Shown in pieces: positions 1 to 64,000 of a DNA stretch of 64,000 bases (within the stretch, counting starts at the first letter, position 1; each line of letters starts with the position of its first letter). Origin of the DNA: Prochlorococcus sp. AG-402-P18. GTDB taxonomy: Bacteria > Cyanobacteriota > Cyanobacteriia > PCC-6307 > Cyanobiaceae. The translations under genes were made by a program, and so were the position numbers. The stretch covers positions 1 through 64,000 of the forward strand of contig QCJC01000006.1 of assembly GCA_003216275.1 (NCBI GenBank). The letters are read 5' to 3'. Below the pieces are notes generated by a model. The model was not told the DNA's origin, did not search any database, and was given only the letters and a program-made list of their open reading frames with translations.

Positions 1-225
1 AGACTCTATTTTTTTTTCATGTAAAAATGAGGCCTCTTGCATTTGAATACGAATCTTTTGGACAGCAAGCTCGATTGAGTTCTGTTGATCATTTTCCAAT
101 AAAACTAATCTTCTACTGATTTCATCTTCGAATTCTTTATCTCTAACTTGCTTAACAATGTGGGAGTAATTATCTTCATCCATTTTGATCGAACTTCCAC
201 ATTCGGGACATTTAATTTCATTCAT
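1..225 (-). CDS. DUF2130-type protein, N-terminal part (runs off the window)
   Basis: The reading frame starts at the ATG at 223-225 and stays open to the left edge, so only about 75 residues are visible. It opens with a zinc-ribbon half (CPECGSSIK) followed by a charged, coiled-coil-like stretch containing HIVKQVRDKEFEDEI. That order is typical of the DUF2130 family of bacterial proteins of about 400 residues and unknown function. The assignment rests on the N-terminus only. Confidence 0.7.
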   Translation of the reverse strand, partial: MNEIKCPECGSSIKMDEDNYSHIVKQVRDKEFEDEISRRLVLLENDQQNSIELAVQKIRIQMQEASFLHEKKIES

Positions 226-373
226 ATCAATTTAGCAAGGATAAACGAGTATGTTCTTTTTATCTGTTATGGCTTTAACAAGCAAGGATAAATTTAGAAA
301 CCACCAATTACACAAGGATATTTCGAGAAATGGAGACTCTTCTAGACTTACCAAATATATATATGATTATTCA

Positions 374-634
374 TTATTTGTTAGGGTAAATTTTTGACAA
401 ATCACCTCTGTTTTTCTTAATTGCAGAAGCCCTCCAGTCAATCAATTTTTTATTTCTTGCAAAATAATCCTCCTCCCAGATTAGATTTTGAATGAAAAGT
501 AATCCACAGAGTAAAAGAAAAATGAGCGCGCAAAAAATGAACTGTTTATCTAAACTGATATGAGCAGTGGAATAACGAACATAACAAAAAATATTAATCA
601 TAATGTATTTAAAACAGCTGAGAGCAATATTCAA
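374..634 (-). CDS. small membrane protein, unknown
   Basis: Up to 86 residues. A hydrophobic segment (about residues 32-50) is followed by a charged tail (about 53-86) rich in K, D and R. The first 25 residues look less protein-like, so translation may begin at a later start. I do not recognise a family. A plus-strand frame over the same stretch looks like a shadow. Confidence 0.45.
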   Translation of the reverse strand: MNIALSCFKYIMINIFCYVRYSTAHISLDKQFIFCALIFLLLCGLLFIQNLIWEEDYFARNKKLIDWRASAIKKNRGDLSKIYPNK

Positions 635-925
635 TTAACTACAATAAATACTAATACCTTTTTTATGAAACTGAGATATATCAATTGCTCAATAGCGCGT
701 CAACTTTTCAAGTACAGAAAACCTCTAGCTAAAAGTCCATAACGTAGGCAAGGAATGGATTATGAGAAATTTAGTAGATTCAGAGAATATCTACAAAGCT
801 ATTGATAGAACACAAGAATGACGGAAAGAAAGCCAGTATTTACAAATTCTTTTGTAATAACTTTTACTACATAAAACTGATAATTATAAAATTTAAAATA
901 AATTAAAAAGAATTACTATAAAAGG

Positions 926-1099
926 ATGCATTATCTTAACTTTGCCCTTGCTCACTCGGAGCTTGGTATAAGTCACTTTACAAGTGACTTGATACTTGTT
1001 CTATCATTTGCTGTAGTTACTGCTCTTCCAATGTCATTGTTGCGACCACAGATTCAGGAAGACAAAGTAAAAAGCAATTTATTCAAGAGTATCAAATAA
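926..1099 (+). CDS. small membrane protein, 57 aa
   Basis: The ATG at 926 follows AAAGG closely and the frame gives 57 residues. There is one hydrophobic segment around residues 20-36 (LILVLSFAVVTALPMSLL) and a basic tail ending KSIK. Family unknown; composition and layout resemble the short one-helix proteins common in this window. Confidence 0.5.
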   Translation: MHYLNFALAHSELGISHFTSDLILVLSFAVVTALPMSLLRPQIQEDKVKSNLFKSIK

Positions 1100-1228
1100 A
1101 GGTATCTGAACCAAATAACTTTATTGCAAATTTGTCTAGAAAAATATTAAGTTTCTAAATATTATTTTGTGAATCAGTAAATTATTGATTTTAAGATATA
1201 TTTATTATATTATTTAAGTTTCTAAGTA

Positions 1229-1263
1229 AAATAAAACGTATAATTATAATTATACGTTTTATT
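1229..1263. terminator. AT-rich perfect palindrome, possible bidirectional terminator
   Basis: A near-perfect inverted repeat (arms like AAAACGTATAATT / AATTATACGTTTT) is flanked by A and T runs on both sides. It lies between the 57-aa gene and the DCC-family gene and could terminate in either direction. The stem is weak because it is almost all A-T. Confidence 0.5.
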
Positions 1264-1327
1264 TTAACTCAGACATTTACGCGTTTAACTCTTGATAGGT
1301 GTAAAATAGTTTAACTAAAAGATAACG

Positions 1328-1729
1328 ATGTCAACAAGCATTATATTTATTTATGATGGTGAATGCCCTTTTTGCAATCATTTTGCGGAACTTCTAAAAT
1401 TAAAAAGTAATTTTCCATCTTTACAAATATTGGATGGAAGGCAGGATCTTCCCAAATTAACTAGTCTTTATAAGCAAGGTTATGATTTGAATAGAGGCGC
1501 TATTCTTATAAATAAAGGGAAAATTCTACACGGCGCTGATGCTATTAGTTGGATTAGTTCTCAGATCAAGGATCCCAACGACTCATTACTTGAATTACTA
1601 AGAATTATTTTCACCTCAAACAAAAGAGCTCATATGCTCTTCCCTTTCCTTTTATGGGGACGAAGATTTTTACTAACTTTGAAAGGAAAGGTTTGGCAAC
1701 CAGTCAATGATAACAGCGAATATTATTAG
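1328..1729 (+). CDS. DCC-family thiol-disulfide oxidoreductase-like protein (DUF393)
   Basis: A 133-residue protein with the family signature YDGECPFC at residues 9-16, giving a CxxC pair in a thioredoxin-like setting. The C-terminal third is hydrophobic and basic (MLFPFLLWGRRFLLTL). DCC/DUF393 proteins are predicted thiol-disulfide oxidoreductases, but their substrates are mostly unknown. Length matches the family, so the gene appears complete. It stands alone between non-coding stretches. Confidence 0.85.
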   Translation: MSTSIIFIYDGECPFCNHFAELLKLKSNFPSLQILDGRQDLPKLTSLYKQGYDLNRGAILINKGKILHGADAISWISSQIKDPNDSLLELLRIIFTSNKRAHMLFPFLLWGRRFLLTLKGKVWQPVNDNSEYY

Positions 1730-2077
1730 ACATTCACTATGTTATTAACGAATAAGGAATATAAGCCTTGAAATCAATAGGTATTGAAGGAAAATTAACT
1801 TTACACCGATTGTCTTAACAAATCCATAAGAGAAAAAATATAATTAAATAATAAGCCACAAAAGAAACAAAAATAATAAAATCGAAAACTTATTGGGTCA
1901 AACCGCCTTTTATGCAAAAATTTGGGGTAGCAAGCAATAAAGTAAAAAAAGAGACCGTAATTTTTTAATTCCTGTTGGATTAATATTCAAATTTGTAACA
2001 TCAGCTTATAAGAAGATTAATCTCATACTTATAAAGAGTTTTAACTGTAAAATAAAATTTAACTAAATTATAAAAAT
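1730..2077. other. non-coding or decayed stretch
   Basis: About 350 bases of very AT-rich sequence with stops in every frame. I see no gene, RNA structure or repeat here. Confidence 0.5.
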
Positions 2078-2182
2078 ATGCTTATAGAAATACTAGGAAA
2101 TAGCAGTTCAGTTTTAGTGATTTTTTTGGTTTTTTTATCAATATATTTTGGAATCCAAGCTGGAGGTAAAAAAATGAAATGA
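2078..2182 (+). CDS. 34-aa single-helix membrane peptide
   Basis: The ATG at 2078 opens a 34-codon frame. A short polar N-terminus leads into one strong hydrophobic helix (VLVIFLVFLSIYFGI), then a basic tail (GGKKMK). The layout resembles small photosystem or cytochrome subunits, but I could not match it to psb or pet subunits I know. Function unknown. Confidence 0.45.
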   Translation: MLIEILGNSSSVLVIFLVFLSIYFGIQAGGKKMK

Positions 2183-2917
2183 TTTATTGGAATGCAATGG
2201 TTAGTTTGTGATCATGTCAAGTACCAACCATGTAAGTCGATTTCAACTTACTGATTCATAGTACATTTATTCGTATCAATTGATAGAACGGCTATTCCAT
2301 TAGCAATCAACTAACACTGTCACCGTTATATCAACATTTAAATAATAGAAAGGAGGATGTGATGACGATTATAGACTCAAGTAATTGATTAATTCAGAAC
2401 TATTAGCAAGAAAATCAACACTATGTAGGTCATAGAAGAATTAAAGATTAATACAACGTAATAAAAATGTGAGCAAAAGATATGTAAACGTGAATTTAAA
2501 AGTCAATTGCAATATAAAAGAATGTCAAGGTTAATGCTCTAAAAAGATTTAATGGCTTTCAGAGAAGGATCCTGACAAGGATTTATAAGTGAAAACAAGA
2601 ACGTAATAAGTTAAAAGCAAAATTATTGACAAAAGGGAAAATTCATTAATAGAAAAACCAAATCTGTTAAAGCTTTGTTCATTGAGCATGATCTGAAGAA
2701 AAATTTAGTAAATCCTATTTGGCGATTGTAAATTTCACAGCATTATAAGTTCCTTAAAAAAGCAAAAACCAAAACTGGTCTCATGAAAATCCTAATGCAG
2801 ATCTGCTGAAAAGGAGATAAAACAAATAAAATGCAAAAGGCCTAATGTTCAAAGGTAAATAAACTATAACCTAAGAATCAAATCAATAATTCTAGGATTA
2901 TTTATCCAATAAAAAAA
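2183..2917. other. gene-free stretch, probably decayed
   Basis: About 730 bases with frequent stops. A strong Shine-Dalgarno-like GAAAGGAGG at about 2350 precedes an ATG that opens only seven codons, which fits the 5' end of a gene destroyed by mutation. Nothing else is recognisable. Confidence 0.4.
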
Positions 2918-2941
2918 CCGAGATGGGATATCCCATCTCGG
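2918..2941 (-). terminator. strong hairpin terminator of the abrB-like gene
   Basis: A perfect 12-bp inverted repeat (CCGAGATGGGAT / ATCCCATCTCGG) is followed, reading on the minus strand, by a run of seven T. It lies 35 bp beyond the stop codon of the AbrB-like gene. This is a classic intrinsic terminator. Confidence 0.9.
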
Positions 2942-2976
2942 TTATATAGGTTTGTTTTAGAAAAGATATAATGAAA

Positions 2977-3333
2977 TTAACCGTCTCCTTCTGGAACCAA
3001 ACGGAAGCCTTTACGTCCCATTTTTATCTCAAAATTATCACCGGGTTTGAGATCTAAAAGAGCTGTGTAGGCCTTTCCTATCAGTAGATTTCCGTTTCCT
3101 TGAACGGTAGCGACATAGCTAAGCTTCCTTCCACCTTTACCAATTCCACCAGCACTTTCAGCTGCTAGGTTTACACCTTTAGCTTCAAGAAGTGCTTCAT
3201 AAAAAGCTGTGTAATTAAGACGTTCTCCGCCTCCTTTCTTTGTGGATACATATCCACAAGCCTTAACAAGATCAGATTTTGAGACATCTCCCAAGTCTTT
3301 GACCTTGGCTAATAAATCCTTACCAGTGAGCAT
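2977..3333 (-). CDS. cyanobacterial AbrB-family transcriptional regulator (cyAbrB)
   Basis: A 118-residue protein that begins MLTGKDLLAKVKDLGDVSKS and contains CGYVSTKKGGGERLNYTAFY, both hallmarks of the cyanobacterial AbrB family. The AbrB-like DNA-binding half lies at the C-terminus (about residues 70-118). In other cyanobacteria these proteins act as global regulators of carbon and nitrogen metabolism; the targets here are unknown. Single gene with its own terminator. Confidence 0.88.
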   Translation of the reverse strand: MLTGKDLLAKVKDLGDVSKSDLVKACGYVSTKKGGGERLNYTAFYEALLEAKGVNLAAESAGGIGKGGRKLSYVATVQGNGNLLIGKAYTALLDLKPGDNFEIKMGRKGFRLVPEGDG

Positions 3334-3747
3334 GATAAATAAATGGGTGTACTTCTAATACTAACTTATAATTAACAAAGAGACAATATTTATATTATCC
3401 ATGGACATTAAAGCGAAAAATAATGGGAAGAGGTGATGCTAAATAAACTCGTACAATCAAGGTTATAAGGAATTTAATTCAGAGTTCTAGGTACAGATTC
3501 ATGGGAAAGATCCTTTTTGTAGTCAGCAATAAAAATTAGATTCAATGAATCTTTATTCGAATAGAATTGGTGGAATCGCCTGTAATAGCAAGGTAAATAT
3601 ATAAATAAGCCTGGATGTACAATTTCATAAATAACGCTTAGAAGACTTTTTGATATACGAACATTCAATGCTTAAAATTTAGAAAGGTTTATTTTTGAGT
3701 CATTCATTAAAAATCAATCAGAATTAAATCGACTATTACAACAAAAA
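3334..3747. other. non-coding stretch
   Basis: About 400 bases upstream of the AbrB-like gene, expected to hold its promoter. No convincing gene: a 64-codon minus-strand frame has unusual composition and no family features. I see no other structure. Confidence 0.4.
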
Positions 3748-3840
3748 ATGAATCTCTCTAAAATTTTCGCGATTTGTATCGTATCTGTATTCATCCTTTC
3801 CGCATTTGCTGGATTATTTGGAACTCTATTAAGCTCCTAG
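3748..3840 (+). CDS. 30-aa hydrophobic peptide
   Basis: The ATG at 3748 gives 30 residues that are almost entirely one hydrophobic segment (IFAICIVSVFILSAFAGLF). It could be a one-helix membrane peptide or a leftover signal peptide. No family recognised. Confidence 0.35.
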   Translation: MNLSKIFAICIVSVFILSAFAGLFGTLLSS

Positions 3841-4384
3841 AATCAACAAGAAGTAATAACTTTCAGCCAAAGCATGAATTTATATTTTTGCTATGTGTCT
3901 GTATAAGAGCTTTCAATCATTTAATTAAGATAAGTCTAGGAAAGATTCCAAGGGATATTTATGCCAATGGGATTAATTCTTATTAGTTGTTTAATCGCGT
4001 TCAAAACACCCAGATTACAGGAATACTGGTAACATCCTTATTGATGATTCCTAATATATAAGATTGGACTTGTCTTATTGATCGAAGTTTTTTTAAGCAG
4101 AATTGAAACTAAAAGCTAATTTCGTTAAAGGTACTAACTCTATCAAAATAAAGTATGGGCTATTGCGATGAAGCACAAAATATCAATATATTAAATACCT
4201 GAATCAATCAATCAATAAACAGAACAGTCTATTGACAGAGTTATTTCAAAGAAAAAATATTCATCTTACATACTATTTTCAATTAAAGAAGCCTACTGAA
4301 CTTTAAGCGAAAGACTGTATGGAGGAATTACATAACATAGATTTCACTAACACTTGATACTTAAAACCAAGATTTATCAAAAGA
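3841..4384. other. gene-free stretch
   Basis: About 540 bases with scattered stops and no recognisable motif, repeat or hairpin. Confidence 0.4.
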
Positions 4385-4552
4385 CTACTGCCATCTACCA
4401 ATTGCAAATTCAAGGAAACGATCAACATCATCATCAGGACAACCTGTTTTGCTTTTCAATTCCTTGCAAGCATCTGATATTTTGGTAAAGCATTCTTTGA
4501 CATCGGCATTATTTCCTATTGCTTCAAACATTTGCTTGTCTGAAAAAGCCAT
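4385..4552 (-). CDS. small TGCP-motif protein, 55 aa
   Basis: Read from the ATG at 4552, five codons inside the longest frame, it gives 55 residues. It is helical and acidic with a central KELKSKTGCPDDDVDRFLEF. A second protein in the window (12395-12565) has the matching ALKDDTGCPNN segment followed by a helix ending in W and D, so I treat them as paralogs. Function unknown. Confidence 0.6.
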   Translation of the reverse strand: MAFSDKQMFEAIGNNADVKECFTKISDACKELKSKTGCPDDDVDRFLEFAIGRWQ

Positions 4553-4676
4553 ATTTAATTGACACATCTACACTAACAATATTTTCAATGAGCATTTTTG
4601 GCAATGTTTGCCAAATTAAATATGATCTATCTTGGAATTCAAAAATACAGTACAAGCTAATTTAAAATTAAAAACA

Positions 4677-5288
4677 TCACAAAGATGCTCGAGTTAAGGC
4701 CAGAGCCCAATTAGGAGAAGAATGGCTCACTCCTAAGAATTTTTTTGTAGAAGAAGAGTTGCATTTGGCTACTATTCCATTAGTAGGGAAATTTGAAAAT
4801 AATTCGTTATTAATCCATTGTGAATGCCATCTTTTTACCTGCTTAGGATCCTCTGTTCTAAGAGTAATAGGAACCTCAAATCCCCACTCCTGAAGTTGAG
4901 TCAAATCAGACAATTCGTCACTTTTTGAACTAAAGATTTGAAATGCAAGGAATAAAAGAGGTTCCTTAGAAACTTTCCCCACACTTAACGTTGATAGATT
5001 ATGAATATCATGAATTGAAGAATTAAGTATTGGTGAATACAAAACACCTTCTAACTCCACCTCAATCTTCAGGGAATCATCAATGCTCAATGGGATAGTA
5101 TTGATAATCCTAATATTTTCAACTATATCGTTGTTTACTCGAGAATAGGCATTTACTAATTGACCATATTTATACCTAAGACCTATTGCACAACCATCAA
5201 TTTTAGGTTGCACAACAATTGTTGATCCCTCCGGTAGTTTTTGCCACCAGTTAGAAAAACTATCTTTATCAAGCCCAAGGAGTCTCAT
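4677..5288 (-). CDS. stand-alone NAD-dependent DNA ligase adenylation-domain-like protein
   Basis: A 203-residue protein resembling only the nucleotidyltransferase core of bacterial LigA. Visible are motif I (QPKIDG, lysine near residue 29), a following YKYGQL strand, NTIPLSI like the LigA N-TI-IPL segment, EVELEGVLY in the place of the RGE motif, NGIVAK in the place of DGIVVK, and PNWALALT in the place of PRWAIAYK. The last-motif lysine is therefore replaced, and the NMN-binding, OB-fold, zinc, HhH and BRCT parts of a ligase are all missing. Ligation of nicks is unlikely; adenylylation of another substrate or nucleotide binding is possible. A more degenerate paralog lies at 9829-10509. Not truncated by the window, and no ligase fragment lies next to it. 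Confidence 0.7.
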   Translation of the reverse strand: MRLLGLDKDSFSNWWQKLPEGSTIVVQPKIDGCAIGLRYKYGQLVNAYSRVNNDIVENIRIINTIPLSIDDSLKIEVELEGVLYSPILNSSIHDIHNLSTLSVGKVSKEPLLFLAFQIFSSKSDELSDLTQLQEWGFEVPITLRTEDPKQVKRWHSQWINNELFSNFPTNGIVAKCNSSSTKKFLGVSHSSPNWALALTRASL

Positions 5289-5669
5289 ATATACATCAAT
5301 AGGAAAATGTCGAGGAAAGGTCCATCTTTAACTTCTTTTCTTAAGGAATCAAAAAATTACGCTTAAAAAACAACTGAAATGTTCGAGAAATCACAAAAAA
5401 AACTATTTAAGATCTACTTCAAGAATAGAACTGTCAATACCAAGGTAAGTTAATAGAAAAAATATAAGGCTGAATCATCTATGTTAAAATGAACTACGAG
5501 TGAAATCCTCCAAAAATATTTTTCGTTATTAAGATAAAATTAGGATTAATAAAACGATCAAAATAAGATAACTGAATAAATATTTCTAGATATTATATAA
5601 AAATACAGTATTTATTCTCATGTCTTGGTAAATAAATATGGCATATTTTACATAAGTATAATAAAAAGC
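5289..5669. other. intergenic stretch
   Basis: About 380 AT-rich bases between divergent genes, presumably carrying promoters for both. I see no distinct element. Confidence 0.4.
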
Positions 5670-5921
5670 ATGGCAATACTGGAGAAATATCCTGAAAATA
5701 TTCCATGGGATTTGAATACCCATCAGGAAGAATTCAAATCAATTCAATGGATGCTCACAAAAGCTGACAATGTTTACACTTTTACCAGGAGTCGCATAGA
5801 TGACAAATATGTCTACATACAAAAAAACGGTGGGAATAGAAAAGCCTTCAAAGAGTATGAGGCGCGTTTTACATATCAAAGATTGTTTGACGATGGATAT
5901 TTGCTAGCCGCAATCGCTTGA
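5670..5921 (+). CDS. small protein, first of a tandem paralog pair
   Basis: I chose the ATG at 5670 over one 15 codons earlier because the resulting 83 residues match the downstream paralog in length and start. Shared features are a KYPENIPWDL segment near the start and a YEARFTYQRLFDDGY segment near the end. It looks like a compact beta-rich domain. Conserved features suggest a real family, but I do not know its function. Confidence 0.7.
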   Translation: MAILEKYPENIPWDLNTHQEEFKSIQWMLTKADNVYTFTRSRIDDKYVYIQKNGGNRKAFKEYEARFTYQRLFDDGYLLAAIA

Positions 5922-5986
5922 TTAGAAAATATATCTTGACGTTGAAGATCATAAGTGTAGTCTAAATATATAGTTACTTTCAATAC

Positions 5987-6241
5987 ATGCCTAGGGTAAA
6001 AAGAGAGAAGTATCCTGAGAAAGCTCCTTGGGATTTAGGTCCATTGTCTGAGTATAAATCTCAAGAGTGCTGGAGACTCGTTCGTGGTTCTGAAATTGTC
6101 ATTTTCGCTAGAAAAGGAGAGGGTAACCACTACTTCATAATGCAAAGAGACGATAAAGAACCTATCGAAATACTTGCATTTCAGGCAAGACTTACATACC
6201 AACAACTTTTAGATAAAGGTTTCAAACTAGAGACATCTTAA
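5987..6241 (+). CDS. small protein, second of a tandem paralog pair
   Basis: An 84-residue protein sharing KYPEKAPWDL near the start and FQARLTYQQLLDKGF near the end with its upstream neighbour 65 bp away. The middle is diverged, which indicates an old tandem duplication. It is probably expressed with its neighbour. Function unknown. Confidence 0.7.
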   Translation: MPRVKREKYPEKAPWDLGPLSEYKSQECWRLVRGSEIVIFARKGEGNHYFIMQRDDKEPIEILAFQARLTYQQLLDKGFKLETS

Positions 6242-6567
6242 ATATTTACTTATTTAAACTGAACTATATCCAGAGGAAATAACATAATAGAAATATAAAA
6301 ACCAGAAGAAATCGTTGTTATTATTTGACAATATAGAGGAATTTGCTATTTAATTCATTTTTTTCATTTGGAATAAAACCATCGAAATCCTGGAATTTAA
6401 AAATGATAAAGAGTTAGAGAATGCTATAAATCTTTTAACCATTTAACTTAATCCAGATCAGATCTTTCTATCTAGAATTCATAAAATAAACTAAAATCTC
6501 TCGATAATAAATATAACTATGTAGTTATAATAATGTTTATGAGATAAAAAAATTAAGAACTTCTTAC
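6242..6567. other. gene-free stretch
   Basis: About 325 AT-rich bases between convergent genes. No strong terminator hairpin or other feature found by eye. Confidence 0.4.
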
Positions 6568-6762
6568 TTATGGAATAACCTTTTCAATACTATCAATTTC
6601 AGAATTAATACTTGGTTCAGACCAAATAGTCCACAGGAAGAGAATAGTAACTGGACAGAATAAAATGCCAATCAAAGGTGATAGATATTTAAGCCAATTT
6701 CTATTAATAGAAATATTTTGGATAAGTTTTTTGTTATAGTTAAATGAATGTGAATCATACAT
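6568..6762 (-). CDS. small membrane protein, 64 aa
   Basis: A basic N-terminus (about residues 1-25) precedes one long hydrophobic segment (LSPLIGILFCPVTILFLWTI) and a short acidic tail. This predicts a single-pass inner-membrane or thylakoid protein. No family recognised. Confidence 0.5.
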   Translation of the reverse strand: MYDSHSFNYNKKLIQNISINRNWLKYLSPLIGILFCPVTILFLWTIWSEPSINSEIDSIEKVIP

Positions 6763-7100
6763 AAGAAAGTGATTATGTAAATATAAAACCCTTCATCAAA
6801 TTTAGCATATTTATGAAATGATCACTAATACTTAATTGGTTTATGAATTTTAATTATCGTATTAAAGAAAACTATATCATTTGATACTTCTATATAACTA
6901 GAATATTAAAAGATTTGGATAAAGAATTTTTTAAGTCAATTATAAAATGAATGCTACTAGGGAATCAAAAGAAAGAATTCCTACAATATATAGTAATGCT
7001 AATAATTAGGATAAATAAAGCTAAGGAGAGTATCATTTGTATTTGGTAGCTTAGGTATTTATCAATTATTAAAGTACAATAAATATTTCATAAAAGATAG
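6763..7100. other. gene-free stretch
   Basis: About 340 bases between two small minus-strand genes. Stops are frequent in all frames and I see no structured element. Confidence 0.4.
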
Positions 7101-7229
7101 TTAAAATTTAGATACTTCTTTCAATTTATCAAGGCAATTTTTACAAAGAATTAATCCCTTTCTTCTCCAAGAAGATCCTGTAAATGAATGCCTACAGAGA
7201 TGACAATTAAAAGTTGTGTGAATTGCCAT
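7101..7229 (-). CDS. 42-aa zinc-ribbon-like protein
   Basis: Starts at the ATG at 7229. Two cysteine pairs (CHLC near residue 9 and CKNC near residue 29) are separated by a basic SWRRKG stretch, as in small zinc ribbons. A metal-binding or nucleic-acid-binding role is plausible but unproven. It sits upstream, in reading order, of no other obvious partner. Confidence 0.5.
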   Translation of the reverse strand: MAIHTTFNCHLCRHSFTGSSWRRKGLILCKNCLDKLKEVSKF

Positions 7230-7247
7230 ATCTATCTAATAATTAAC

Positions 7248-7358
7248 TTAAGCCCAATCTGTGTCTTCAAGTAGGCAAGAATAATCAGAAGAATCGAAAA
7301 ATGTATCTTCATTGAGAAGATCATCAACTTCTGCTCGTAGCCAATAACTTAATGCCAT
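7248..7358 (-). CDS. 36-aa acidic peptide downstream of the hli operon
   Basis: The ATG at 7358 gives 36 residues, strongly acidic and aromatic (YWLRAEVDDLLNEDTFFD). It starts 23 bp past the stop of the last hli gene on the same strand, so it may be the tail of that operon. No family recognised. Confidence 0.45.
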   Translation of the reverse strand: MALSYWLRAEVDDLLNEDTFFDSSDYSCLLEDTDWA

Positions 7359-7381
7359 TTGTTTTAAAAGAAGAAGAAAAG

Positions 7382-7501
7382 TTAAATAAAACCAGGAATA
7401 ATCCAGCCGGTAATACCATAATTAACAACAGCTGCTAATAAACCAATCATTGCTAAGCGACCATTCATTAATTCAGCTGTTTGCCAATAATTTTTGTCCA
7501 T
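7382..7501 (-). CDS. hli: high-light-inducible protein (Hli), 39 aa
   Basis: A one-helix chlorophyll-a/b-binding-type protein with the ELMNGRLAMIGLLAAVVNYG signature and the terminal GWIIPGFI. The Glu, Asn and Arg pattern forms the pigment-binding motif. Hli proteins bind chlorophyll and carotenoid in thylakoids and protect photosystem assembly under stress. Its ATG overlaps the TGA of the upstream hli by one base, so translation is probably coupled. A decayed relative lies at 63640-63740. Confidence 0.9.
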   Translation of the reverse strand: MDKNYWQTAELMNGRLAMIGLLAAVVNYGITGWIIPGFI

Positions 7502-7647
7502 CAAACAAAGCCAGGAATAATCTGACCAGTAGTGGAATATGCACCGATAAGTGCTATGCAACCAAATAGTGCCGCATAGCCGTTAAGCCTCTCAGCTATA
7601 ACTTTTTCAGAATCGATCTTACTTTGAGAATTGGAATTAGCAGTCAT
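7501..7647 (-). CDS. hli: high-light-inducible protein (Hli), 48 aa
   Basis: I used the internal ATG at 7647, which overlaps the preceding hli stop codon as TAATG. The protein has a polar N-terminus, then VIAERLNGYAALFGCIALIG and the ending TTGQIIPGFV. The pigment-motif Arg is replaced by Tyr (ERLNGYAA). It is very similar to the 48-residue gene just upstream, indicating tandem duplication. Confidence 0.9.
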   Translation of the reverse strand: MTANSNSQSKIDSEKVIAERLNGYAALFGCIALIGAYSTTGQIIPGFV

Positions 7648-7793
7648 TACACAACTCCAGGAATAATTTGACCGGTTGTTAGATATGCACCTATGAGTGC
7701 CCAGCATCCTACGAATGCAGCGTATCCATTAAGTCTTTCAGCAATAACTTTGCCTTCTTCGACTCTTTGAGTATTTGTGGTTTTGTTTTTCAT
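7647..7793 (-). CDS. hli: high-light-inducible protein (Hli), 48 aa
   Basis: Starts at the ATG at 7793, overlapping the upstream stop by one base (TAATG). It contains VIAERLNGYAAFVGCWALIG and ends TTGQIIPGVV. With its downstream neighbour it forms a recent pair differing mainly in the N-terminal tail. Expected thylakoid photoprotective role as for other Hli. Confidence 0.9.
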   Translation of the reverse strand: MKNKTTNTQRVEEGKVIAERLNGYAAFVGCWALIGAYLTTGQIIPGVV

Positions 7794-7912
7794 TAAACGA
7801 CACCTGGGATTAGTTGACCGGTTGTTAGATAGATACCTGTAAGAAGAACAAAAGCCATCATGGCTGGCCTGCCGATACTTCTTTCAAGAATAGTTTTGTT
7901 AGATGGTTGCAT
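7793..7912 (-). CDS. hli: high-light-inducible protein (Hli), 39 aa, divergent
   Basis: From the ATG at 7912 the protein carries ILERSIGRPAMMAFVLLTG and ends TTGQLIPGVV. The residue after Ser-Ile is Gly-Arg-Pro rather than the usual Asn-Gly-Arg, so this is a divergent member. Its stop overlaps the next start by one base. Longer upstream frames exist, but they run through the neighbouring hli and are discounted. Confidence 0.85.
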   Translation of the reverse strand: MQPSNKTILERSIGRPAMMAFVLLTGIYLTTGQLIPGVV

Positions 7913-7932
7913 TGTTGATAGTTGTTGTTGTT

Positions 7933-8133
7933 TTAGAAAATTCCAGGAATGATTTGACCAGTTGTGACGTAGGCGCCTATAAGACTGATCATTCCAACCA
8001 TGGCCCAACGGCCATTAGCTTTTTCAGCTTCTATTGGATAATTGGTGTAGTTTTCTACCAATTGTGGAGGAGTCTCACGAGCAAAAATATTTTGCTTGCC
8101 ATACTCAGTGATTATTTGAGATGAAGAAGACAT
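7933..8133 (-). CDS. hli: high-light-inducible protein (Hli), 66 aa with N-terminal extension
   Basis: Starts at the ATG at 8133. An N-terminal extension of about 35 residues contains SSQIITEYGKQNIFARE, followed by AEKANGRWAMVGMISLIG and TTGQIIPGIF. The same extension recurs in the 98-residue Hli at 17473-17769 and, decayed, at the right edge of the window. It lies 20 bp upstream of the next hli in the operon. Confidence 0.92.
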   Translation of the reverse strand: MSSSSQIITEYGKQNIFARETPPQLVENYTNYPIEAEKANGRWAMVGMISLIGAYVTTGQIIPGIF

Positions 8134-8141
8134 TTTTAGAC

Positions 8142-8249
8142 TTAAAAAATCCCAGGAATAATTTGACCAGTTGTTGCGTACGCACCAAAGGCAGCAACAA
8201 AGCCAAGCATTGCAGCCCAACCGTTAAACTTTTCTGCTTCAGGAGTCAT
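8142..8249 (-). CDS. hli: high-light-inducible protein (Hli), 35 aa, first gene of the operon
   Basis: A minimal Hli starting MTPEAEKFNGWAAMLGFVAA and ending GQIIPGIF. The Arg of the usual NGR is replaced by Trp. It is nearly identical to the 35-residue gene at 17778-17885, and in both places it is followed by a long-extension Hli, so this gene pair was duplicated as a unit. Confidence 0.92.
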   Translation of the reverse strand: MTPEAEKFNGWAAMLGFVAAFGAYATTGQIIPGIF

Positions 8250-8490
8250 GATAAATGTGAAATATTTATGTAAATAAATGTAACCGCATTGTTAAAGAAC
8301 GTAAAGGAGTATTAAGTACGGCTTGCCACATTATAAGACTGTTTTTGAAGCAATCGATACAAAATTAAGTTATAGCTGGATCTCGGAGGAGACAGAACGA
8401 CTCATGATGATAAAAAAACTTCTCATAAAAATGAACTTAAATACAAAAGTGTGACACTCTGTGTAGCTAATTTAATTCGTAATTTCAATT

Positions 8491-8769
8491 TCAACTAAAA
8501 AAAAAGTCTATCTCATTAGTTCTTAATCCATCCCAGCCGGCGTTTATCAATTTTGTATTGAGAGTTTCTTTATTAAAATGCTTAGAGCCTGTTCTCACAA
8601 TTCGGTTACGCATTGATTTCTTGACTCCACTTCTTTTTCGATCATTTTCTTTTGCCATCACCTCTCTATAAAGCGACAACATTTCTGAGGGGATAGGAGT
8701 TCCATCAAGATCCAATCCAGCTTCTATAGCTTTATCAATTGAATCAGGGCCTGAAAAATCCATAAACAA
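8491..8769 (-). CDS. small conserved-looking protein, about 92 aa
   Basis: An acidic N-terminal half (GPDSIDKAIEAGLDLDGTPI) is followed by a basic middle (NDRKRSGVKKSMRNRIVR) and a final GWDGLRTNEIDFFF. The start could also be the Met at residue 3. It looks soluble and cytoplasmic. I know of no assigned function. Confidence 0.65.
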   Translation of the reverse strand: MFMDFSGPDSIDKAIEAGLDLDGTPIPSEMLSLYREVMAKENDRKRSGVKKSMRNRIVRTGSKHFNKETLNTKLINAGWDGLRTNEIDFFFS

Positions 8770-8848
8770 ATCCCTTAATTATTCCATTGCTGTATTAAAT
8801 CTACATTAATTTTAGGATTAGCTCCAAAAATGATTAGAGAATTAAATT

Positions 8849-9481
8849 TTAAATTAAGCGATATATCACTGATAAATTGTTTGAAGGCATATCAATCAGG
8901 TTGTCTACTACAAATCCATTGTTAAGTCCAATTTCATTAACCATTTCTAGATGCCTAATACCCCACTCTCGATTTTGCAATTTTAAAGATTGATCAAAGT
9001 TTAAATTGCTTTGAGAAGTAGTTTTGTGCTTTCTGAAAAAAGGCCCATAAATCATCAAAAACTGATTTTTCTTCAAATATCTTTTAGATTCTTCAAACAA
9101 AGCTTTAGTACAAGACCATGGGGAAATATGTATAAGATTGATACATATAATCCCTTTAATTAATGAACTAAGTTCATTAGTTATCGGCCAAGGGCTTTTT
9201 TGAACATCTAGTGCAAGTGGTTCAGGCATTTTGGAAGATAGCTCCTGATGATCAATCCAAGAAATGATGCTTTTTCGATGTGTTTCTTCTGGATCACTGG
9301 TTTGCCAAATTATTGAAGGAAATAAGTCTTGAAAAAAAACTGCATGCTCTCCACTGCCGCTTGCTATTTCTAACAATACTCCGTTATCGGGAATGTAATT
9401 TTTCAAAACATCAGCAATAGAATTTCGATTCCTTAATGTTGCAGGAAAAAAAAGTCGATCATTTAAATATTTTTCCTCCAT
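8849..9481 (-). CDS. DUF938-family SAM-dependent methyltransferase-like protein
   Basis: A 210-residue protein with a class I methyltransferase motif I (VLLEIASGSGEHAVFF, about residues 35-50), preceded by the LNDRLFFPATLRNR segment typical of DUF938. The SDPEE segment fits the acidic loop after strand 2, and INLIHISPW fits the motif IV region. Substrate unknown. Its start lies 3 bp downstream of the stop of the zinc-ribbon membrane protein gene on the same strand, so the two form an operon. Confidence 0.82.
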   Translation of the reverse strand: MEEKYLNDRLFFPATLRNRNSIADVLKNYIPDNGVLLEIASGSGEHAVFFQDLFPSIIWQTSDPEETHRKSIISWIDHQELSSKMPEPLALDVQKSPWPITNELSSLIKGIICINLIHISPWSCTKALFEESKRYLKKNQFLMIYGPFFRKHKTTSQSNLNFDQSLKLQNREWGIRHLEMVNEIGLNNGFVVDNLIDMPSNNLSVIYRLI

Positions 9482-9484
9482 TAT

Positions 9485-9745
9485 TTACATAAAAGACATA
9501 AGAACTAAAGATTGAGAAATTGATGGTTTTTTTTCATTAGTAAAGTCTTTAATGACAAACACAAACATTGCTAGTAATGGAGCTATAAAAGCAGAAGCTA
9601 AGAGTAATCCAAATATTTGTTTTGTATTTAGTATAGATTTCTTCATCAACGGGTCTCCGCACAGTCCGCATATCAATACCCCATCAGTCCTAGTCTTTTG
9701 AAATTTATAACGAGAAGAACAGAAAGGGCAATAATAACTACTCAT
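9485..9745 (-). CDS. zinc-ribbon membrane protein, 86 aa
   Basis: An N-terminal four-cysteine ribbon (CPFC near residue 6, CGLC near residue 26) is followed by one hydrophobic helix (IFGLLLASAFIAPLLAMFVF) and a polar tail. It is probably membrane-anchored with a cytoplasmic zinc finger. The upstream gene of a two-gene unit with the DUF938 methyltransferase. Function unknown. Confidence 0.7.
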   Translation of the reverse strand: MSSYYCPFCSSRYKFQKTRTDGVLICGLCGDPLMKKSILNTKQIFGLLLASAFIAPLLAMFVFVIKDFTNEKKPSISQSLVLMSFM

Positions 9746-9828
9746 TTCTAACCTTAGTTCAATATATATCTATAATAATTTTGTGTAAGTGTGGAAACTA
9801 CATAAATTAAAGAATTGAAGAATAAATT

Positions 9829-10509
9829 ATGAATCAAAGTACTGATAAGTTTGCACACATAAAGAAGAATCTGACAAGAATCTCTAGCCAGCAATCAATC
9901 TTTAATTACGAACCTGGAAAGAAAGCTTTCTTATCCTTAGGGCAAGGAAATTTAAATGAATGGCTAGAGATGCTACTGCCAAATACAAGATTAATTTTAG
10001 AACCAAAAATTATTGGTTCAAACGTTGGTATTCAATATATAAATGGAAAATTAAATAAAGCGATAAATAAAAGTAGTGTTGACAAAACAGAAGAAGTCAA
10101 ATCTCTAATTAATCTTCCTAAAAGGATAGCGATCAAAAATAGATTAGAAATACAGGGAGTAATATTCGACAATGAAAATAAATATAATAAAAAAGAACTA
10201 TGTACTCGAAATAAAGAATTTCTAACGGATTTCAAAGAGCCTAAATTCTGTGCATTCCAAATATTCCATTGCAAAATAAATCATTTCCAGACCCTTCAAG
10301 AACTTAAAAATCTTAATTTTGAAGTACCACAGACTCATTTTACTAAAAACACGTCAGACATTGAGATCTATCGTCAATGCTGGAGGGAAGGTAAATTATT
10401 CAATAGCTATCCTACCTGTGGGATAGTATTAAAAATAAATTCAAGGAAATTGCAAAAGTCCTTAGGAGAAAATAGTCTGGCTGTAAATTGGGCTCACACA
10501 ATAAATTAA
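9829..10509 (+). CDS. degenerate paralog of the LigA-adenylation-domain-like protein
   Basis: A 226-residue protein that aligns by eye with the gene at 4677-5288. Shared landmarks are LEPKIIGSNVGIQY (lysine near residue 60, but KxDG has become KIIG), NRLEIQGVIF, CAFQIF, LNFEVP, TCGIVLKIN and VNWAHTI. Loss of the motif I Asp and of the final-motif Lys makes nucleotidyl transfer doubtful, while the overall fold seems kept. A basic N-terminal extension of about 30 residues is specific to this copy. It may be a binding-only or regulatory partner of the other copy, which is inference. Confidence 0.6.
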   Translation: MNQSTDKFAHIKKNLTRISSQQSIFNYEPGKKAFLSLGQGNLNEWLEMLLPNTRLILEPKIIGSNVGIQYINGKLNKAINKSSVDKTEEVKSLINLPKRIAIKNRLEIQGVIFDNENKYNKKELCTRNKEFLTDFKEPKFCAFQIFHCKINHFQTLQELKNLNFEVPQTHFTKNTSDIEIYRQCWREGKLFNSYPTCGIVLKINSRKLQKSLGENSLAVNWAHTIN

Positions 10510-10656
10510 ATGTTATTCACAACAACCAATGATGTTCCACAAGTAATTGGAGGAGTAGACATATTTTCGCCAACTGGATTAATAATCCTAACGATAGGAA
10601 TCCTTTTTACAGTAGGGATCCCCCTAACCATGATTTTAAAAGGCAGAAAGAATTGA
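10510..10656 (+). CDS. 48-aa membrane peptide with VIGG motif
   Basis: The ATG directly follows the stop codon of the ligase-like paralog. The protein has a polar start, VPQVIGGVDIF, one hydrophobic helix (LIILTIGILFTVGIPLTMIL) and a basic end (KGRKN). The IGG just before the helix recalls the IIGG peptides at 17286, 61171 and 62485. Probably co-transcribed with the gene upstream. Confidence 0.6.
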   Translation: MLFTTTNDVPQVIGGVDIFSPTGLIILTIGILFTVGIPLTMILKGRKN

Positions 10657-10768
10657 TGCCATTATGCTGATTAACATGATGAATAGCTAAAATTGTTAGT
10701 AACTAAACAAACAAGAACAAAATATCGAATTATATTAAAATTAAAGAGAATGAATAAATAAGAAATAT

Positions 10769-11203
10769 ATGAGTGTTAAAGAGAATAAAGAAACTTACGT
10801 CTCCTATTCAAGGATTTCGAATCCTCTAAAGAAGTTTCGCTTCATAGTCATATTTATATCAGCAACATTTCTCCTTCCATATCAGCAAGCTGAATCAAAA
10901 CAATTATTTTTGAAATGTACTGGAAAATTTGAAATTAACAGAGGTGCATTAATTAAGCCAGACTGGGAAACAAGTTACCTATCAATTAATCTAGATGGGT
11001 CAAAATCTACCCTTATCGATAAAGGTATAAAAACTGAAGGGCGAACACTGATCAGACGTAATTCTTACACTATTACTACTAGAGAGAAGAGCAACAGAAT
11101 TAAGTCAATTTACAAGATTGACGCAACACACTTCATCTACACTGTTAATTATGCCAAAAGGAAAAGAACTTTGATAGGTACTTGTCAAAAAAGCAGAGGT
11201 TAA
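10769..11203 (+). CDS. secreted or membrane-anchored protein, 144 aa
   Basis: After a basic N-terminus there is a hydrophobic stretch (FRFIVIFISATFLLPYQQ, about residues 24-41) that fits a late signal peptide or anchor, with a likely cleavage near QAESKQ. The mature part is beta-rich and contains two cysteines (LKCTGKF near 50 and GTCQ near the end) that could pair outside the cytoplasm. No family recognised. Confidence 0.6.
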   Translation: MSVKENKETYVSYSRISNPLKKFRFIVIFISATFLLPYQQAESKQLFLKCTGKFEINRGALIKPDWETSYLSINLDGSKSTLIDKGIKTEGRTLIRRNSYTITTREKSNRIKSIYKIDATHFIYTVNYAKRKRTLIGTCQKSRG

Positions 11204-11275
11204 GACTATTTTATAAAATATTTTGACTGGAGATATTACGGTCTATCAAAACTGGGTAAAACAATATTAACTGTT

Positions 11276-11386
11276 TTATTTTTTATCCAAACCTTGAGCC
11301 TCACGGTTTTTTGCGATACCTCCTACACCAAGTAAAAGGAAAATCAAGTAAAGGCTAAGCGTAGAAATAAGGGTTATTATTGACAT
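11276..11386 (-). CDS. 36-aa single-helix membrane peptide
   Basis: The ATG at 11386 gives 36 residues, mostly one hydrophobic helix (LISTLSLYLIFLLLGVGGIA) followed by a charged tail (KNREAQGLDKK). The layout matches small thylakoid or cytochrome-complex subunits, but I cannot name it. Confidence 0.5.
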   Translation of the reverse strand: MSIITLISTLSLYLIFLLLGVGGIAKNREAQGLDKK

Positions 11387-11717
11387 TGTGGCAAAGTTCA
11401 TATAAAAACCTAATAATTAAGATTAGATATAACAGAAAATGTAGAGGTTTATTTATGAAAAGGCAACGGTAAAACCGCTAATCAAAATACCAAAACTAAT
11501 TATGAAGAATGGAAGAATCCTTATTTTACTAGTGTTCATAAGTGAAGTTTCTTTTATCCTAATTAATAGAATAATGATGTGAGATAAAATCAATTTTAGA
11601 TCTATTAGTAATAACCGACCTAAAGTTGATAATTATCATAAAAGCTACTCATAAACAAACTATTATTACAAAGATTAGTAGCTATGATTTAAGAGAACTC
11701 ATTAATTATTGATTTGT

Positions 11718-12017
11718 ATGTGGGTAAATATAGATCTTTGCTTAGTGCCCATTGGAGTTGGTGTCTCATTGTCTCCTTACATAAAAGCATGCATATCAGT
11801 TATTGATGAACATAAACTTGAATACGAAGTTGGTCCAAACGGAACTGCAATAGAAGGTGAATGGGATCAAGTACTTCAATGCATAAAGAGATGCCATGAA
11901 ATTGTTCATAGCAAAGGTGTTCCACGTATCTACACAACTTTAAAAGTAAATACACGTACAGATAAAAAACAATTATTTAAAGATAAAGTTCAAAGTGTGA
12001 TAAAAGAAAAGACTTGA
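11718..12017 (+). CDS. MTH1187/YkoF-type thiamine-binding-like protein (DUF77)
   Basis: Read from the second ATG (11718) it has 99 residues, the normal family length. Family features are VNIDLCLVPIGVGVSLSPYI at the start, the YEVGPNGTAIEGEWDQV segment and the VPRIYTTLKVNTRTDK strand. Members form ferredoxin-like tetramers and some bind thiamine or precursors; the role here is unproven. Stands alone. Confidence 0.85.
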   Translation: MWVNIDLCLVPIGVGVSLSPYIKACISVIDEHKLEYEVGPNGTAIEGEWDQVLQCIKRCHEIVHSKGVPRIYTTLKVNTRTDKKQLFKDKVQSVIKEKT

Positions 12018-12130
12018 GAAAATAAAAAGCTATCAGTAGTTAAAAGTAGCTAAAAAAACGAAATATCCAAACAATTACCCATGCGCAACCATAAAAATAC
12101 TGATATAAATCTAATAGTTGACTTATATTG

Positions 12131-12232
12131 ATGACTATATTTGCTCGTCTATGCAGATCTGAAGTGATTCACGGACGAGCAGCTATGTTTTTCATTGGTA
12201 TTTGGGCAATCACAAACTTTATGATTGGTTAA
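12131..12232 (+). CDS. 33-aa Hli-like single-helix protein
   Basis: The ATG at 12131 gives 33 residues containing RSEVIHGRAAMFFIGIWAIT. The ExxHGRxAM pattern is the chlorophyll-binding motif of the Hli/Lhc family. It lacks the TGQIIPG ending of the other Hli in the window, so it belongs to a different subgroup. Its stop is 2 bp from the next start. Confidence 0.7.
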   Translation: MTIFARLCRSEVIHGRAAMFFIGIWAITNFMIG

Positions 12233-12234
12233 GC

Positions 12235-12369
12235 ATGGGGAATCCAATCAAGACCTGGTTTTTTGAATTAATAGAAGATGCAATAGGTAGCAAAGCCATG
12301 AATCAATTCAAGAAAGAAGAAGATAAAAATAATTTAAAATCAAAAGGTGATCAAGATGAAAACAATTAA
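12235..12369 (+). CDS. 44-aa charged protein paired with the Hli-like gene
   Basis: Starts 2 bp after the Hli-like gene, so the two are probably co-translated. An amphipathic start (NPIKTWFFELIEDAIGSKAM) is followed by a lysine- and acid-rich tail. No family recognised. Confidence 0.55.
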   Translation: MGNPIKTWFFELIEDAIGSKAMNQFKKEEDKNNLKSKGDQDENN

Positions 12370-12394
12370 TTAAAAATTAGCTAATTAAACATCA

Positions 12395-12565
12395 TCAATC
12401 CCACTCAGCTGCAACAGCTCTTAACCCACTGGCAATAATATTATTAGGACAACCTGTGTCATCTTTTAAAGCTTTCGCTGATAGATGAACTTTTTCCCAG
12501 AATTCTGCTACTGGACCATTTTTTTGCTCTTCTGTAAATTTGAATTCTTCGAAGGCTTTAGGCAT
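12395..12565 (-). CDS. small TGCP-motif protein, 56 aa
   Basis: The ATG at 12565 opens a helical protein with FTEEQKNGPVAEFWEKV, then ALKDDTGCPNNIIASGLRAV and a final EWD. The KxxTGCP segment and C-terminal helix match the 55-residue protein at 4385-4552. Function unknown. Confidence 0.6.
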   Translation of the reverse strand: MPKAFEEFKFTEEQKNGPVAEFWEKVHLSAKALKDDTGCPNNIIASGLRAVAAEWD

Positions 12566-12597
12566 TTGAACTTTTTATATATGTTCTAGCAAATAAT

Positions 12598-12750
12598 TCA
12601 GGAATCAACTCTTATTCTGACAAATTCAATGTTTTTATCTTTTTGATTTTCTAAAGAGAGTTTCCTAACAACAACAATGATTGAGGCTAGTATAAAAACA
12701 AAACCTATAGTTTGAATCAGATCTATATATGTAGCTAAATAATGACCCAT
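12598..12750 (-). CDS. 50-aa membrane peptide
   Basis: The ATG at 12750 gives a hydrophobic helix (LIQTIGFVFILASIIVVV, about residues 11-28) and a charged, basic C-terminal half. It lies 32 bp upstream of the TGCP gene on the same strand and may be co-transcribed. No family recognised. Confidence 0.5.
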   Translation of the reverse strand: MGHYLATYIDLIQTIGFVFILASIIVVVRKLSLENQKDKNIEFVRIRVDS

Positions 12751-12882
12751 AAAATTTGTTATGTTTTTTTAATCTAGAAGAAAATTCTGAAATTTCACTT
12801 CATTCTATAGTTTAGAAATAAATTTTAGCAAACTAATAATCATTGTTAGTTTTAATACTATCTCCCATTAATGTATACGTAC

Positions 12883-12972
12883 CTATATCAAAAGCATTAC
12901 CAAGTCAGATAGAAGTTCTCTCATCTCCTCTCCACTGATTCTTTTGATTTCTTGATAAGTTTCTTTAGACAT
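12883..12972 (-). CDS. 29-aa peptide
   Basis: A short frame from the ATG at 12972 with charged residues (SKETYQEIKRISGEEMRELL) and a hydrophobic end. It is compatible with a small gene or a remnant; there is no support beyond composition. Confidence 0.3.
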   Translation of the reverse strand: MSKETYQEIKRISGEEMRELLSDLVMLLI

Positions 12973-13243
12973 TGAGATAAAATCAAGAATAAAATAAATT
13001 TAACTACAACAAAAGGCTTGTGAGAGTGTGATGACCGATAGGGAGAATTACTTTACGGTATTCATAAAAAACGATTATCTAAATAATATAAATCAACTCA
13101 TAGCAAAACAAATAAATAATAACTAGATATTTTAAGTAATTATTCCTACACGGCTGGTAGTGGTTTGTTCTTATATTTTTTGAACTTCTCAGGACAACCT
13201 TCTTTTTATACTGAGCTTTAGAAGGTTGTTTCTTTGAATAATA

Positions 13244-13431
13244 ACGTCAGTGCTCCTCCCCAGAAGCCAATCAATTGATGACCAATGCAATTGATTGCCT
13301 GACGTACATTAATACTAAAATTTCCTTTTCTTCATTTGCTTTGTAGAACCGTACGTATTAGGTAGGGAAACCGTAGATAGAATAAACTCTTTTAATTAGA
13401 CATTTAAAAAGGGCCTCAGGGGACCCTTTTT
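13244..13431 (+). ncRNA. putative structured RNA inside repeat copy 1
   Basis: ACGTCAG (13244-13250) pairs with CTGACGT (13299-13305), and CAATCAATTG (13268-13277) pairs with CAATTGATTG (13288-13297). One side bulges 17 bases and carries the anti-Shine-Dalgarno-like CTCCTCCCC. A GGGAAAC segment near 13373 recalls the loop motif of Yfr2-type cyanobacterial RNAs. The unit ends at a terminator with AAAAAGGG / CCCTTTTT arms. No promoter was identified, so the 5' end is a guess. Confidence 0.45.
13406..13431 (+). terminator. intrinsic terminator in repeat copy 1
   Basis: Eight-base perfect arms AAAAAGGG and CCCTTTTT flank a 10-base loop and end in a T run. Because the arms are A-rich then T-rich it could work in both directions. 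Confidence 0.75.
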
Positions 13432-13549
13432 CTTTACCGATTCTTTGGAAGCTTCTGGATATTGGTGGCCTGGGGCCAAGTGTCTAGTAGAAAGGCTTTT
13501 GTACTCCGTTAGGGCACCTAAACGATGCAGAGGAGTTCGACTGAATTGA

Positions 13550-13738
13550 CGCACCTATATCATTGATCCTTGTCGCATCAGACGAATAGCCCACTTATTC
13601 ATTGAGAATGTTGGAGCAGGAACCAGAATTCAGTTCGCTTCTCTTAAATACTCAGGTGGAGTGTCGACCATCAATGGTGCCTCTGAGCTCAACACAGGTA
13701 TCTTTGCTCTATTCGCACCTCAACGCAATCAGCCTTAA
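13550..13738 (+). pseudogene. 62-codon gene remnant inside repeat copy 1
   Basis: An open stretch with no usable start reads IENVGAGTRIQFASLKYSGG and GASELNTGIFALFAPQ before a stop. The sequence looks like the C-terminus of a real beta-rich protein, but I cannot name the family. An identical remnant lies in copy 2 (26105-26293). Confidence 0.4.
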
Positions 13739-13898
13739 TGCCCATTGCATTTCCACTACACCTGATTAAAAATAGTAAGTTTGGGGTCTAAAACTTCTAA
13801 CTGCAATCAAACAAGGAAATCTCGAGAGAAAAAAAATTAAACAAATAAGCATTTTTGGAGAGAAAGCTAAAGGATATAAAACTGATTCAGAAAATTAA

Positions 13899-14593
13899 TT
13901 TTTTGACTCATCCCAGGAAGTATTTTTCACTGATTCAAATGAAACAACACTATCGGTTAATGAAAATATTCCTAAATACTTAGACGATGCATTTTACGTT
14001 TATGCAAGTATGAAAAGGATTAATGAGAGGGAGTTTGAGGAGTTAAAAGGTCTGCCATGGAAGGAATTCCCAGAAGTCTTTAAGATATTTTTATTCGATT
14101 TTTGCATCTTAAATGGTGATGCCTATTCAACCTACTTGATCGAGTAAATAGGTTAGGAGTTTTTCTCATACGATACGTGTATTGAATGATCATGATAATT
14201 TGCTCGTCTGGTTTACAAATAACTTCTTTAAAACAGAGTTCTTAAGGTCTTTAAATAATAGATTTATTAGATTGAGGAAAAAAGAATGTAATAGATGCGA
14301 GGTAGAAGTTTTATTAGTTGAGAAAATTACATATTTCTCACCAAATGCTTGAAACGATTGTATGGACATTTTATGTTTATATAGCTTACAAAAGGTGGGT
14401 GAAAAATTCACAACGAGGACACCACTGCAAGATTAGCAAAAGGAATAAAGTTGATTTTCGGAGGTGTCAGCAAAGATAAACCTAAGAAGTCGGTCGTTGA
14501 AGTTGTGCTTTGGAGAAAGGTCCTAGAGAAACATAAACAAGAAAACTTGAAGTATTTGAGAGAAATGGTGCCGTTCTTAGTATGCAGTACATA
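13899..14593 (+). pseudogene. decayed gene or genes right of repeat copy 1
   Basis: Three coding-like stretches without proper starts follow each other in different frames. They are 13899-14147 (INEREFEEL, LPWKEFPEVFKIFLFDF), about 14170-14355 (a CNRCEVEV segment), and about 14410-14593 (ARLAKGIKLIFGGVSK, VVLWRKVLEKHKQENLKYL). Composition is protein-like, but stops and frameshifts separate the parts. The original function is not recognisable. Confidence 0.4.
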
Positions 14594-14676
14594 GTTTCTG
14601 GTATTGAGTATCAACTTTTCTTAGGTATAAATAAAAGAATGAAATCAAAAAGATTCGTCTTAATCAAATCTGAACA

Positions 14677-14946
14677 ATGATTAGAAATCTATTTTTCTTA
14701 ATTCTCGGTGCATCTAGCGGCCTTTGGTTTATCTGGCCTCAAATAATTACGACCAAAGGTTGGGAATGCACTAAAGATGTTATTGCATCTTCGAATGAAG
14801 AATTAACAGATATTGAATCATTGGTTGAATCTTTGCCCAACAGAATAAAATTAGGCTTAGCTGTTTCCCCTAAAACTTTGCTAAAGAGAGAGAACCTTAC
14901 ACGATTCGAGAAGCTCAGAATTGTAGGAGATGCTTGCTTTAGATAA
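14677..14946 (+). CDS. membrane-anchored protein, 89 aa
   Basis: Starts MIRNLFFLILGASSGLWFIW, a membrane anchor or uncleaved signal, followed by a soluble acidic domain with NEELTDIESLVESL and two cysteines (ECTKDV near 30 and DACF at the end). Family unknown, but the gene has normal layout and codon use. Confidence 0.6.
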   Translation: MIRNLFFLILGASSGLWFIWPQIITTKGWECTKDVIASSNEELTDIESLVESLPNRIKLGLAVSPKTLLKRENLTRFEKLRIVGDACFR

Positions 14947-14999
14947 AAAAAAACACAACAGAAAATTATCATCGTCTATACCAAACAAAAGTTGGCGTC

Positions 15000-15540
15000 T
15001 TAACTTACCAAAGCAATTGCTTCTTTTAATTCCTTCGTATGATTGATCTCATCCTGGGCAATTTCACGTATCCTCTGATCATTTGGATTAAAGGTTAAAT
15101 ACTTTTCATAAGTTTCATACGCATGCTCCTCAATTTTTATATTGATATCGTATGCATTTGATGGTGATAGTAAGTAATAAAAAACCATTACCCAGTAATA
15201 AAAGAGCACTAAATACCTGGCAAGAAATCGATCAACCCAATATCTATTGCCTCTTCGTGATTCCATCTCCTCTAAATGCTCCCCGTCTCATTGATTGCTT
15301 GTTAAAAATGAGCCTTCATAAGCTTGTTGCTTATAGGAGTCTTTAGACCAAGCGATTCTTGTAAATGCAAAACTGATAAGAATGCAAAATAAGGTACTCT
15401 AGCAATTACTTCAAGAACCCAAAAACGTTGAATCGGTCTGCCTTCGCAGTCTGATCAAGGATACTTACACTGAAATCTAAAACAAATGAATTAAAACCTT
15501 TCAAATTCCTTGGCTCACTATTTAAGTATATATACTTAAT
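15000..15540 (-). pseudogene. plastoquinol terminal oxidase (PTOX / alternative oxidase), decayed
   Basis: Minus-strand pieces in different frames add up to a cyanobacterial PTOX: RPIQRFWVLEVIARVPYFAF, LSVLHLQESLG, then after disruptions EHLEEMESRRGNRYWVDRFL, FYYWVMVFYYLLSP, IEEHAYETYEKYL and REIAQDEINHTKEL. PTOX is a di-iron thylakoid oxidase passing plastoquinol electrons to oxygen. The iron ligand motifs EEM, EEHAYE and DEINH are readable, but there is a TAA at 15302-15304, a TGA at 15288-15290 and at least two frame changes. The last 88 codons (15000-15266) still form an open frame. The family's usual stretch between the EEHAYE and DEINH motifs is short here. Confidence 0.8.
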
Positions 15541-15620
15541 AAAAAATTTGAGTTTAAATTTATTTATTTAACTATCGACAGCAACTGGAGCTGAATATGG
15601 AAGTGGATCAATGATTAAAT

Positions 15621-15797
15621 CTATCTGGCTCGAACAGGTTGGTAAGCAGGAATCATCTTTCCTCCACCGAAATCGTCATCATCATCTGGAAGTGCTCTTG
15701 AGATTAGTTCTACGAGAACTAGAGCAGCCATAGGATAGAAACACCATAAAACAGCTTTCCAGATAGGAAATGAGTCAACCAGCTGAAGCTCAGACAT
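15621..15797 (-). CDS. 58-aa membrane peptide of the DDDD/GGGM family
   Basis: The ATG at 15797 gives a hydrophobic segment (AVLWCFYPMAALVLVELI) followed by RALPDDDDDFGGGKMIPAYQ and a basic end. Hydrophobic helix, run of Asp, GGG, Met and a short basic tail also occur at 18230-18406 and 26778-26912. This is probably a one-helix thylakoid or plasma-membrane peptide. Function unknown. Confidence 0.65.
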   Translation of the reverse strand: MSELQLVDSFPIWKAVLWCFYPMAALVLVELISRALPDDDDDFGGGKMIPAYQPVRAR

Positions 15798-15918
15798 GTA
15801 TCAGAAAATTGTTTGCACAAACCTAACTGATCTAAAAATATTTAGTGTTACGGTTAGCACGAAGTGAATGTTTATCTAATCGAAACTTGTGTAAAAAAAT
15901 TACTTCAAGCTGTCTAAG

Positions 15919-15927
15919 TTTTCCACA
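15919..15927 (+). promoter_or_regulatory. DnaA-box-like TTTTCCACA upstream of RNA-like locus A
   Basis: The 9-mer TTTTCCACA matches the cyanobacterial DnaA-box form. An identical 9-mer lies at the same relative position upstream of locus B, on the other strand, which argues that it belongs to the duplicated unit. Confidence 0.4.
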
Positions 15928-15973
15928 GTATCAGAGTCACTAAATAACTCCAAGAACAAAATAAAAAGCAATT

Positions 15974-16219
15974 CCAATAAAAAAGACCCTAGGTATGGTG
16001 TCCTACGGGCCTGGGTGATGGGGATCTTATTTTTAACTGTTTTTCAACCAAATTGCAACCCCTACCATATCTGGTGTTAGAAAGATTAAAAAAACAGAAA
16101 AAAAGACCCATATCTGGAATTATTAGCTTGCGTAATATGTACACAGCGAGTAGTATTTTCGAATTACTGGGTGATGGGGATCTCTCAGTATCTTCTCCCT
16201 CAAATTTGAGGGTTTTTTT
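15974..16219 (+). ncRNA. putative non-coding transcription unit, locus A
   Basis: A block of about 52 bases (15974-16025), shared with locus B at 34412-34463, contains a hairpin (CCCTAGG pairing with CCTACGGG, one bulge) and then the 15-mer CTGGGTGATGGGGAT (16011-16025). The same 15-mer recurs at 16167-16181, and a terminator follows at 16197-16219. The intervening sequence differs from locus B and the 15-mer is in different reading frames, so a coding explanation is unlikely. Confidence 0.5.
16197..16219 (+). terminator. intrinsic terminator of locus A
   Basis: Perfect palindrome CCCTCAAATTTGAGGG (16197-16212) followed by seven T. Confidence 0.85.
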
Positions 16220-16313
16220 ATGCCATGAATTTCTGCACATAATTTCTAAGATGGATTAAGGCAAAATTAGTTAAAAAACTGCTCTGACCTTATTTTTTTC
16301 CAAAATCGAGAAG

Positions 16314-16526
16314 ATGGAACAAGTAACTGATGCAATTGGCAATCCCACAGCACTCTTAGTAGAGAGAATTTTTTGGTTGGGGTTAGGTGCATTTTTAGGA
16401 CTGGCAATAATTACTTCTTTACTAAGAGGTTTAAAAGAAGGAAAAAACAAAACGACACCAGTTTCACCTGATCAATTAGAAAATCTTGCAAAAAAAGCTA
16501 TCCAACAAAACTGTGATAGCAATTGA
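16314..16526 (+). CDS. membrane protein, 70 aa
   Basis: A short acidic N-terminus, one hydrophobic helix (IFWLGLGAFLGLAIITSLL, about residues 19-37) and a soluble tail (SPDQLENLAKKAIQQ). Predicted single-pass membrane protein with a cytoplasmic helical tail. No family recognised. Confidence 0.6.
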   Translation: MEQVTDAIGNPTALLVERIFWLGLGAFLGLAIITSLLRGLKEGKNKTTPVSPDQLENLAKKAIQQNCDSN

Positions 16527-16653
16527 TATTGGTTATCAGATATTTTTATAGCCACAAACAAATTTACTTATGCTAGTTGGGGCGAGAACCGTACAATCAG
16601 CTACCACTGATTAGATGTTGAACTTATATGCTCAATACATATTCATAAAAACA

Positions 16654-16734
16654 ATGAAATTAGTTCCTTACATATTCATCGCTGTTGCTATCTTCTCAGA
16701 AGTTTCAACAATTGCTACGACTCCTATTATCTAA
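16654..16734 (+). pseudogene. 26-codon hydrophobic fragment, possibly an SMR-transporter start
   Basis: The frame reads KLVPYIFIAVAIFSEVSTIA then stops. The conserved-looking Glu followed by small residues recalls the first helix of small multidrug resistance transporters. At 26 residues it is far too short, so if the match is real this is a remnant. Could also be a small peptide gene. Confidence 0.3.
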
Positions 16735-16816
16735 CTGAATCACATTAATTGAGTATTCAGACCTAACGCGTTCAGGTGAATATCGACGTTAGATTGTATA
16801 TAACTGATTTGAATTC

Positions 16817-17077
16817 ATGCTCAAAAAGATATTTAGGGCTGCTAGTTTTCTAGCTTTGTCTGTATTTTTAGCTTCAACAACTATCTTTTCAGGAATCAAC
16901 CCTGTAGTTGCCGCCCAAATGGGTTCTGATATGAATGAAGACAACTCTATGGGTATTGTTATCGAAGAACCAAGTGATTCCTTTGATGGTTCGAAAACCA
17001 GTTCTGCCCCAGACCTTGGAGATGATCAAGCGTTTCCTTTTATTCCAGGTTTTGGTAAAAATTCCGGTAAAGACTGA
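16817..17077 (+). CDS. secreted acidic protein with FPF-x-PG ending, 86 aa
   Basis: A clear signal peptide (AASFLALSVFLAS..., cleavage probably after VVAA near residue 33) precedes an acidic, disordered-looking mature part that ends LGDDQAFPFIPGFGKN. The same ending occurs at 27042-27287 (FGDEQVFPFPPGLGN) and, weakened, at 30417-30677 (LGPDTNFPFDPA). I regard these as a family of short periplasmic or lumenal proteins. Function unknown. Confidence 0.7.
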   Translation: MLKKIFRAASFLALSVFLASTTIFSGINPVVAAQMGSDMNEDNSMGIVIEEPSDSFDGSKTSSAPDLGDDQAFPFIPGFGKNSGKD

Positions 17078-17172
17078 TATCTTTTTGTTGAAAAGTATTG
17101 ATTGATAATAAATTACAAACTTTCTCGAAAGCTAGAAAAAATCCACAGATATAAGTGCTTATTAGCTAAACC

Positions 17173-17283
17173 ATGTTCATGGAAAAATGGGAATCGAAAA
17201 TAATCATTTTTTTTATGTTTGCAGTTCTTGCTATTGGGGCAATCGCGCCATTGATAAGGATGATCAGTGATCGTATTTCCTAA
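17173..17283 (+). CDS. 36-aa single-helix membrane peptide
   Basis: Two possible ATGs (17173 or 17179). A charged start (MEKWESK) precedes a hydrophobic helix (IIIFFMFAVLAIGAIAPLI) and a basic end. The next peptide starts 2 bp after its stop, so they form a pair. Confidence 0.5.
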   Translation: MFMEKWESKIIIFFMFAVLAIGAIAPLIRMISDRIS

Positions 17284-17285
17284 GA

Positions 17286-17363
17286 ATGACTGTGCCTGCA
17301 CAAACTGAGATCATTGGAGGAATTATTACTAACATGATTACTTTTGGATTTTTGGCTGATTAA
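17286..17363 (+). CDS. 25-aa IIGG-motif peptide, probably truncated
   Basis: Reads AQTEIIGGIITNMITFGFLA then stops. Downstream bases in another frame continue with YFAKTGKNG, matching the family member at 62485 (YFALTGKMS). This copy is therefore either frameshifted or naturally short. The IIGG motif is shared with 61171-61266 and 62485-62670. Confidence 0.45.
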   Translation: MTVPAQTEIIGGIITNMITFGFLAD

Positions 17364-17472
17364 TTTTTATTTTGCAAAAACTGGAAAAAATGGAATAAAT
17401 GCTCGAATGGAACAAAAAAAATCTAGAAAATAATCTCTAGATTTATATGAAGATTGATTTGTCTAAAGCTAT

Positions 17473-17769
17473 TTAAAAAATGCCAGGAATAATTTGTCCA
17501 GTAGTAATATAAGCGCCTAGTAAAGCAATCATTCCGATCATTGCCCAACGGCCATTTGTCTTTTCCGCTTCATCAGGGTAGCTCGAATAGTTTTCAACTA
17601 ATTGAGTTTGTACTTGGGTAGCAAACATGTTTTGCTTGCCATATTCAGTAATGATCTGGTTAGAAGAAGAACTGTAAGCGGGGATTCCTGTTGGATCAAC
17701 AGATTGTCCTTCTGATTGATTATCAGTTGGATCTATTGATTGATCAGAAACTGGGTTACTAGAAGTCAT
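17473..17769 (-). CDS. hli: high-light-inducible protein (Hli), 98 aa with repeated extension
   Basis: The C-terminal Hli domain (AEKTNGRWAMIGMIALLGAY and TTGQIIPGIF) is preceded by SSNQIITEYGKQNMFATQ, as in the gene at 7933-8133. A further N-terminal stretch (about residues 7-30) holds two copies of a DPT-containing repeat (QSIDPTDNQSEGQSVDPTG). The extra tail is absent from the other copy. The gene starts 8 bp downstream of the stop of the 35-residue hli. Confidence 0.9.
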   Translation of the reverse strand: MTSSNPVSDQSIDPTDNQSEGQSVDPTGIPAYSSSSNQIITEYGKQNMFATQVQTQLVENYSSYPDEAEKTNGRWAMIGMIALLGAYITTGQIIPGIF

Positions 17770-17777
17770 TTAAAAAC

Positions 17778-17885
17778 TTAAAAAATGCCTGGAATGATTT
17801 GACCTGTTGTTGCGTAAGCACCGAAAGCAGCAATAAAGCCGATCATTGCCATCCAACCATTAAACTTTTCTGCTTCTGGAGTCAC
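17778..17885 (-). CDS. hli: high-light-inducible protein (Hli), 35 aa, GTG start
   Basis: Nearly identical to the gene at 8142-8249 (TPEAEKFNGWMAMIGFIAAF, ending GQIIPGIF). The matching start position is GTG here (17883-17885) instead of ATG. A longer ATG frame exists, but its extra residues have no counterpart. Followed by the extended Hli as in the first cluster. Confidence 0.88.
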   Translation of the reverse strand: MTPEAEKFNGWMAMIGFIAAFGAYATTGQIIPGIF

Positions 17886-18050
17886 GAGATTAAACTCAAA
17901 TAATGGCAATGAATGTAAAGGAAAAGTAAAGGAATGTAAAGGGGGGACCCGTACACAGCAAAAGTTATCAAAGGTATTAGCTGAAGCAATATTTTTTATC
18001 CACGGTCTAAATAACAATTCCACTAACTTTGTTGGACTTAATTCAACTAG

Positions 18051-18227
18051 ATGGATTTAATACCAGGTGTAGTTCTTTTCTTTGGAGCCATTGGAACTGT
18101 GGCTTTACTAGGTCGGGATACTTTCCAAAATCGTAAGCCAATTACCAAAGCTGAAATGCAGCAGTCTCGTGGAACTAGAGCAGCTAAGCCACAACAAAAG
18201 AGAAGAGGGTTATTTAACAGAGGATAA
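18051..18227 (+). CDS. 58-aa membrane protein with basic tail
   Basis: A hydrophobic N-terminus (LIPGVVLFFGAIGTVALLG) is followed by a strongly basic tail (KPQQKRRGLFNRG). The ATG at 18051 is the first in frame. The next gene starts 2 bp after the stop, so both are probably translated from one message. Function unknown. Confidence 0.6.
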   Translation: MDLIPGVVLFFGAIGTVALLGRDTFQNRKPITKAEMQQSRGTRAAKPQQKRRGLFNRG

Positions 18228-18229
18228 TT

Positions 18230-18406
18230 ATGGGTGAAATTCAAACATACGCTTCAAACTCAGGAGATTTTAGTTTCCTTTTCGTTCTAATTATTGTTGG
18301 GACTTATCTTCTTTATGAGGTTGGTAGAGCAATATTGGACAACAACGATGATGATGACATGGATGGAGGAATGATGATGCGTGTAGCAGATGGGGCACAG
18401 GCCTGA
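18230..18406 (+). CDS. 58-aa membrane peptide of the DDDD/GGGM family
   Basis: A hydrophobic helix (FLFVLIIVGTYLLYEVG) is followed by LDNNDDDDMDGGMMMRVADG. It shares the helix, Asp run, Gly and Met order with 15621-15797 and 26778-26912. Co-oriented with and 2 bp from the gene upstream. Confidence 0.65.
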   Translation: MGEIQTYASNSGDFSFLFVLIIVGTYLLYEVGRAILDNNDDDDMDGGMMMRVADGAQA

Positions 18407-18514
18407 GTTGACTACCAAAATAATATGTACTTATTGACTACAGAAAATTTGTCGTCACTAAACAGGTTTAAGGGTTAATTGAATATATAATTACTTATGT
18501 AATTAATTAAAATT

Positions 18515-18652
18515 TTGAGCGAAGAAAACATCAAAAGAAAAATAGATGATTTATTGAAAGAACTTCAGGAGAAAACAGGAGTTTCGGATAAGGAGATGGA
18601 CGAATTTAAAAAAATAATGGAAATAGCAGATTTTTCACAAGACCAAGAATAA
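18515..18652 (+). CDS. 45-aa charged helical protein, TTG start
   Basis: A TTG at 18515 opens SEENIKRKIDDLLKELQEKT, then GVSDKEMDEFKKIMEIA. The KELQEKTGVS segment resembles the KELKSKTGCP segment of the TGCP proteins with Cys-Pro replaced. No ATG is available, so the start is uncertain. Confidence 0.4.
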   Translation: MSEENIKRKIDDLLKELQEKTGVSDKEMDEFKKIMEIADFSQDQE

Positions 18653-18876
18653 TTTATGTATAAGTCGGGATGAATGAAGGTTTGCGAGATGCGAGTTTTG
18701 ACCAAATAAGCAGAACCATCACATTTAATAATGCATATCCAATAGCAATTTGAAGTTGGTAAAAACAACTAACAATCGAAGAGGATCCCACAATAATCAA
18801 ACTAGTAATAAAAATATCTCTTGAAAAATTCACCTAAAAAAATCAAGCACTTTAAATAATTAGATTAAAAATTAAA

Positions 18877-19035
18877 TCATGAAAGTCTTATTTGCTTTTC
18901 AATCGAATAAGCATTGCTTGTGCAGGCCTCATTGCCTGTAACTTGAGAAACAGCAATAACGAGAAGGCTTAGAGAACCAACTGCTAAAGAAATTGTTCTA
19001 ATAGCACTGGCTTTCTTAGAGATTTTCTTGCTCAT
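18877..19035 (-). CDS. 52-aa membrane protein
   Basis: I chose the internal ATG at 19035, which gives a basic start (SKKISKKASAIRT) before a hydrophobic helix (ISLAVGSLSLLVIAVSQV) and a polar tail. The longer frame adds residues without that logic. Single-pass membrane protein of unknown function. Confidence 0.5.
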   Translation of the reverse strand: MSKKISKKASAIRTISLAVGSLSLLVIAVSQVTGNEACTSNAYSIEKQIRLS

Positions 19036-19185
19036 ATCAAAAAATCTTGATGTAATAAGAATATGATAACTATCCAAGCATAAAAGAGTATCCATTGATA
19101 CCTAGTAGAAATAATTACCTAAAAATTATTAGAGCAATTCAAAATAGAGCTAAATCAATTGGAAACTAGATTTAAATTAATTGCT

Positions 19186-19518
19186 TTATTTACAAGCTTG
19201 CGATGGTTGTTGGGAGCTTTCTTTTAACAGTTCAATCCAATCTTGCAAAGAATTTAATGAGTCAATATTTAATTGGTAATAAACCCATCTACCAGTTTGC
19301 CTATCGGTAATCAAACCTGCGTCTTTTAAAACTTTTAAATGAAAAGATATTTTCGATTGCGCCAATCCAATTTCATTAATCAAATCACAAACACATCGCT
19401 CTCCGCCTGAAAGAGACTCAATGATTTGCAATCGCAATGGATCAGATAAAGCTTTTAGCAATTTCCTGGCCATTGCATTTTCAAGAACTACTTCGCTCTT
19501 TATCGCTGTGGCCATCAC
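19186..19518 (-). CDS. arsR: ArsR-family arsenic-responsive repressor
   Basis: A 110-residue winged-helix protein of the ArsR/SmtB family. The metalloid-binding ERCVCDL (Cys 42 and 44) is followed by the recognition helix segment QSKISFHLKVLKDAGLI and the wing TGRWVYYQL. It is transcribed divergently from gap and arsJ, as expected for autoregulated arsenic operons. It should release DNA when arsenite binds, derepressing both directions. Complete, with normal family length. Confidence 0.93.
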   Translation of the reverse strand: MMATAIKSEVVLENAMARKLLKALSDPLRLQIIESLSGGERCVCDLINEIGLAQSKISFHLKVLKDAGLITDRQTGRWVYYQLNIDSLNSLQDWIELLKESSQQPSQACK

Positions 19519-19586
19519 AGAATGAAAAATATAATCACATGATAAAACAAACTTCAGAAAAGGCTTGCATCGACAAACCTCTATAC

Positions 19587-19602
19587 ATCAATATAAATTG
19601 AT
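19587..19602. promoter_or_regulatory. ArsR operator candidate between arsR and gap
   Basis: A perfect inverted repeat ATCAAT-ATAA-ATTGAT lies in the divergent promoter region, 52 bp from the gap start and 69 bp from the arsR start. The ATCAA-N6-TTGAT form is typical of ArsR/SmtB operators. Confidence 0.7.
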
Positions 19603-19653
19603 ATGAGGAATCCAGTCCTTCATTGATTAACTCAATTAACTCAATTACAGGTT

Positions 19654-20679
19654 ATGCGAATCGGTATTAATGGTTTCGGTCGAATAGGACGACTTGTTCT
19701 AAGAGCGCTCTGGGGTAGAGAAAATATCGAGATTACACATATCAACGATCCATTGGGTGATGCAAAGGGAGCTGCGCATTTACTTGAATTTGATTCAGTA
19801 CATGGTCGTTGGAACAAAGCAATAAGCAACGATCTAAACAACCTGAGTATTGAAAGTCAACCAATATCTTTTTCTCAAGAAAGTGATTTCACAAAAGTGC
19901 CATGGAAGGAAAAAGGAATAGAACTAATTCTCGAATGTTCAGGAAAATTCAAAACCCCTCAAACATTAAATCCATATTTCGATACTCTTGGAATGAAAAT
20001 AGTTGTCGTTGCATGTCCTGTTAAAGGTGAAATACAGGGAGAGGATGCTCTAAATATCGTCTACGGTATTAATCATGATTTATATGAGCCCAATAAACAT
20101 CGCTTAGTAACAGCAGCATCCTGCACAACTAATTGCTTAGCTCCAGTCGTGAAGGTCGTTAATCAAACCTTTGGTATTAAGCATGGAAGCATCACTACAC
20201 TCCATGACCTAACCAATACACAGGTAATCGTTGATTCATTTAAGCCAGATTTAAGAAGAGCCAGAAGCGGATCACAAAGCTTAATTCCAACAACGACAGG
20301 ATCAGCAAAAGCGATAGGGATGATATTCCCTGAATTACAAGGAAAATTAAATGGTCATGCAGTTCGAGTTCCTCTTCTCAATGGATCTTTAACTGATGCT
20401 GTATTTGAATTAGAGAAAGAGGTCACGCAAGAAGAAGTCAATCATGTGTTCAAAGAAGCCTCTGAAGGAGAGCTAAAAGGAATACTTGGTTACGAAGAAA
20501 AGCCACTTGTATCAATCGATTATGTCAATGACTCGAGAAGTTCAATCATTGATGCGCCCTCAACCATGGTGGTCAATAAAACTCAACTTAAAGTCTATAT
20601 TTGGTATGACAATGAATGGGGTTATAGCTGTCGAATGGCAGATCTCGTTTGCCATGTCATAAAGCTAGAAAAAGAATAA
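19654..20679 (+). CDS. gap: arsenate-linked glyceraldehyde-3-phosphate dehydrogenase
   Basis: A 341-residue GAPDH with the NAD-binding [16 protein letters not shown] start and the catalytic SCTTNC (Cys 157). Its position between arsR and arsJ marks it as the arsenic-operon type, which with arsenate forms 1-arseno-3-phosphoglycerate. The product is then exported by ArsJ. The next gene starts 9 bp downstream, so the two are one operon. It could also contribute to glycolysis. Confidence 0.9.
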
Positions 20680-20688
20680 AAATAAAGA

Positions 20689-21951
20689 ATGAAATTATCG
20701 TCATTACAGCAATATGGAATCGTAACGACCAACTATTGGGCATTCACACTGACAGATGGTGCTCTAAGGATGCTAGTGATTTTTCACTTTCATAGCCTTG
20801 GATATACAACCTTAGAAATCGCATTCTTATTCCTTTTTTACGAGTTCTTTGGCGTCATCACTAATCTCTATGGTGGATGGATTGGAGCAAGATATGGATT
20901 ACGTCTAACACTATGGGTCGGGACTCTTTTACAAATCGGTGCCTTATTGATGTTGATACCAGTTTCGAGTGGTTGGTCGAAACTTTTGAGTGTCATTTAT
21001 GTCATGGTTGCTCAAGCGATTAGTGGTATAGCAAAAGATCTCAATAAGATGAGTGCTAAAAGTGCCATCAAAACTGTCGTTCCAGACTCCTCAGAAGAAG
21101 ATGGTGGAAACAATCAATTATTTAAATGGGTAGCTATCTTAACTGGTTCAAAAAATGCACTCAAAGGAGTTGGCTTCTTTCTTGGTGGATTGTTGCTGAC
21201 CAGTTTCGGTTTTAATAAAGCAGTTGAATTAATGGCTATCGGTTTAGGTCTGTCATTTCTAATGACATTGATTTTGCCTGGGGATATTGGAAAGATGAAA
21301 AACAAACCAATCTTTAAAGACTTATTTTCTAAATCTCAAGGGATCAATGTCCTCTCTTTTGCACGCTTTTTTCTCTTTGGGGCAAGAGACGTATGGTTCG
21401 TCGTTGCACTACCTGTTTTTCTTGAAACGTATCTAAATTGGAATTTTTCTGAGATTGGAGCTTTTCTAGGATTGTGGGTTATCGGTTATGGTTTTATTCA
21501 AGCGTTTGCGCCGTCTTTAAGAAATTTATGGGGAAATAAAACAAGCCCAGGAGTTTCTTCTGTTCAATTCTGGAGCGCTGCCTTAACTGCAATACCAGCG
21601 CTAATAGCAATAGCACTATGGCGACAAAGCAATCCAGAAATAGCAATTACAGCTGGATTGATATTATTTGGGTTCATATTTGCAATGAACTCATCAATAC
21701 ATTCATATATGGTTCTTGCTTATACGGACAAGGAAAACGTGAGCCTAAACGTAGGCTTCTATTACATGGCAAATGCGGCAGGGAGACTGATTGGTACTCT
21801 CCTATCAGGAGTTTTATTCATGCTTGGAGCTAATGCCACTATGGGAATGCAACTATGTTTATGGTGTTCAAGCCTATTTGTATTTATCTCATTGTTGACT
21901 AGTTTACGACTACCTCCAGTATCAAATACAAAAGCTATAAAAAATTCCTAA
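20689..21951 (+). CDS. arsJ: ArsJ-type organoarsenical efflux MFS permease
   Basis: A 420-residue, twelve-helix MFS protein with the ArsJ signature segments NYWAFTLTDGALRMLVIFHF, FLFYEFFGVITNLYGG, SGIAKDLNKMSAKSAIK and GSKNALKGVGFFLGG. It pairs with the upstream GAPDH to extrude 1-arseno-3-phosphoglycerate through the inner membrane. Together they give arsenate resistance, useful where phosphate is scarce and arsenate enters by phosphate transporters. Complete. Confidence 0.93.
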   Translation: MKLSSLQQYGIVTTNYWAFTLTDGALRMLVIFHFHSLGYTTLEIAFLFLFYEFFGVITNLYGGWIGARYGLRLTLWVGTLLQIGALLMLIPVSSGWSKLLSVIYVMVAQAISGIAKDLNKMSAKSAIKTVVPDSSEEDGGNNQLFKWVAILTGSKNALKGVGFFLGGLLLTSFGFNKAVELMAIGLGLSFLMTLILPGDIGKMKNKPIFKDLFSKSQGINVLSFARFFLFGARDVWFVVALPVFLETYLNWNFSEIGAFLGLWVIGYGFIQAFAPSLRNLWGNKTSPGVSSVQFWSAALTAIPALIAIALWRQSNPEIAITAGLILFGFIFAMNSSIHSYMVLAYTDKENVSLNVGFYYMANAAGRLIGTLLSGVLFMLGANATMGMQLCLWCSSLFVFISLLTSLRLPPVSNTKAIKNS

Positions 21952-21992
21952 GACCTTCAATTAAAAAAATTAAATATCAAGGGAAAGAAGGA

Positions 21993-22190
21993 CTACTGAA
22001 CCTCTGATTCTCTGTCATATTCAAGTCCAACTTCATTCATCCAAGCTGATTTCGTTTTACAGTTTTTACCATGCTCTGCAAGATGTAATCCCTCAATCGA
22101 AATAAATAAAACTAGTAGTGAAACTGGAATCCACCAGATGGGTGATCCAACTATTTCCTTCCAATTATTCATTGATTCTTTTTTTTTCAT
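21993..22190 (-). CDS. small membrane protein, up to 65 aa
   Basis: A hydrophobic helix (IWWIPVSLLVLFISIEGLHL) lies in the middle, flanked by charged ends. The start may be the second Met (MNNWKEIV), since the first residues are a lysine run. Lies between convergent arsJ and the pstS terminator. Unknown function. Confidence 0.55.
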   Translation of the reverse strand: MKKKESMNNWKEIVGSPIWWIPVSLLVLFISIEGLHLAEHGKNCKTKSAWMNEVGLEYDRESEVQ

Positions 22191-22256
22191 ATTAAAGAGC
22201 TTTTTTTAAGCTTAAGTTAAGAAGTTACTAGCAAGCAAAAAAAGACAATAAAAAAA

Positions 22257-22272
22257 GGAGGCTATTGCCTCC
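22257..22272 (-). terminator. intrinsic terminator of pstS
   Basis: Hairpin GGAGGC-TATT-GCCTCC with a T run when read on the minus strand, 24 bp beyond the pstS stop. Confidence 0.85.
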
Positions 22273-22295
22273 TTTTTAATTTATAAGGAATTAAT

Positions 22296-23267
22296 TCACT
22301 TACCAATACGCTTTACAGCAGCGCGAGACTTGGAAAGAATATCACCTTTTAGAGGAACAAAGCCAAGAGAAGCAGCCTTAGCCTGGGCTTTATCACTTAG
22401 CAAGTAGTTAAGTGATTCTTGGACGGCTTTAGTATTTCTACCATTACCAGTCTCGTAAGCAAGAATCCATGTAAGCGTAGCGATTGGATATGCACCCTTA
22501 GCTTTTGGGTTAGGATTTTTACCAGCTAAATTTTTATCTAGTTTTATACCATTAAGAGCTTTTGCTCCTGCTTCTGTTGTTGGCTTTAAAAACTCACCAG
22601 ATAAATTTTGAAGAGCGGCAGGTTTAATTACACCTCTAATATATGACTGGTTTACATAACCAATCGCACCAGGAGTATTACGAATTACGCCTGCAACACC
22701 TGCGTTACCTTTTCCACCAACACCAGCAGGCCAAGCAATAGATTTACCTGTTCCTAAATTCCATGTCTTAGAGAAAGCTTGCATAGAGTTTGAAAAAGCC
22801 TTGGTTGTACCGGAGCCATCAGAGCGATGTGCCCATGTCATTTTTCCTGCAGGACAACCAACTTCTTTCCAATTTGAGATTTTACCCATAGCAACGCGAA
22901 CAGCTTGCTCTTGAGTAAGTTTAAGATCGCAGTCATAGTTGTATCCAAAGGCGATTGTTCCACCAACCATTGGGATTTGGACTAATCCACGAGTAACTTT
23001 TGCAATATCTGTTGCTTTCATTGGATCATCAGAAGCACCGAAGTTAACGGTTTCATCAATGAAAGCTTTACGGCCAGAACCTGAACCAACAGCTTGATAG
23101 TTGACTCGAGGTCCACCTTCTTTAGCTAAATCAGAAAACCAACGAGTGTAGATTTTAGCGGGAAAGGATGCACCTGCCCCACTAAGACGACTAGCTGCAT
23201 TTGCGGACATGCCTGCACCAACTGCAAGCAAAGAAGTAAAGATGAGGGCCTTCTTAGCGAAGGTCAT
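22296..23267 (-). CDS. pstS: phosphate ABC transporter substrate-binding protein
   Basis: A 323-residue periplasmic protein. The signal peptide ends near ANAAS (about residue 24), then comes the family start LSGAGASFPAKIYTRWFSDL. Phosphate-binding loops are visible as GSGSGRKAF and RSDGSGTTKAF. It delivers phosphate to PstCAB, which is not encoded in this window. It faces the porin fragment across a 310-bp spacer with a Pho-box-like element. Usually PhoB-activated under phosphate starvation. Confidence 0.95.
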   Translation of the reverse strand: MTFAKKALIFTSLLAVGAGMSANAASRLSGAGASFPAKIYTRWFSDLAKEGGPRVNYQAVGSGSGRKAFIDETVNFGASDDPMKATDIAKVTRGLVQIPMVGGTIAFGYNYDCDLKLTQEQAVRVAMGKISNWKEVGCPAGKMTWAHRSDGSGTTKAFSNSMQAFSKTWNLGTGKSIAWPAGVGGKGNAGVAGVIRNTPGAIGYVNQSYIRGVIKPAALQNLSGEFLKPTTEAGAKALNGIKLDKNLAGKNPNPKAKGAYPIATLTWILAYETGNGRNTKAVQESLNYLLSDKAQAKAASLGFVPLKGDILSKSRAAVKRIGK

Positions 23268-23370
23268 GAGGCCTAATAAAAAACTTGCTCTTATTTCATA
23301 GCATCTAATTGATCAAAATATTTGTCATTAGAAATCAAATTAGCAATTCATCAATTTTTCTTGATCTATT

Positions 23371-23400
23371 CTTAACCTTTCGATTAACCAAGATTAATTT
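23371..23400 (+). promoter_or_regulatory. Pho-box-like triplet between pstS and the porin fragment
   Basis: Three TTAA-centred units (CTTAACC, ATTAACC, ATTAATT) spaced 12 and 10 bases apart resemble cyanobacterial Pho boxes of repeated CTTAACCT-like octamers. It lies about 105 bp upstream of pstS and 180 bp upstream of the porin start. Spacing is imperfect, so this is a candidate only. Confidence 0.4.
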
Positions 23401-23578
23401 ACTTTTTAAAAAAGAATGAACTTAAAATAACCCGAATTTTCAAGGAAATAATTTAAATAAAACTTTGCCAACATTTAATCATTTGTTTACGTATCTTTAG
23501 TCAGGTCTAAATGTACATCCTATAAATTTCATTTTGGATCTCATATCCAATTTTACTTTTATCCTGTGTGAGGACACG

Positions 23579-23740
23579 ATGAAATTATTTAAGAGCTTAT
23601 TAATAGCTCCAGCAGCATTCGGCCTTATAGCGCCAATAGCGGTAAATGCTGATACAGCATTTAGTCCTACTTCAAAATTAGGAAGCAGCGTTAATTTCAC
23701 TATTGGTTCTAATACAGACTCAGCAGATGGAATTGACTAA
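23579..23740 (+). pseudogene. N-terminal fragment of an outer-membrane porin (SOM/phosphate-porin type)
   Basis: Starting at the ATG at 23579, with GAGGA eight bases upstream, the frame encodes a signal peptide (LLIAPAAFGLIAPIAVNA) and a start of mature protein (DTAFSPTSKLGSSVNFTIGS) typical of Prochlorococcus/Synechococcus SOM porins. It stops after 53 codons, where the full protein would have several hundred. The last bases are antisense to the truncated phoR, so the 3' part has been deleted. The fragment might still be secreted. Confidence 0.75.
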
Positions 23741-24379
23741 TCTCGACAACTCCAATAAATCATTCACCATCAACTTAAGTCTTAAAATTTCTTTTCTTAA
23801 TCTCTTTATTAAAGGCCTATCCTTTTTCTTAACCAAATTATCCAATCTATCACCAAGTAACATGAGTGCAGTTAATGGGGTTTTCAATTCATGAGCGGCA
23901 TCACCTAACATTCTCTCTTGTAATTGACGCTGATATTCTAGAGATCTTTTATTAGTTAAAAGTATAAGCGTAGTGGATTTTGAGCTTGGCATCAAAGAAA
24001 TCTCAAGCTCTTTTTCATTAAAGAAATAAGAAATACTTTTAAATGTCTTTGTGCTATTAAGCTTTTGAATTTCTCTTTTTATCTCGTCTGGGATTTTGAG
24101 TTTATAGAGGGATTTCCCTAATATTTTTGAATCCTTTTTAATAGACAATAATTTCTTAGCTTGTTTATTGATATACATGATTTTGTTCTTAGACGTAATA
24201 ATAATCCAACCTTGATTAATATCATCGACCCAATTTAAAAGTTGAGTAACATCAACTTATTGTTGACGATTAAACCATTCTAAAAAATGCTTTGTGGTCC
24301 CTCCATCTCTTCTAATACTTAGAATCTTTTTTATTAATCTAAATAGTTTTTTAAATGTTTTTTTAACATAATTCGCCAT
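23720..24379 (-). pseudogene. phoR: phosphate-sensor histidine kinase PhoR, broken
   Basis: Reading from the ATG at 24379, which overlaps the phoB stop as TAATG, there are 40 codons, then a TAA (24257-24259), then the same frame continues for 179 codons. The downstream part holds a PAS-like region (GWIIITSKNKIMYINKQAKK), the phospho-acceptor box MLGDAAHELKTPLTALMLLG and RLVNDLL-type dimer helices, ending at LSRLVNSIC. The ATP-binding domain with N and G boxes is absent. The piece from 24178 could still make a 152-residue protein with the His box but no kinase activity. Confidence 0.88.
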
Positions 24380-25125
24380 TACCCAAATTTGTAGCCAAAA
24401 CCTCTAACGGTTTTTATATAGCTTGGAGCCGATGCATCTTCCTCTATCTTTTCTCTAATCCACCTAATGTGTACATCTACAGTTTTAGAATCTCCCACAT
24501 AATCAATCCCCCAAATTCGTTCTAAAAGCTGATCACGACTCCACACCCGCTTAGGATTCTGCAGAAACAACTCCATGATTTTGTATTCCTTTGGGGCAAG
24601 ATTTATTTCCTTATTGTTTTTAGTTACTCGGTATTCCTGTTTATATAAGGAAATATTTTTAAAGCTAAGGACTTGGGAAGAATCTTGAGTTTGATCATGA
24701 TTAGTTTCAGACCTTCTTAAAATTGCACGACACCTAGCAATTAATTCATTTAAGCCAAATGGCTTTATCAAATAATCGTCGGCTCCAACTTCTAAACCCA
24801 ATACACGGTCTGATTCGCTGTCTTTTGCACTGACAATAAGAATAGGTGTTTTTATATTGTTTTTTCGGACTCTTCTACAAAGCTCTATCCCATTCAGGTT
24901 GGGTAACATCAAGTCTAAAACAACTAAATCAAGCTTTTTGCTTGTCTCGAACTGAGAAAAAATTCTTGTCTGAGCTTCATCACCAGTCTTACAAACTTCG
25001 ACTGCATAACCTTCTGCAACAAGAGCTTCACGGAATGTTTCCCGAATGCTTTTATCGTCTTCAACAATTAAAATTCTTGACTTGGATGGATTCTTAGACA
25101 AGTGATCAACCACAAGGATGAACAA
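24379..25125 (-). CDS. phoB: phosphate-regulon response regulator PhoB
   Basis: A 248-residue OmpR-family regulator. The receiver domain has the acidic pair VEDD, phospho-acceptor Asp 71 in DLMLP and the KPF lysine. The C-terminal winged helix contains LAPKEYKIMELFLQNPKRVW, SRDQLLERIWG, VDVHIRWIREKI and RTVRGFGYK-like IKTVRGFGYKFG. It should activate pstS and related genes under phosphate stress. It appears intact although its partner phoR is broken, so another kinase or unphosphorylated activity may be used. Confidence 0.92.
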   Translation of the reverse strand: MFILVVDHLSKNPSKSRILIVEDDKSIRETFREALVAEGYAVEVCKTGDEAQTRIFSQFETSKKLDLVVLDLMLPNLNGIELCRRVRKNNIKTPILIVSAKDSESDRVLGLEVGADDYLIKPFGLNELIARCRAILRRSETNHDQTQDSSQVLSFKNISLYKQEYRVTKNNKEINLAPKEYKIMELFLQNPKRVWSRDQLLERIWGIDYVGDSKTVDVHIRWIREKIEEDASAPSYIKTVRGFGYKFG

Positions 25126-25136
25126 GCTTTGTATTA

Positions 25137-25158
25137 CATATCAATTACAGTTGATATG
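25137..25158. promoter_or_regulatory. perfect palindrome with ArsR-type half-sites next to phoB
   Basis: CATATCAA-TTACAG-TTGATATG has perfect 8-bp arms. The core ATCAA-N6-TTGAT equals the arsR-gap operator pattern, and TTGATATG is identical in both. It lies 12 bp upstream of the phoB start and 31 bp upstream of the divergent small gene, well placed for repression of either. Confidence 0.6.
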
Positions 25159-25188
25159 TCCTGATATGCCTTGATCGCCCTATCCAGT

Positions 25189-25332
25189 ATGCAAATTAAT
25201 TTTCGTAAGAAATTAATTAGAACAGTGGTTTTTACTTGCTCAATTATTTTTTGCATGGGTTATTATTTCGATCAATATCCAAACAATGAAATCCGGAAAC
25301 AGATATCAACAGATGGATTATTAATGGATTAA
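25189..25332 (+). CDS. 47-aa membrane-anchored peptide divergent from phoB
   Basis: The ATG at 25189 gives a basic start (QINFRKKLIRT), a hydrophobic helix (VVFTCSIIFCMGYYF) and a polar tail. It is directly downstream of the ArsR-like palindrome and so might be arsenic- or phosphate-regulated. No family recognised. Confidence 0.5.
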   Translation: MQINFRKKLIRTVVFTCSIIFCMGYYFDQYPNNEIRKQISTDGLLMD

Positions 25333-25428
25333 ATATAGTTATGGAGAAATAAAACGACTTAAAGATATTAGAGAAAGTATCAACTAAAATTATAAAAGTG
25401 CTAATTAATACCTCTACAAAGAAAGAAG

Positions 25429-25659
25429 ATGAGATGGCCACCGAATGCAGCTTGGACCTCAGCCGTAAAAAGAGAAGGTTATCGACATTTTGAAGTTAAA
25501 AGCTATGGAGGCAAAAAAGATGAACGGTGGGTAGAACTATTTCCAGTTAACAACAACGAAATTCTTATAAAAGTTCCATGGTCGGAATTAAAAACATACT
25601 CAAAGTGGACGAGTGGATGGCTTCAGTTGCCAAAAGATGAAGATTGCGATGGCAACTAA
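25429..25659 (+). CDS. Trp-rich protein of the TIGR02450 type
   Basis: A 76-residue protein with WTSAVKREGYRHFEVKSYGG, RWVELFPV, VPWSELK and WTSGWLQLP, the ordered conserved blocks of the small Trp-rich TIGR02450 family seen in marine cyanobacteria and proteobacteria. Six tryptophans in 76 residues. Function not established. Lies just left of repeat copy 2. Confidence 0.85.
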   Translation: MRWPPNAAWTSAVKREGYRHFEVKSYGGKKDERWVELFPVNNNEILIKVPWSELKTYSKWTSGWLQLPKDEDCDGN

Positions 25660-25798
25660 TCTTTAGAGAAAATAAAAAACAGATATTTAAGTAATTATTC
25701 CTACACGGCTGGTAGTGGTTTGTTCTTATATTTTTTGAACTTCTCAGGACAACCTTCTTTTTATACTGAGCTTTAGAAGGTTGTTTCTTTGAATAATA

Positions 25799-25986
25799 AC
25801 GTCAGTGCTCCTCCCCAGAAGCCAATCAATTGATGACCAATGCAATTGATTGCCTGACGTACATTAATACTAAAATTTCCTTTTCTTCATTTGCTTTGTA
25901 GAACCGTACGTATTAGGTAGGGAAACCGTAGATAGAATAAACTCTTTTAATTAGACATTTAAAAAGGGCCTCAGGGGACCCTTTTT
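25799..25986 (+). ncRNA. putative structured RNA inside repeat copy 2
   Basis: Same hairpin, CTCCTCCCC bulge, GGGAAAC segment and terminator as copy 1. If transcribed, the two copies would give identical RNAs, as seen for some multicopy cyanobacterial small RNAs. Confidence 0.45.
25961..25986 (+). terminator. intrinsic terminator in repeat copy 2
   Basis: Same AAAAAGGG / CCCTTTTT hairpin as in copy 1. Confidence 0.75.
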
Positions 25987-26104
25987 CTTTACCGATTCTT
26001 TGGAAGCTTCTGGATATTGGTGGCCTGGGGCCAAGTGTCTAGTAGAAAGGCTTTTGTACTCCGTTAGGGCACCTAAACGATGCAGAGGAGTTCGACTGAA
26101 TTGA

Positions 26105-26293
26105 CGCACCTATATCATTGATCCTTGTCGCATCAGACGAATAGCCCACTTATTCATTGAGAATGTTGGAGCAGGAACCAGAATTCAGTTCGCTTCTCTT
26201 AAATACTCAGGTGGAGTGTCGACCATCAATGGTGCCTCTGAGCTCAACACAGGTATCTTTGCTCTATTCGCACCTCAACGCAATCAGCCTTAA
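26105..26293 (+). pseudogene. 62-codon gene remnant inside repeat copy 2
   Basis: Identical to the start-less open stretch in copy 1, ending FALFAPQRNQP. Perfect conservation of both copies reflects the repeat as a whole and does not by itself show coding function. Confidence 0.4.
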
Positions 26294-26373
26294 TGCCCAT
26301 TGCATTTCCACTACACCTGATTAAAAATAGTAAGTTTGGGGTCTAGCTAAGATCTAATCAATAAATCAAAAAC

Positions 26374-26568
26374 ATGAATCAGTCTCCAGAGAAAGAGAAG
26401 GGAATGAGCTTTATTAAAAAAGCTGGTAAATGGGCTCCATTAGTTGGAGGAGCATGGATTGTTCTAAATATTGTTGTTCCATTAGCTCTTCTTCGTATTC
26501 CAGCAGTCCAAAAATACTTAGTAGTACTTGAGGACAAACTTCCTTTCGATATTCCAGGTATTGGTTAG
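26374..26568 (+). CDS. small membrane protein, 64 aa
   Basis: A charged start (NQSPEKEKGMSFIKKAGKW) leads into a hydrophobic helix (LVGGAWIVLNIVVPLALL) and a tail ending PFDIPGIG. The next gene begins on the base after its stop codon. Single-pass membrane protein, unknown function. Confidence 0.65.
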   Translation: MNQSPEKEKGMSFIKKAGKWAPLVGGAWIVLNIVVPLALLRIPAVQKYLVVLEDKLPFDIPGIG

Positions 26569-26745
26569 ATGGCAACAGAGCTTATTTGTTTTTCCTTGCT
26601 TGGTATTGCAGCACTGCTTCTAAATGCTGGACTCGACGCTCAAGTTCTTCCACTCTTTTGGCTAATTCTTCCATTAGTAATCAAATTAAGTTTCGACAAT
26701 ATAACCAGAAAGAAAGCTCTCCTCATCAACAAAAAAACAAAATAA
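26569..26745 (+). CDS. 58-aa hydrophobic membrane protein
   Basis: The ATG abuts the stop of the gene before. Two hydrophobic stretches (CFSLLGIAALLLNAG and VLPLFWLILPLVIKL) are followed by a basic tail (RKKALLINKKTK). Predicted two-helix hairpin. Unknown function; same operon as its neighbours. Confidence 0.6.
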   Translation: MATELICFSLLGIAALLLNAGLDAQVLPLFWLILPLVIKLSFDNITRKKALLINKKTK

Positions 26746-26777
26746 AGGCTAAGGTCGTCAAAATTAGCTGAAAAGCT

Positions 26778-26912
26778 TTGAACGAGTTACAAGCATTGAC
26801 GCTATCAGGCGCATTAGCTGTATTTGCTATCACCTGGCTATTTTTTGGTTTTGGGGATGACGATGATGATGGAGGCGGGATGATGAGACCTGTCAGGCAA
26901 AATGCAGATTAA
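26778..26912 (+). CDS. 44-aa membrane peptide of the DDDD/GGGM family, TTG start
   Basis: A TTG at 26778 gives NELQALTLSGALAVFAITWL, then GFGDDDDDGGGMMRPVRQ. No ATG is available in frame. The Asp run, GGGMM and basic tail match 15621-15797 and 18230-18406. Lies 32 bp after the hydrophobic gene, so it is probably the third gene of the operon. Confidence 0.6.
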   Translation: MNELQALTLSGALAVFAITWLFFGFGDDDDDGGGMMRPVRQNAD

Positions 26913-27041
26913 AATCAGTTGCGAATAAGAAAGAGAAAAGCCTCAATCTAAAAGAAGACAATTCAAAAGATATTTTTACAAGTCCTAAAGCTAATCAAGC
27001 TTCTGATCAAGCATTAGCGCATGTAATGAGAGCATGGGTAT

Positions 27042-27287
27042 ATGACAAATTTTCTAATCAAATTAGTTTTATTCGTATTCATTGTCTTCTCTGGATTGAA
27101 CAGTGCTGAGGCTGTAATACAAGGCTGGGTCCCACCAGAGGATTATGGAGAAGGTGACTCATATGAAATGGGAATGGAGTCCGATGAAGAAGCAGTAGGA
27201 ACGGATTCACAAACTGAAGAGTTGAGTATGGAAGATATTTTTGGGGATGAACAAGTTTTTCCGTTTCCACCTGGTCTAGGCAATTAA
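27042..27287 (+). CDS. secreted acidic protein with FPF-x-PG ending, 81 aa
   Basis: A signal peptide (FLIKLVLFVFIVFSGLNSAEA) precedes an acidic mature chain with many Glu and Asp and the ending FGDEQVFPFPPGLGN. It shares layout and ending with 16817-17077. Exported to the periplasm or lumen; function unknown. Confidence 0.7.
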   Translation: MTNFLIKLVLFVFIVFSGLNSAEAVIQGWVPPEDYGEGDSYEMGMESDEEAVGTDSQTEELSMEDIFGDEQVFPFPPGLGN

Positions 27288-27357
27288 TCAAAAGGCAAAC
27301 ATTCGCTTTAGTAAGGTAGAAACAGATAACTATCTAACTTTTAAGTTTGTTGAACTA

Positions 27358-27768
27358 ATGGCAGCTATAAAAAAAGACTCAGAGCCTCTAGATAACTTAT
27401 CCAGTCAAGAGATAGAGGATATTGTCAGATCAAACGAAATCTTGGATCAAGAAAATGAAAGACTAATCAAAGAAGAAGAAATAGAGGCACAAAGATTCTC
27501 AAAGACAAAATCTACAAAAAGATTGCTTAGACGATTAAGAAGATCTCCACTTGAAGTGATAAATCGATCACTCTTTTTTGTATTCATTGGTAGTTTTATA
27601 TTCTCCTTTGTCTCTGTTTACTCAATCAACAAATTGTGGTTTATCTTTTATGTCATCAGTGCCTTCTCATGTGTTTTATACACTCCCAATAGACAAGCCC
27701 TAAAAGAACTAATTGCAGCATGGCCAAATATCGAAGATCTTTTAAAAAAAAGAAGTCTATGGAAATAA
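27358..27768 (+). CDS. membrane protein with N-terminal coiled coil, 136 aa
   Basis: The first 55 residues are highly charged and coiled-coil-like (EIEDIVRSNEILDQENERLI). A basic linker (KSTKRLLRRLRRSPLE) leads into two hydrophobic helices (about 72-90 and 93-112) and a soluble C-terminal helix. Resembles cyanobacterial hypothetical membrane proteins; function unknown. Confidence 0.7.
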   Translation: MAAIKKDSEPLDNLSSQEIEDIVRSNEILDQENERLIKEEEIEAQRFSKTKSTKRLLRRLRRSPLEVINRSLFFVFIGSFIFSFVSVYSINKLWFIFYVISAFSCVLYTPNRQALKELIAAWPNIEDLLKKRSLWK

Positions 27769-27855
27769 ATTATTGAAACTTGTAGGCCATTGATTTGAAA
27801 ATTATTTCTTGAGGTATGTCTGATCTATCCTAAATTCATAATTGATTAAAAGGTA

Positions 27856-28197
27856 ATGGATAAGAAAGGAGCCAAAGGGTACTGGATCTCAACTGCAAAG
27901 GTTATTAATCAAGAATTATTTAATGAATATGTCGAAAAAGTTGGGCCATGGCTCAAAGAAAATGGTGGGGAGGTATTTGCGAAAGATACAGACCCAATAG
28001 GAAAAGAAAAAACAGAAGATTCAAACCTAGCCGTCATTTGTGAATTTCCATCAATGCGAATAGCAGTAGAAGCTTATGAATCCAGTGAATATCAAGAGCT
28101 ATCAAAGCTACGTACAGCCGCGACAGTTAATTCTACTTTCACAATCATGGAGGGAATGGACGAGGCGACAAAACTTAGAAGAGCAATGGGAATGTAG
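27856..28197 (+). CDS. DUF1330-family protein, 113 aa
   Basis: A ferredoxin-like dimeric barrel protein by family. Visible are GYWISTAKVINQELFNEYV at the start, EFPSMRIAVEAYESSEYQEL in the middle, and a terminal TFTIMEGMDE-like strand. DUF1330 proteins are small and soluble, with no firm enzymatic role. Complete and single. Confidence 0.82.
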   Translation: MDKKGAKGYWISTAKVINQELFNEYVEKVGPWLKENGGEVFAKDTDPIGKEKTEDSNLAVICEFPSMRIAVEAYESSEYQELSKLRTAATVNSTFTIMEGMDEATKLRRAMGM

Positions 28198-28290
28198 ATA
28201 ATGGCATCAGCCACTTCACCATTCATTTCACATGGATGGATGAATTGATCTAATTCCTTACCGCATTAAAACCCAAGGAGGCATATTTTG

Positions 28291-29139
28291 ATGAGTACTC
28301 AAAATAGAAGTGACGATCGAGAGCTGGTAAGGAAAAACCTTGAATTAATTATTAGTTCCAGCAACTACCAATTAGCCCATGAAGATAGAGACTTACTCAA
28401 TAGTGATGAAATGAGAGGAGTACGAATGCTCCTGGAAATCAGTAAACCAGAAAAAATCCTAGAAGAACAAAATATTTTATCAACCATCATCGTCTTTGGA
28501 GGAGCGAGCCTTACCGATAAAAGCTCTATAGATAACAGATTTGAACTAGCGAAGAACTCTCTTACCAAAGATCCGAGCTCATCTAATTTACAGAGAGAAA
28601 TAACACGTCTAAAGAATTTACAATCGATATCTCATTACTACGATTCGGCCAGAGAATTCGCAAGGATTGTCTCCAGACAAAACCAAAAAGAACACTGCAA
28701 TTCACATGTAATTGTCACTGGTGGCGGCCCAGGGATTATGGAGGCTGCCAATCGAGGTGCTTTTGATGCCGACTGTAAATCCATAGGTTTAAATATAAGT
28801 CTCCCAAACGAACAACATCCCAATTCATATATCACGCCTGGACTTTGCTTTAAATTTAATTATTTTGCCTTACGAAAATTTCATTTTGTAATGAGATCAG
28901 TTGCAGCAGTGTTTTTTCCAGGTGGATTTGGAACATTTGATGAACTATTTGAATTACTGACTCTTCGTCAAACTGGAATGAAAAATCAAATTCCAATAAT
29001 TCTATTTGGTCGAGATTATTGGTCGAAAGTTATCAACTTTCAATTCCTTTCAGACCACGGACTTATCTCAGATGATCACATGAATCTCTTTCAATACGCC
29101 GATAGTCCTTCAGAAGCATGGGACATTATCAAACAATAG
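28291..29139 (+). CDS. LOG-family (TIGR00730-type) nucleoside phosphoribohydrolase-like protein
   Basis: I start at the ATG at 28291, which has a perfect AAGGAGG nine bases upstream, not at the TTG one codon earlier. The 282-residue protein has VTGGGPGIMEAANRGAFDA and PGGFGTFDELFELLTLRQTG, the two signature motifs of LOG/lysine-decarboxylase-like proteins. These release bases from nucleotides such as cytokinin precursors or AMP. An N-terminal extension of about 60 residues is longer than in minimal LOG proteins. The next gene follows after 15 bp. Confidence 0.88.
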   Translation: MSTQNRSDDRELVRKNLELIISSSNYQLAHEDRDLLNSDEMRGVRMLLEISKPEKILEEQNILSTIIVFGGASLTDKSSIDNRFELAKNSLTKDPSSSNLQREITRLKNLQSISHYYDSAREFARIVSRQNQKEHCNSHVIVTGGGPGIMEAANRGAFDADCKSIGLNISLPNEQHPNSYITPGLCFKFNYFALRKFHFVMRSVAAVFFPGGFGTFDELFELLTLRQTGMKNQIPIILFGRDYWSKVINFQFLSDHGLISDDHMNLFQYADSPSEAWDIIKQ

Positions 29140-29154
29140 ACTTATCATCTGAAA

Positions 29155-29436
29155 ATGGATTGGAAAACATCACTAGATTGGTATTGCTCAGGCAATAATC
29201 TCGAGAAAGAGGATCTTGACCTTTTAGAACAACATTATCAAGAGGTAATCAATGAAATAGATACGAATCTCTCCCTTGAACTAGCTCCAAAACATATTTG
29301 TAATCAAACCAATATTCCAGAGGGAAGTTCTTGGTTTACAACAGTAGCAGTTGTACTTGATAGGTTAAATCCTGTTAAGACTGGCAAGCCAAGAAGTTTA
29401 ATCGTTGATCAATTAAGAAGAAAGCAAAGCAGTTAA
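29155..29436 (+). CDS. APKHIC/EGSSW-family protein, 93 aa
   Basis: An acidic helical N-terminal half is followed by LELAPKHICNQTNIPEGSSW and AVVLDRLNPVKTGKPRS. Two paralogs occur at 41323-41625 (close) and 32463-32771 (diverged). The Cys in HIC and the Trp in SSW look conserved. Soluble; function unknown. Its 3' end overlaps the convergent MAPEG gene by 24 bp. Confidence 0.7.
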   Translation: MDWKTSLDWYCSGNNLEKEDLDLLEQHYQEVINEIDTNLSLELAPKHICNQTNIPEGSSWFTTVAVVLDRLNPVKTGKPRSLIVDQLRRKQSS

Positions 29437-29823
29437 GCCCTCTTTATATAAAAGAGTTGAACATAAAAGCCCCGATGCCCAACAAAGTCCTCGAGCAGGA
29501 GGAATATCACCGACATAAGCACCGATATAAATAAACCTCACGAATGGGTGAACCCAAGCAGCTATCACTGCTGCAGGAGAGACAACACCGCAAATCAGAC
29601 ATAGTAAACACGCAGGAGCGTGAAGAGTTATGCTCTCCCAGCAATTTTGATGACACCAAACAGCTCTTTTGCCAAAATCAGGGAGCTCATCAAATAAAGC
29701 TCTTGGAGCGCTCATATTCTCGGCCGAATATCCAGCTTTGACTCGGCCATAAGTTAGTGGCCCAATTGAAAGCAGAACAACAACGGCAGACAGGCAAAGG
29801 CTCCAAGCAAAAGCTGTTTCCAT
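29413..29823 (-). CDS. MAPEG-family membrane protein, 136 aa
   Basis: Four hydrophobic helices with the MAPEG-type pattern: a polar loop with RALFDELPDFGKRAVWCHQN after helix 1, a helix starting NCWESITLHAPACLLCLI, and a WVHPFVRFIYIGAYVGDI helix. Family members include glutathione- and eicosanoid-linked enzymes; many bacterial ones are uncharacterised. Base composition is noticeably richer in G and C than neighbouring genes, which may point to transfer or strong constraint. Confidence 0.8.
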   Translation of the reverse strand: METAFAWSLCLSAVVVLLSIGPLTYGRVKAGYSAENMSAPRALFDELPDFGKRAVWCHQNCWESITLHAPACLLCLICGVVSPAAVIAAWVHPFVRFIYIGAYVGDIPPARGLCWASGLLCSTLLYKEGLTALLSS

Positions 29824-30033
29824 GGAATAAATAACTATATCTCGAGCCTAAGTGAGGCAGAGGCAAAATGAGGATTAAAGATTGGGTTTAAATTGATAAG
29901 CCCAAAAGCTCATTCAAATAAAATTTTCAAAAAGAAGATAAAAACACAATAATTAGTTAATAAGCTTGTTATTCTCTAGAAGTCATAAAGAGTTCTGCTC
30001 GACTAAATCATCCATTATTAAAGTAATCCAACC

Positions 30034-30198
30034 ATGGACTGGAATTCTGCAAAAAAACATTGTAATGAGAGAAACTGGCAATGGTCATTGGAATTAATCA
30101 ATCAGGCACAAAAGGAGATGGAAGAATTAGAAACGAAACTAAAAAAATGTGAGGATCAGCAGAAAGCTAATCGTTTATATAACGCCTGTAATTACTAA
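30034..30198 (+). CDS. 54-aa charged helical protein
   Basis: The ATG at 30034 gives an aromatic start (DWNSAKKHCNERNWQWSLEL) followed by a coiled-coil-like stretch (QKEMEELETKLKKCEDQQ). Its stop overlaps the start of the next gene as TAATG, so the pair is translationally coupled. Confidence 0.65.
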   Translation: MDWNSAKKHCNERNWQWSLELINQAQKEMEELETKLKKCEDQQKANRLYNACNY

Positions 30199-30404
30199 TG
30201 GAAGAAATGAGCTCAACAATAGTTCCATTGGGTTCACTTGCACTTTTATTTGCTGTGATATCAATCCTTGTGTTCCTTAGGAAAGCAAGGATCGCAAGAC
30301 AAGCTGATGAATCAATAAAAAATAGAATGGAGGCAAAAAGAAATGAAAAGACCGAATCGCTTGAAGAACAAAAAAAACGTTTAGAACTTTTGCTTAGAAA
30401 ATAA
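30198..30404 (+). CDS. membrane-anchored coiled-coil protein, 68 aa
   Basis: An N-terminal helix (VPLGSLALLFAVISILVFL) is followed by a long charged coiled coil (MEAKRNEKTESLEEQKKRLE). Coupled to the gene upstream. Same layout, though little sequence identity, as the protein at 41102-41293. Possible interaction partner of its coiled-coil neighbour. Confidence 0.65.
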   Translation: MEEMSSTIVPLGSLALLFAVISILVFLRKARIARQADESIKNRMEAKRNEKTESLEEQKKRLELLLRK

Positions 30405-30416
30405 AAAGATACTTAC

Positions 30417-30677
30417 TTACAAATTATCGTCGCTTATTTTGCCAATTCTTTTGATCGGATTAGACCCGTCTCTATGATTTGCTGGATCAAATGGGAAATT
30501 TGTATCTGGGCCTAAAAGATCATCAATACTTTTTGTATCCATTGAGACTTTATCATTTTCAATAACAACATCACTTATCATTAACAGCGGCTTTGCTTCA
30601 ACTGACTGTAAGCAAACACTCATTACTAAAAATAGGGAAAGAAATAATCCAAACCAAGTTTTTATAACACTTTTCAT
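30417..30677 (-). CDS. secreted protein, diverged FPF family, 86 aa
   Basis: A signal peptide (FGLFLSLFLVMSVCLQSVEA, cleavage near residue 28) precedes an acidic chain with IDDLLGPDTNFPFDPANH. The acidic-NFPF-P segment corresponds to the FPF-x-PG endings at 16817 and 27042, but here a further 20 residues follow. Convergent with the coiled-coil pair. Confidence 0.65.
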   Translation of the reverse strand: MKSVIKTWFGLFLSLFLVMSVCLQSVEAKPLLMISDVVIENDKVSMDTKSIDDLLGPDTNFPFDPANHRDGSNPIKRIGKISDDNL

Positions 30678-30738
30678 TGAGAAGTAAAAGATTAACTATT
30701 TGCTCAAGGAAAGTATATTTCCTTATGCCTTTCAACTA

Positions 30739-30900
30739 CTAGTCCTCAAAGATAAGACATGCAGGTGAGGAAGGATTTAAAGCACACTCTCTTTCCCAGT
30801 ATGAAGCGATCGCTGTCATTCCTCTTTTGACTGCCTCGTGTTTTCCACCTATGTCACCCATATTTTCTCTGGGGACACTAAATGAAGTTTGAAGTTTCAT
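30739..30900 (-). CDS. 53-aa soluble protein
   Basis: The ATG at 30900 opens KLQTSFSVPRENMGDIGGKH, then GMTAIASYWERECALNPSSP and CLIFED. Two cysteines near the end could pair. The well-balanced composition suggests a real conserved small protein. Function unknown. Confidence 0.6.
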   Translation of the reverse strand: MKLQTSFSVPRENMGDIGGKHEAVKRGMTAIASYWERECALNPSSPACLIFED

Positions 30901-31393
30901 AGTTTTCCTCTTCAATTATTATTCGGTATAAACCATCAATAAGCCCTATTGCAAGTGCATTTATCCTTATCTTTCTTTTAAATTATATTAAAAGCATCAT
31001 TTATTATGTTATCAATCTCGAAAAACCGATTTATACATTTAATAAGTGCCTTATCCAGAAAAAAATTATGAACACAACTAAAGATACATTCCAGTGACTT
31101 CATCAATAATGACTTTAGGCATCATTTACAGGAATCTCAGTTTGGTAGCACAGCACAACCCTTAAAGAAGGCAATAAGGTACTTGAAGAAAGCCAAACAA
31201 AGAACTAAAGACTACAACTTTCCCTAGGCATAGAGATCAAGGAATTTTTAGAAAAAGGCTTATTATATTTAATAAAAAACTCCTCCAAATAAATGGAGAA
31301 GTTAAGAAAAACATTCTTCAGACCAACTTACAGATACTTCTTATTAAGGGGAGCCTTAACCCTTTGCGGGAGACAAAGCCTTAAGTTCCTCTT

Positions 31394-31600
31394 TTATCTC
31401 ATTTTGACGTCATCAAGAACTTTAGTAAGATCTTGATAGCTCTCTTCAAGTCTTTTTCTCGAGTCCTCGATGTTGTCGAGTTCCTCTTGACGTTGATTAC
31501 GCTTAAGCTTTTCAAGCTGGCTATCAGAAATCACATAAACAGTTCTGGAAGGCGCAATTAAAGAATCGGAGAAAAGAGTGTCGAAGAGTGAAGTGTTCAT
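31394..31600 (-). CDS. coiled-coil protein, 68 aa
   Basis: I prefer the ATG at 31600 (MNTSLFDTLFSDSLIAPSRT), which gives a conserved-looking start; a start 11 codons earlier is possible. The C-terminal half is a charged helix (NQRQEELDNIEDSRKRLEES). Probably cytoplasmic. Unknown function. Confidence 0.6.
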   Translation of the reverse strand: MNTSLFDTLFSDSLIAPSRTVYVISDSQLEKLKRNQRQEELDNIEDSRKRLEESYQDLTKVLDDVKMR

Positions 31601-31770
31601 ACCTTTTCTTTCGGAGTACAAACTCTGTCCCAAATGAATTTAGTTAGGGATGGGGCATACCGTAGAATTTGATTCGGTAAATACACTCACTTCGCTTGCT
31701 AATACTTAAAAGTTAGGTATACCGACATCGGAACTTTTAAAAAACATCACTTGAAAGAGACAACAAAATA

Positions 31771-31929
31771 ATGGCTACATATTCCCTCCTACTTGGAATC
31801 CTCGTGATAATCATTTCGTGGAAGTTCTACAATGACTGGACCTCTGGTCTGGCAGGATTTATTTATGGAGGCATCTTATTTTGGAGTATCAAATTATTTG
31901 TTGAACTCATTAAAACTTTATTTGGATAA
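31771..31929 (+). CDS. 52-aa two-helix membrane protein
   Basis: The ATG at 31771 gives two hydrophobic segments (YSLLLGILVIIISW and GFIYGGILFWSIKLFVELI) joined by a short polar loop (KFYNDWTSG). Predicted helical hairpin in the membrane. Unknown function. Confidence 0.6.
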   Translation: MATYSLLLGILVIIISWKFYNDWTSGLAGFIYGGILFWSIKLFVELIKTLFG

Positions 31930-31950
31930 AAAATAATTTCTCTATTGAAA

Positions 31951-32106
31951 CTAAATAAAACTACTGAAACCATGTTTTAAACCCCAAAAGATAGTTACCA
32001 AAATTGCTGACAAAGGTAGTGCAATGGCAAGTGTGATATTGACTGTTCTAAAAATCTTCCCAACTCCATTACTCGTATCTTTAGAGGGATCTACGATAAG
32101 TGGCAT
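31951..32106 (-). CDS. 51-aa membrane protein
   Basis: The ATG at 32106 gives a polar start (PLIVDPSKDTSNGVGKIFRT) and one hydrophobic helix (ITLAIALPLSAILVTIFWGL). Single-pass, unknown function. Convergent with the gene on its left. Confidence 0.55.
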   Translation of the reverse strand: MPLIVDPSKDTSNGVGKIFRTVNITLAIALPLSAILVTIFWGLKHGFSSFI

Positions 32107-32187
32107 AGCGGATACGTATTTTTTTCATTTATAGGCGCAATTTCCCTTCAATTGGTTAGATTGTCGTAATTATCGAGATAGTCTCTC

Positions 32188-32403
32188 ATGTATTTATTAG
32201 GTCTTGGACTATTAGTTTTAAGCACTTGGTATCTGATGAAGCTATACACAAATTTCAATAACGATCCGATAGCAAAGAAAGAGATCGACAATGCATGGCA
32301 AGAAGCAAAGAAAGAGGCAAAAGGTAAAAATCCTTTTGCTACTGGAAGAATCAAAGAGGCTCTCAATGCATATAAAGCTGATATGAGTAAAAAAGACACC
32401 TAA
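32188..32403 (+). CDS. membrane-anchored protein, 71 aa
   Basis: A hydrophobic N-terminus (YLLGLGLLVLSTWYLMKLY) acts as anchor and is followed by a charged helix (KEIDNAWQEAKKEAKGKNPF). A minus-strand frame over the same bases is less protein-like and is discounted. Unknown function. Confidence 0.6.
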   Translation: MYLLGLGLLVLSTWYLMKLYTNFNNDPIAKKEIDNAWQEAKKEAKGKNPFATGRIKEALNAYKADMSKKDT

Positions 32404-32462
32404 AAGATAGAAAATACAGAGAGATCAAAATTATTTCTAAAAAGCAGTTAAATTAGTTTTTT

Positions 32463-32771
32463 GTGGATTTCATAGTGACACCCTCATTAGTTTTAATGGA
32501 TTATGTAGACAGAAAGACATTGAATAATGAACAACTAGAATATCTCGAACAAGTTTTAAAAGCCTCTATTCAGAAATTGAAATTCACTGGCATAGAACCT
32601 GTTATCTCTAATAACAAAATATGTGATGCAGCTCTCATTTCCCAAGGCTCCTATGAAATAAGTTGTATTGCGTCCATACTTGATATGCTTCAGCCAACAA
32701 AAAAGACAATGGAGCGTAAAACAAAAGTATTTAACGCTCTATGCAACGCAGGGTTTATTGTTACAGATTAA
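32463..32771 (+). CDS. diverged APKHIC/EGSSW-family protein, 102 aa
   Basis: It aligns with 29155-29436 and 41323-41625 over NNEQLEYLEQVLKASIQ, NNKICDAALISQGSYEISCI and SILDMLQPTKK. The APKH and SSW residues are replaced, so this copy has drifted. It starts after ATG-less AT-rich sequence, possibly at the internal Met of LMDYVDRKTL. Confidence 0.55.
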   Translation: MDFIVTPSLVLMDYVDRKTLNNEQLEYLEQVLKASIQKLKFTGIEPVISNNKICDAALISQGSYEISCIASILDMLQPTKKTMERKTKVFNALCNAGFIVTD

Positions 32772-32823
32772 AGAGAGAGACCTACATTACAAAACAGATC
32801 AAGATATCTACAAAAAATACCAG

Positions 32824-32844
32824 TGAGAGGCATTGAACCTCTCA
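32824..32844 (-). terminator. intrinsic terminator of the first histone-like gene
   Basis: TGAGAGG-CATTGAA-CCTCTCA hairpin with a T run on the minus strand, 26 bp past the stop. The loop CATTGAA is nearly the same as the loop CATTGCA in the terminator of the paralog at 43754-43772. Confidence 0.75.
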
Positions 32845-32869
32845 TGCCGCCTGACGGTCTGGGTAAGCT

Positions 32870-33388
32870 TTATTTAGCAGCTTCAGGTGCTTTCCTGGCT
32901 TTGCGTGCACGTCTAGCAGGCCTACCAGCACTTGACTTCACAACTGCAGAAGGCTCAGATTTAGCTTTGGCTGCAGCCTTTTTAGCTACAGGCTTTTTAG
33001 CTACTACTTTCTTTGCTGTTGCCTTTTTAGCAACTGTTTTTTTTGCGACAGCTTTTTTAGCTGTAGTTTTTTTAGCTGCAGGAGCTTTTGAAGCAGAACC
33101 TTTACGTGTGCGATGAGAAAGAATTAAAGCCCATTCATCAGCGCTAATATTTGCTGGCTTATTTCCATGAACCTCAGAAACTTTAGCTGCTTTTTCGATA
33201 TCTTTAATTAAGTTTTTCCAAGAAGCTGCGTAACGTTTATCTGACTGAGATTTAGCACCGCTTTCAACAAGGGTTTCAACGACTTGAGAAGCAGTGACCT
33301 TCTTACGACGTCTGTTAAAGATCTCCTTTTGCAAGGTAGCGATCAAGGCATCACCTTTAGCACTAACTTTGATGGATAACTGAGACAT
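32870..33388 (-). CDS. histone-H1-like Lys/Ala-rich protein, 172 aa
   Basis: The first 97 residues form a conserved domain (SQLSIKVSAKGDALIATLQK, RRRKKVTASQVVETLVESGA, ADEWALILSHRTRK). The rest is a low-complexity AAKK/TVAKKA tail ending AGRPARRARKARKA. Such tails bind DNA non-specifically in histone-H1-like bacterial proteins; the N-terminal domain is of unknown type. The paralog at 43802-44419 differs at only about five of the first 96 residues. Confidence 0.75.
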   Translation of the reverse strand: MSQLSIKVSAKGDALIATLQKEIFNRRRKKVTASQVVETLVESGAKSQSDKRYAASWKNLIKDIEKAAKVSEVHGNKPANISADEWALILSHRTRKGSASKAPAAKKTTAKKAVAKKTVAKKATAKKVVAKKPVAKKAAAKAKSEPSAVVKSSAGRPARRARKARKAPEAAK

Positions 33389-33659
33389 AACTCAATAATT
33401 ACTTTCTTAATACATCTATCACATATAGGGTATTTAATTCAATAGTCAATGGTTAATCGACTACTAAATTTTCATATATATATTAATATCACTTAAAATA
33501 AGTGAAACCTTAAAATAATTCGATCTTGACTATAAAGCCATATCAAGTGGAGAAGAGAAAAGCCAAAAACTAAAACAAAGACAATGCTCGTCAATAAAGC
33601 TCATACACTGACAACGATGGTATTAGGAATCATAGAAGCATGTTGATCTATTCAAGGTG

Positions 33660-33829
33660 TCAGTCTACCTCTGGACACCAACCAGTCTGTCTCTCTCTCG
33701 TTGCGGCTTCCAGAGATGACAACGTGAAATCAAATGATCTCCATGAGGAACAAGACGACGATGAACATGACATGAAAGGAGTGTTATGCAATGCTTGTCG
33801 CTGGAACAATGGAAATGTTGACATGTCAT
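33660..33829 (-). pseudogene. Cys/His-rich small protein gene with probable frameshift
   Basis: From the ATG at 33829 the frame reads TCQHFHCSSDKHCITLLSCH, RRLVPHGDHLISRCHLWKPQ, then RERDRLVGVQR and stop at 33665. In the adjacent frame the DNA continues RERQTGWCPEVD to a stop at 33660, which looks like the native end because of its Cys. The switch falls in a GAGAGAGA run, suggesting slippage. Six Cys and several His suggest metal binding. The frame without correction would give 54 residues. Confidence 0.5.
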
Positions 33830-33883
33830 GCAAACGCAAGCTGAACATATTTTTATAAGAATCCCATTCTCAAGGAATTGCAA

Positions 33884-34177
33884 CTCTTCTTGTTAATCGA
33901 AGATCTGATCGGTGCAAATTTCTTTGGGATAAAGCGTAGACATTGACCAATACCAATAGGTTGAGCTACGGCAGATACCCATTCCTCAGCCTTAAAGACA
34001 GCATACGGGGAGGCAGATGGAGTTACTTACCCTTGCAAGTACGCATGTACTAGCAAGTTTCAATAGGCATTGTCAAGTCGTCTATTTCAAAACATCTAAT
34101 ATTTGTAGGCTGCGATACCACAAATCAAACAGAGAAGGTGCTCAAACGCGATGAATATTTCGAGGAGACAAAGCTAA
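33884..34177. other. gene-free stretch with one strong hairpin
   Basis: About 290 bases without a credible gene. A near-perfect hairpin at 34032-34057 (CTTGC-A-AGTAC / GTACT-A-GCAAG, loop GCAT) is followed by TTTC on the plus strand. It could be a weak terminator or a protein-binding site. Confidence 0.4.
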
Positions 34178-34221
34178 TTAAAAAAAATTAAACGAAAAGA
34201 TCCCACGCAACACAAAAAACA

Positions 34222-34463
34222 ATAAAAAAGCCCTCATCTCATGAGGGCAAAATAAACGGCTGAAGGAGATCCCCATCACCCAGCTTTCAAAAATAATAAT
34301 TAAAACAATCAAATTAGGCAACATTAAAGCACCATATGTTTTATCCCAGGCTAAAATGAACACCATCTGTAGGGGGGGTTGATTTATATGGGAAATAGGG
34401 TTAGAAATAGTATCCCCATCACCCAGACCCGTAGGACACCATACCTAGGGTCTTTTTTATTGG
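34222..34463 (-). ncRNA. putative non-coding transcription unit, locus B (inverted relative to locus A)
   Basis: Read on the minus strand it starts with the 52-base block shared with locus A (34463-34412, one difference in the hairpin-to-15-mer junction). It has the 15-mer CTGGGTGATGGGGAT at 34426-34412 and again at 34283-34269, and ends in a terminator at 34248-34222. The middle differs from locus A. A 62-codon frame overlaps it, but the equivalent frame is not kept in locus A. Confidence 0.5.
34230..34248 (-). terminator. intrinsic terminator of locus B
   Basis: GCCCTCAT-CTC-ATGAGGGC hairpin followed by a run of six T on the minus strand. Confidence 0.85.
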
Positions 34464-34509
34464 AAAACCTTTTACAGAGCGATTTCGTCATTATTAAGGA
34501 TATAGGAGC

Positions 34510-34518
34510 TGTGGAAAA
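34510..34518 (-). promoter_or_regulatory. DnaA-box-like TTTTCCACA upstream of locus B
   Basis: Reverse complement TGTGGAAAA at 34510-34518. Distance to the shared 52-base block is almost the same as at locus A (about 46 bases), so it seems to be part of the conserved unit. Confidence 0.4.
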
Positions 34519-34737
34519 CTTTTGTTATTTGAGTGAATATGCGAACTACAAAAGTCTGTCGTTAGCTAAATCTTCGTGAAAGTAGCTTATAAAGGTTTAA
34601 AAACGATTAATTGAAAAATCCATCTCAATTAAGTAAAAAGGTTCTCAATCTGTTAATTGATAGGAAAAACACAATTGTGCAAAGGAAAATAAATCTATCA
34701 AATAAATCCAGTAGAAATCCTTATGTGATTACACAAA

Positions 34738-35598
34738 ATGATTGATCTCAAAAGAAATAACAAAAAAGTACCAATTGAAGCCACAGGCCTTCGAAGTCGT
34801 AAATCCTCTCTCTATAAGCCAAATCAAAAAGAAGATTTCAAAATCAGTAGGGGGCGATTCTCAAATTTTCTAACGTGTCAAAGGTGCTTTTATCTCGACA
34901 GGGTAAGAGGTCTTGATCCCCCAGGGACACCAGGTTGGACTCTCAACGAAACGACTGACGTATTACTCAAAAAAGAATTTGACTATTGCAGACAGAAGCA
35001 GATTCCACACAGAATATTTGCATCTAATGGACTATCTCATGTTGTTCCATTTGATCATCCTCAAATAGATAACTGGAGAAACTCACTTCATCGAGGACTA
35101 ATGCATCGTTACAAGGATACCGGAATAATTTTGACTGGAGGTGTAGACGATATTTGGCAAGACACAATCACAAGACAACTGATAATTGTGGATTACAAAT
35201 CACAAGCTAAAAACGGACGAGTTGATAAGAAAGATTATTTAGAGGATCCATTTCATGAGACCTATAAAATTCAAATGGATTTTTATGCTTACTTGCTCGC
35301 GGGGATGGGGTTTAGTGTTCATCCAACATCTTATTTTCTAGTTTGCAATGCAAAAAGGGATGAAGATGAATTTAATAAGACCATGCGTTTTGATGAATAT
35401 CTTATTCCCTACAAGTGGAGCAATGATTGGATAGAGAGCCGACTAGATAAAATGGTGGCACTAATGAATCAGTCAGAAATTCCAGAATCAAATCCTTCAT
35501 GCAAGAACTGCGCCTACGCAGATCAATATTCGAAAATACTATTTTCAGGAAATTCAAATCAAAAAGAATTTAAACAAGGAACTTTGCCATTATTTTAA
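34738..35598 (+). CDS. Cas4/RecB-like PD-(D/E)XK nuclease, 286 aa
   Basis: Nuclease motifs are in order: GGVDDIW (Asp 137-138), VDYKSQ (Asp 152, Lys 154) and YKIQMDFYAYLL (Gln 169). Cysteines flank the core: TCQRC (47, 50) near the start and PSCKNC (about 257-260) near the end, as in Fe-S-cluster nucleases of the Cas4/AddB type. No other cas gene is nearby, so a role in DNA repair or recombination is likelier than CRISPR adaptation. It lies 57 bp upstream of an SRAP-family gene. Confidence 0.82.
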   Translation: MIDLKRNNKKVPIEATGLRSRKSSLYKPNQKEDFKISRGRFSNFLTCQRCFYLDRVRGLDPPGTPGWTLNETTDVLLKKEFDYCRQKQIPHRIFASNGLSHVVPFDHPQIDNWRNSLHRGLMHRYKDTGIILTGGVDDIWQDTITRQLIIVDYKSQAKNGRVDKKDYLEDPFHETYKIQMDFYAYLLAGMGFSVHPTSYFLVCNAKRDEDEFNKTMRFDEYLIPYKWSNDWIESRLDKMVALMNQSEIPESNPSCKNCAYADQYSKILFSGNSNQKEFKQGTLPLF

Positions 35599-35655
35599 AA
35601 ACGCTAATAGATTTAAAAATGATTCTTATCAAAGAGCGTCTTAAAGATTAATGTT

Positions 35656-36294
35656 ATGTGCGGAAGATATCAGCTATTAACAAAATTCATAAATTTACCT
35701 GATCTTTTAAAAAAAGATATTCCAAGGGGATTGAGTCAAAATTATGAACCACAAATATTAATCAAACCAGGCTCTCCAATTCTTGTTCTTAAGAGTGAAG
35801 GCAAGACACAAACATCCATAATGCTTTGGGGATTTATATCTGAGTGGAGTAAAGACCCTTTTGACAACACAAGGCCAAAGCCATTTAACGCGAGATCAGA
35901 AGGTGTTGAAGAGAACAAGCTATTTCGTGCAAGCTGGAGGCATAAGAGATGTTTAATACCAGCTAGTGGATTTCTAGAAAAAGGTCACTTAATAGGTAGA
36001 AAAGATTCTCAAACTTTCTGGTTAGCTGGACTTTGGAATAGATGGATGTCTAAAGAAGGATGTGAACTAGAGAGCTGTTGTGTGCTAACGACCGAGCCAA
36101 ATGATTTAGTCAAACAATTTCATAACCGTATGCCCGTAATTATTCCAAATGGGCTAGAAGAAGAATGGATCTCTTCAGTCAAAAATGCTCAAGACCTTAA
36201 AGCTTTAAAACCGCTAATGACTAAATGGAACCCAGAAGAATGGACAGCCGAGCCAATAAACAAACCTAATGCCCACCAATTATCCTTCCTGTGA
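35656..36294 (+). CDS. SRAP/HMCES-family abasic-site crosslinking protein (YedK type)
   Basis: A 212-residue protein beginning MCGRYQL, where Cys 2 is the catalytic nucleophile after Met removal. Other family residues are FNARSE, RCLIPASGFLEK and HNRMPVII (active-site Asn, Glu and His). SRAP proteins form a stable crosslink with abasic sites in single-stranded DNA and shield them during replication. Adjacent to a nuclease gene on the same strand. Complete. Confidence 0.92.
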   Translation: MCGRYQLLTKFINLPDLLKKDIPRGLSQNYEPQILIKPGSPILVLKSEGKTQTSIMLWGFISEWSKDPFDNTRPKPFNARSEGVEENKLFRASWRHKRCLIPASGFLEKGHLIGRKDSQTFWLAGLWNRWMSKEGCELESCCVLTTEPNDLVKQFHNRMPVIIPNGLEEEWISSVKNAQDLKALKPLMTKWNPEEWTAEPINKPNAHQLSFL

Positions 36295-36309
36295 ATCAGG
36301 ACAAAAAGA

Positions 36310-36329
36310 AAGGGCTTGTATAAGCCCTT
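36310..36329. terminator. hairpin between convergent genes
   Basis: AAGGGCTT-GTAT-AAGCCCTT. On the minus strand it is followed by a T-rich stretch, so it best serves the minus-strand gene, but it may also end the SRAP message. Confidence 0.7.
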
Positions 36330-36354
36330 AGATTCTATTTATAAAATCAGTACA

Positions 36355-36528
36355 TCAGTGATCGTGATGTACTTCTGCCGAGCTAGGCATTTCATGGGCA
36401 GAAGACAATTTCTTCAATGATTGAGATCCACAAATAGCAGACAGGGCAATCACAACCAAGGATGCAGTGCTTAACAACTGAAGCACTATGGGGAGATGTA
36501 AATTAATTCTTTCTCTAAAGGTAGTCAT
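36355..36528 (-). CDS. 57-aa membrane peptide with His-rich end
   Basis: The ATG at 36528 gives a basic start, a hydrophobic helix (LPIVLQLLSTASLVVIALSA) and a tail ending in EVHHDH. The terminal histidines could bind metal. Unknown family. Confidence 0.6.
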   Translation of the reverse strand: MTTFRERINLHLPIVLQLLSTASLVVIALSAICGSQSLKKLSSAHEMPSSAEVHHDH

Positions 36529-36909
36529 TTGGGAAGTTAATTAACACTCCATTCAAACAAATAGAATAAACACCGTCCATAGCTTGAATATGATAACTAA
36601 ATAGCTAAAAGCAAAAAAATAAGCATAAATAAATTCAGTCCTACGGTTAAGAGTGATGTACTTGATTTAAATCCATTAACCAAACTAAGGACTCAAAGCT
36701 ATTATTGATTTCTAATTATGACATAAATATTTAAAAGTCTCATAAGATACATAATAAAAATACAATATTGAAAGAAAACACATGAATAAATAAACGTACA
36801 ATTAAGCAAATAATCAACTCAAAACTACTCATGGCTGAAAAATTAATAAAGGGTAAAACCACCCGATGCCAGATATCTGATTAAAATTAATCAAACAAAT
36901 TTAATTGAA
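36529..36909. other. gene-free stretch
   Basis: About 380 AT-rich bases between divergent genes, presumably with promoters. No distinct feature seen. Confidence 0.4.
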
Positions 36910-37410
36910 ATGGACGGAAATAGAATGGATCTTCCTTCTCTAGACAAACTTAAAGAATTAGAAAAAAGCGCAAGAGCAGAAGGGAGTGGAATTGAATTTG
37001 ACTCTCTATTAGGACTATGGAAATTTAATTCAGTTTGGAAGCAAGGATCAGATACAGAAGACTCGATTTCAAGCACTTTGCTACAGGTTCTCTCAGCCAG
37101 CCTAGAATTGAAGAAGGATACACAGGATCCAGAAGAAGAGAAATTTACTATCGCCAACGCAATTAAATTTGGATTACTAACTCTGAGATTTAGTGGCTAT
37201 GCAAATTTAGAAAGGAAGCAGCCAATATTACCCTTTTCTTTTGATTGCATTCAAATAAAACTAGCTTCATTGACTATTTTAAAGAGATCTCTTCCAGCAA
37301 CGGATCAAAAGAAGAGACCATTTTTTGCATTAATAGCTATCGATCCAAATGGTAAATGGTTGTCAGCAAGAGGAAAGGGTGGAGGACTTGCTCTTTGGGT
37401 ACAAGATTAA
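36910..37410 (+). CDS. cyanobacterial hypothetical protein, fibrillin-like barrel possible, 166 aa
   Basis: A helical start (SLDKLKELEKSARAEG) is followed by LLGLWKFNSVWKQGSD, LRFSGYANLERKQPILPFSF, and FFALIAIDPNGKWLSARGKG with the final GGGLALW. The GLWKF... opening and closing RGKGGGLALW strand resemble PAP/fibrillin-like lipid-associated proteins, but this is a weak structural guess. Complete and single. Confidence 0.6.
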   Translation: MDGNRMDLPSLDKLKELEKSARAEGSGIEFDSLLGLWKFNSVWKQGSDTEDSISSTLLQVLSASLELKKDTQDPEEEKFTIANAIKFGLLTLRFSGYANLERKQPILPFSFDCIQIKLASLTILKRSLPATDQKKRPFFALIAIDPNGKWLSARGKGGGLALWVQD

Positions 37411-37550
37411 TAAGCTACTTGGAATAAAATTCCACTTAAATCTTTTAGGCAAATTCTTTTAAGAGAATTTTTTTTGAACATTTATTTATATAACCAATAT
37501 CTCATGACATATATTAATAATTAGCTAAATGACATACAAACATTGTGACA

Positions 37551-37748
37551 TCAAGAGTTAACTTTATTTCTTAGAGAAATCCTATCAATAGAATTTGGAT
37601 GTTCACGAACAAATTTGTTGAACTCAATTGCTAGCTGTCTAGCTTCAAAAGCATCAATAGCATAAAACCCTAACTCATGTCTTTTATTAGCCAAATCTCG
37701 GAAGCTAACAGCATATCTTTTACAGGATGTAATTGGTCTTGAAGACAT
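37551..37748 (-). CDS. 65-aa soluble protein
   Basis: A basic protein with SCKRYAVSFRDLANKRHELG and FYAIDAFEARQLAIEFNKFV, suggesting a strand-strand-helix fold as in small host-interaction or DNA-binding modules. No family named. Confidence 0.6.
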   Translation of the reverse strand: MSSRPITSCKRYAVSFRDLANKRHELGFYAIDAFEARQLAIEFNKFVREHPNSIDRISLRNKVNS

Positions 37749-38108
37749 TTTTTAAATTCAATTCCATAAATACTAAAAACAAAAAGATAATTCAGAAAGA
37801 TATCTACCGAACAATTTTTGGATAGGAAACCGAATCTTAATTCTATTAATGATTTAGCCCGTCACATCAGAGATAAGATCCGAACTAAATTCTTGATAAA
37901 AATAAGCCCTTAAAATTTTAGCTAAACTACTTTTTATAGATTTTACATTAATGGTAAAAGAATAAAATATAACGATGCCATAAATAATCAATTATTAGAA
38001 TAACTAATTAGATTAATAATTTTTACTTTATACATTTGGTATTTCTCCATACATACATTCAGTGATTAAAAAGGTAACTTTAAAAATATATACGATTAAT
38101 TTAGAGTT
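37749..38108. other. gene-free stretch
   Basis: About 360 AT-rich bases with stops in all frames and no recognisable structure. Confidence 0.4.
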
Positions 38109-38189
38109 ATGACTTTAGATATTTACAAAGCGATTGTAAAAGCTTCAGAGCGAGGAAATTTATGGGGACTCAGGCGTACTGATTACTAG
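38109..38189 (+). CDS. 26-aa peptide
   Basis: A short frame reading TLDIYKAIVKASERGNLWGL and ending RRTDY. Composition is protein-like, but the length makes it uncertain; it may be a remnant. Confidence 0.3.
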   Translation: MTLDIYKAIVKASERGNLWGLRRTDY

Positions 38190-38482
38190 CTATGTTTAAA
38201 TTCACTAAGGTTAAGTTACAGATACTTGTGTTTTTGGAATTTCCCAATTCAAATTTTAATTATCGGAATAATATCAATACCAATCTAGATTTCTAATTCA
38301 ACGTCTATTTTTTAATATCTACCATTTCAAAACTAAAAAAGTTCTTTTAGGCAGAGAAATACTTAGTCAATATCTAATCATAAAAATTTGATATGCACAA
38401 CCATTAATCAACTGGAGTGGTAGAGAGAATAAAACTCATGAATATGATGTTTGGTTATTGCTTAGGTACACGACCCATATTT
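38190..38482. other. gene-free stretch
   Basis: Nearly 300 bases without a credible frame or structure. Confidence 0.4.
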
Positions 38483-38797
38483 TTAAGCAGCTTTAAGTTG
38501 AACACTACTGTTGTCAGTCCAAGTCCAAGCAGACTTCTCCATGGTAGATAAATCAACTCTATGGCTCGCCATCCAGTCTCCATTGGCTTCTATAAATTTT
38601 TCAATATTCCCCTCTGGGTGCTGATGGATAACAATGATTCTTTGAGGGTCTTCATCACTACAACCTCTGTACAAAGGCTGAATATTAAACTCTCTATGCC
38701 TTCTGGTAGCTTCATTGCTGTCGAAGATTGCAGCCCACTCATCAAAGGTGCTTTCAACCTTAAAAGTAAAAACTGAGGTGACTGTAGAAGACATCAA
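38483..38797 (-). CDS. DUF3764-like protein, 104 aa
   Basis: The sequence SVFTFKVESTFDEWAAIFDS, then FNIQPLYRGCSDEDPQRIIV and WMASHRVDLSTMEKSAWTW fits a small alpha/beta protein of the cyanobacterial DUF3764 type, assigned from memory. Probably soluble, ferredoxin-like. Function unknown. Confidence 0.65.
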   Translation of the reverse strand: MMSSTVTSVFTFKVESTFDEWAAIFDSNEATRRHREFNIQPLYRGCSDEDPQRIIVIHQHPEGNIEKFIEANGDWMASHRVDLSTMEKSAWTWTDNSSVQLKAA

Positions 38798-39276
38798 TAA
38801 TCTTTAAATATGCACAGACAATACCAAAAAAAAAACAACTGAATAACAGTTGTTGTAAAAACTAGATAAAAAAGAAAAGTTTCTGCTAGAAATAGATGAT
38901 GCAGATAACAAGTAAAAGCTCAAACGAATCACCAACTTGATTACTGTTTTAATCGTTGCCATTGTGGGGCTCATCAAAGTAAAACACACATTTAGTTATT
39001 TAGTTGGGGTTCCTGTTTCAAGGTTGGGTCGCTAATGTTTTATGTAATAAAATGTGCACGGATATTCTTTTTGGAGAAACATTAGGTTGTTCAGGAAAGG
39101 CATTTACAAGGAGAAATAAGTAATTACGAATGAACCTTTCTCAATTAGTGAAAAAGAAACATATGTCCATATCTGAAAAGTACTAGCAAAGAGAAATTAA
39201 AGTTAAAGTAAAAAATGAATCAATAAAACTACTCTTAAATTCTCAGAAAAACTAAAATGTTATTTGCTTTACTCAG
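38798..39276. other. gene-free stretch
   Basis: About 480 bases. A 61-codon minus-strand frame overlaps part of it but is rich in Ser and Phe with no protein-like pattern. No other structure seen. Confidence 0.4.
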
Positions 39277-40194
39277 TTGGAAATAATTTTTCTATTAGCT
39301 GAGTTAATACCATGTCTTTTAATAGGCTATTTACTCGGACGATTTAAAAAAGATTTATCGCTAACGATTTCTCGTCCTCTTATTAGCTATGGAATTCCTA
39401 TCAGCTTGATTGGCATATTACTTAAGTCTGGCCTTGAATTACCTCTAATAGAATCTGCTGTATTAGCATTGGTAGCTATTAGCTTGTTAATGGCTATATT
39501 AAATAGTTTTTCAGCTATAAACAACTTTATACCAAACAGAACTCTTCAATTAGGTAGCGCATTCGGAAACACTGGTTATTTCGGAATACCAGTTTCACTA
39601 GCACTGCTTCCAAATCATGCGTTGATCTACAGCATAGGCTTTGACCTTGGTGCGACATTAGTAATTTGGAGTATCGGACCAGTATTGCTAACAGATCCAT
39701 CAACAGTTTTAAGTTCTAATAGATATTGGAAGAATTTCATAAAAGCAGTAGTTAGCAGCCCTGCTGTAAAAGGATTGATTGGCGCATTAATTGTTCATTC
39801 ATCTCCATGGGATGAACAAATAACAGCCTTACTATGGATACCTTCAAGGGTTGTAATTGTTTTAGCACTAGTAATCGTTGGAATGCATCTAACTTGGCTG
39901 AGGAAAGCGAATCTCTCAAGAATAAAAATCAAAATAATATGTATAAAAAATGCTTTAATCATGAAACTGGTTGGATTGCCAGTCATTATGTTGATCATTT
40001 CCTCAGCAATCAGATTACCCAACGTAATGCGAGAGGCTTTAGTGCTTCAATCAGCTGCGCCAACAGCAATATCTGTCTTACTAATATCCCAAGCAGCGTC
40101 AAGAGATGAAGAGGAAGCTACATCGCTTGTTGTCTTAAGTACGATCATTGCACTCATATCAATCCCTGCTTGGTTGATGATTTTAAGATTGTAA
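39277..40194 (+). CDS. AEC (auxin-efflux-carrier-like) family transporter, TTG start
   Basis: A 305-residue protein with about nine or ten hydrophobic helices. The segment LGSAFGNTGYFGIPVSLALL is the typical AEC N-terminal-half motif, and VLQSAAPTAISVLLISQAAS matches the C-terminal half motif. No ATG is in frame near the beginning; the TTG at 39277 gives the expected start of helix 1. Substrate unknown; bacterial members move organic acids or amino-acid derivatives. Confidence 0.85.
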   Translation: MEIIFLLAELIPCLLIGYLLGRFKKDLSLTISRPLISYGIPISLIGILLKSGLELPLIESAVLALVAISLLMAILNSFSAINNFIPNRTLQLGSAFGNTGYFGIPVSLALLPNHALIYSIGFDLGATLVIWSIGPVLLTDPSTVLSSNRYWKNFIKAVVSSPAVKGLIGALIVHSSPWDEQITALLWIPSRVVIVLALVIVGMHLTWLRKANLSRIKIKIICIKNALIMKLVGLPVIMLIISSAIRLPNVMREALVLQSAAPTAISVLLISQAASRDEEEATSLVVLSTIIALISIPAWLMILRL

Positions 40195-40258
40195 AAAGTT
40201 AACAACTATCGCCATTTAACTCAGTTTGTCTAAGTTATAAGAAATACAATGTTTTTTA

Positions 40259-40459
40259 ATGACCTCAGCTACAGCAACAAAAGCGACAGCAAAGAAAACA
40301 GCCGCAGTAAAATCATCAGCAGTAAAGTCTCAAGCAATTTATTCATCAACTCAATCAAGATTTGCCACTTCAAAGCTAATTCAAAACCTAGGTTCATCTA
40401 ATGATGGCGTTCAATTTGATTTTTCAAGTTCGTTAAGAACTGCATTTGGTAGGGACTAA
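40259..40459 (+). CDS. 66-aa Ala/Lys/Ser-rich protein
   Basis: A low-complexity start (TSATATKATAKKTAAVKSSA) is followed by a Ser-rich part with SKLIQNLGSSNDGVQFDFSS. The Lys/Ala repeats recall the tails of the histone-like proteins. Possibly a DNA-associated small protein. Likely start of a run of very small genes. Confidence 0.55.
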   Translation: MTSATATKATAKKTAAVKSSAVKSQAIYSSTQSRFATSKLIQNLGSSNDGVQFDFSSSLRTAFGRD

Positions 40460-40465
40460 AAGAAT

Positions 40466-40561
40466 ATGGAACTTTTAAAAACACTTTTTACAGTTGTCAT
40501 ATGTCTAGGTATTGGATGGGCAATCTCTAAAGGGATCATGTTTGGTTTGACTCATATTTAA
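40466..40561 (+). CDS. 31-aa single-helix membrane peptide
   Basis: The ATG lies 6 bp after the previous stop. It is almost entirely one helix (LFTVVICLGIGWAISKGIMF). Part of the small-gene run. Confidence 0.55.
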   Translation: MELLKTLFTVVICLGIGWAISKGIMFGLTHI

Positions 40562-40562
40562 T

Positions 40563-40649
40563 ATGCCTGAAGAATGGCATCCTACAAATGAAGAACTTGA
40601 AGTGATAGGCAGTGCATGGATGCAAGTTAAGGTCGCATGCGAAAAATAA
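40563..40649 (+). CDS. 28-aa acidic peptide
   Basis: Starts 1 bp after the preceding stop. Reads PEEWHPTNEELEVIGSAWMQ then VKVACEK. Overlaps the next start in another frame. Part of the small-gene run. Confidence 0.5.
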   Translation: MPEEWHPTNEELEVIGSAWMQVKVACEK

Positions 40650-40726
40650 AAGAGCAACCAACTGCAACTGAAAAATATATTTCAAAACTGCTTAACGAAA
40701 TAGCAAATCATTATCAAGAAAATTAA
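40637..40726 (+). CDS. 29-aa helical peptide
   Basis: Overlaps the previous gene by 13 bases and shares its last base with the next start (TAATG). Reads KEQPTATEKYISKLLNEIAN. The chain of overlaps favours a real gene. Confidence 0.5.
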   Translation: MRKIKEQPTATEKYISKLLNEIANHYQEN

Positions 40727-40917
40727 TGGCTAATGAATGGGAACCAAAAGAAGAGCATCAAGCAGTTATTGCAAGGAGTATAGAGTTTATTTCTGATGAA
40801 TTAGCTGAGTTACAAGAGGCTTTGCACTGTCCAAATTCATTTATTGTTGAAATAGCTAATAGGGTAGTATCTGAATATAAAACAAATCAAAACATCATGA
40901 GAAGAGATGAAGAATAA
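40726..40917 (+). CDS. 63-aa acidic helical protein
   Basis: Starts on the last base of the previous stop. Reads EWEPKEEHQAVIARSIEFIS, then DELAELQEALHCPNSFIVEI. The HCPN segment resembles the GCPN of the TGCP proteins. Its stop directly abuts the next ATG. Confidence 0.6.
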   Translation: MANEWEPKEEHQAVIARSIEFISDELAELQEALHCPNSFIVEIANRVVSEYKTNQNIMRRDEE

Positions 40918-41037
40918 ATGGAATTTCTACAATCACATGATTTAAACCAATTGGGTCTTTGGACACCTCTTATTGGAGGTATTCTTCTTTACGTTGGCTT
41001 AAATCTTAAAATCACTGAGGTTGATCCTAATGAGTAA
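40918..41037 (+). CDS. 39-aa membrane peptide
   Basis: Begins immediately after the previous stop. A polar start (EFLQSHDLNQLGLW) leads to a hydrophobic helix (TPLIGGILLYVGLNL) and an acidic end. Last gene of the overlapping run. Confidence 0.55.
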   Translation: MEFLQSHDLNQLGLWTPLIGGILLYVGLNLKITEVDPNE

Positions 41038-41101
41038 TAAATACATCAAAAATGAGTACAACGATAAGAAAAGGTTCAATTTATAAAAATTGTAGTTTGA
41101 G

Positions 41102-41293
41102 ATGAAACAAGGAACTATTGAACTAATCTTTTTTGCTCTGATTTTCTTGAGTCTTCAATTTTGGTGGATAAGGATGACAATTAAAAATGGTCGAACAGGA
41201 GAAGTAGATAAATGGGGGCAAAAAACAACCCAAAAAAAACTAAATGAATTGGAGAAAGCGAAGCAAGATTTAGAAAAACTTTTTCGATCTTAA
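41102..41293 (+). CDS. membrane-anchored coiled-coil protein, 63 aa
   Basis: An N-terminal helix (IELIFFALIFLSLQFWWI) is followed by a basic loop and a coiled coil (KKLNELEKAKQDLEKLF). Same design as the protein at 30198-30404. Unknown function. Confidence 0.6.
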   Translation: MKQGTIELIFFALIFLSLQFWWIRMTIKNGRTGEVDKWGQKTTQKKLNELEKAKQDLEKLFRS

Positions 41294-41322
41294 TTTTCAA
41301 TATTACTAACACTCATTAAATA

Positions 41323-41625
41323 ATGAACTATCAAATTTTGCTTGAAAGCTACGCTGCTGGTGAGGATATTAATAAAGACGAACTATCATTACTTGAATTA
41401 GAACTTGATTCTCAACTAGAATCTATTAAATTTTCTCGCAATCAAGGTTGCACAGAAAAAGCGCCAAAACACATATGCGAGGCTGCTCAAGTATGCGAAG
41501 GTAGTAGTTGGATCACATGCTTTGCTTCAATACTAGATAAGGCTAATCCCCTTTCTCTTGGGAATAAAGCAAGAGGAGCAAAAGTCGTTGATGCACTTCT
41601 AGATAACAATTATCTAATGAATTAA
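41323..41625 (+). CDS. APKHIC/EGSSW-family protein, 100 aa
   Basis: Shares KAPKHICEAAQVCEGSSWIT and SILDKANPLSLGNKARG with the paralog at 29155-29436. The N-terminal half is acidic and helical (NKDELSLLELELDSQLESIK). Three Cys in the central part may be functional. Soluble, unknown function. Confidence 0.7.
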   Translation: MNYQILLESYAAGEDINKDELSLLELELDSQLESIKFSRNQGCTEKAPKHICEAAQVCEGSSWITCFASILDKANPLSLGNKARGAKVVDALLDNNYLMN

Positions 41626-41684
41626 ACTAGGGAGAAAAATTATCAATTTATTATTAATAGACAAATTATTATCAAAGAAATCCA

Positions 41685-41894
41685 ATGAACACTAGTGAAA
41701 GTAGGGAAGAGAGGAAAAAACGTTTTAAAAGTCTGTCAAGTGCAGAAAGAAAAATGTTGATTAGAAAGAAACTAGAACTACAAGGTTTAACAGAGGGAAG
41801 CGGTGTGAAGGAAAAGGATCAATCTTCTTACGAAAAGGAAGAAATGATAGATTTAATTCTATTAACAAGATGTTTTCAAAAGAATAAATTTTAA
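41685..41894 (+). CDS. 69-aa highly charged protein
   Basis: Very rich in Lys, Arg and Glu (SREERKKRFKSLSSAERKML, then EKEEMIDLILLTRCFQK). Likely helical and possibly nucleic-acid- or ribosome-associated, which is a guess from charge only. Confidence 0.55.
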   Translation: MNTSESREERKKRFKSLSSAERKMLIRKKLELQGLTEGSGVKEKDQSSYEKEEMIDLILLTRCFQKNKF

Positions 41895-41948
41895 TAACTC
41901 ATCCAATCAAAATTTGTTTTACGAAATTAGTGACTGCAAAATGGGCAT

Positions 41949-42152
41949 ATGAATAAACCTATTAAAAAAAAGAAAATTACCTTTGCAAGGTTTGCTGTTC
42001 GTACTCTTGCTATTTCTGCAAGCACCCTAGCTCTATTCGATTTTCTTAAAGGAGACTATCAAGCTGGAGGGCTTCTAGCACTTGGATGGTTAACAATCGT
42101 GATCGGAGAGAAAAGGATGTTTAGTGGGAAAAAAACAAATGAAGAAGCCTAA
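41949..42152 (+). CDS. 67-aa membrane protein
   Basis: A basic start (NKPIKKKKITFARFAVRT) is followed by two short hydrophobic segments around a FLKGDYQAGG loop. Predicted helical hairpin. Unknown function. Confidence 0.6.
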   Translation: MNKPIKKKKITFARFAVRTLAISASTLALFDFLKGDYQAGGLLALGWLTIVIGEKRMFSGKKTNEEA

Positions 42153-42288
42153 GAAAATTGCCAACTGTTAACTATCAATAAATCGATCTGCCAAATTCAT
42201 TCAGCTTTTATTCGCTATGCCACCATAAACAAGGTAAAAGTATATAAGTCTTTAAATATTTAGGCAATTTCCCCAACCCATTTGTTCT

Positions 42289-42549
42289 ATGAGTGAGACC
42301 AAGAAAAATAAGAACTTCAATCTGACAGAAATGAGATTCAAGTTTAATGATCTATTTACTGGAATTGCGTTGCTGTTGTGTGCATTTTTATGTGCGTTTA
42401 GCCTTGCACTAATTGCAATAAGATTAGGGCCAATAGCTAAATGGGCTAATTATCAGACTATTTGCGTCGAACAAGAAAGTTTAAAATCTCCAATCGAATG
42501 GGCAGTACGTAAATGCAATGGAAGGTCAAAAGTTTATCAAGTGAAGTGA
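42289..42549 (+). CDS. 86-aa membrane-anchored protein
   Basis: A polar start, one hydrophobic helix (LFTGIALLLCAFLCAFSLAL, about residues 23-42) and a soluble tail with two cysteines (TICVEQ and RKCNGR) that may pair outside the cytoplasm. Unknown family. Confidence 0.6.
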   Translation: MSETKKNKNFNLTEMRFKFNDLFTGIALLLCAFLCAFSLALIAIRLGPIAKWANYQTICVEQESLKSPIEWAVRKCNGRSKVYQVK

Positions 42550-42639
42550 AGGCAACTCAATAAAAGTTATGTTGAGAATTGTCACCATTCAGATGATCAC
42601 CTGTTTCTTAAGAAGCAATAACATCAAATCAATTGTTGT

Positions 42640-43254
42640 TTAGAGCCAAAACAATAGAAATCCCGCCAAAAGTCCAGACATATGACCTAACAAACTAATT
42701 CCAGGCAGGAATGACCAAATAATTCCAACCCCTGTGAGAACAGAAATAGATTTAAGTAATCTTGGATCTTTCTTTAGCTCGCATCCAATGTAAACAAATT
42801 TTTTCTTTCCATAAATTGTAGTCATTAGAATAAACGCGTCGATACCAAATAAAACTCCACTAAATCCAATCGCTAGAGACATTGGATTTCTATAAACCAA
42901 AATATCAACGCACCAACAAATTAACGCTTGGAGAGGCATGATTAATACAATAAAAGCCACAAAGAAATAGTCACTTTGAAGGCTTAAAGATTTAAGAAAA
43001 TATCTAGCTACGATAATTCCAGAGATATTTGCCAATAAATGATTAAAATCACCATGAAAAAAATGGGAGGTAATAATCCTGTATGGCTCATAAAACAAAC
43101 GTCCAGACCAATAAGCAATAGAAGTCTGATCAATTATTCCTAAGAAATCTGTTGCAACGAAGCAAATAGTGCAAGCCAAAAAGGGTACAAAATATTGCCA
43201 ATCATCTTTAGAGATTTTCTCAAGCATTCGTAAATAGATTTGCCAATAATCCAA
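42640..43254 (-). CDS. rhomboid-family intramembrane serine protease
   Basis: A 204-residue protein with six predicted helices. HFFHGDFNHLLANISG (residues 64-79) is the oxyanion/His-Asn segment of helix 2, GFSGVLFG carries the catalytic Ser near 132, and GHMSGLLAG carries the catalytic His near 191. It should cleave single-pass membrane proteins; its many short membrane-protein neighbours are possible but unproven substrates. Confidence 0.9.
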   Translation of the reverse strand: MDYWQIYLRMLEKISKDDWQYFVPFLACTICFVATDFLGIIDQTSIAYWSGRLFYEPYRIITSHFFHGDFNHLLANISGIIVARYFLKSLSLQSDYFFVAFIVLIMPLQALICWCVDILVYRNPMSLAIGFSGVLFGIDAFILMTTIYGKKKFVYIGCELKKDPRLLKSISVLTGVGIIWSFLPGISLLGHMSGLLAGFLLFWL

Positions 43255-43391
43255 TCGTACTTGTTGAATATGATTAATTGAAAAATGAATTGGGTTAAAT
43301 CTTTAACTATTTGAATAAGCGGAAATATATAACTATCAAGAACTTCATCAATAATAAAAAGGACTAAAGCCTAAGGTGAATAAATCTATTA

Positions 43392-43727
43392 TTGATATAC
43401 ATGAAAATTGATTTAAAAAAGAGACTAAATCTCAATAGCTATGAATGGTGGAGAAACCACCGAAGGTTTGTAACCCTTGGGGTGTTTCTGGCATTTTTTG
43501 CTGGCTATGTCAGAGGTCCTTCAGCAAAAGACTTCAAAGTTAATGATATTTGCGGACGCCTTAGCGCTGATTTAATTACAGGGGAAGAAGCTGCAAGAGA
43601 ATTAAAATTAGGAAAGAAAAGAATTGAGGGGCTAGAAGGAAAGAAAGCTGATATTACAAATCACTACTACCATGCCAAGTACTACTGCCAAGGCTACACA
43701 AAAGGCAATGTAGGCTTGGGATACTAA
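43392..43727 (+). CDS. 111-aa membrane-anchored protein
   Basis: The start may be the second Met (KIDLKKRLNL). A basic amphipathic region is followed by a hydrophobic helix (FVTLGVFLAFFAGYV), then a soluble domain with DICGRLSADLITGEEAAREL and KYYCQGYTKGN. Two cysteines. Unknown family. Confidence 0.6.
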   Translation: MIYMKIDLKKRLNLNSYEWWRNHRRFVTLGVFLAFFAGYVRGPSAKDFKVNDICGRLSADLITGEEAARELKLGKKRIEGLEGKKADITNHYYHAKYYCQGYTKGNVGLGY

Positions 43728-43753
43728 TTAACTCATTTGCAAAAATAGCCAGA

Positions 43754-43772
43754 GAAAAGCATTGCACTTTTC
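43754..43772 (-). terminator. terminator of the second histone-like gene
   Basis: GAAAAG-CATTGCA-CTTTTC hairpin 30 bp past the stop, with T-rich sequence after it on the minus strand. The loop resembles that of the paralog's terminator. Confidence 0.6.
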
Positions 43773-43801
43773 ACGCCGCTTGGACGGGTCTGGCTTTTTA
43801 A

Positions 43802-44419
43802 CTAAGCTTTTACAGCTTTAGAACTAACTTTTCTTGCACGCCTCGCAGGTCTGCCTGCTACAGCCTTAGATGTTCTTTTAGAAACTGATTTGGCGGTTGA
43901 AGTTGATTTTTTAGCTTGAGCAGAAGCTACTTTCTTAACTGCGGTCTTAACTTTAGAAGTCTTAACTTTTGCTTTTGAAGCGCTCTTAGCTGGAGCGGCT
44001 TTAGTTGCTGCTTTCTTTGCAATAGCTTTTTTAGCTGCGGTTGTTTTGACAGCAGACTTTTTAGCACCGGTTTTTTTTGCGGCTGTCTTTTTAGCAACGG
44101 GTTTTGCTGAGGCTTTCTTAGCAGTTGAGGACTTACGAGTACGGTGAGAGAGAATCAAAGCCCACTCATCAGCACTAACATTTGCAGGCTTATTACCATG
44201 GATCTCAGAAACTTTTGCAGCTTTCTCAATATCCTTTATTAAGTTTTTCCAAGAAGCAGCATATCGCTTATCAGATTGTGACTTAGCACCGCTCTCAACA
44301 AGAGTTTCAACAACTTGTGATGCTGTTACTTTTTTTCTTCTTCGGTTAAAGATTTCTTTTTGAAGAGTAGCGATCATGGCTTCGCCTTTTGCGCTTACTT
44401 TGATACTTAATTGAGACAT
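43802..44419 (-). CDS. histone-H1-like Lys/Ala-rich protein, 205 aa
   Basis: The first 96 residues nearly equal those of the paralog at 32870-33388. The tail is longer (about 110 residues), built of KKTAAKK, TKAAPAKSA and KVKTSKVKT units, and ends AGRPARRARKVSSKAVKA. Strongly basic; predicted to bind and condense DNA. The constant head with variable tail suggests that tails evolve by repeat slippage. Confidence 0.75.
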   Translation of the reverse strand: MSQLSIKVSAKGEAMIATLQKEIFNRRRKKVTASQVVETLVESGAKSQSDKRYAASWKNLIKDIEKAAKVSEIHGNKPANVSADEWALILSHRTRKSSTAKKASAKPVAKKTAAKKTGAKKSAVKTTAAKKAIAKKAATKAAPAKSASKAKVKTSKVKTAVKKVASAQAKKSTSTAKSVSKRTSKAVAGRPARRARKVSSKAVKA

Positions 44420-44724
44420 TGATTTAAGAATTACCTATATACAACATCTAGCACATTGTGGGTATCCAAACCGAACAATCTATTTACATGTAGATGTAAT
44501 TAGCATTTGCATCTGATTGATTTATATAAAAATAATATTCAAAAAAAGGTATAAGGAGCATATAAAACTAGTCATAGTCATGTTTAGCAAAAAGATAAGG
44601 GAAGTCTCACTTATCGTGAAAATGACTATCAAGAAGGTATTAAAGGTTTATTCTTTAACTAAAAAGAAGGCAATAATAACCAATATTCTACCTAAACACA
44701 AAATACACAATTTCTCCAACGACC

Positions 44725-44874
44725 TTAGCTATCTATTGCAAATGATCTCTCTAATTTGGCTTTTATATTCTTTAAAGATGGTTCTGAGACCTTAAGTATT
44801 TTTTTATAAAAGCCAAAAATCTTAAGACACGCCAAGGGGACAAATATTGTCAGTAGAAAGGTTTTAGTAGGAAT
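44725..44874 (-). CDS. small protein, start uncertain
   Basis: From the Met at about 44877 the chain reads a hydrophobic start (FLLTIFVPLACLKIFGFY) followed by a basic, Ser-rich tail. A plus-strand frame overlaps it. Neither is strongly supported; this one has the more plausible membrane-plus-tail layout. Confidence 0.3.
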   Translation of the reverse strand: MPTKTFLLTIFVPLACLKIFGFYKKILKVSEPSLKNIKAKLERSFAIDS

Positions 44875-44976
44875 CATATGAATGTTATTGGCCAATTCAA
44901 AGCTAAACACTCAAATATTACTTGTTAAAGCTATTTATAAACTGAAGGTCTTTATAAAATTTTAGTTAAGGTCAAG

Positions 44977-45768
44977 ATGATAAAACGAATTAACCAATTA
45001 AATAAAATGCAAGACAGTAAGGATCTCAAAGGGCTTATTTACCAGGTAGCAGCAGCAACAGATAGAGGTCAAAGAATGAACGCGATGATTGCTCCTATGT
45101 ACAAAAATAAATTTGAAGAGATGAATAAACTGGTTGAAGATCTGCTGCCACTATCAGATGAAATAAATCAGAGTTCTATTGAGGGTGAATGGGAACTTAT
45201 TTACTCATCAGTTGAATTATTTAGAAGCTCTCCATTCTTCTTAGCAATTGAAAAGGCTTTAAATGATAAATCTAAAAGCGATTTATTTTTCAAGCTTCAT
45301 CTTCTGCAAGTTGGATCATTTGGTTTATCAACAGTAGGAAGAGTCGGTCAATATATCAATTTTAATAAAGGAGAAATGATCTCCACCTTTGATACTACGA
45401 TCTTTGGTCTTACAACTATCCCTATCCTTGGGTGGTTCAAGCTTTTGCCTACCTTTGGTGGTCGCGTTATAACAATTGCAAAAAAACTTAAATTAAAAGA
45501 CAACATACTTTCTATGGAGTTAGAGAAGACTAAGGTGTCAGAGGTAGATGGTCTTGGTAAAATTCCTTTTGTAGATAGCATTCTCATGGAAAGATGGTAT
45601 CCAGTTAAGACCGTATGGAAACTTCTACCATGGAATAAAGAAAATCCAAATTGTGAAATCAGGGTGATCTATGTGGACAAGGACTTAAGAATCATCCGAG
45701 ATATGCACGGAGCAATATTTGTTTACATACGTCCGTCAATTTCACTTCTTGACCAAACAAAAATTTAA
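44977..45768 (+). CDS. PAP/fibrillin-family protein (plastid-lipid-associated type)
   Basis: A 263-residue protein with a helical N-terminus (about 1-60), then GEWELIYSSVELFRSSPFF, the conserved fibrillin strand pair, and the closing DLRIIRDMHGAIFVYIRP. Fibrillins form lipocalin-like barrels at thylakoid membranes and plastoglobules and bind isoprenoid lipids. It precedes a carotenoid-isomerase-like gene on the same strand, which fits a shared role with pigments. Confidence 0.82.
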   Translation: MIKRINQLNKMQDSKDLKGLIYQVAAATDRGQRMNAMIAPMYKNKFEEMNKLVEDLLPLSDEINQSSIEGEWELIYSSVELFRSSPFFLAIEKALNDKSKSDLFFKLHLLQVGSFGLSTVGRVGQYINFNKGEMISTFDTTIFGLTTIPILGWFKLLPTFGGRVITIAKKLKLKDNILSMELEKTKVSEVDGLGKIPFVDSILMERWYPVKTVWKLLPWNKENPNCEIRVIYVDKDLRIIRDMHGAIFVYIRPSISLLDQTKI

Positions 45769-45863
45769 TCAATATGTTTTTTAATATTCATTTTATTGAG
45801 GCAGTCCCTATGAATTTGTTGTAGAAACCCTAAAGACGAAAAAATCTCTTAATTAAACAATAC

Positions 45864-47393
45864 ATGGAAAATCCAGAAGTAATAGTAATTGGAAGCGGTA
45901 TAGGAGGATTATGTTGCGGCGGATTACTTGCAAAAGCAGGTAAAAAAGTTCTAATTCTTGAGAGCCACTCAAAGCCAGGAGGTGCTGCTCATGGTTTTGA
46001 GAAAAATGGTTATAAATTTGAATCTGGTCCCTCTCTTTGGAGTGGAATAGGTACTTGGCCTACTACAAATCCCTTAGGTCAAGTCCTTAAAGCTCTTAAC
46101 CAAAAAGTCGATTTAATTAAATACCAGGATTGGAATGTTCAAATTCCTGAGGGTGACTACACGATTGGAGTTGGAGATAGACGATTCCTTGATCAGATCA
46201 ATTCAATTAGCGGTAAGGATGCCATTAAAGAATGGGAACAGTTTATTCAAGTGCTTAAACCAATTGGTGCAGCAGCCAATGCAATTCCCTTACTAGCATT
46301 AAATCAAAACAGAGAAACAGTTTTTCAGCTCTTAAAACGTAGTAAAACAATCGTCACTCACTTGAAGTCTTATAAATACCTAGGAGGTGCCTTTGGAAAT
46401 TTAGTTGATGACCATCTTAAAGATCCATTTTTAAGAAATTGGGTTGAATTACTTTGTTTTCTAATAAGTGGTTTAACTAAAGACGAAACTAATGCAGCTG
46501 CAATGGCAACCCTTTTTGATGATTGGTTTAAATCAGAGGCATACCTGGAATACCCAAAAGGAGGAAGTGAATCAATCGTTAAGGCTCTATTAAATGGAAT
46601 GTACTCATTTGGAGGGAAGCTTCGACTTAATTCAAAAGTTAGTCAAATAATTATAAAGAGGAATAAGGCGATCGGAATTGTGTTGCAGAATGGTAAGAAG
46701 ATATTTGCAGATCATATTGTTAGTAATGCAGACATTTGGAACACTGTGGATTTAATACCAAAAGAGATATCTCAAAATTGGAAAGAAGAAAGGGCAAGGA
46801 CTCCAAAATGTAAGTCATTTCTTCATATACATCTTGGTTTTAATGCAGAAGGGCTAGAGAACATCCCTCTCCATTCAATATGGGTTGATGATTGGTCAAA
46901 AGGTATTACTGCCGAAAGGAATGTTGTAGTTCTCTCTATTCCATCGGCATTAGATCCAACAATGTCTCCTCCTAAGAAGCATCTTCTTCACGGGTATACA
47001 CCTGCTAATGAACCGTGGGAGAGATGGGAAAACCTTAAAATAAGTACAAAAGAATATGAAAGAACAAAAGAAGAGCGGTGCTCAGTCTTCTGGAAACCAA
47101 TAAAAAAATTGATACCAGATATAGAAGAAAGAATCGAAATAAAAATGCTAGGGACACCACTTACACATCAAAGATTTTTAAATACAAAAAATGGAAGTTA
47201 TGGTCCAGCATTGTCAGCTGCAGAAGGGCTTTTCCCAGGGAATAAAACTCCAATTAAAAATCTATTGATGTGTGGCTCAAGTACATTCCCAGGAATCGGG
47301 ATACCACCTGTAGCAGCAAGTGGCGCCCTTGCAGCTAATACGATTCTTGGTTCCAAATTTCAAAGAGATCTAATCGAAGAGCTTGACATATAA
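45864..47393 (+). CDS. CrtH-like carotenoid isomerase / phytoene-dehydrogenase-family FAD oxidoreductase
   Basis: A 509-residue protein with an N-terminal dinucleotide fold (VIGSGIGGLCCGGLLAKAGK), the GGAAHGFEKNGYKFESGPSL stretch, and the C-terminal FAD-binding LMCGSSTFPGIGIPPVAASG typical of CrtI/CrtH enzymes. CrtH converts poly-cis lycopene precursors to the all-trans form. It could be a CRTISO paralog acting on another isoprenoid, so I leave out a gene symbol. Complete. Confidence 0.82.
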   Translation: MENPEVIVIGSGIGGLCCGGLLAKAGKKVLILESHSKPGGAAHGFEKNGYKFESGPSLWSGIGTWPTTNPLGQVLKALNQKVDLIKYQDWNVQIPEGDYTIGVGDRRFLDQINSISGKDAIKEWEQFIQVLKPIGAAANAIPLLALNQNRETVFQLLKRSKTIVTHLKSYKYLGGAFGNLVDDHLKDPFLRNWVELLCFLISGLTKDETNAAAMATLFDDWFKSEAYLEYPKGGSESIVKALLNGMYSFGGKLRLNSKVSQIIIKRNKAIGIVLQNGKKIFADHIVSNADIWNTVDLIPKEISQNWKEERARTPKCKSFLHIHLGFNAEGLENIPLHSIWVDDWSKGITAERNVVVLSIPSALDPTMSPPKKHLLHGYTPANEPWERWENLKISTKEYERTKEERCSVFWKPIKKLIPDIEERIEIKMLGTPLTHQRFLNTKNGSYGPALSAAEGLFPGNKTPIKNLLMCGSSTFPGIGIPPVAASGALAANTILGSKFQRDLIEELDI

Positions 47394-47435
47394 AGAACGC
47401 CTATTGTTGCTAGATAGTATGAAAATACAAATCAA

Positions 47436-47699
47436 ATGACTAACTCACTCAATAAAGCTTTTACAGGAGTAATCGCTCTTGCTCTGATTGTGATAGCTGT
47501 AAGTCGAATCCCATTTTCCAGAGAGAAAGAGCTATCAAATTTATGCAGGGAATACTACACAATGTACCTTAATCAAAATGACTATTCATTAAAGGAAAAG
47601 AATGAGAAGATCAAAGTAATTGCAGATAAAACAGGTCTTAAAGCTGAGAAAAATAATGTTGATAATTTTTGTAATTCGTTCTATTTCAACCAAAAGTAG
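47436..47699 (+). CDS. 87-aa membrane-anchored or exported protein
   Basis: Begins TNSLNKAFTGVIALALIVIA, a signal or anchor helix, then a charged chain with two cysteines (LCREYYTMYLNQ and NFCNSF). Lies 42 bp after the CrtH-like gene on the same strand. Unknown family. Confidence 0.6.
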   Translation: MTNSLNKAFTGVIALALIVIAVSRIPFSREKELSNLCREYYTMYLNQNDYSLKEKNEKIKVIADKTGLKAEKNNVDNFCNSFYFNQK

Positions 47700-48207
47700 G
47701 TCTAAATAAGATAAATAGATAAATTGGTCTTAAAGGATTATTCAATTTCTACTAGGAACAAATATATCCCTCATTGTATCGATTGATTTAATATCAATTT
47801 AGTAGTTAAATAAATGAAAATAATAAAGAAAGAAACTTCATCAAATGTCCTTGAACAAATTGATGTCATCAAAGAATAAATCAAGGAATTACAAACATGC
47901 TTAATCATTGGGAAGGCGACAAAGTTGCCACCTTTTGAGTTGCTGAATCCTCAGTAATCAATATTACCGGGTTCCCTTCTCATTAATGATTGACCATCAC
48001 TGGATGAATCTCAAACCCAACTCAAGCGAATAATTTCATACCAGAAACTTCTCTAATAGCTTTAGGAGGTGAGTAAAAATCAACCCAAAGAATTTAAAAA
48101 TCTTTGAATGCCCTGCAGAAAAAAATTTCTTTATCTCGTAAAATCTACATTTTTGAACTCATGATTCAAAAAAAAATTTTATAGAGTTAAAGAAATGTTG
48201 AGAAAAA
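47700..48207. other. gene-free stretch
   Basis: About 500 bases. A hairpin near 47915-47930 (GGCGAC-AAA-GTTGCC with one G-T pair, then ACCTTTTG) may be a terminator. No gene seen. Confidence 0.4.
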
Positions 48208-48768
48208 ATGCCTGAGCTATCAAAAGTCTTTTCATCTAATGACTTTGATGACTGGTTTTCATTGAACGATACTATTATGGGAGGCTCGAGCAAGGCAGTT
48301 TGTAGCGCCTCCTCAAAAGGACTTTCACTAGAAGGAGTTGTCGTTGAGGAAAAAGGGGGTTTTGTTAGTTGCAAATCTCCAATATTTTCACCTCTTCTAA
48401 ATTTATCTAATTATCAAGGTTTTGAATTAAGAATTGAAGGTAAAGGTCGAACTTTAAAATTTGGAGTGTCATGTAAATACGGAATTTTTGGTTTAAGAGA
48501 ATTTTTCTTAGATAAGTCACCTGGTGGGCTCAGATGGGTAGTCGAAATAGATACAAAAAGATTTGGGACAACAATTATCAAAGTTCCTTTTGAAAGCCTT
48601 GAACCAACTGTTCTTGCAAAAAAAGTTTCTTTACCAATTAAATTTAAATCAAATTCTATAAGCCAATTTCAATTACTACATTCCAAATTCGGTAGGCCAG
48701 GAGAAATAAATCCAGGCTTTAAAGCTGGCAAGATTAGTTTCGTATTGAAATCAATTAGTGTTTATTAG
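48208..48768 (+). CDS. CIA30-family protein (NADH:ubiquinone oxidoreductase assembly type)
   Basis: A 186-residue beta-sandwich protein with the family landmark FSLNDTIMGGSSKAV near residue 17, then GGFVSCKSPIF and FGRPGEINPGFKAGKISFVL. Mitochondrial CIA30 helps complex I assembly; cyanobacterial relatives may bind carbohydrate or assist NDH-1, which is not shown here. Complete and single. Confidence 0.85.
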   Translation: MPELSKVFSSNDFDDWFSLNDTIMGGSSKAVCSASSKGLSLEGVVVEEKGGFVSCKSPIFSPLLNLSNYQGFELRIEGKGRTLKFGVSCKYGIFGLREFFLDKSPGGLRWVVEIDTKRFGTTIIKVPFESLEPTVLAKKVSLPIKFKSNSISQFQLLHSKFGRPGEINPGFKAGKISFVLKSISVY

Positions 48769-48965
48769 TACTATTTTTAAATAAATATTTTTAGACTGTT
48801 CTTATTTATAAGGTAATAAAAAACACCATGAATAGTAAATGATTTCTATAGGAATCGAACCGTATAACAAATTAAATCTAAGAAAAAGATTTATAATTGT
48901 ATATAGTCCGATTAATTATGAAAACTCCCTTTGATGCGTTCTTTTAAATATACAACCTCAATAAT

Positions 48966-50426
48966 ATGAAGAACAAAGACTTACCACCGATATGTGGAAA
49001 TGAATTAGCAATTAATGAATTAGTTAATAAGGTAAGAAAGAGTAGGCAATTCAAAGAAAAGTCAAAGTTAGAGAATGTTAATTCAGGATTTGCATGTGCC
49101 CTCCATATGCATCAACCAACAATTCCAGCAGGTGAGAATGGAGAACTCATTTCACATTTACAATATATGTTTGAACATACTTCAGAAGGAGATAATCACA
49201 ATGCCGAACCATTTGCTCAATGCTATAAACGTCTAGCTGAAATCATTCCAAGCCTGATACATCAAGGATATGATCCCAAAATAATGCTTGATTACTCCGG
49301 TAATCTTCTTTGGGGAATCGAACAAATGGGTCGAGAAGATATTCTTGCATCGTTAAAGATCCTAACGTGTGATCAGACAGTTCAACCACATGTTGAATGG
49401 CTAGGAACCTTTTGGAGTCATGCTGTAGCCTCTTCGACACCACCTTCTGACTTTAAATTACAAATAACATCCTGGCAGCATCACTTCTCGTCATTATTCG
49501 GAGAAGATGCATTGCATCGAGTGAATGGATTCTCTCTTCCTGAGATGCATCTTCCAAACCATCCTGATGTTCTTTTTCAATTAATCAAAGCTCTTAAAGA
49601 ATGTGGATATCGCTGGCTAATGGTTCAAGAACATAGCGTACAAAATCTAGATGGCTCCAGTCTCAGAGACGAGCAGAAGTATATTCCCAATATGCTCCAA
49701 GCACAAGGAAGTAATGGAGATACTATCTCTATTCTTTCACTAATAAAAACTCAAGGGTCAGATACAAAACTTGTTGGGCAAATGCAACCTTATTACGAGG
49801 CACTAGGACTAAATAAACAACATTTAGGTCAACATATTATCCCCGCCCTGGTTTCCCAAATTGCTGATGGAGAGAATGGCGGAGTAATGATGAATGAATT
49901 TCCTCAAGCTTTTATTCAGGTGTATAAAAGAATTGGTCTAAGAACGAATATAAGCCCAACAATTGCTATGAACGGATCTGAATACCTCGACTTCCTTGAG
50001 ACTTTAAATATCGATGAACATAGTTATCCATTGATACAAGCAATCAATCAACACAAAATATGGGATAAGATATCAGGGTCAATAACACCGACTTCCTGTC
50101 AAAAAGCAATTGACGAATTAAAAGATGAAGATCCATCTTTTTCTTTGAGTGGAGCAAGCTGGACTAACGACTTATGTTGGGAAGATGGATATAAAAATGT
50201 TTTAGAACCAATTTCAAAACTTAGTTCCCATTTCCACGAAACATTTGACCATTTATTAGTTCAAAATCCATCGTTAACAAAAACCTATAGCTATCATGCA
50301 GCACTACTATACCTTTTACTATTAGAAACTAGCTGCTTCCGTTATTGGGGGCAGGGGAAATGGACTGAATATGCTAAAACTCTCTTCGAGAAAGGTGAGG
50401 AGGTTCTTAGAAACTTAGAAACTTAG
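48966..50426 (+). CDS. glycoside hydrolase family 57-type protein
   Basis: A 486-residue protein with the GH57 start motif ALHMHQP (residues 45-51). Further features are VEWLGTFWSHAVASSTPPSD (position of the second conserved region) and GFSLPEMHLPNHPDV, which holds a candidate catalytic Glu. GH57 enzymes are alpha-amylases or branching enzymes acting on glycogen-like glucans. The substrate of this cyanobacterial subgroup is unknown to me. Confidence 0.82.
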   Translation: MKNKDLPPICGNELAINELVNKVRKSRQFKEKSKLENVNSGFACALHMHQPTIPAGENGELISHLQYMFEHTSEGDNHNAEPFAQCYKRLAEIIPSLIHQGYDPKIMLDYSGNLLWGIEQMGREDILASLKILTCDQTVQPHVEWLGTFWSHAVASSTPPSDFKLQITSWQHHFSSLFGEDALHRVNGFSLPEMHLPNHPDVLFQLIKALKECGYRWLMVQEHSVQNLDGSSLRDEQKYIPNMLQAQGSNGDTISILSLIKTQGSDTKLVGQMQPYYEALGLNKQHLGQHIIPALVSQIADGENGGVMMNEFPQAFIQVYKRIGLRTNISPTIAMNGSEYLDFLETLNIDEHSYPLIQAINQHKIWDKISGSITPTSCQKAIDELKDEDPSFSLSGASWTNDLCWEDGYKNVLEPISKLSSHFHETFDHLLVQNPSLTKTYSYHAALLYLLLLETSCFRYWGQGKWTEYAKTLFEKGEEVLRNLET

Positions 50427-50539
50427 AAATTTAAACACAGAAAAATTAATCTATTTTGTAAAGGCATTATTCAAGAAAAAGAAATAACTAGCAAAAAATT
50501 ATTTTTTGGGTTAAGGTCACCGACCAAAGCTTTAATGAC

Positions 50540-50731
50540 ATGACTAGTACAAGTTTTGATAAAAATGGACTTGATCAAGCAGGTATTCATTGGATGCAAT
50601 ATCTTTCAATGACATCAATGTCATTGCTGATATTTCTTATCGCCCTAGACAAAGCAGTTCCAAGCTTTCATCATTTTGTCCTACTTTCAATGGCCAAAGC
50701 AGGAATTATTTGTAATGGGTTTACTGGGTAA
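50540..50731 (+). CDS. 63-aa membrane protein
   Basis: A polar start, one hydrophobic helix (YLSMTSMSLLIFLIALDKAV, about 21-40) and a further weakly hydrophobic tail. Unknown family. Confidence 0.5.
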   Translation: MTSTSFDKNGLDQAGIHWMQYLSMTSMSLLIFLIALDKAVPSFHHFVLLSMAKAGIICNGFTG

Positions 50732-50793
50732 AGCAGATAAATAAATCCACTAATCTTGCCAAAGCATGCGTTCCAACGGAAAATGATTAAATT

Positions 50794-50928
50794 ATGAAAG
50801 ATAAAATAAATCCAGACAACGATGGTTTTGATCCATCAGATGAATACTTCAAAAAGAAAGGTGACCAATATGAAAATGAAACTGAAGATTATTTTCCTCA
50901 AGAGACTTCCAAGCCCCCCCATTATTAA
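50794..50928 (+). CDS. 44-aa acidic protein
   Basis: The ATG at 50794 opens DKINPDNDGFDPSDEYFKKK, then QYENETEDYFPQETS. Very acidic, probably disordered. It could be a modulator peptide, but nothing supports a specific function. Confidence 0.5.
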   Translation: MKDKINPDNDGFDPSDEYFKKKGDQYENETEDYFPQETSKPPHY

Positions 50929-50973
50929 AGTAATTAAGGAAGGATTGAAGATAATTTAACATCAACCAATTAT

Positions 50974-51147
50974 TTAATATCTATGTGATATGAATGTACC
51001 TTCCGGATAAAGCCTTGAAATTGCAGTCAATCGCTTTGAGATTTGTCGTTCTTTATCAATGTTGACCTTACGATTAAGAACTAAAACGTTGTGAACCATC
51101 CATAGGAAGAAGCCAACAAGCCAATACCAAGATATGGGATGAACCAA
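50974..51147 (-). CDS. 57-aa membrane-anchored protein, TTG start
   Basis: A TTG at 51147 gives VHPISWYWLVGFFLWMVHNV, an aromatic membrane helix, then NRKVNIDKERQISKRLTAIS, a basic soluble part. No ATG is available upstream in frame; the Met at residue 17 would remove most of the helix. Confidence 0.5.
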   Translation of the reverse strand: MVHPISWYWLVGFFLWMVHNVLVLNRKVNIDKERQISKRLTAISRLYPEGTFISHRY

Positions 51148-51516
51148 AATTTTTTAATGTGATCTAATTTAAGATGGCAATTTTGACAGTCTTTTTCATA
51201 AGTATTTAAACCTTTTGTTATTACCTCAACATCAAAATTAAATTTTTAGCATCGATTATTCAGGAAATTACTCTTTTCACTTGATCAACAACTTTGTAGG
51301 TTTAACTAGACCTCTATCAAACATGGAAACATTTGGTGTAAATAAAACTACACTATTCAAATGAAGACTTATTCATACTGCATTATTCATAGGTATTTCA
51401 AACATTATTGTTCACAGGAGAGGCTGTGTATTTAGGCCTCTAATCTGAGATTCCAAAAACTGACTGAATCATTGTAAGAGCTAAAAGTTTCTCTAGCTTT
51501 TTGATAAAAAAGAGAT
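51148..51516. other. gene-free stretch
   Basis: About 370 AT-rich bases without a recognisable feature. Confidence 0.4.
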
Positions 51517-51675
51517 CTAAAAATATGAGTTTTTCAAATGCCTTTCCATGCATATGGTTTGGCAATCGTTCTCTTCCGCACTGCTAGATATTGAACAATA
51601 TGTAACACATTCAAGATAATCTTCAATTGGATCCACTTGACCTTGGGACATTTCCTTAGCATCAATCGTATTCAT
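51517..51675 (-). CDS. 52-aa Cys-rich soluble protein
   Basis: The ATG at 51675 opens NTIDAKEMSQGQVDPIEDYL, then ECVTYCSISSSAEENDCQTI and CMERHLKN. Four cysteines in a CxxxC...CxxxC-like pattern suggest disulfides or metal binding. Resembles conserved small Prochlorococcus proteins; function unknown. Confidence 0.65.
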   Translation of the reverse strand: MNTIDAKEMSQGQVDPIEDYLECVTYCSISSSAEENDCQTICMERHLKNSYF

Positions 51676-51915
51676 AAAAGTCTCCTATAGTTACGGTTAA
51701 TCTATCCTTTCTTTTATTTTTTCCTATCGGTATTACTTACTAACTTATAAGCATAAGAAATACTGATACATGATTAAAATTTCAAATAAAAAGCAATGGC
51801 GAAATAGGGATAAATCTTCGATTTAATAGCTCATAATAATAGTTATATAAAAATACATCACATTAAACAAAGAGAAGTTTAGGATGATACTCAATCAAAA
51901 ATAAAATAATTTATG

Positions 51916-52095
51916 CTACTTTCTCAATTTTATTCTTATTCCTATTCTTTCTCTAATAGCTTTTATCGGAATCATATCCTTCATTTGATCATCAATTTGC
52001 TTTCTAATTAAATTTCTAAATAATTGGGAAAGCAAAACCAAAGTCATAAATGATAATACAAGGGTTCCCAATGCGATTAATGAATAAGTATCCAT
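51916..52095 (-). CDS. 59-aa membrane-anchored protein
   Basis: I chose the ATG at 52095 because it lies one base past the previous stop and starts a helix (TYSLIALGTLVLSFMTLVLL) followed by a basic tail (FRNLIRKQIDDQMKDM). Third gene of a three-gene run. Confidence 0.6.
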   Translation of the reverse strand: MDTYSLIALGTLVLSFMTLVLLSQLFRNLIRKQIDDQMKDMIPIKAIRERIGIRIKLRK

Positions 52096-52096
52096 T

Positions 52097-52360
52097 TTAA
52101 AGTTCTCTATATATTGCCCATACATCACCATCATCCGTGACTTCAGACAGTAAAGCAACAGCTATGTCGGACTGATCAGATCGTTTAACAATAATCTCTT
52201 TACCACCCATATATGGATCATTGAACTCAGATTTTGAACGGCTAGCCTCTACTTGTTCAGATGGTGTCAAAACCTCAAGAATTTTAATCCATATCTCATC
52301 ATCCGAAGCGAAAGGAGGCACAGAAAACTTACTTGGGATATTTCTTTTTCTTTTATCCAT
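52097..52360 (-). CDS. 87-aa soluble protein
   Basis: A basic start (DKRKRNIPSKFSVPP) is followed by an acidic domain with SDDEIWIKILEVLTPSEQVE and strands ending GDVWAIYREL. Middle gene of a run on the minus strand. No family recognised. Confidence 0.6.
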   Translation of the reverse strand: MDKRKRNIPSKFSVPPFASDDEIWIKILEVLTPSEQVEASRSKSEFNDPYMGGKEIIVKRSDQSDIAVALLSEVTDDGDVWAIYREL

Positions 52361-52365
52361 ATTGT

Positions 52366-52611
52366 TTAATTGTCAGCATTAATTTCTTTGACTTCATTAA
52401 TTAATCGCTCTTGTCTTTCAGGTGTAATAAATCCTAGTGATCCACACTCATAAATATCTTGAATCGGATCTGATAGTCCATCGTGTTTTTCTAGCCAACC
52501 CTCAGTGCATCCTTTACATGCTAATTCATTTAATTCATTAGCCAAGGACTTTGCTTTCAAGCTATCCATCAATAAAGATTTAATACTTCTTTCTTTATAC
52601 TTTACAATCAT
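52366..52611 (-). CDS. 81-aa soluble protein
   Basis: Helical protein with SLKAKSLANELNELACKGCT and GWLEKHDGLSDPIQDIYECG. Three Cys, two of them in CKGC. First gene of the three-gene run; the next starts 5 bp later. Unknown function. Confidence 0.6.
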   Translation of the reverse strand: MIVKYKERSIKSLLMDSLKAKSLANELNELACKGCTEGWLEKHDGLSDPIQDIYECGSLGFITPERQERLINEVKEINADN

Positions 52612-52735
52612 TCAATAACTCAAGGATAAAATTAAAAAGCTTTATTCAACAAAATTTCAAAGTTGGAAAATTAATACCCTGTTCATAAATAAATGGAATC
52701 TCAAAATTAGAGAAATGAGAACTTAAGTCAGGAGC

Positions 52736-52981
52736 TCATGCAGCTTCCTTTTTGAATTCCCTATAAATAGAAATATCTATAGGTCTATTCACATCAGATT
52801 GAAAGTCAATAATATCTTGATAAATCTCATTAGGTAAAGGTTCCATTTCGTATCTTGAGTAACATTTGCTTTTGTAAAACTTATTAAATGAAAACCTATT
52901 GCTTAGGTGCTTAAAGATAGACAATGTCACAATGCAACTTGAATTAGTTATATCGTTAGAAGCTATAGATGCAATACGCAA
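52736..52981 (-). CDS. small protein, 81 aa or shorter
   Basis: The last 36 residues (from the Met of MEPLPNEIYQDIIDFQSDVN) look like a real acidic helical protein. The preceding 45 residues are Ser- and Lys-rich and may be untranslated. Start therefore uncertain. Confidence 0.45.
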   Translation of the reverse strand: MRIASIASNDITNSSCIVTLSIFKHLSNRFSFNKFYKSKCYSRYEMEPLPNEIYQDIIDFQSDVNRPIDISIYREFKKEAA

Positions 52982-53313
52982 GAACTACTAGGCTTGTCTA
53001 TTAATGGAGTGAGTTGTTATTACTAGTATTAATTTTTCTTAGTTGCTACTTCATATCATTTGTAGAAAGATTAATATTCAAGAAGAAAATAAAAAAAATG
53101 ACTTTTTTGCCAAATGAGATAACTCCATACATAAGAAAATTCAACATATATTTAATGAAGCCCAAACATTTTTGGTGAAAAAGGTTTTCGCCAAGCCCTG
53201 AAATCTCATTTTACAAGACATCGAAAATGGTATCGTCATAGATAAATAAACAAACTAATATCACAACATGGGATGGAATCGAAAACGACAAAGTCTTTAG
53301 AAAGACATATAAC

Positions 53314-53622
53314 ATGGTAGACATATACCTTCTCAAATATTCACTTATCATTTCCAAGACTACTGAAATCACTGTTATGACTTCAAGCTTAGCAATACAG
53401 TTTCAGAGTATTGCAATCATATTTATGCGCCAAAGAGTTCTCAATATTATAGATATGGGTGTTAAAACTTTTTATATTGGAGAATGTATAGAAGGCTCTT
53501 AAAGAGCAACTGTAATGTTTAAAGGCTCAAAGAATGTTTTATATAACATTTTCATCAGTCCAAAAGAAAAGCCCATTGTTGAAGCCTCTGGTCATATTTA
53601 TGAAGGAACAAAAATCACATGA
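53314..53622 (+). pseudogene. gene interrupted by one in-frame stop
   Basis: A frame from the ATG at 53314 ends in TAA at 53500-53502 after FYIGECIEGS, then the same frame continues RATVMFKGSKNVLYNIFISP, EKPIVEASGHIYEG to a TGA at 53622. The second part is protein-like. This fits a nonsense mutation; I do not recognise the family. Confidence 0.4.
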
Positions 53623-53669
53623 TGGATAAACAATTGTCCAAACGTCTAATTTTCTCGTGTTGAAGTTTT

Positions 53670-53819
53670 TCAAGACATCGTCTCTGGAATCACAGGTATT
53701 GAATGTTTTTTGCCATCTGGGCTTACATATATATTCTCTTTACCATATTCTGTATCAATGATTTTTTCAAAATGAGTCCCCTTTGGAAGATGAAGAAAAT
53801 ATTTTTGCGCTCTGTTCAT
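53670..53819 (-). CDS. 49-aa soluble protein
   Basis: The ATG at 53819 opens NRAQKYFLHLPKGTHFEKII, then DTEYGKENIYVSPDGKKHSI. Looks like a short all-beta protein. Unknown family. Confidence 0.5.
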   Translation of the reverse strand: MNRAQKYFLHLPKGTHFEKIIDTEYGKENIYVSPDGKKHSIPVIPETMS

Positions 53820-53904
53820 GCTAGAAATACAGCTACTTAAAAATACCTTGAATAATTGTCAACAACAACAAATTGATTGTTTTATGAAAGTTTTGGTAGC
53901 TAAC

Positions 53905-54237
53905 CTAACTATTTAATTTTTCTAAATCTGTAAGTAATCCTCCCACTCTCGTTCCATTAACTCCTAGATCACCTCCACCATATCTTGATGCCGACCTGAT
54001 TTGAATCTTATTACCGATTTTTAAAATCTCCAAGTCATCTGGAAATCTGAAAATCAAACTTCGACAAACTCCTTTCCAATAACTTTGATTATTCTCTAAA
54101 ACCTTGGTTCTAGGAATTTTTTGAGCAATAGAAACGAGTTGATCAAATGTCTTGTCAACATTTTCAAATTCCTTTTGAAAGAAAACGCAATTAAGAGGGT
54201 TAAAACACGGCTTAAGACCTGATTCATGAGATGGCAT
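53905..54237 (-). CDS. DUF1499-family protein, 110 aa
   Basis: The family block SYWKGVCRSLIFRFPDDLEI and the IQIRSASRYGGGDLGVNGTR segment are clear. DUF1499 proteins are often exported or membrane-linked and of unknown function. The family usually has NRxR after LGVN; here NGTR. Starts with a Cys-containing N-terminus that is not a lipobox. Confidence 0.8.
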   Translation of the reverse strand: MPSHESGLKPCFNPLNCVFFQKEFENVDKTFDQLVSIAQKIPRTKVLENNQSYWKGVCRSLIFRFPDDLEILKIGNKIQIRSASRYGGGDLGVNGTRVGGLLTDLEKLNS

Positions 54238-54501
54238 TTTTACTATCGGTTCACAAATTAATCAATACAAAAAGTTTATCCTCTTCGTGATCTTGTTTTA
54301 CATAAATTTATTACTCAGTGATGTCTAGTTCTCCCTACCTAAAATACCCATGGGGAAATAATTGTTCGATTAAGTTAAACATAGTCGATTTCTTTGAGCA
54401 TGAAACGATTAGATAAGACAGGGATGATGCTTATTGTTTTCAGTGTGGCCTCAACACTTCCTTATCAGTTTCACTATCTCTCTTCCATGAGTTAAACCAA
54501 G

Positions 54502-55053
54502 TTAATCACTCTCTCTATAAATAGTGCTAATTAAAGGCCTTTTGATTAGAGGTGGCTCTGTCCCATATCCAATCCAAATAAAACCAATAATTTCCTCCTC
54601 ACTTGAATTTATTTGTGCGATTTGATAGGTATTAGGATCTTTAGTGATCTTTCCTGTTGACCACTTGCAACCAACATCATCAGCAACAAGTGAAAGCGAC
54701 AGGTTTTGAATCGCGCAAGCACAAGCAGCATAATCTTCGAGTTTTTGAACTTGATTATCAGTACATATTTGAGTAGCAATAATCAAATGGGAAGGATTTA
54801 GCATTTTGTCCCTTATTTTTTTTAAACTAGATTCATCTATTGTCTTATCGCCAAACTTCAGAGTCAGCTGTAATTGATAAAGAAGTTCCCTTTTTTTTAT
54901 CCCAATGCTGGTAAAACGCCATGGAAAAGTTCTTCTATGGCAAGGTGCCTGATTAGCTGCAACTATTGATTTTTCAATTACTTCGTTAGGAACACTTTTT
55001 TTAGAAAAGAGATGAAGAGTCCTTCGTTTTTTAATTGCTTCAGCTATTTCCAT
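54502..55053 (-). CDS. nitroreductase-family FMN protein, 183 aa
   Basis: The start IAEAIKKRRTLHLFSKKSVP is the usual nitroreductase opening with the FMN-phosphate Arg pair, then AANQAPCHRRTFPWRF, and EDYAACACAIQNLSLSLVAD covering the dimer helix. The end IGFIWIGYGTEPP fits the last FMN strand. Likely NAD(P)H-dependent reduction of quinones or nitro compounds; substrate unknown. Confidence 0.85.
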   Translation of the reverse strand: MEIAEAIKKRRTLHLFSKKSVPNEVIEKSIVAANQAPCHRRTFPWRFTSIGIKKRELLYQLQLTLKFGDKTIDESSLKKIRDKMLNPSHLIIATQICTDNQVQKLEDYAACACAIQNLSLSLVADDVGCKWSTGKITKDPNTYQIAQINSSEEEIIGFIWIGYGTEPPLIKRPLISTIYRESD

Positions 55054-55201
55054 GATTTTTTCTTGATGTAATTAAAATGTTCACCATAATAAGATATTTA
55101 AATCAAGCTTTTTAGAGATTTGAAAAAATAAAAGATGATTGAATCTTCCCCCACTTGAATCTTACTTCTAAAAAAACAACGTATATTTGAATAATCACAA
55201 G

Positions 55202-55471
55202 TTAAGCAACTTGATCAAAAACTGCATTTGATGGTTTTGAGAAAAACGAGATTACTTGACCCATGGGTGTCTTGAACACGCGTTCGATAATTTCTCCATC
55301 ATTGATAATTACTTTCGTATTCAAGGATCCAGCAGGTAAATTTGCAAACGTTCTTTTTAGAATATGCTCTAGCTCTGGGTACTGATCACTAGGTTTAAGA
55401 GCCTCTTTTAATTCAGGATGCAGATCTAAGATTGCGTTATCAAAGGCCTTAAACTTATTTGATAAAACCAT
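55202..55471 (-). CDS. 89-aa protein, NTKVIIN family
   Basis: Contains LPAGSLNTKVIINDGEIIER and VFKTPMGQVISFF. The same block occurs at 58876-59091 (LPLGSMNTKVIINEGQVVER). The N-terminal half is helical and more variable (LHPELKEALKPSDQYPELEH). Soluble, function unknown. The two copies flank purT in opposite orientation. Confidence 0.7.
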   Translation of the reverse strand: MVLSNKFKAFDNAILDLHPELKEALKPSDQYPELEHILKRTFANLPAGSLNTKVIINDGEIIERVFKTPMGQVISFFSKPSNAVFDQVA

Positions 55472-55623
55472 ACTTTGAGAAAGCTGTTACTTAAGACTTT
55501 TAACCTACAAATCTCATGTCGTAAAGACTATTTTAACTAAGCTCCATTAAAAAGACTTTCAGATAAAGCTTTAATGGAGAAAAATTCGTATAAAATTACT
55601 TTAATTTAAACGAAATATAGTTA

Positions 55624-55800
55624 TTAGTCTCTTGTAGCATCAATCACTCGCTTTGTATGATGAGAAATAGACGTTATCTCAGTACTTCTATTATTTAATA
55701 CTGACTGTGTAAATACAGTGATAGCAGCTATACTTGGTGTAATAGGTAAAAACATAAATAAAGCCAACAAAGTGCTATTAGGTTTAAATAATCCTTGCAT
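55624..55800 (-). CDS. 58-aa membrane-anchored peptide
   Basis: The ATG at 55800 gives a short start, a helix (LLALFMFLPITPSIAAITVF) and a basic tail (SHHTKRVIDATRD). Unknown family. Confidence 0.5.
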   Translation of the reverse strand: MQGLFKPNSTLLALFMFLPITPSIAAITVFTQSVLNNRSTEITSISHHTKRVIDATRD

Positions 55801-55813
55801 TCATTTAAAAAGG

Positions 55814-55945
55814 TCAGCTATTATTCTCAACAACTTTTATGTGAGCTGCGTGTTCGGTTTCCCTTGAATAAAAGCTATTAATTTGACCTGTAATACCATC
55901 TAAACACCTTTGGTCTTTTCCAGAGCACTGAATAAATAGATTCAA
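55814..55945 (-). CDS. 43-aa soluble peptide, TTG start
   Basis: A TTG at 55945 opens NLFIQCSGKDQRCLDGITGQ, then NSFYSRETEHAAHIKVVENN. Two Cys and a balanced composition make this frame more convincing than an overlapping 65-codon frame that shares the bases. Start uncertain. Confidence 0.45.
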   Translation of the reverse strand: MNLFIQCSGKDQRCLDGITGQINSFYSRETEHAAHIKVVENNS

Positions 55946-56134
55946 GTGCCTTTTGGGTTTTAGGAAGCTTGCAACTTGGCCATGACTGTTGAGTAATCAT
56001 TGTGATTATTTCGGAGTCATTATTATTTCTACATCGGATACCACCCATAAAACCAGAGTAATAGAACTCAGGCAAAAATACATAGAACCGATCTATTTAT
56101 CAAGAGATATTTGTGAGGAAAATAAGCATAAAAA

Positions 56135-56155
56135 AAAGGGGGGTATTCCCCCTTT
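56135..56155 (-). terminator. terminator of the DUF4278-type gene
   Basis: GGGGG-TATT-CCCCC hairpin with AAA/TTT extensions and a T run on the minus strand, 16 bp past the stop at 56171. Confidence 0.8.
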
Positions 56156-56170
56156 GAGAACTCCTTTAAA

Positions 56171-56341
56171 TTACTTTTGGTATGTATTACCTCTGTAAAT
56201 TAAGGAGGCTTGCATCTGCTTCTTAGCTTCTGCTTGCCTAGATGTGTAGACGTTACTTCTGTAACTAAGTTCTACAACTTTTTTTGGAGTAGCCTCTTTA
56301 TGTTGAAGGTACTCTTTACCTCTGTAAGTAAGAACAGTCAT
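56171..56341 (-). CDS. DUF4278-type protein, 56 aa
   Basis: Opens TVLTYRGKEYLQHKEATPKK and later has ELSYRSNVYTSR and SLIYRGNTY: three copies of a Y-R-G/S-x-x-Y pattern. The LTYRGxxY start is the DUF4278 hallmark in cyanobacteria. Function unknown. Confidence 0.75.
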   Translation of the reverse strand: MTVLTYRGKEYLQHKEATPKKVVELSYRSNVYTSRQAEAKKQMQASLIYRGNTYQK

Positions 56342-56732
56342 TGCTCTTTCTCATAGTGCTCAAGACCCCGTTCCATGTCTCGAGTCTTACTGCAGCTTGA
56401 AATTTAGCTGAACGTGTATTGAAAATAACAGAATTTAACTTTAAACGGTGTTCCTAGTGATACATAAATCAATGAATTTTGTAGTGTTTACCGAAATAGT
56501 TGCATTTCTTACTAAAAAATGTCCTCAATAAGGAAGAAAAGTTAATTATTTATCCTCTTCATTTCATTTCTTAAACTTAAAGCAAACTTCCTCCTTCATC
56601 CCCCCTCTTACAGAAGTTATTAAAGCACCAAAAAAATTGATCCTAAAATGGCAAAAATTGTCAAAGTAATTAAAGACTTAACCCCAGAAGAATCATTATT
56701 TTTAAAAATCAATCAAATGCCTCCATAACGCC

Positions 56733-56864
56733 TCAAGAAGGTAAACCATTTAGTAACCACACAAAAACTTCGTTATTTAATACCCAGTTTCTAAAAGCTA
56801 CTATCACTATTAAATTGATCAAAAGAAGAATGAACAAACGAAGTTTTGGATCCTCTATCCCCAT
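56733..56864 (-). CDS. 43-aa membrane peptide
   Basis: The ATG at 56864 gives GIEDPKLRLFILLLINLIVI, then VAFRNWVLNNEVFVWLLNG. A single helix with an aromatic tail. Unknown family. Confidence 0.5.
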   Translation of the reverse strand: MGIEDPKLRLFILLLINLIVIVAFRNWVLNNEVFVWLLNGLPS

Positions 56865-56971
56865 AATCTATTTTATTTAAGTTTTTGTTAGGCAAGAACA
56901 GTTAAATAGATGTTAACAATTATGCTGTTATAGGAAGTTTGATAGGAGTTAAAAGAATATGTATGAAATCA

Positions 56972-57247
56972 TCAGTCATTCGTATGATTTTCAATTCGCT
57001 TGAAAGGCCTACCACCTTTACTTAAATAATTCATATATTTATCAGACTCTCTGAGGTAATAGTTCCTGCTTTGGCCAATATATCTAGCTTCAATTAAGAG
57101 ATCAGTAACATCAGGCCAAAAGGATTCAGGGATCAACTCAAGAGGGTTAATTGCGTTTGGATTCCAATTTAACTCAGTCAAAAATTGATACCAAATAGAC
57201 TTGCACTTACTGTAATCAGATAAACAATCTGAATTAAAATTATTCAT
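56972..57247 (-). CDS. 91-aa soluble protein overlapping purT
   Basis: Its ATG lies inside the end of purT, with an 8-nt overlap, so the two are co-transcribed. Reads SIWYQFLTELNWNPNAINPL and PESFWPDVTDLLIEARYIGQ. Conserved-looking aromatic residues, unknown function. Confidence 0.6.
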   Translation of the reverse strand: MNNFNSDCLSDYSKCKSIWYQFLTELNWNPNAINPLELIPESFWPDVTDLLIEARYIGQSRNYYLRESDKYMNYLSKGGRPFKRIENHTND

Positions 57248-58403
57248 TTAAAAATTGGACTGATTGAGCTGCTTTATCAGCTTTGATTCTTGCCTCATCG
57301 ATAGTATCAGCCTTTGCTATAGCTACTCCCATTCGACGACCTTCCGTAGAGCTCGGCTTACCAAATATAAATACACTTGTATTTGATTGACTTAAGGCAT
57401 CCTCAATGCCGGAATAACTTATATTCTTATTGTTTTGCTTAGCTAAAATAACTCGACTAGCAGAGGCTTTATGACAAACTATTTCAGGGATTGGAATACC
57501 TAAAATAGCTCTTAGATGTAATTCGAATTCATTTAAGTTCTGACTCATTAACGTCACTAGTCCAGTGTCATGAGGTCTCGGTGATAGCTCTGAGAAAATA
57601 ACGTCATCACCCTTTATAAAAAATTCAACTCCAAATAAACCTACCCCTCCAAGGTTATCGGTAACACACTTAGCAATCTCTTTAGCCTTCTCTAGTACAC
57701 TTAATTTTAATTCAGCAGGCTGCCAACTACATTGATAATCACCATTCTTTTGCTCATGACCTATAGGAGCACAAAATAATGTTTTACCTTTAGATTGCCT
57801 AATAGTTAATAAAGTAATCTCCAAATCAAAGTCAATAAATTCTTCTATGATGATTTTATTTGATTTACCCCTTGATTTTTTAATAGCTAAATTCCAAGCT
57901 TGATCTAAATCTTGTTTCTTATCAATTAAACTTTGTCCCTTACCGGAAGAACTCATGACTGGCTTAATAAATAAGGGATAGCCAATTTTATCTGCTTGTG
58001 AAATAAGTTGAGATTGATTTATTGCATAACTAAATTGTGCAGTTCTAATGTTTAATTCTTTTGATACAAGATCTCTTATCTTATCTCTATTCATAGTTAT
58101 GGCAGTTGCTCTAGCATTAGGGATAACTGTAATTTCTTGTTCAATTTCCCTAAGGGCATCTACAGCAAGTGCTTCAATTTCTGGAATAATAATATCTGGC
58201 ATACTATCATAAATTACTTGTTTTAATTCAATAGCATCATTCATATCTAAAACTACAAACTGATCCGCAATTTGCATGGCAGGTGCATTTTTATATCTAT
58301 CGCATGCTATAACGTAACAACCTATTCTTTTTGCTGCTATTGCAACCTCTCTTCCTAATTCTCCACTTCCTAGAAGCATTATCTTTTTTGGAAAAGTGTT
58401 CAT
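57240..58403 (-). CDS. purT: phosphoribosylglycinamide formyltransferase 2 (PurT)
   Basis: A 387-residue ATP-grasp enzyme. The start KIMLLGSGELGREVAIAAKR, IPEIEALAVDALREIE, the grasp loop KPVMSSSGKGQS and the end SELSPRPHDTGLVTLMSQ are all typical. PurT makes formyl-GAR from GAR, formate and ATP in purine synthesis, without folate. Complete; overlaps the downstream small gene. Confidence 0.95.
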   Translation of the reverse strand: MNTFPKKIMLLGSGELGREVAIAAKRIGCYVIACDRYKNAPAMQIADQFVVLDMNDAIELKQVIYDSMPDIIIPEIEALAVDALREIEQEITVIPNARATAITMNRDKIRDLVSKELNIRTAQFSYAINQSQLISQADKIGYPLFIKPVMSSSGKGQSLIDKKQDLDQAWNLAIKKSRGKSNKIIIEEFIDFDLEITLLTIRQSKGKTLFCAPIGHEQKNGDYQCSWQPAELKLSVLEKAKEIAKCVTDNLGGVGLFGVEFFIKGDDVIFSELSPRPHDTGLVTLMSQNLNEFELHLRAILGIPIPEIVCHKASASRVILAKQNNKNISYSGIEDALSQSNTSVFIFGKPSSTEGRRMGVAIAKADTIDEARIKADKAAQSVQFLNE

Positions 58404-58875
58404 AATGATATTTACAGAGAAATAGATTTATCTAATTATTTTATGCTTACAGACTCTTAAAAAGAGTTATTTTTTGCGAATAGAAGTACAATTTAACAAC
58501 TCTAAAGAATACTCGAGATCTAAATATTTATAAGGTGACATGATAGTTATAATGAAATAAAAAAATTTCAAAAGTTTAAAACTTTATCTTTGTCTATTTA
58601 ATCAAATAATCATTCATAAACTGCAAGCAGACCGAAAAAAAGTTAGTTACACATCCTCAAATAGCTGTTAGGTTTTCCACGTAGCCAAATGAAAGATTTA
58701 GATTATCAACATTAAGTACAATATACTTGGAAAGGTTTAAAACAAGCTTAAGCCAAATCTAAGAAATGATTCCTTTTTCAAACTTCAGTGACATAAAAGT
58801 AAGAATTTCCCCTCAAACTCTTTACGGGATAAACAAAATTAGCTACAAGGAAAAGATACTTCGACTAATTAAGTA
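58404..58875. other. gene-free stretch
   Basis: About 470 bases between divergent genes, likely with the purT promoter. A TTTTCCACG near 58673 is one base away from a DnaA-box-like sequence. No gene seen. Confidence 0.4.
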
Positions 58876-59091
58876 ATGACAACCAAGAAGAAAATTAAAG
58901 ACTTCAGCAATTTAGATAAATATCCAGATTTAAAAAAAGCGCTTATACCAAGTATTAAGACTCTACCCCTTGGATCAATGAACACCAAAGTAATCATTAA
59001 CGAAGGTCAGGTTGTTGAAAGAGTGTATCAAACACCCAAGGGCGAAATCATATCTCTTTTCCCAAATTCAATCAATGAAGAAGCTGCTTAA
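58876..59091 (+). CDS. 71-aa protein, NTKVIIN family
   Basis: Shares LPLGSMNTKVIINEGQVVER, then VYQTPKGEIISLF with 55202-55471. The N-terminus is shorter (KIKDFSNLDKYPDLKKALIP). Function unknown. Confidence 0.7.
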   Translation: MTTKKKIKDFSNLDKYPDLKKALIPSIKTLPLGSMNTKVIINEGQVVERVYQTPKGEIISLFPNSINEEAA

Positions 59092-59238
59092 ACTAGCAAT
59101 TAACTCTTGATGCCTTCATTTATTTAAAAAGTACTTAGGTAATACATCTTTTGTCAGCACAATATGAAAGCCAGGTTAAGTAAACATCCAACATTGAAAA
59201 AAATATGTAATCATTTATTTAATGTATTTATTTGATAA

Positions 59239-59631
59239 ATGTCTTCTAAAGAAGAAATCCTCTCAATCCTCGAAGCTTTTGCTTCCACAGAGAGAATGGG
59301 TTCATTCTTTGTAGACAATGCTACATCCGACTTTTTATTTATCAGACCTAGTGGAAATCCTATAGATGCAAAAGGTTTTCAAGAAATGTGGTCTTCAGGT
59401 GATCTTGTGTTAGAAAGTGCAGAAATAACACAAGTGCATAAATTTGAAGTCCTTGGTCCAGAATCGGCATTATGCGTTTTTACGCTTGGATCAAAATTTA
59501 CTTATAAAGGCACTCAAAACGATGATCTACCGACAGTTACATCCATATTTAAAAGAATCAATGAAAAATGGAAAGTTTCATGGATGCAAAGATCATCAGG
59601 GCAATCAGATATGACTTTATGGAATAAGTAA
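59239..59631 (+). CDS. NTF2/SnoaL-like (DUF4440-type) protein, 130 aa
   Basis: A cone-shaped alpha/beta fold is suggested by the helical start (SKEEILSILEAFASTERMGS), DFLFIRPSGNPIDAKGFQEM and strands ending FKRINEKWKVSWMQRSSGQ. Such proteins act as small-molecule-binding or enzymatic scaffolds; the function here is unknown. Complete and single. Confidence 0.75.
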   Translation: MSSKEEILSILEAFASTERMGSFFVDNATSDFLFIRPSGNPIDAKGFQEMWSSGDLVLESAEITQVHKFEVLGPESALCVFTLGSKFTYKGTQNDDLPTVTSIFKRINEKWKVSWMQRSSGQSDMTLWNK

Positions 59632-59954
59632 TTTCTTGTTCATTAACAAAGCGATAAAGAGTGCTTTGCCTCTTGTAGTAATTTCTTTAATATTTTTATT
59701 TTTGACTATATATTCTCTAGCTCATATCTGCTCATAGTGAAAATCGCTATGTAATTTCATTACCAACCAAAGCCTAACTAATCCTATATGCAGCTTATCT
59801 TATTTCTGATCCTTCAAGCATCTAAAGTCATTTTTTACTAAAAATTCATCTCCAACGAGGCAATCGATAGAAATAGAAGAATTAATTATGCTTACGCATT
59901 ATTTCCATAACTATAAAATATTGTCGATAAGCAAACAAGAACGAATATAGAAAC
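59632..59954. other. gene-free stretch
   Basis: About 320 AT-rich bases with no recognisable element. Confidence 0.4.
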
Positions 59955-60074
59955 ATGGCAAACAGCATTAATACTCAACTGTATTATTTACAAAGACAAA
60001 CCGTACTCGAAATCGCCAGTATGTTTTGTACAGTATTAATTCGACTATGGATGTTATACAAAAGACACGCATAG
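59955..60074 (+). CDS. 39-aa peptide, doubtful
   Basis: The ATG at 59955 opens ANSINTQLYYLQRQTVLEIA, then SMFCTVLIRLWMLYKRHA. The following bases in other frames look coding-like too, so this may be the front of a decayed gene. Confidence 0.3.
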   Translation: MANSINTQLYYLQRQTVLEIASMFCTVLIRLWMLYKRHA

Positions 60075-60221
60075 GTACGCTTTCGAGTTAGTGAAAGCTA
60101 CAAGGACTATGCCTCAAGACATAGCTGAAAAATTGCAACATATAAAACAATTGAGATTGAATTATTAAGAACATGCTTTAAGAAAAAGAGTCAATAAAAG
60201 AATCACCTAAATATCAATTGA

Positions 60222-60581
60222 TTAACTGGTAAGTTCTTTAAATTGATCTGGTATTGGAAAATCTTCTCGTATTTGTTTTACGCGTTTTTTGAACATAGTT
60301 TCGTAATTAGGATCACGGCTTTTATAGGCGTTGTAATTTTGTCCCTCATAGTCTTCTTCTTTGATTAAATCCTCTACTTGATTAATAATGTCTCTATAAA
60401 TATCTGCACCAAAAATCTGTTCTTGAGTAAGTGTGTCTTGATTTGAATCAGCATATTGAATAATGGCCTTATACGTATAAAGCCATTGTCTCCTAGCTAG
60501 TGGATCTAATGCGATAACTTCTTTAATTAAAAAGCTTAGACAAAGTCTCAACTTGACTTCTAAATGATCAGGATCACTCAC
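60222..60581 (-). CDS. 119-aa soluble protein
   Basis: A helical protein with VKLRLCLSFLIKEVIALDPL, ARRQWLYTYKAIIQYADSN and YRDIINQVEDLIKEEDYEGQ. No membrane segments. No family recognised. Confidence 0.6.
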   Translation of the reverse strand: MSDPDHLEVKLRLCLSFLIKEVIALDPLARRQWLYTYKAIIQYADSNQDTLTQEQIFGADIYRDIINQVEDLIKEEDYEGQNYNAYKSRDPNYETMFKKRVKQIREDFPIPDQFKELTS

Positions 60582-60704
60582 TAAGAATAGAGCGTATTAC
60601 ACTTTCAACATAAATCTACTGTCAACCGAGAATCAGTTTACAAGAATCAAAAAACTAAAAAGGTCAACGACAATGAAGAAAAGATCAAAGCAGTTCGGTA
60701 AATT

Positions 60705-60875
60705 TCATTTGCCAAAGAACAGCTCATCTGGACGTGGTGAGGTCATGGACTTGGAACAGAAACCAAAGTGCAAGCACTCCATTTCTTCATCATTGACTTG
60801 CTCATGCATTGGAATATTAAAAATAGACTCTCTTATGTTTTGAAGAAGATTATCAAAAGGATTTCTGGAGGCCAT
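60705..60875 (-). CDS. 56-aa soluble protein
   Basis: The ATG at 60875 opens ASRNPFDNLLQNIRESIFNI, then EQVNDEEMECLHFGFCSKSM. Two Cys. It has better composition than the antisense frame that covers it. Unknown family. Confidence 0.5.
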   Translation of the reverse strand: MASRNPFDNLLQNIRESIFNIPMHEQVNDEEMECLHFGFCSKSMTSPRPDELFFGK

Positions 60876-60945
60876 AGAAAATGTTTATAGATATCTTTAT
60901 TCATATCTACTCCTAATGTTGAAATAATGACATGAGGAAGATCAC

Positions 60946-61170
60946 TCAAGTATTAATTACTGAAATTGCAATTAGGTACTTACTTTTATCAAATGCAGTC
61001 TTTTTCCTAATTAATGGATTCTTTGGGAAAAAGAACATCAATAAACGGCCTAAGAAAAAACTTCCTAATAATACAAATCCCCACCACCCAATAATAAATA
61101 AAAAGTTACTTTCGTGAAGGTCGCGAGGATCGCTATAATTTTTAAACCAATTTACAAATAAACAGCTTAT
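60946..61170 (-). CDS. membrane protein without a clear start
   Basis: The minus-strand frame reads LHESNFLFIIGWWGFVLLGS, FFLGRLLMFFFPKNPLIRKK and ends ISVINT with a stop at 60946. It looks coding, but no ATG, GTG or TTG lies before the helix. Either a CTG start near 61170 is used or the gene is damaged. An overlapping plus-strand frame is judged a shadow. Confidence 0.4.
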   Translation of the reverse strand: MSCLFVNWFKNYSDPRDLHESNFLFIIGWWGFVLLGSFFLGRLLMFFFPKNPLIRKKTAFDKSKYLIAISVINT

Positions 61171-61266
61171 ATGTTCACTCAGTCAGGCTTTAAAATAATT
61201 GGTGGGATCATCCCAAATTTTATTGGCTTAATGGTTTTTTGTGGAGTGATTATTTATTTTGGTTAA
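61171..61266 (+). CDS. 31-aa IIGG-motif membrane peptide
   Basis: Reads FTQSGFKIIGGIIPNFIGLM, then VFCGVIIYFG and stop. After the TAA the frame continues TGKGK, matching the YFALTGKMS of the relative at 62485. The stop thus falls where the family normally has a codon, so this copy may be truncated. Confidence 0.5.
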   Translation: MFTQSGFKIIGGIIPNFIGLMVFCGVIIYFG

Positions 61267-61510
61267 ACTGGAAAGGGAAAAGTAAATGAGAGGGAAGAGT
61301 TCTTCCTCATGAATAAGAATGATCCTAAGACGAATATCTAACTATTGTCAGAAGAACCTCATGAGAAGAACTTTTAATACTTCAAGGTCTCAATGAGTAT
61401 GTAATGCTTTTAGAAATTATATTTTTTTAATGGCCTCTAACTTTATATATCGTTCATCACAATTTAGAGCTGGTACTTCTTCAAAGTGGTAGAAGACTAA
61501 TCATGCAGCA

Positions 61511-61777
61511 ATGGCACCAGGCGGTGGATGGGATGAATCAGTAGCAGTCAATAAAGAAAAAGGTTTTTACAATCATTCTGCTAATTCTGTGACTTCCTAT
61601 GGCTCTGTTTACTGTGTTTGGGGAACTAAGGAGAACATTAGGGTAGAAGAATTTCAGGAATTTATTGACGATCCAACAGAACATGGATTTGGTATAGACG
61701 CATTAATGAATACCTGCAAACCAATAGACACATCATTAATGAACGGACAAACTCCATACCCAAGAGTTTTCTCTTAA
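61511..61777 (+). CDS. 88-aa soluble protein
   Basis: Reads APGGGWDESVAVNKEKGFYN, then SYGSVYCVWGTKENIRVEEF and FIDDPTEHGFGIDALMNTCK. A ferredoxin-like small fold is possible. Two or three Cys. No family recognised. Confidence 0.6.
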   Translation: MAPGGGWDESVAVNKEKGFYNHSANSVTSYGSVYCVWGTKENIRVEEFQEFIDDPTEHGFGIDALMNTCKPIDTSLMNGQTPYPRVFS

Positions 61778-61907
61778 AACTGTCAAAACAAATAACTATA
61801 AAGGCGATTAAAATCAAGATGCTGCGCTGACTTAGGTTAGTTTTTTCTATGTGATGTCTTATTGAGCTATATCAGCTATAACGGGTTGGTATAAATATAG
61901 TTAGATT

Positions 61908-62339
61908 ATGCGTCGTTTTTTACTTCTTGCACTAACAGCGGGAATTTCTATTCCAATAGTTGCTTGTAGTCCCAAGAAGAAAACATCAATTGAACCTGTA
62001 GTAGTCAAAACTCTTATTAGTGCGTCTAAGTCGTGGAATGGAGATTCTTTCAGATATCCAAAAGGGCAAGCAGAAATGAAACTTGAAAAAATAACTGCTC
62101 AACCTGGTTTTAAAACACCCCTTCATTTGCATCCACAGCCTGGGATCATATATGTACAAAAAGGAACTCTTTTTTGTAAAACTAGTGACGGAAAATCTCT
62201 GACAGTAAAGGCTGGTGAAAGCTTCGCTGCATCCCAGAACACCGCTCATTATTGTCAAAATAATGGTACTGAAGATATGGTGGTTTTTAGCGCCTCAGCT
62301 GGTTCTAAAGGTAATAACACAACTGTCCCGATAGAATAA
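61908..62339 (+). CDS. cupin-domain lipoprotein, 143 aa
   Basis: A signal with lipobox IVAC (Cys near residue 20) is followed by a cupin: PLHLHPQPGIIYVQKGTL supplies the His-x-His metal ligands and Glu position, and AGESFAASQNTAHYCQNNG the second motif. Expected to be membrane-bound outside the cytoplasm. Metal-dependent role or ligand unknown. Followed by a strong terminator. Confidence 0.82.
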   Translation: MRRFLLLALTAGISIPIVACSPKKKTSIEPVVVKTLISASKSWNGDSFRYPKGQAEMKLEKITAQPGFKTPLHLHPQPGIIYVQKGTLFCKTSDGKSLTVKAGESFAASQNTAHYCQNNGTEDMVVFSASAGSKGNNTTVPIE

Positions 62340-62396
62340 ATAAACGTTTTTTATTTGAAATTAGAAGATTTAAAGCAAATGCTATCGGAACCAGAA

Positions 62397-62416
62397 GGGC
62401 TGACATACGTCAGCCC
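62397..62416 (+). terminator. intrinsic terminator after the cupin gene
   Basis: GGGCTGAC-ATAC-GTCAGCCC with a six-T run. Confidence 0.92.
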
Positions 62417-62484
62417 TTTTTTCATGACCAGTCGGAAAATCTAAATATCTACTCTATGGCAAAAAATCCTTTTGCCTTAGTGCT

Positions 62485-62670
62485 TTGCCATTACGAACAA
62501 ATGAACTTCTCTGGTACTTTGCGAAAGCTTTTGTTGTGATTACTTATCTTCCTATTGGAGAATCTCAGATTATTGGAGGCATTGTTCCTAATCTGATTGC
62601 TTTTAGTTTGTTTCTTGGGAAAATTGGATATTTTGCTTTGACTGGGAAAATGTCTGAGATGTTCCGCTAG
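62485..62670 (+). CDS. IIGG-motif membrane protein, up to 61 aa
   Basis: The fullest family member: ESQIIGGIVPNLIAFSLFLG, then KIGYFALTGKMSEMFR. The first 25 residues may not be translated; the conserved part starts about ITYLPIGESQ. Single membrane helix with a basic end. Function unknown. Confidence 0.5.
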   Translation: MPLRTNELLWYFAKAFVVITYLPIGESQIIGGIVPNLIAFSLFLGKIGYFALTGKMSEMFR

Positions 62671-62712
62671 AAAAACAAGAAATAATGAAAAGAATTATAA
62701 AAGTGGGAACTA

Positions 62713-62799
62713 ATGGGAATTTCAATTGCTTTTGCTCTTGTAAATATTGCAGTACTTGCAAGGTTCTTTTATCTCTCCTACCGAATGACAAGAAATTAA
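62713..62799 (+). CDS. 28-aa membrane peptide
   Basis: The ATG at 62713 opens GISIAFALVNIAVLARFFYL, then SYRMTRN. Single helix with a basic tail. Lies 42 bp after the IIGG gene. A minus-strand frame over it is a shadow. Confidence 0.45.
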   Translation: MGISIAFALVNIAVLARFFYLSYRMTRN

Positions 62800-63113
62800 A
62801 AATAAATTCTGTTTGAATCTATTGTGATTATTCTTTCTAATCATGTAATGATATAAGTTGCCTTTTTTAGGCATAGTGAACTAGGTATAAACCTTAAGGA
62901 AAGTAACATTGCCAGATCATATTAATTCGACAATCAAATTGCGACATCTAACGGAACTAGAAATGAAGTTGACATTAGAAAGGTCAATAATTTTGGAGTT
63001 TTTAATCAAATACCAAAGAGCAAATTTTTGAAATCCATAAGCTTACAAAAAATTAACAACTTAAGTATTGAGATTTGTACCACTTGTAGTGTTTAAAAAT
63101 TTAGCCTAATTTA
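62800..63113. other. gene-free stretch
   Basis: About 310 AT-rich bases without a recognisable feature. Confidence 0.4.
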
Positions 63114-63302
63114 TTATTTTTTCTCCTTCCTCTTCTCTCTGGCAAGTGCATCATTGTTTAGAGTTGTATTTATCAAGTCTTGATAGTCTCCACCTGCTGA
63201 GGCGAGACCAAACATCACAATAAAACCTAAGCTCGCAATAATCGTCACTATCCATGTGCCTGTCCCCATATTGAGGGGGATTGCAAATAATGGAGTAGGC
63301 AT
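63114..63302 (-). CDS. 62-aa membrane protein
   Basis: A hydrophobic helix (WIVTIIASLGFIVMFGLASA, about 17-36) is followed by a polar tail (GGDYQDLINTTLNNDALARE) and a Lys-rich end. Single-pass; unknown function. Confidence 0.6.
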   Translation of the reverse strand: MPTPLFAIPLNMGTGTWIVTIIASLGFIVMFGLASAGGDYQDLINTTLNNDALAREKRKEKK

Positions 63303-63599
63303 TAGAAATATGTTAATAAAAATATCTTAGACATTTATATATAGCTTTTCATATTTATTCGTCTTGGCAATGCTCTTGGCTTACAGATCAAGAGTTCCCC
63401 AGGTATAAATCTTTCATAATTATTTCATATAGTTCTTTTAAACAGGCATTATTCCGACGTATCAACCTTGTTTTAAAAACAGTGATTTTTATTAAATGTT
63501 GTCTGAATGGTCTTCATCTTATAACTGCATAATTGTTTCAAAGTCATACCAGAAGTAGATAGCCCATCCTAAAAATGATGTATTAATATTGCTGTTGAT

Positions 63600-63740
63600 T
63601 CTGCTGGTTGAGATCAGACAATCACTGGAACGAATCAAACAAGTGAATCCGTAGTTAATAACAGCAGCAAAGAAACCCATCATCGTGAGAAGGCCATTCA
63701 TTAGCTCTACTGTTTTTCAATAGCCAGTTTCTTTATTCAT
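63600..63740 (-). pseudogene. decayed hli gene (39-aa type)
   Basis: From the ATG at 63740 the frame reads MNKETGY, then TGA where the intact relative (7382-7501) has a Trp codon, then KTVELMNGLLTMMGFFAAVI and NYGFTCLIRSSD. The Trp-to-stop change, Arg-to-Leu in the pigment motif and a lost PGFI ending mark it as dead. The ATG overlaps the preceding stop by one base, as in the intact operon. Confidence 0.8.
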
Positions 63741-63950
63741 TAAACAAAAGCTGGAATGATTTGACCAGTTGAGAAGCAGGAAACTAGAAAACTAAAAATT
63801 CCATCATCTCCCAAGGCCATTTGCCTTTTTTGCTTCTTCTGGGTAACTGGTTAATCCTCGACAAGCTGAGGTTGTGTTTCACGGCCAAAGATGTTTGCTT
63901 GCCATCCTCACTGATTACCTGAGATGAGGTTTAACTTGTCATTACTAGAT
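63740..63950 (-). pseudogene. decayed hli gene (long-extension type)
   Basis: Minus-strand pieces in different frames match the 66-residue Hli at 7933-8133: QVISEDGKQ, NIFGRETQPQLVED, YPEEAKKANG and TGQIIPAFV. An early TAA (fourth codon), several indels and internal stops destroy the frame. Together with its neighbour it is a decayed copy of the hli operon. Confidence 0.8.
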
Positions 63951-64000
63951 TTGCGATGAGGTGAAATAATGTAAAGTATGAATTTTCAAAGGGAAAGAAA

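Follow-up and report, generated by a model that had tools for sequence, protein, structure and literature searches.

What does the adenylation module of an NAD+-dependent DNA ligase (LigA) do in a genome when it is encoded by itself, and twice? The question is raised by a 64,000-nucleotide stretch of the genome of Prochlorococcus sp. AG-402-P18 (hereafter, the window), in which two short genes, A and B (Table 1), resemble that module. Both open reading frames (ORFs) are present where the initial annotation had placed them, but gene A is encoded on the minus strand. In a profile search, both proteins matched the ligase adenylation domain (Pfam DNA_ligase_aden, PF01653) above the Pfam cut-off of 27 bits, at 72.6 bits (E 4.8e-20) for gene A and 45.2 bits (E 1.1e-11) for gene B, and the resemblance is not due to chance. 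Pfam detected no OB, Zn, HhH, or BRCT domain in gene A and, besides the adenylation domain, weak unrelated matches only in gene B, in agreement with the earlier statement that every other ligase domain is lacking. The AF2 model of gene A (pLDDT 88.5, pTM 0.85) matched the LigA fold when compared with the PDB by Foldseek (best E 2.0e-14), and AF2 and Foldseek likewise gave a nucleotidyltransferase (NTase) fold matching LigA structures for one protein of a further type from the same genus, type C; gene B was compared by sequence alone. The fold shared by gene A and the type C protein is that of the Ia plus NTase part of bacterial LigA (PF01653; PDB 2OWO, 5TT5, and 7K72).

Table 1. Positions of genes A and B, their nucleophile-column codons, and the gene that marks the B locus
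Feature	Positions	Strand	Remarks
Gene A, NTase core standing alone	4677..5288	-	203 aa; KIDG in this genome; active site degenerate; without Ia helices
Lys29 codon of gene A, column of LigA nucleophile K115	5202..5204	-	K in 26/26 orthologs
DUF938 gene, conserved neighbour marking the gene B locus	8849..9481	-	PF06080, E 2.4e-65
Gene B, NTase core standing alone plus short N-terminal remnant	9829..10509	+	226 aa; KIIG; active site degenerate
Lys60 codon of gene B, K115 column	10006..10008	+	K in 18/20 B sequences; one R, one E

Active-site columns are given in the numbering, and with the roles, of E. coli LigA residues (e.g., the nucleophile K115, E173, D285, K290, and K314) and were compared across 26 A, 20 B, and 7 type C sequences and the first 40 of 96 sequences from high-light (HL) Prochlorococcus, with a second comparison covering 25 copies at islands and related loci. 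Most of the motifs first read from the window are there: the translated ORFs contain KIDG in gene A and KIIG in gene B, GIVAK/GIVLK, and the NWA segment, the lysine of the last motif is replaced by T in A and N in B, and the K115 column has kept its lysine in every A and nearly every B sequence (Table 1). KIDG is not fixed among gene A orthologs, the second motif position being D in 14, E in 8, A in 2, and V in 2 of the 26 sequences. The glutamate said to be kept at the RGE position was misplaced: the E173 column holds V or I in every sequence compared (26/26 A, 20/20 B), and the glutamate noticed in gene A occupies the Arg column of RGE, two positions before it. The DG-motif aspartate (D285 column) has given way to N in 26/26 A sequences and to N, S, C, or R in 19/20 B sequences. 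Measured against the catalytic set K115, D117, E173, D285, K290, and K314, gene A fails at E173, D285, and K314, and at D117 in 12 of 26 sequences, and retains the basic pocket residues K115, R136, and K290, plus W309; gene B fails at D117, E173, and K314, and at D285 in 19 of 20. The Ia domain, which binds the NMN half, is absent from A and in B is a vestige in which Y22 and H23 are absent and D32 is replaced. Judged by catalytic residues, A and B, unlike LigA, both look dead, which leaves the suggestion of one active and one inactive partner unsupported; they also lie apart on the tree described below and so are no matched pair by descent.

The members that look active are other genes, namely type C and a 249-aa gene of HL Prochlorococcus. 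The catalytic set is complete in 7/7 type C and 40/40 HL sequences, and intact members share with LigA K115, D117, G118, R136, E173, R208, D285, K290, and K314 as well as the Ia/NMN-site residues Y22, D32, Y35 (as F, rarely Y), and D36. Even this set is incomplete relative to LigA, since H23 is R, gaps take the place of R200 and of D138/G139, and the OB, Zn, HhH, and BRCT domains are missing. Two island-linked subtypes depart further from LigA at K290, which is Q in Synechococcus-type copies (loci L092, L240 with two copies, L241, and L242) and T in an HL type of six genomes with a tRNA 5′ part (five checked, L245–L249), and likewise at L095; the copy at L080 is interrupted by stops in the frame read.

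Truncation of the host's ligase was considered as the source of A and B and rejected: an intact LigA of 692 aa is encoded elsewhere in the window's genome, and a branch with 100/100 support separates 13 intact or near-intact family members from 11 LigAs (one of them from a phage). No ortholog fused to OB, HhH, or BRCT domains was seen, and the idea of a separate family in the initial annotation therefore stands. Gene A groups with a member from genome G034 (support 100/98) beside type C, a grouping supported at only 94/67 in a tree whose tool warns of false long-branch joins, and gene B lies across a 99/99 branch with the G092 and HL genes. A search of 386 genomes of the phylum at 1e-28 gave 58 hits, of which the 38 outside the picocyanobacterial family to which the window belongs were LigA-length ORFs (657–705 aa), and in this sample the stand-alone proteins were confined to that taxonomic family. 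When a seven-row alignment was searched against the genome collection, the best 80 of 417 relatives were all HL-like; the family is present in 86 of 87 HL Prochlorococcus genomes, and HL Prochlorococcus has fixed a copy that is intact by its residues. A viral origin of A or B was also rejected: no relative was found in IMG/VR scanned with single proteins, which detects close relatives only, and the 280 phage-collection records matching A were all below 60% identity, the 20 matches listed being annotated as NAD ligase, plain DNA ligase, hypothetical, or nothing. Among four proteins scanned with PADLOC defence models, only the HL copy matched (12.3 bits, E 0.018), which leaves a known defence system unsupported. 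Literature searches in an open library listed no paper that evidently describes this stand-alone ligase-head protein.

A free-standing head could be one half of a split ligase that either pairs with a separate OB/HhH/BRCT subunit or borrows the other domains of LigA. In T5-like phages and in phage PR1, NAD+ ligases are split so that the adenylation part is likewise a separate protein (PHROG 3359; PDB 9hu3 and 9i5i); the heterodimeric PR1 structure matches both the A and type C models, and in phage My1 two adjacent genes encode the NAD ligase subunits, A and B. Unlike in My1, no separate OB subunit was found for the picocyanobacterial proteins in 41 genomes of the window's genus or 31 HL genomes. 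The OB domain (PF03120) gave 34 hits in the genus, a single hit in each of 34 genomes out of 41 and all in LigA-type ORFs of 405–709 aa, never outside them (the seven genomes lacking a hit are all below 90% completeness); it gave none in the 31 HL genomes, and a Pfam scan of ten window neighbours yielded no OB-domain second subunit. A two-BRCT protein encoded elsewhere in the window's genome would fit a split arrangement, but none was seen in the six other low-light genomes examined. LigA is missing from 23 of 25 HL genomes tested although nearly all genomes of that genus keep the family, so the HL copy cannot be a LigA helper there. We consider a split ligase very improbable.

Many copies of the intact type are found beside tRNA-Pro halves or recombinase genes. 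The type C gene overlaps a recombinase gene by 4 bp at L078 and L081, follows one after 18 bp at L244 (HL genome G316), and diverges from one across a tRNA-Pro half at L078, L083, and L240; recombinase remnants adjoin it at L079, L080, L083, and L088. Exact 44–46-base 3′ parts of tRNA-Pro(TGG), beginning in the anticodon loop, occur at L078, L083, L240, L244 (with three copies), and L259, and in six HL genomes the 5′ 42 bases lie 70 bases upstream of a family member. A constant 70-base tRNA-to-gene spacing in low-light loci was dropped, the distance having been counted from where the tblastn match begins instead of from the ATG. Within 3 kb, a tRNA-Pro part is present in 9 of 16 distinct type-C-nearest rows, plus 7 HL-type rows, and a tyrosine recombinase (remnants included) in 7 of the 16 and also at L244, L088, and L259; three of the misses among the 16 sit on contigs shorter than 5 kb. 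The recombinases were identified by mutual homology and a motif, two scoring 26.6 and 22.3 bits against a Pfam cut-off of 27.1 and three of the longer ones having no Pfam match. From 83 PF00589 hits in 41 genomes (about 62 Mb, rounded sizes), a gene would be expected to have one within 1 kb by chance in roughly 0.3% of cases, and such a hit accompanies 2 of 9 type-C copies (the second copy of G007 and that of G030).

By these marks the intact members often appear to sit on tycheposon-like islands. Tycheposons are reportedly the subject of Hackl et al. 2023. Part of the type C and HL-type members are like tycheposons in being flanked by tRNA parts and tyrosine recombinases and in occurring in the same host organisms; A and B are unlike tycheposon genes in bearing no island marks today, neither tRNA part nor tyrosine recombinase being found near 19 A-like rows or 26 B-like rows, or within the window. 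Neither was found near the 80 named HL loci. By definition, tycheposons are islands that integrate at tRNAs and carry tyrosine recombinases, and they were described in Prochlorococcus (PMC10872708; also cited are PMC11357015, PMC3686209, PMC5101192, PMC6698739, PMC3940434, and PMC12133292). The probable explanation, in our judgment, is that A and B arose through independent decay of island-borne NAD+-type adenylyltransferase heads (Ia-like helices plus NTase), the intact ones of which often lie beside an att site and/or a tyrosine recombinase at tRNA-Pro, and were retained by the host.

The intact members might instead be some other host enzyme that adenylylates a protein, RNA, or small molecule, or just splits NAD+, and that islands carry as cargo. 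In HL genomes the 249-aa gene has a fixed place close to purK, seen at 70 of the 75 loci that have 3 kb of sequence in that direction; none of the 80 named loci bears signs of an island, so this gene has a host use. L251, L252, and L243 (recombinase 4.8 kb away) are further intact copies with neither tRNA part nor recombinase within 3 kb. Random cargo is argued against by the 4-bp recombinase overlap in two loci and by placement at a tRNA part in genomes of low-light, HL, and Synechococcus type, and we rate this explanation as somewhat unlikely.

The loss of catalytic residues from both genes would also be expected if A and B were functionless leftovers of old island insertions. Gene B, with a dN/dS of 0.376 (20 sequences), is less conserved than A and would suit plain decay; B-like copies occur in 27 of 41 genus genomes, and one of these copies is interrupted by two internal stops. 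The DUF938 neighbour is common to B loci (e.g., L058–L076) and is also found at L046 and L088, and in genome G092 the DUF938 neighbourhood contains a recombinase remnant together with an intact family member, which is evidence on the origin of gene B and also favours simple decay. Against it, gene A, which has orthologs in 27 of 41 genus genomes and a further fragment at a contig end, has a dN/dS of 0.138 (26 sequences), below the 0.191 of the DUF938 neighbour, and by this measure is strongly conserved under purifying selection. All 26 orthologs carry its replacements N285 and T314, with no scatter. Of the 17 genus genomes of at least 90% completeness, 15 have both A and B and two have neither. 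That the two genes are no more than debris is unlikely.

Under the explanation of decayed island-borne heads, the intact members would load AMP from NAD+ onto their own lysine, as retention of Y, D, F, and D in the NMN site suggests, and may use the lysine-AMP at a broken or recombining DNA end during island integration, excision, or replication, without OB or HhH domains. Gene A, its chemistry lost, would act through binding, be it of a nucleotide, a 5′-phosphorylated DNA end, or the recombinase complex, and might damp incoming islands; gene B may be on its way out or have a weaker role like that of A. A bolder and decidedly doubtful proposal is that tyrosine recombinases on the tRNA-inserting islands of very abundant marine phototrophs work together with a minimal adenylyltransferase that consumes NAD+, that hosts keep copies without catalytic activity, A foremost, to antagonize or regulate such islands, and that the intact protein outlived LigA in HL Prochlorococcus.

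The first module of NAD+ ligases thus occurs as a free-standing protein, often tied to site-specific recombinases and with no OB partner found. The HL Prochlorococcus protein may, we guess, carry the annotation "NAD-dependent DNA ligase," and given the lack of LigA in most HL genomes tested, claims on the HL replicative ligase should be re-examined. Should the intact form be functional, ligase chemistry would have found a new use in Prochlorococcus horizontal transfer, and if gene A acts by binding alone, it would be a clear case of an enzyme turned conserved non-enzyme.

Genes A and B had been described in the initial annotation as two relatives of the adenylation (NTase) part of the NAD+-dependent DNA ligase LigA, and profile searches bear this out for both proteins, each of which matches the Pfam NAD-ligase adenylation domain above cut-off; their scores against the NCBIfam LigA models are far under the model cut-offs. 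An AlphaFold model of A, which is read from the minus strand, was built from a 26-row alignment (pLDDT 88.5, pTM 0.85), and its closest PDB matches are LigA structures, at a best E of 2.0e-14 and a query-based TM of about 0.74-0.85. LigA structures are again best (E 3.8e-21) for a type-C protein (pLDDT 90.0, pTM 0.78), one of the intact members of the stand-alone "head" family (Ia-like helices plus NTase), at a high rmsd, mostly 8-15 Å, which we take to mean that the Ia helices are set differently in the model. Fold evidence thus covers A and one type-C protein, and B is assigned by sequence. One full LigA (692 aa) is encoded on another contig of the AG-402-P18 genome. Among the small genes between A and B are three short ORFs whose ends are presumably of the high-light-inducible type.

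Positions of the family genes and of other features noted
Feature	Sequence	Position	Strand	Length
Gene A	window	4677-5288	minus	203 aa
Gene B	window	9829-10509	plus	226 aa
Three short minus-strand ORFs and other small genes	window	7501-8220		
Second HL paralog	L094	5084-7257		
BRCT-like protein gene	L286 (G000 contig C17, ~11.8-12.7 kb)	2767-3705		312 aa

Active-site columns were compared in 26 A, 20 B, 40 high-light (HL) type (the first of 96 distinct) and 7 type-C sequences together with AG-402-P18's own LigA, using E. coli LigA residue numbers and roles. Every A sequence retains K115, R136, K290 and W309; the D117 column holds D in 14/26, E in 8, A in 2 and V in 2, and E173 is replaced by V or I, D285 by N and K314 by T in all 26. 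Among B sequences, K115 is present in 18/20 and K290 in 20/20, D285 in a single sequence and E173 in none; D117 (I in 19, N in 1), R136 (K in 15, E in 5) and K314 (N in 17, a gap in 3) are absent throughout. The glutamate at the RGE position, annotated as kept, is therefore missing from both genes, the expected conservation of the lysine in orthologs is complete for A and incomplete for B, and the suggestion of one active partner fails because catalytic columns are lost in both. With E173, D285, K314 and others replaced, neither protein should carry out ligase chemistry as it is known. All eight residues are present in type C (7/7) and in the HL set (40/40, the first of 96), as are the Ia NMN-site residues Y, R in place of H23, D, F or Y, and D. 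The D138/G139 columns are gaps; the R200/R208 columns, out of register in the four-group alignment, were read from intact members aligned alone, which retain R208 and have a gap at R200. Since an intact protein has most of what LigA's first step uses, it would rather probably form lysine-AMP from NAD+; this and the other likelihoods given for mechanisms are our own judgement.

Median Nei-Gojobori dN/dS, for orthologs picked at thresholds of 50-75% identity and 90% length, is 0.138 for A (26 sequences), 0.376 for B (20), 0.191 for the DUF938 gene that serves as marker neighbour of the B locus (22), 0.130 for HL (first 40 of 96) and 0.205 for type C (7). Protein A is conserved despite its lost catalytic residues, and B is under less constraint than A.

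The window's genus (41 genomes), which we take to be low-light clade I Prochlorococcus, has A in 27 genomes, with one further contig-end fragment, and B-like copies in 27; at 90% completeness or more (n = 17), 15 genomes have both and two (G014, G031) neither. Type C, 42-44% identical to A, occurs as nine copies in eight genomes of the genus. A single-protein query matched 24/151 family genomes at 1e-7, and a 22-row profile matched 275/399 order genomes at 1e-14; those with a best E of about 1e-15 to 1e-26 are taken as probably having LigA only, since such genomes of the window's genus (e.g., G031) show only LigA-length ORFs. In a phylum sample, 58/386 genomes matched at 1e-28, 20 from the window's family with stand-alone ORFs and 38 from other families, whose ORFs are 657-705 aa long. 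The genus of G133 is presumably HL Prochlorococcus (its named relatives in the genome-collection scan include the HL strains MIT 9401 and MIT 9314), and 86/87 of its genomes at ≥90% completeness have at least one head-family member.

Several type-C and HL-type loci carry tyrosine recombinases. L078 (G007) has two type-C copies 11 kb apart: one shares 4 bp with the end of a recombinase gene, an overlap that recurs in L081 (G030), and the other is divergent from a second recombinase. In L083 (G016) the head gene lies between a divergent recombinase and a recombinase remnant, remnants also occur in L079 and L080, the head gene of L240 (from a genome of genus g46 with Synechococcus-like size) is divergent from a recombinase, and in the HL locus L244 a recombinase precedes the head gene by 18 bp, as matched. 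These recombinases are divergent in sequence: two score 26.6 and 22.3 bits in Pfam against a cut-off of 27.1, and three others have no Pfam match. In L079 and L082, ARAGORN places an intact tRNA-Pro(TGG) immediately ahead of the head gene; the stretch separating the two in L079 contains a hairpin with a T run after it (z -2.9), perhaps the tRNA terminator. The tRNA's 3' 44-46 bases, from the anticodon loop on, recur exactly in L078 (two), L083, L240, L244 (three) and L259, and shorter or mismatched in L080, L081 and L091/L250; six HL genomes (L095, L245-L249) have its 5' 42 bases instead, 70 bases upstream of the head gene. By sequence, these tRNA parts and recombinases would be marks of tRNA-integrating islands resembling tycheposons. 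The parts lie at 543, 8466 and 12893 in L244 and at 25, 477, 15723 and 17436 in L250, as if islands were stacked at one attachment site.

Recombinase overlap and attachment-site position suggest, tentatively, that an intact protein might act on strand junctions or DNA ends while an island moves or replicates. Counting against an island-bound function, an intact member can be of use to its host in the absence of a recombinase: among the best 80 of 417 relatives from the scan (L139-L218), the HL 249-aa gene lies near purK in 70 of the 75 loci with enough sequence, is fixed, shows island marks in 0/80 and has the simple motif patterns in 76 to 80. A homolog of a 68-aa ORF lies upstream in 79/79 loci with enough sequence; the ORF ends right at the head gene, its TAA being followed by the ATG in six loci read. 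Catalytic columns, checked in 25 copies from islands and related loci, are fully kept in L078 (two), L079, L081-L084, L088, L243, L244, L251 and L252, of which L251 and L252 showed neither a tRNA part nor a recombinase over the stretch read. At K290, L092, L240 (two), L241 and L242 have Q and L245-L249 have T; loss of this lysine in two island-linked subtypes means that full catalysis is not retained by every island copy. L085 and L091 keep the columns partially, and stops interrupt the frame read in L080. A second HL paralog in L094, partly degenerate (N285, E314), adjoins a photolyase FAD-binding-domain gene and a short-chain dehydrogenase.

In the stretches read, no tRNA-Pro part or such recombinase was found near A-like (0/19) or B-like (0/26) rows, and no tRNA was found in the 64-kb window. 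In G092 (L088), DUF938 has both the C-terminal remnant of a recombinase and an intact family member nearby, and in G124 (L046) it accompanies a partly degenerate member. In a tree whose deep branches are long and flagged by the tool for possible false joins, A stands beside type C (94/67) with a partly decayed G034 gene at its base (100/98), and B groups with G092, the HL genes and further decayed genes on the far side of a 99/99 branch; A and B thus seem to be two lineages that lost catalysis separately.

A split ligase, as in T5-like phages, would have the head work with other ligase domains. The OB domain occurs in the window's genus once per genome and only within LigA-type ORFs (34/41 genomes, the other seven all <90% complete), and a search of 31 HL genomes gave no OB domain, with 11/14 controls positive. 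With the window genome's LigA as query, 23/25 HL genomes gave weak head-family matches or nothing; LigA is present in HL genomes G422 and G338 (in pieces in the latter), in 7/7 low-light genomes and in G092, G299 and G085. An ATP-dependent ligase frame of 440-452 aa is found in 20/20 HL genomes, and PF01068 matched 0/12 low-light genomes, so the replicative ligase looks to have been replaced within Prochlorococcus. Where LigA is missing, the HL head protein cannot depend on its other domains, which argues against a split ligase. Two stretches of the 312-aa protein of L286 match the BRCT end of its genome's LigA at 54% and 50% identity; its gene sits among unknown genes, one with repeated units, and six other low-light genomes probed gave no such match. 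PMC3686209 counts an NAD-dependent DNA ligase with the DNA-repair genes that are over-represented in samples from the Red Sea and HOT, and PMC11357015 lists low-light genomes with a viral-family NAD ligase match; either might be a head-family member.

For A, binding alone would most simply explain why a protein without catalysis is so strongly conserved, a reading to which we give an even chance; that such binding controls incoming islands is improbable. B may have a weaker binding role or be decaying.
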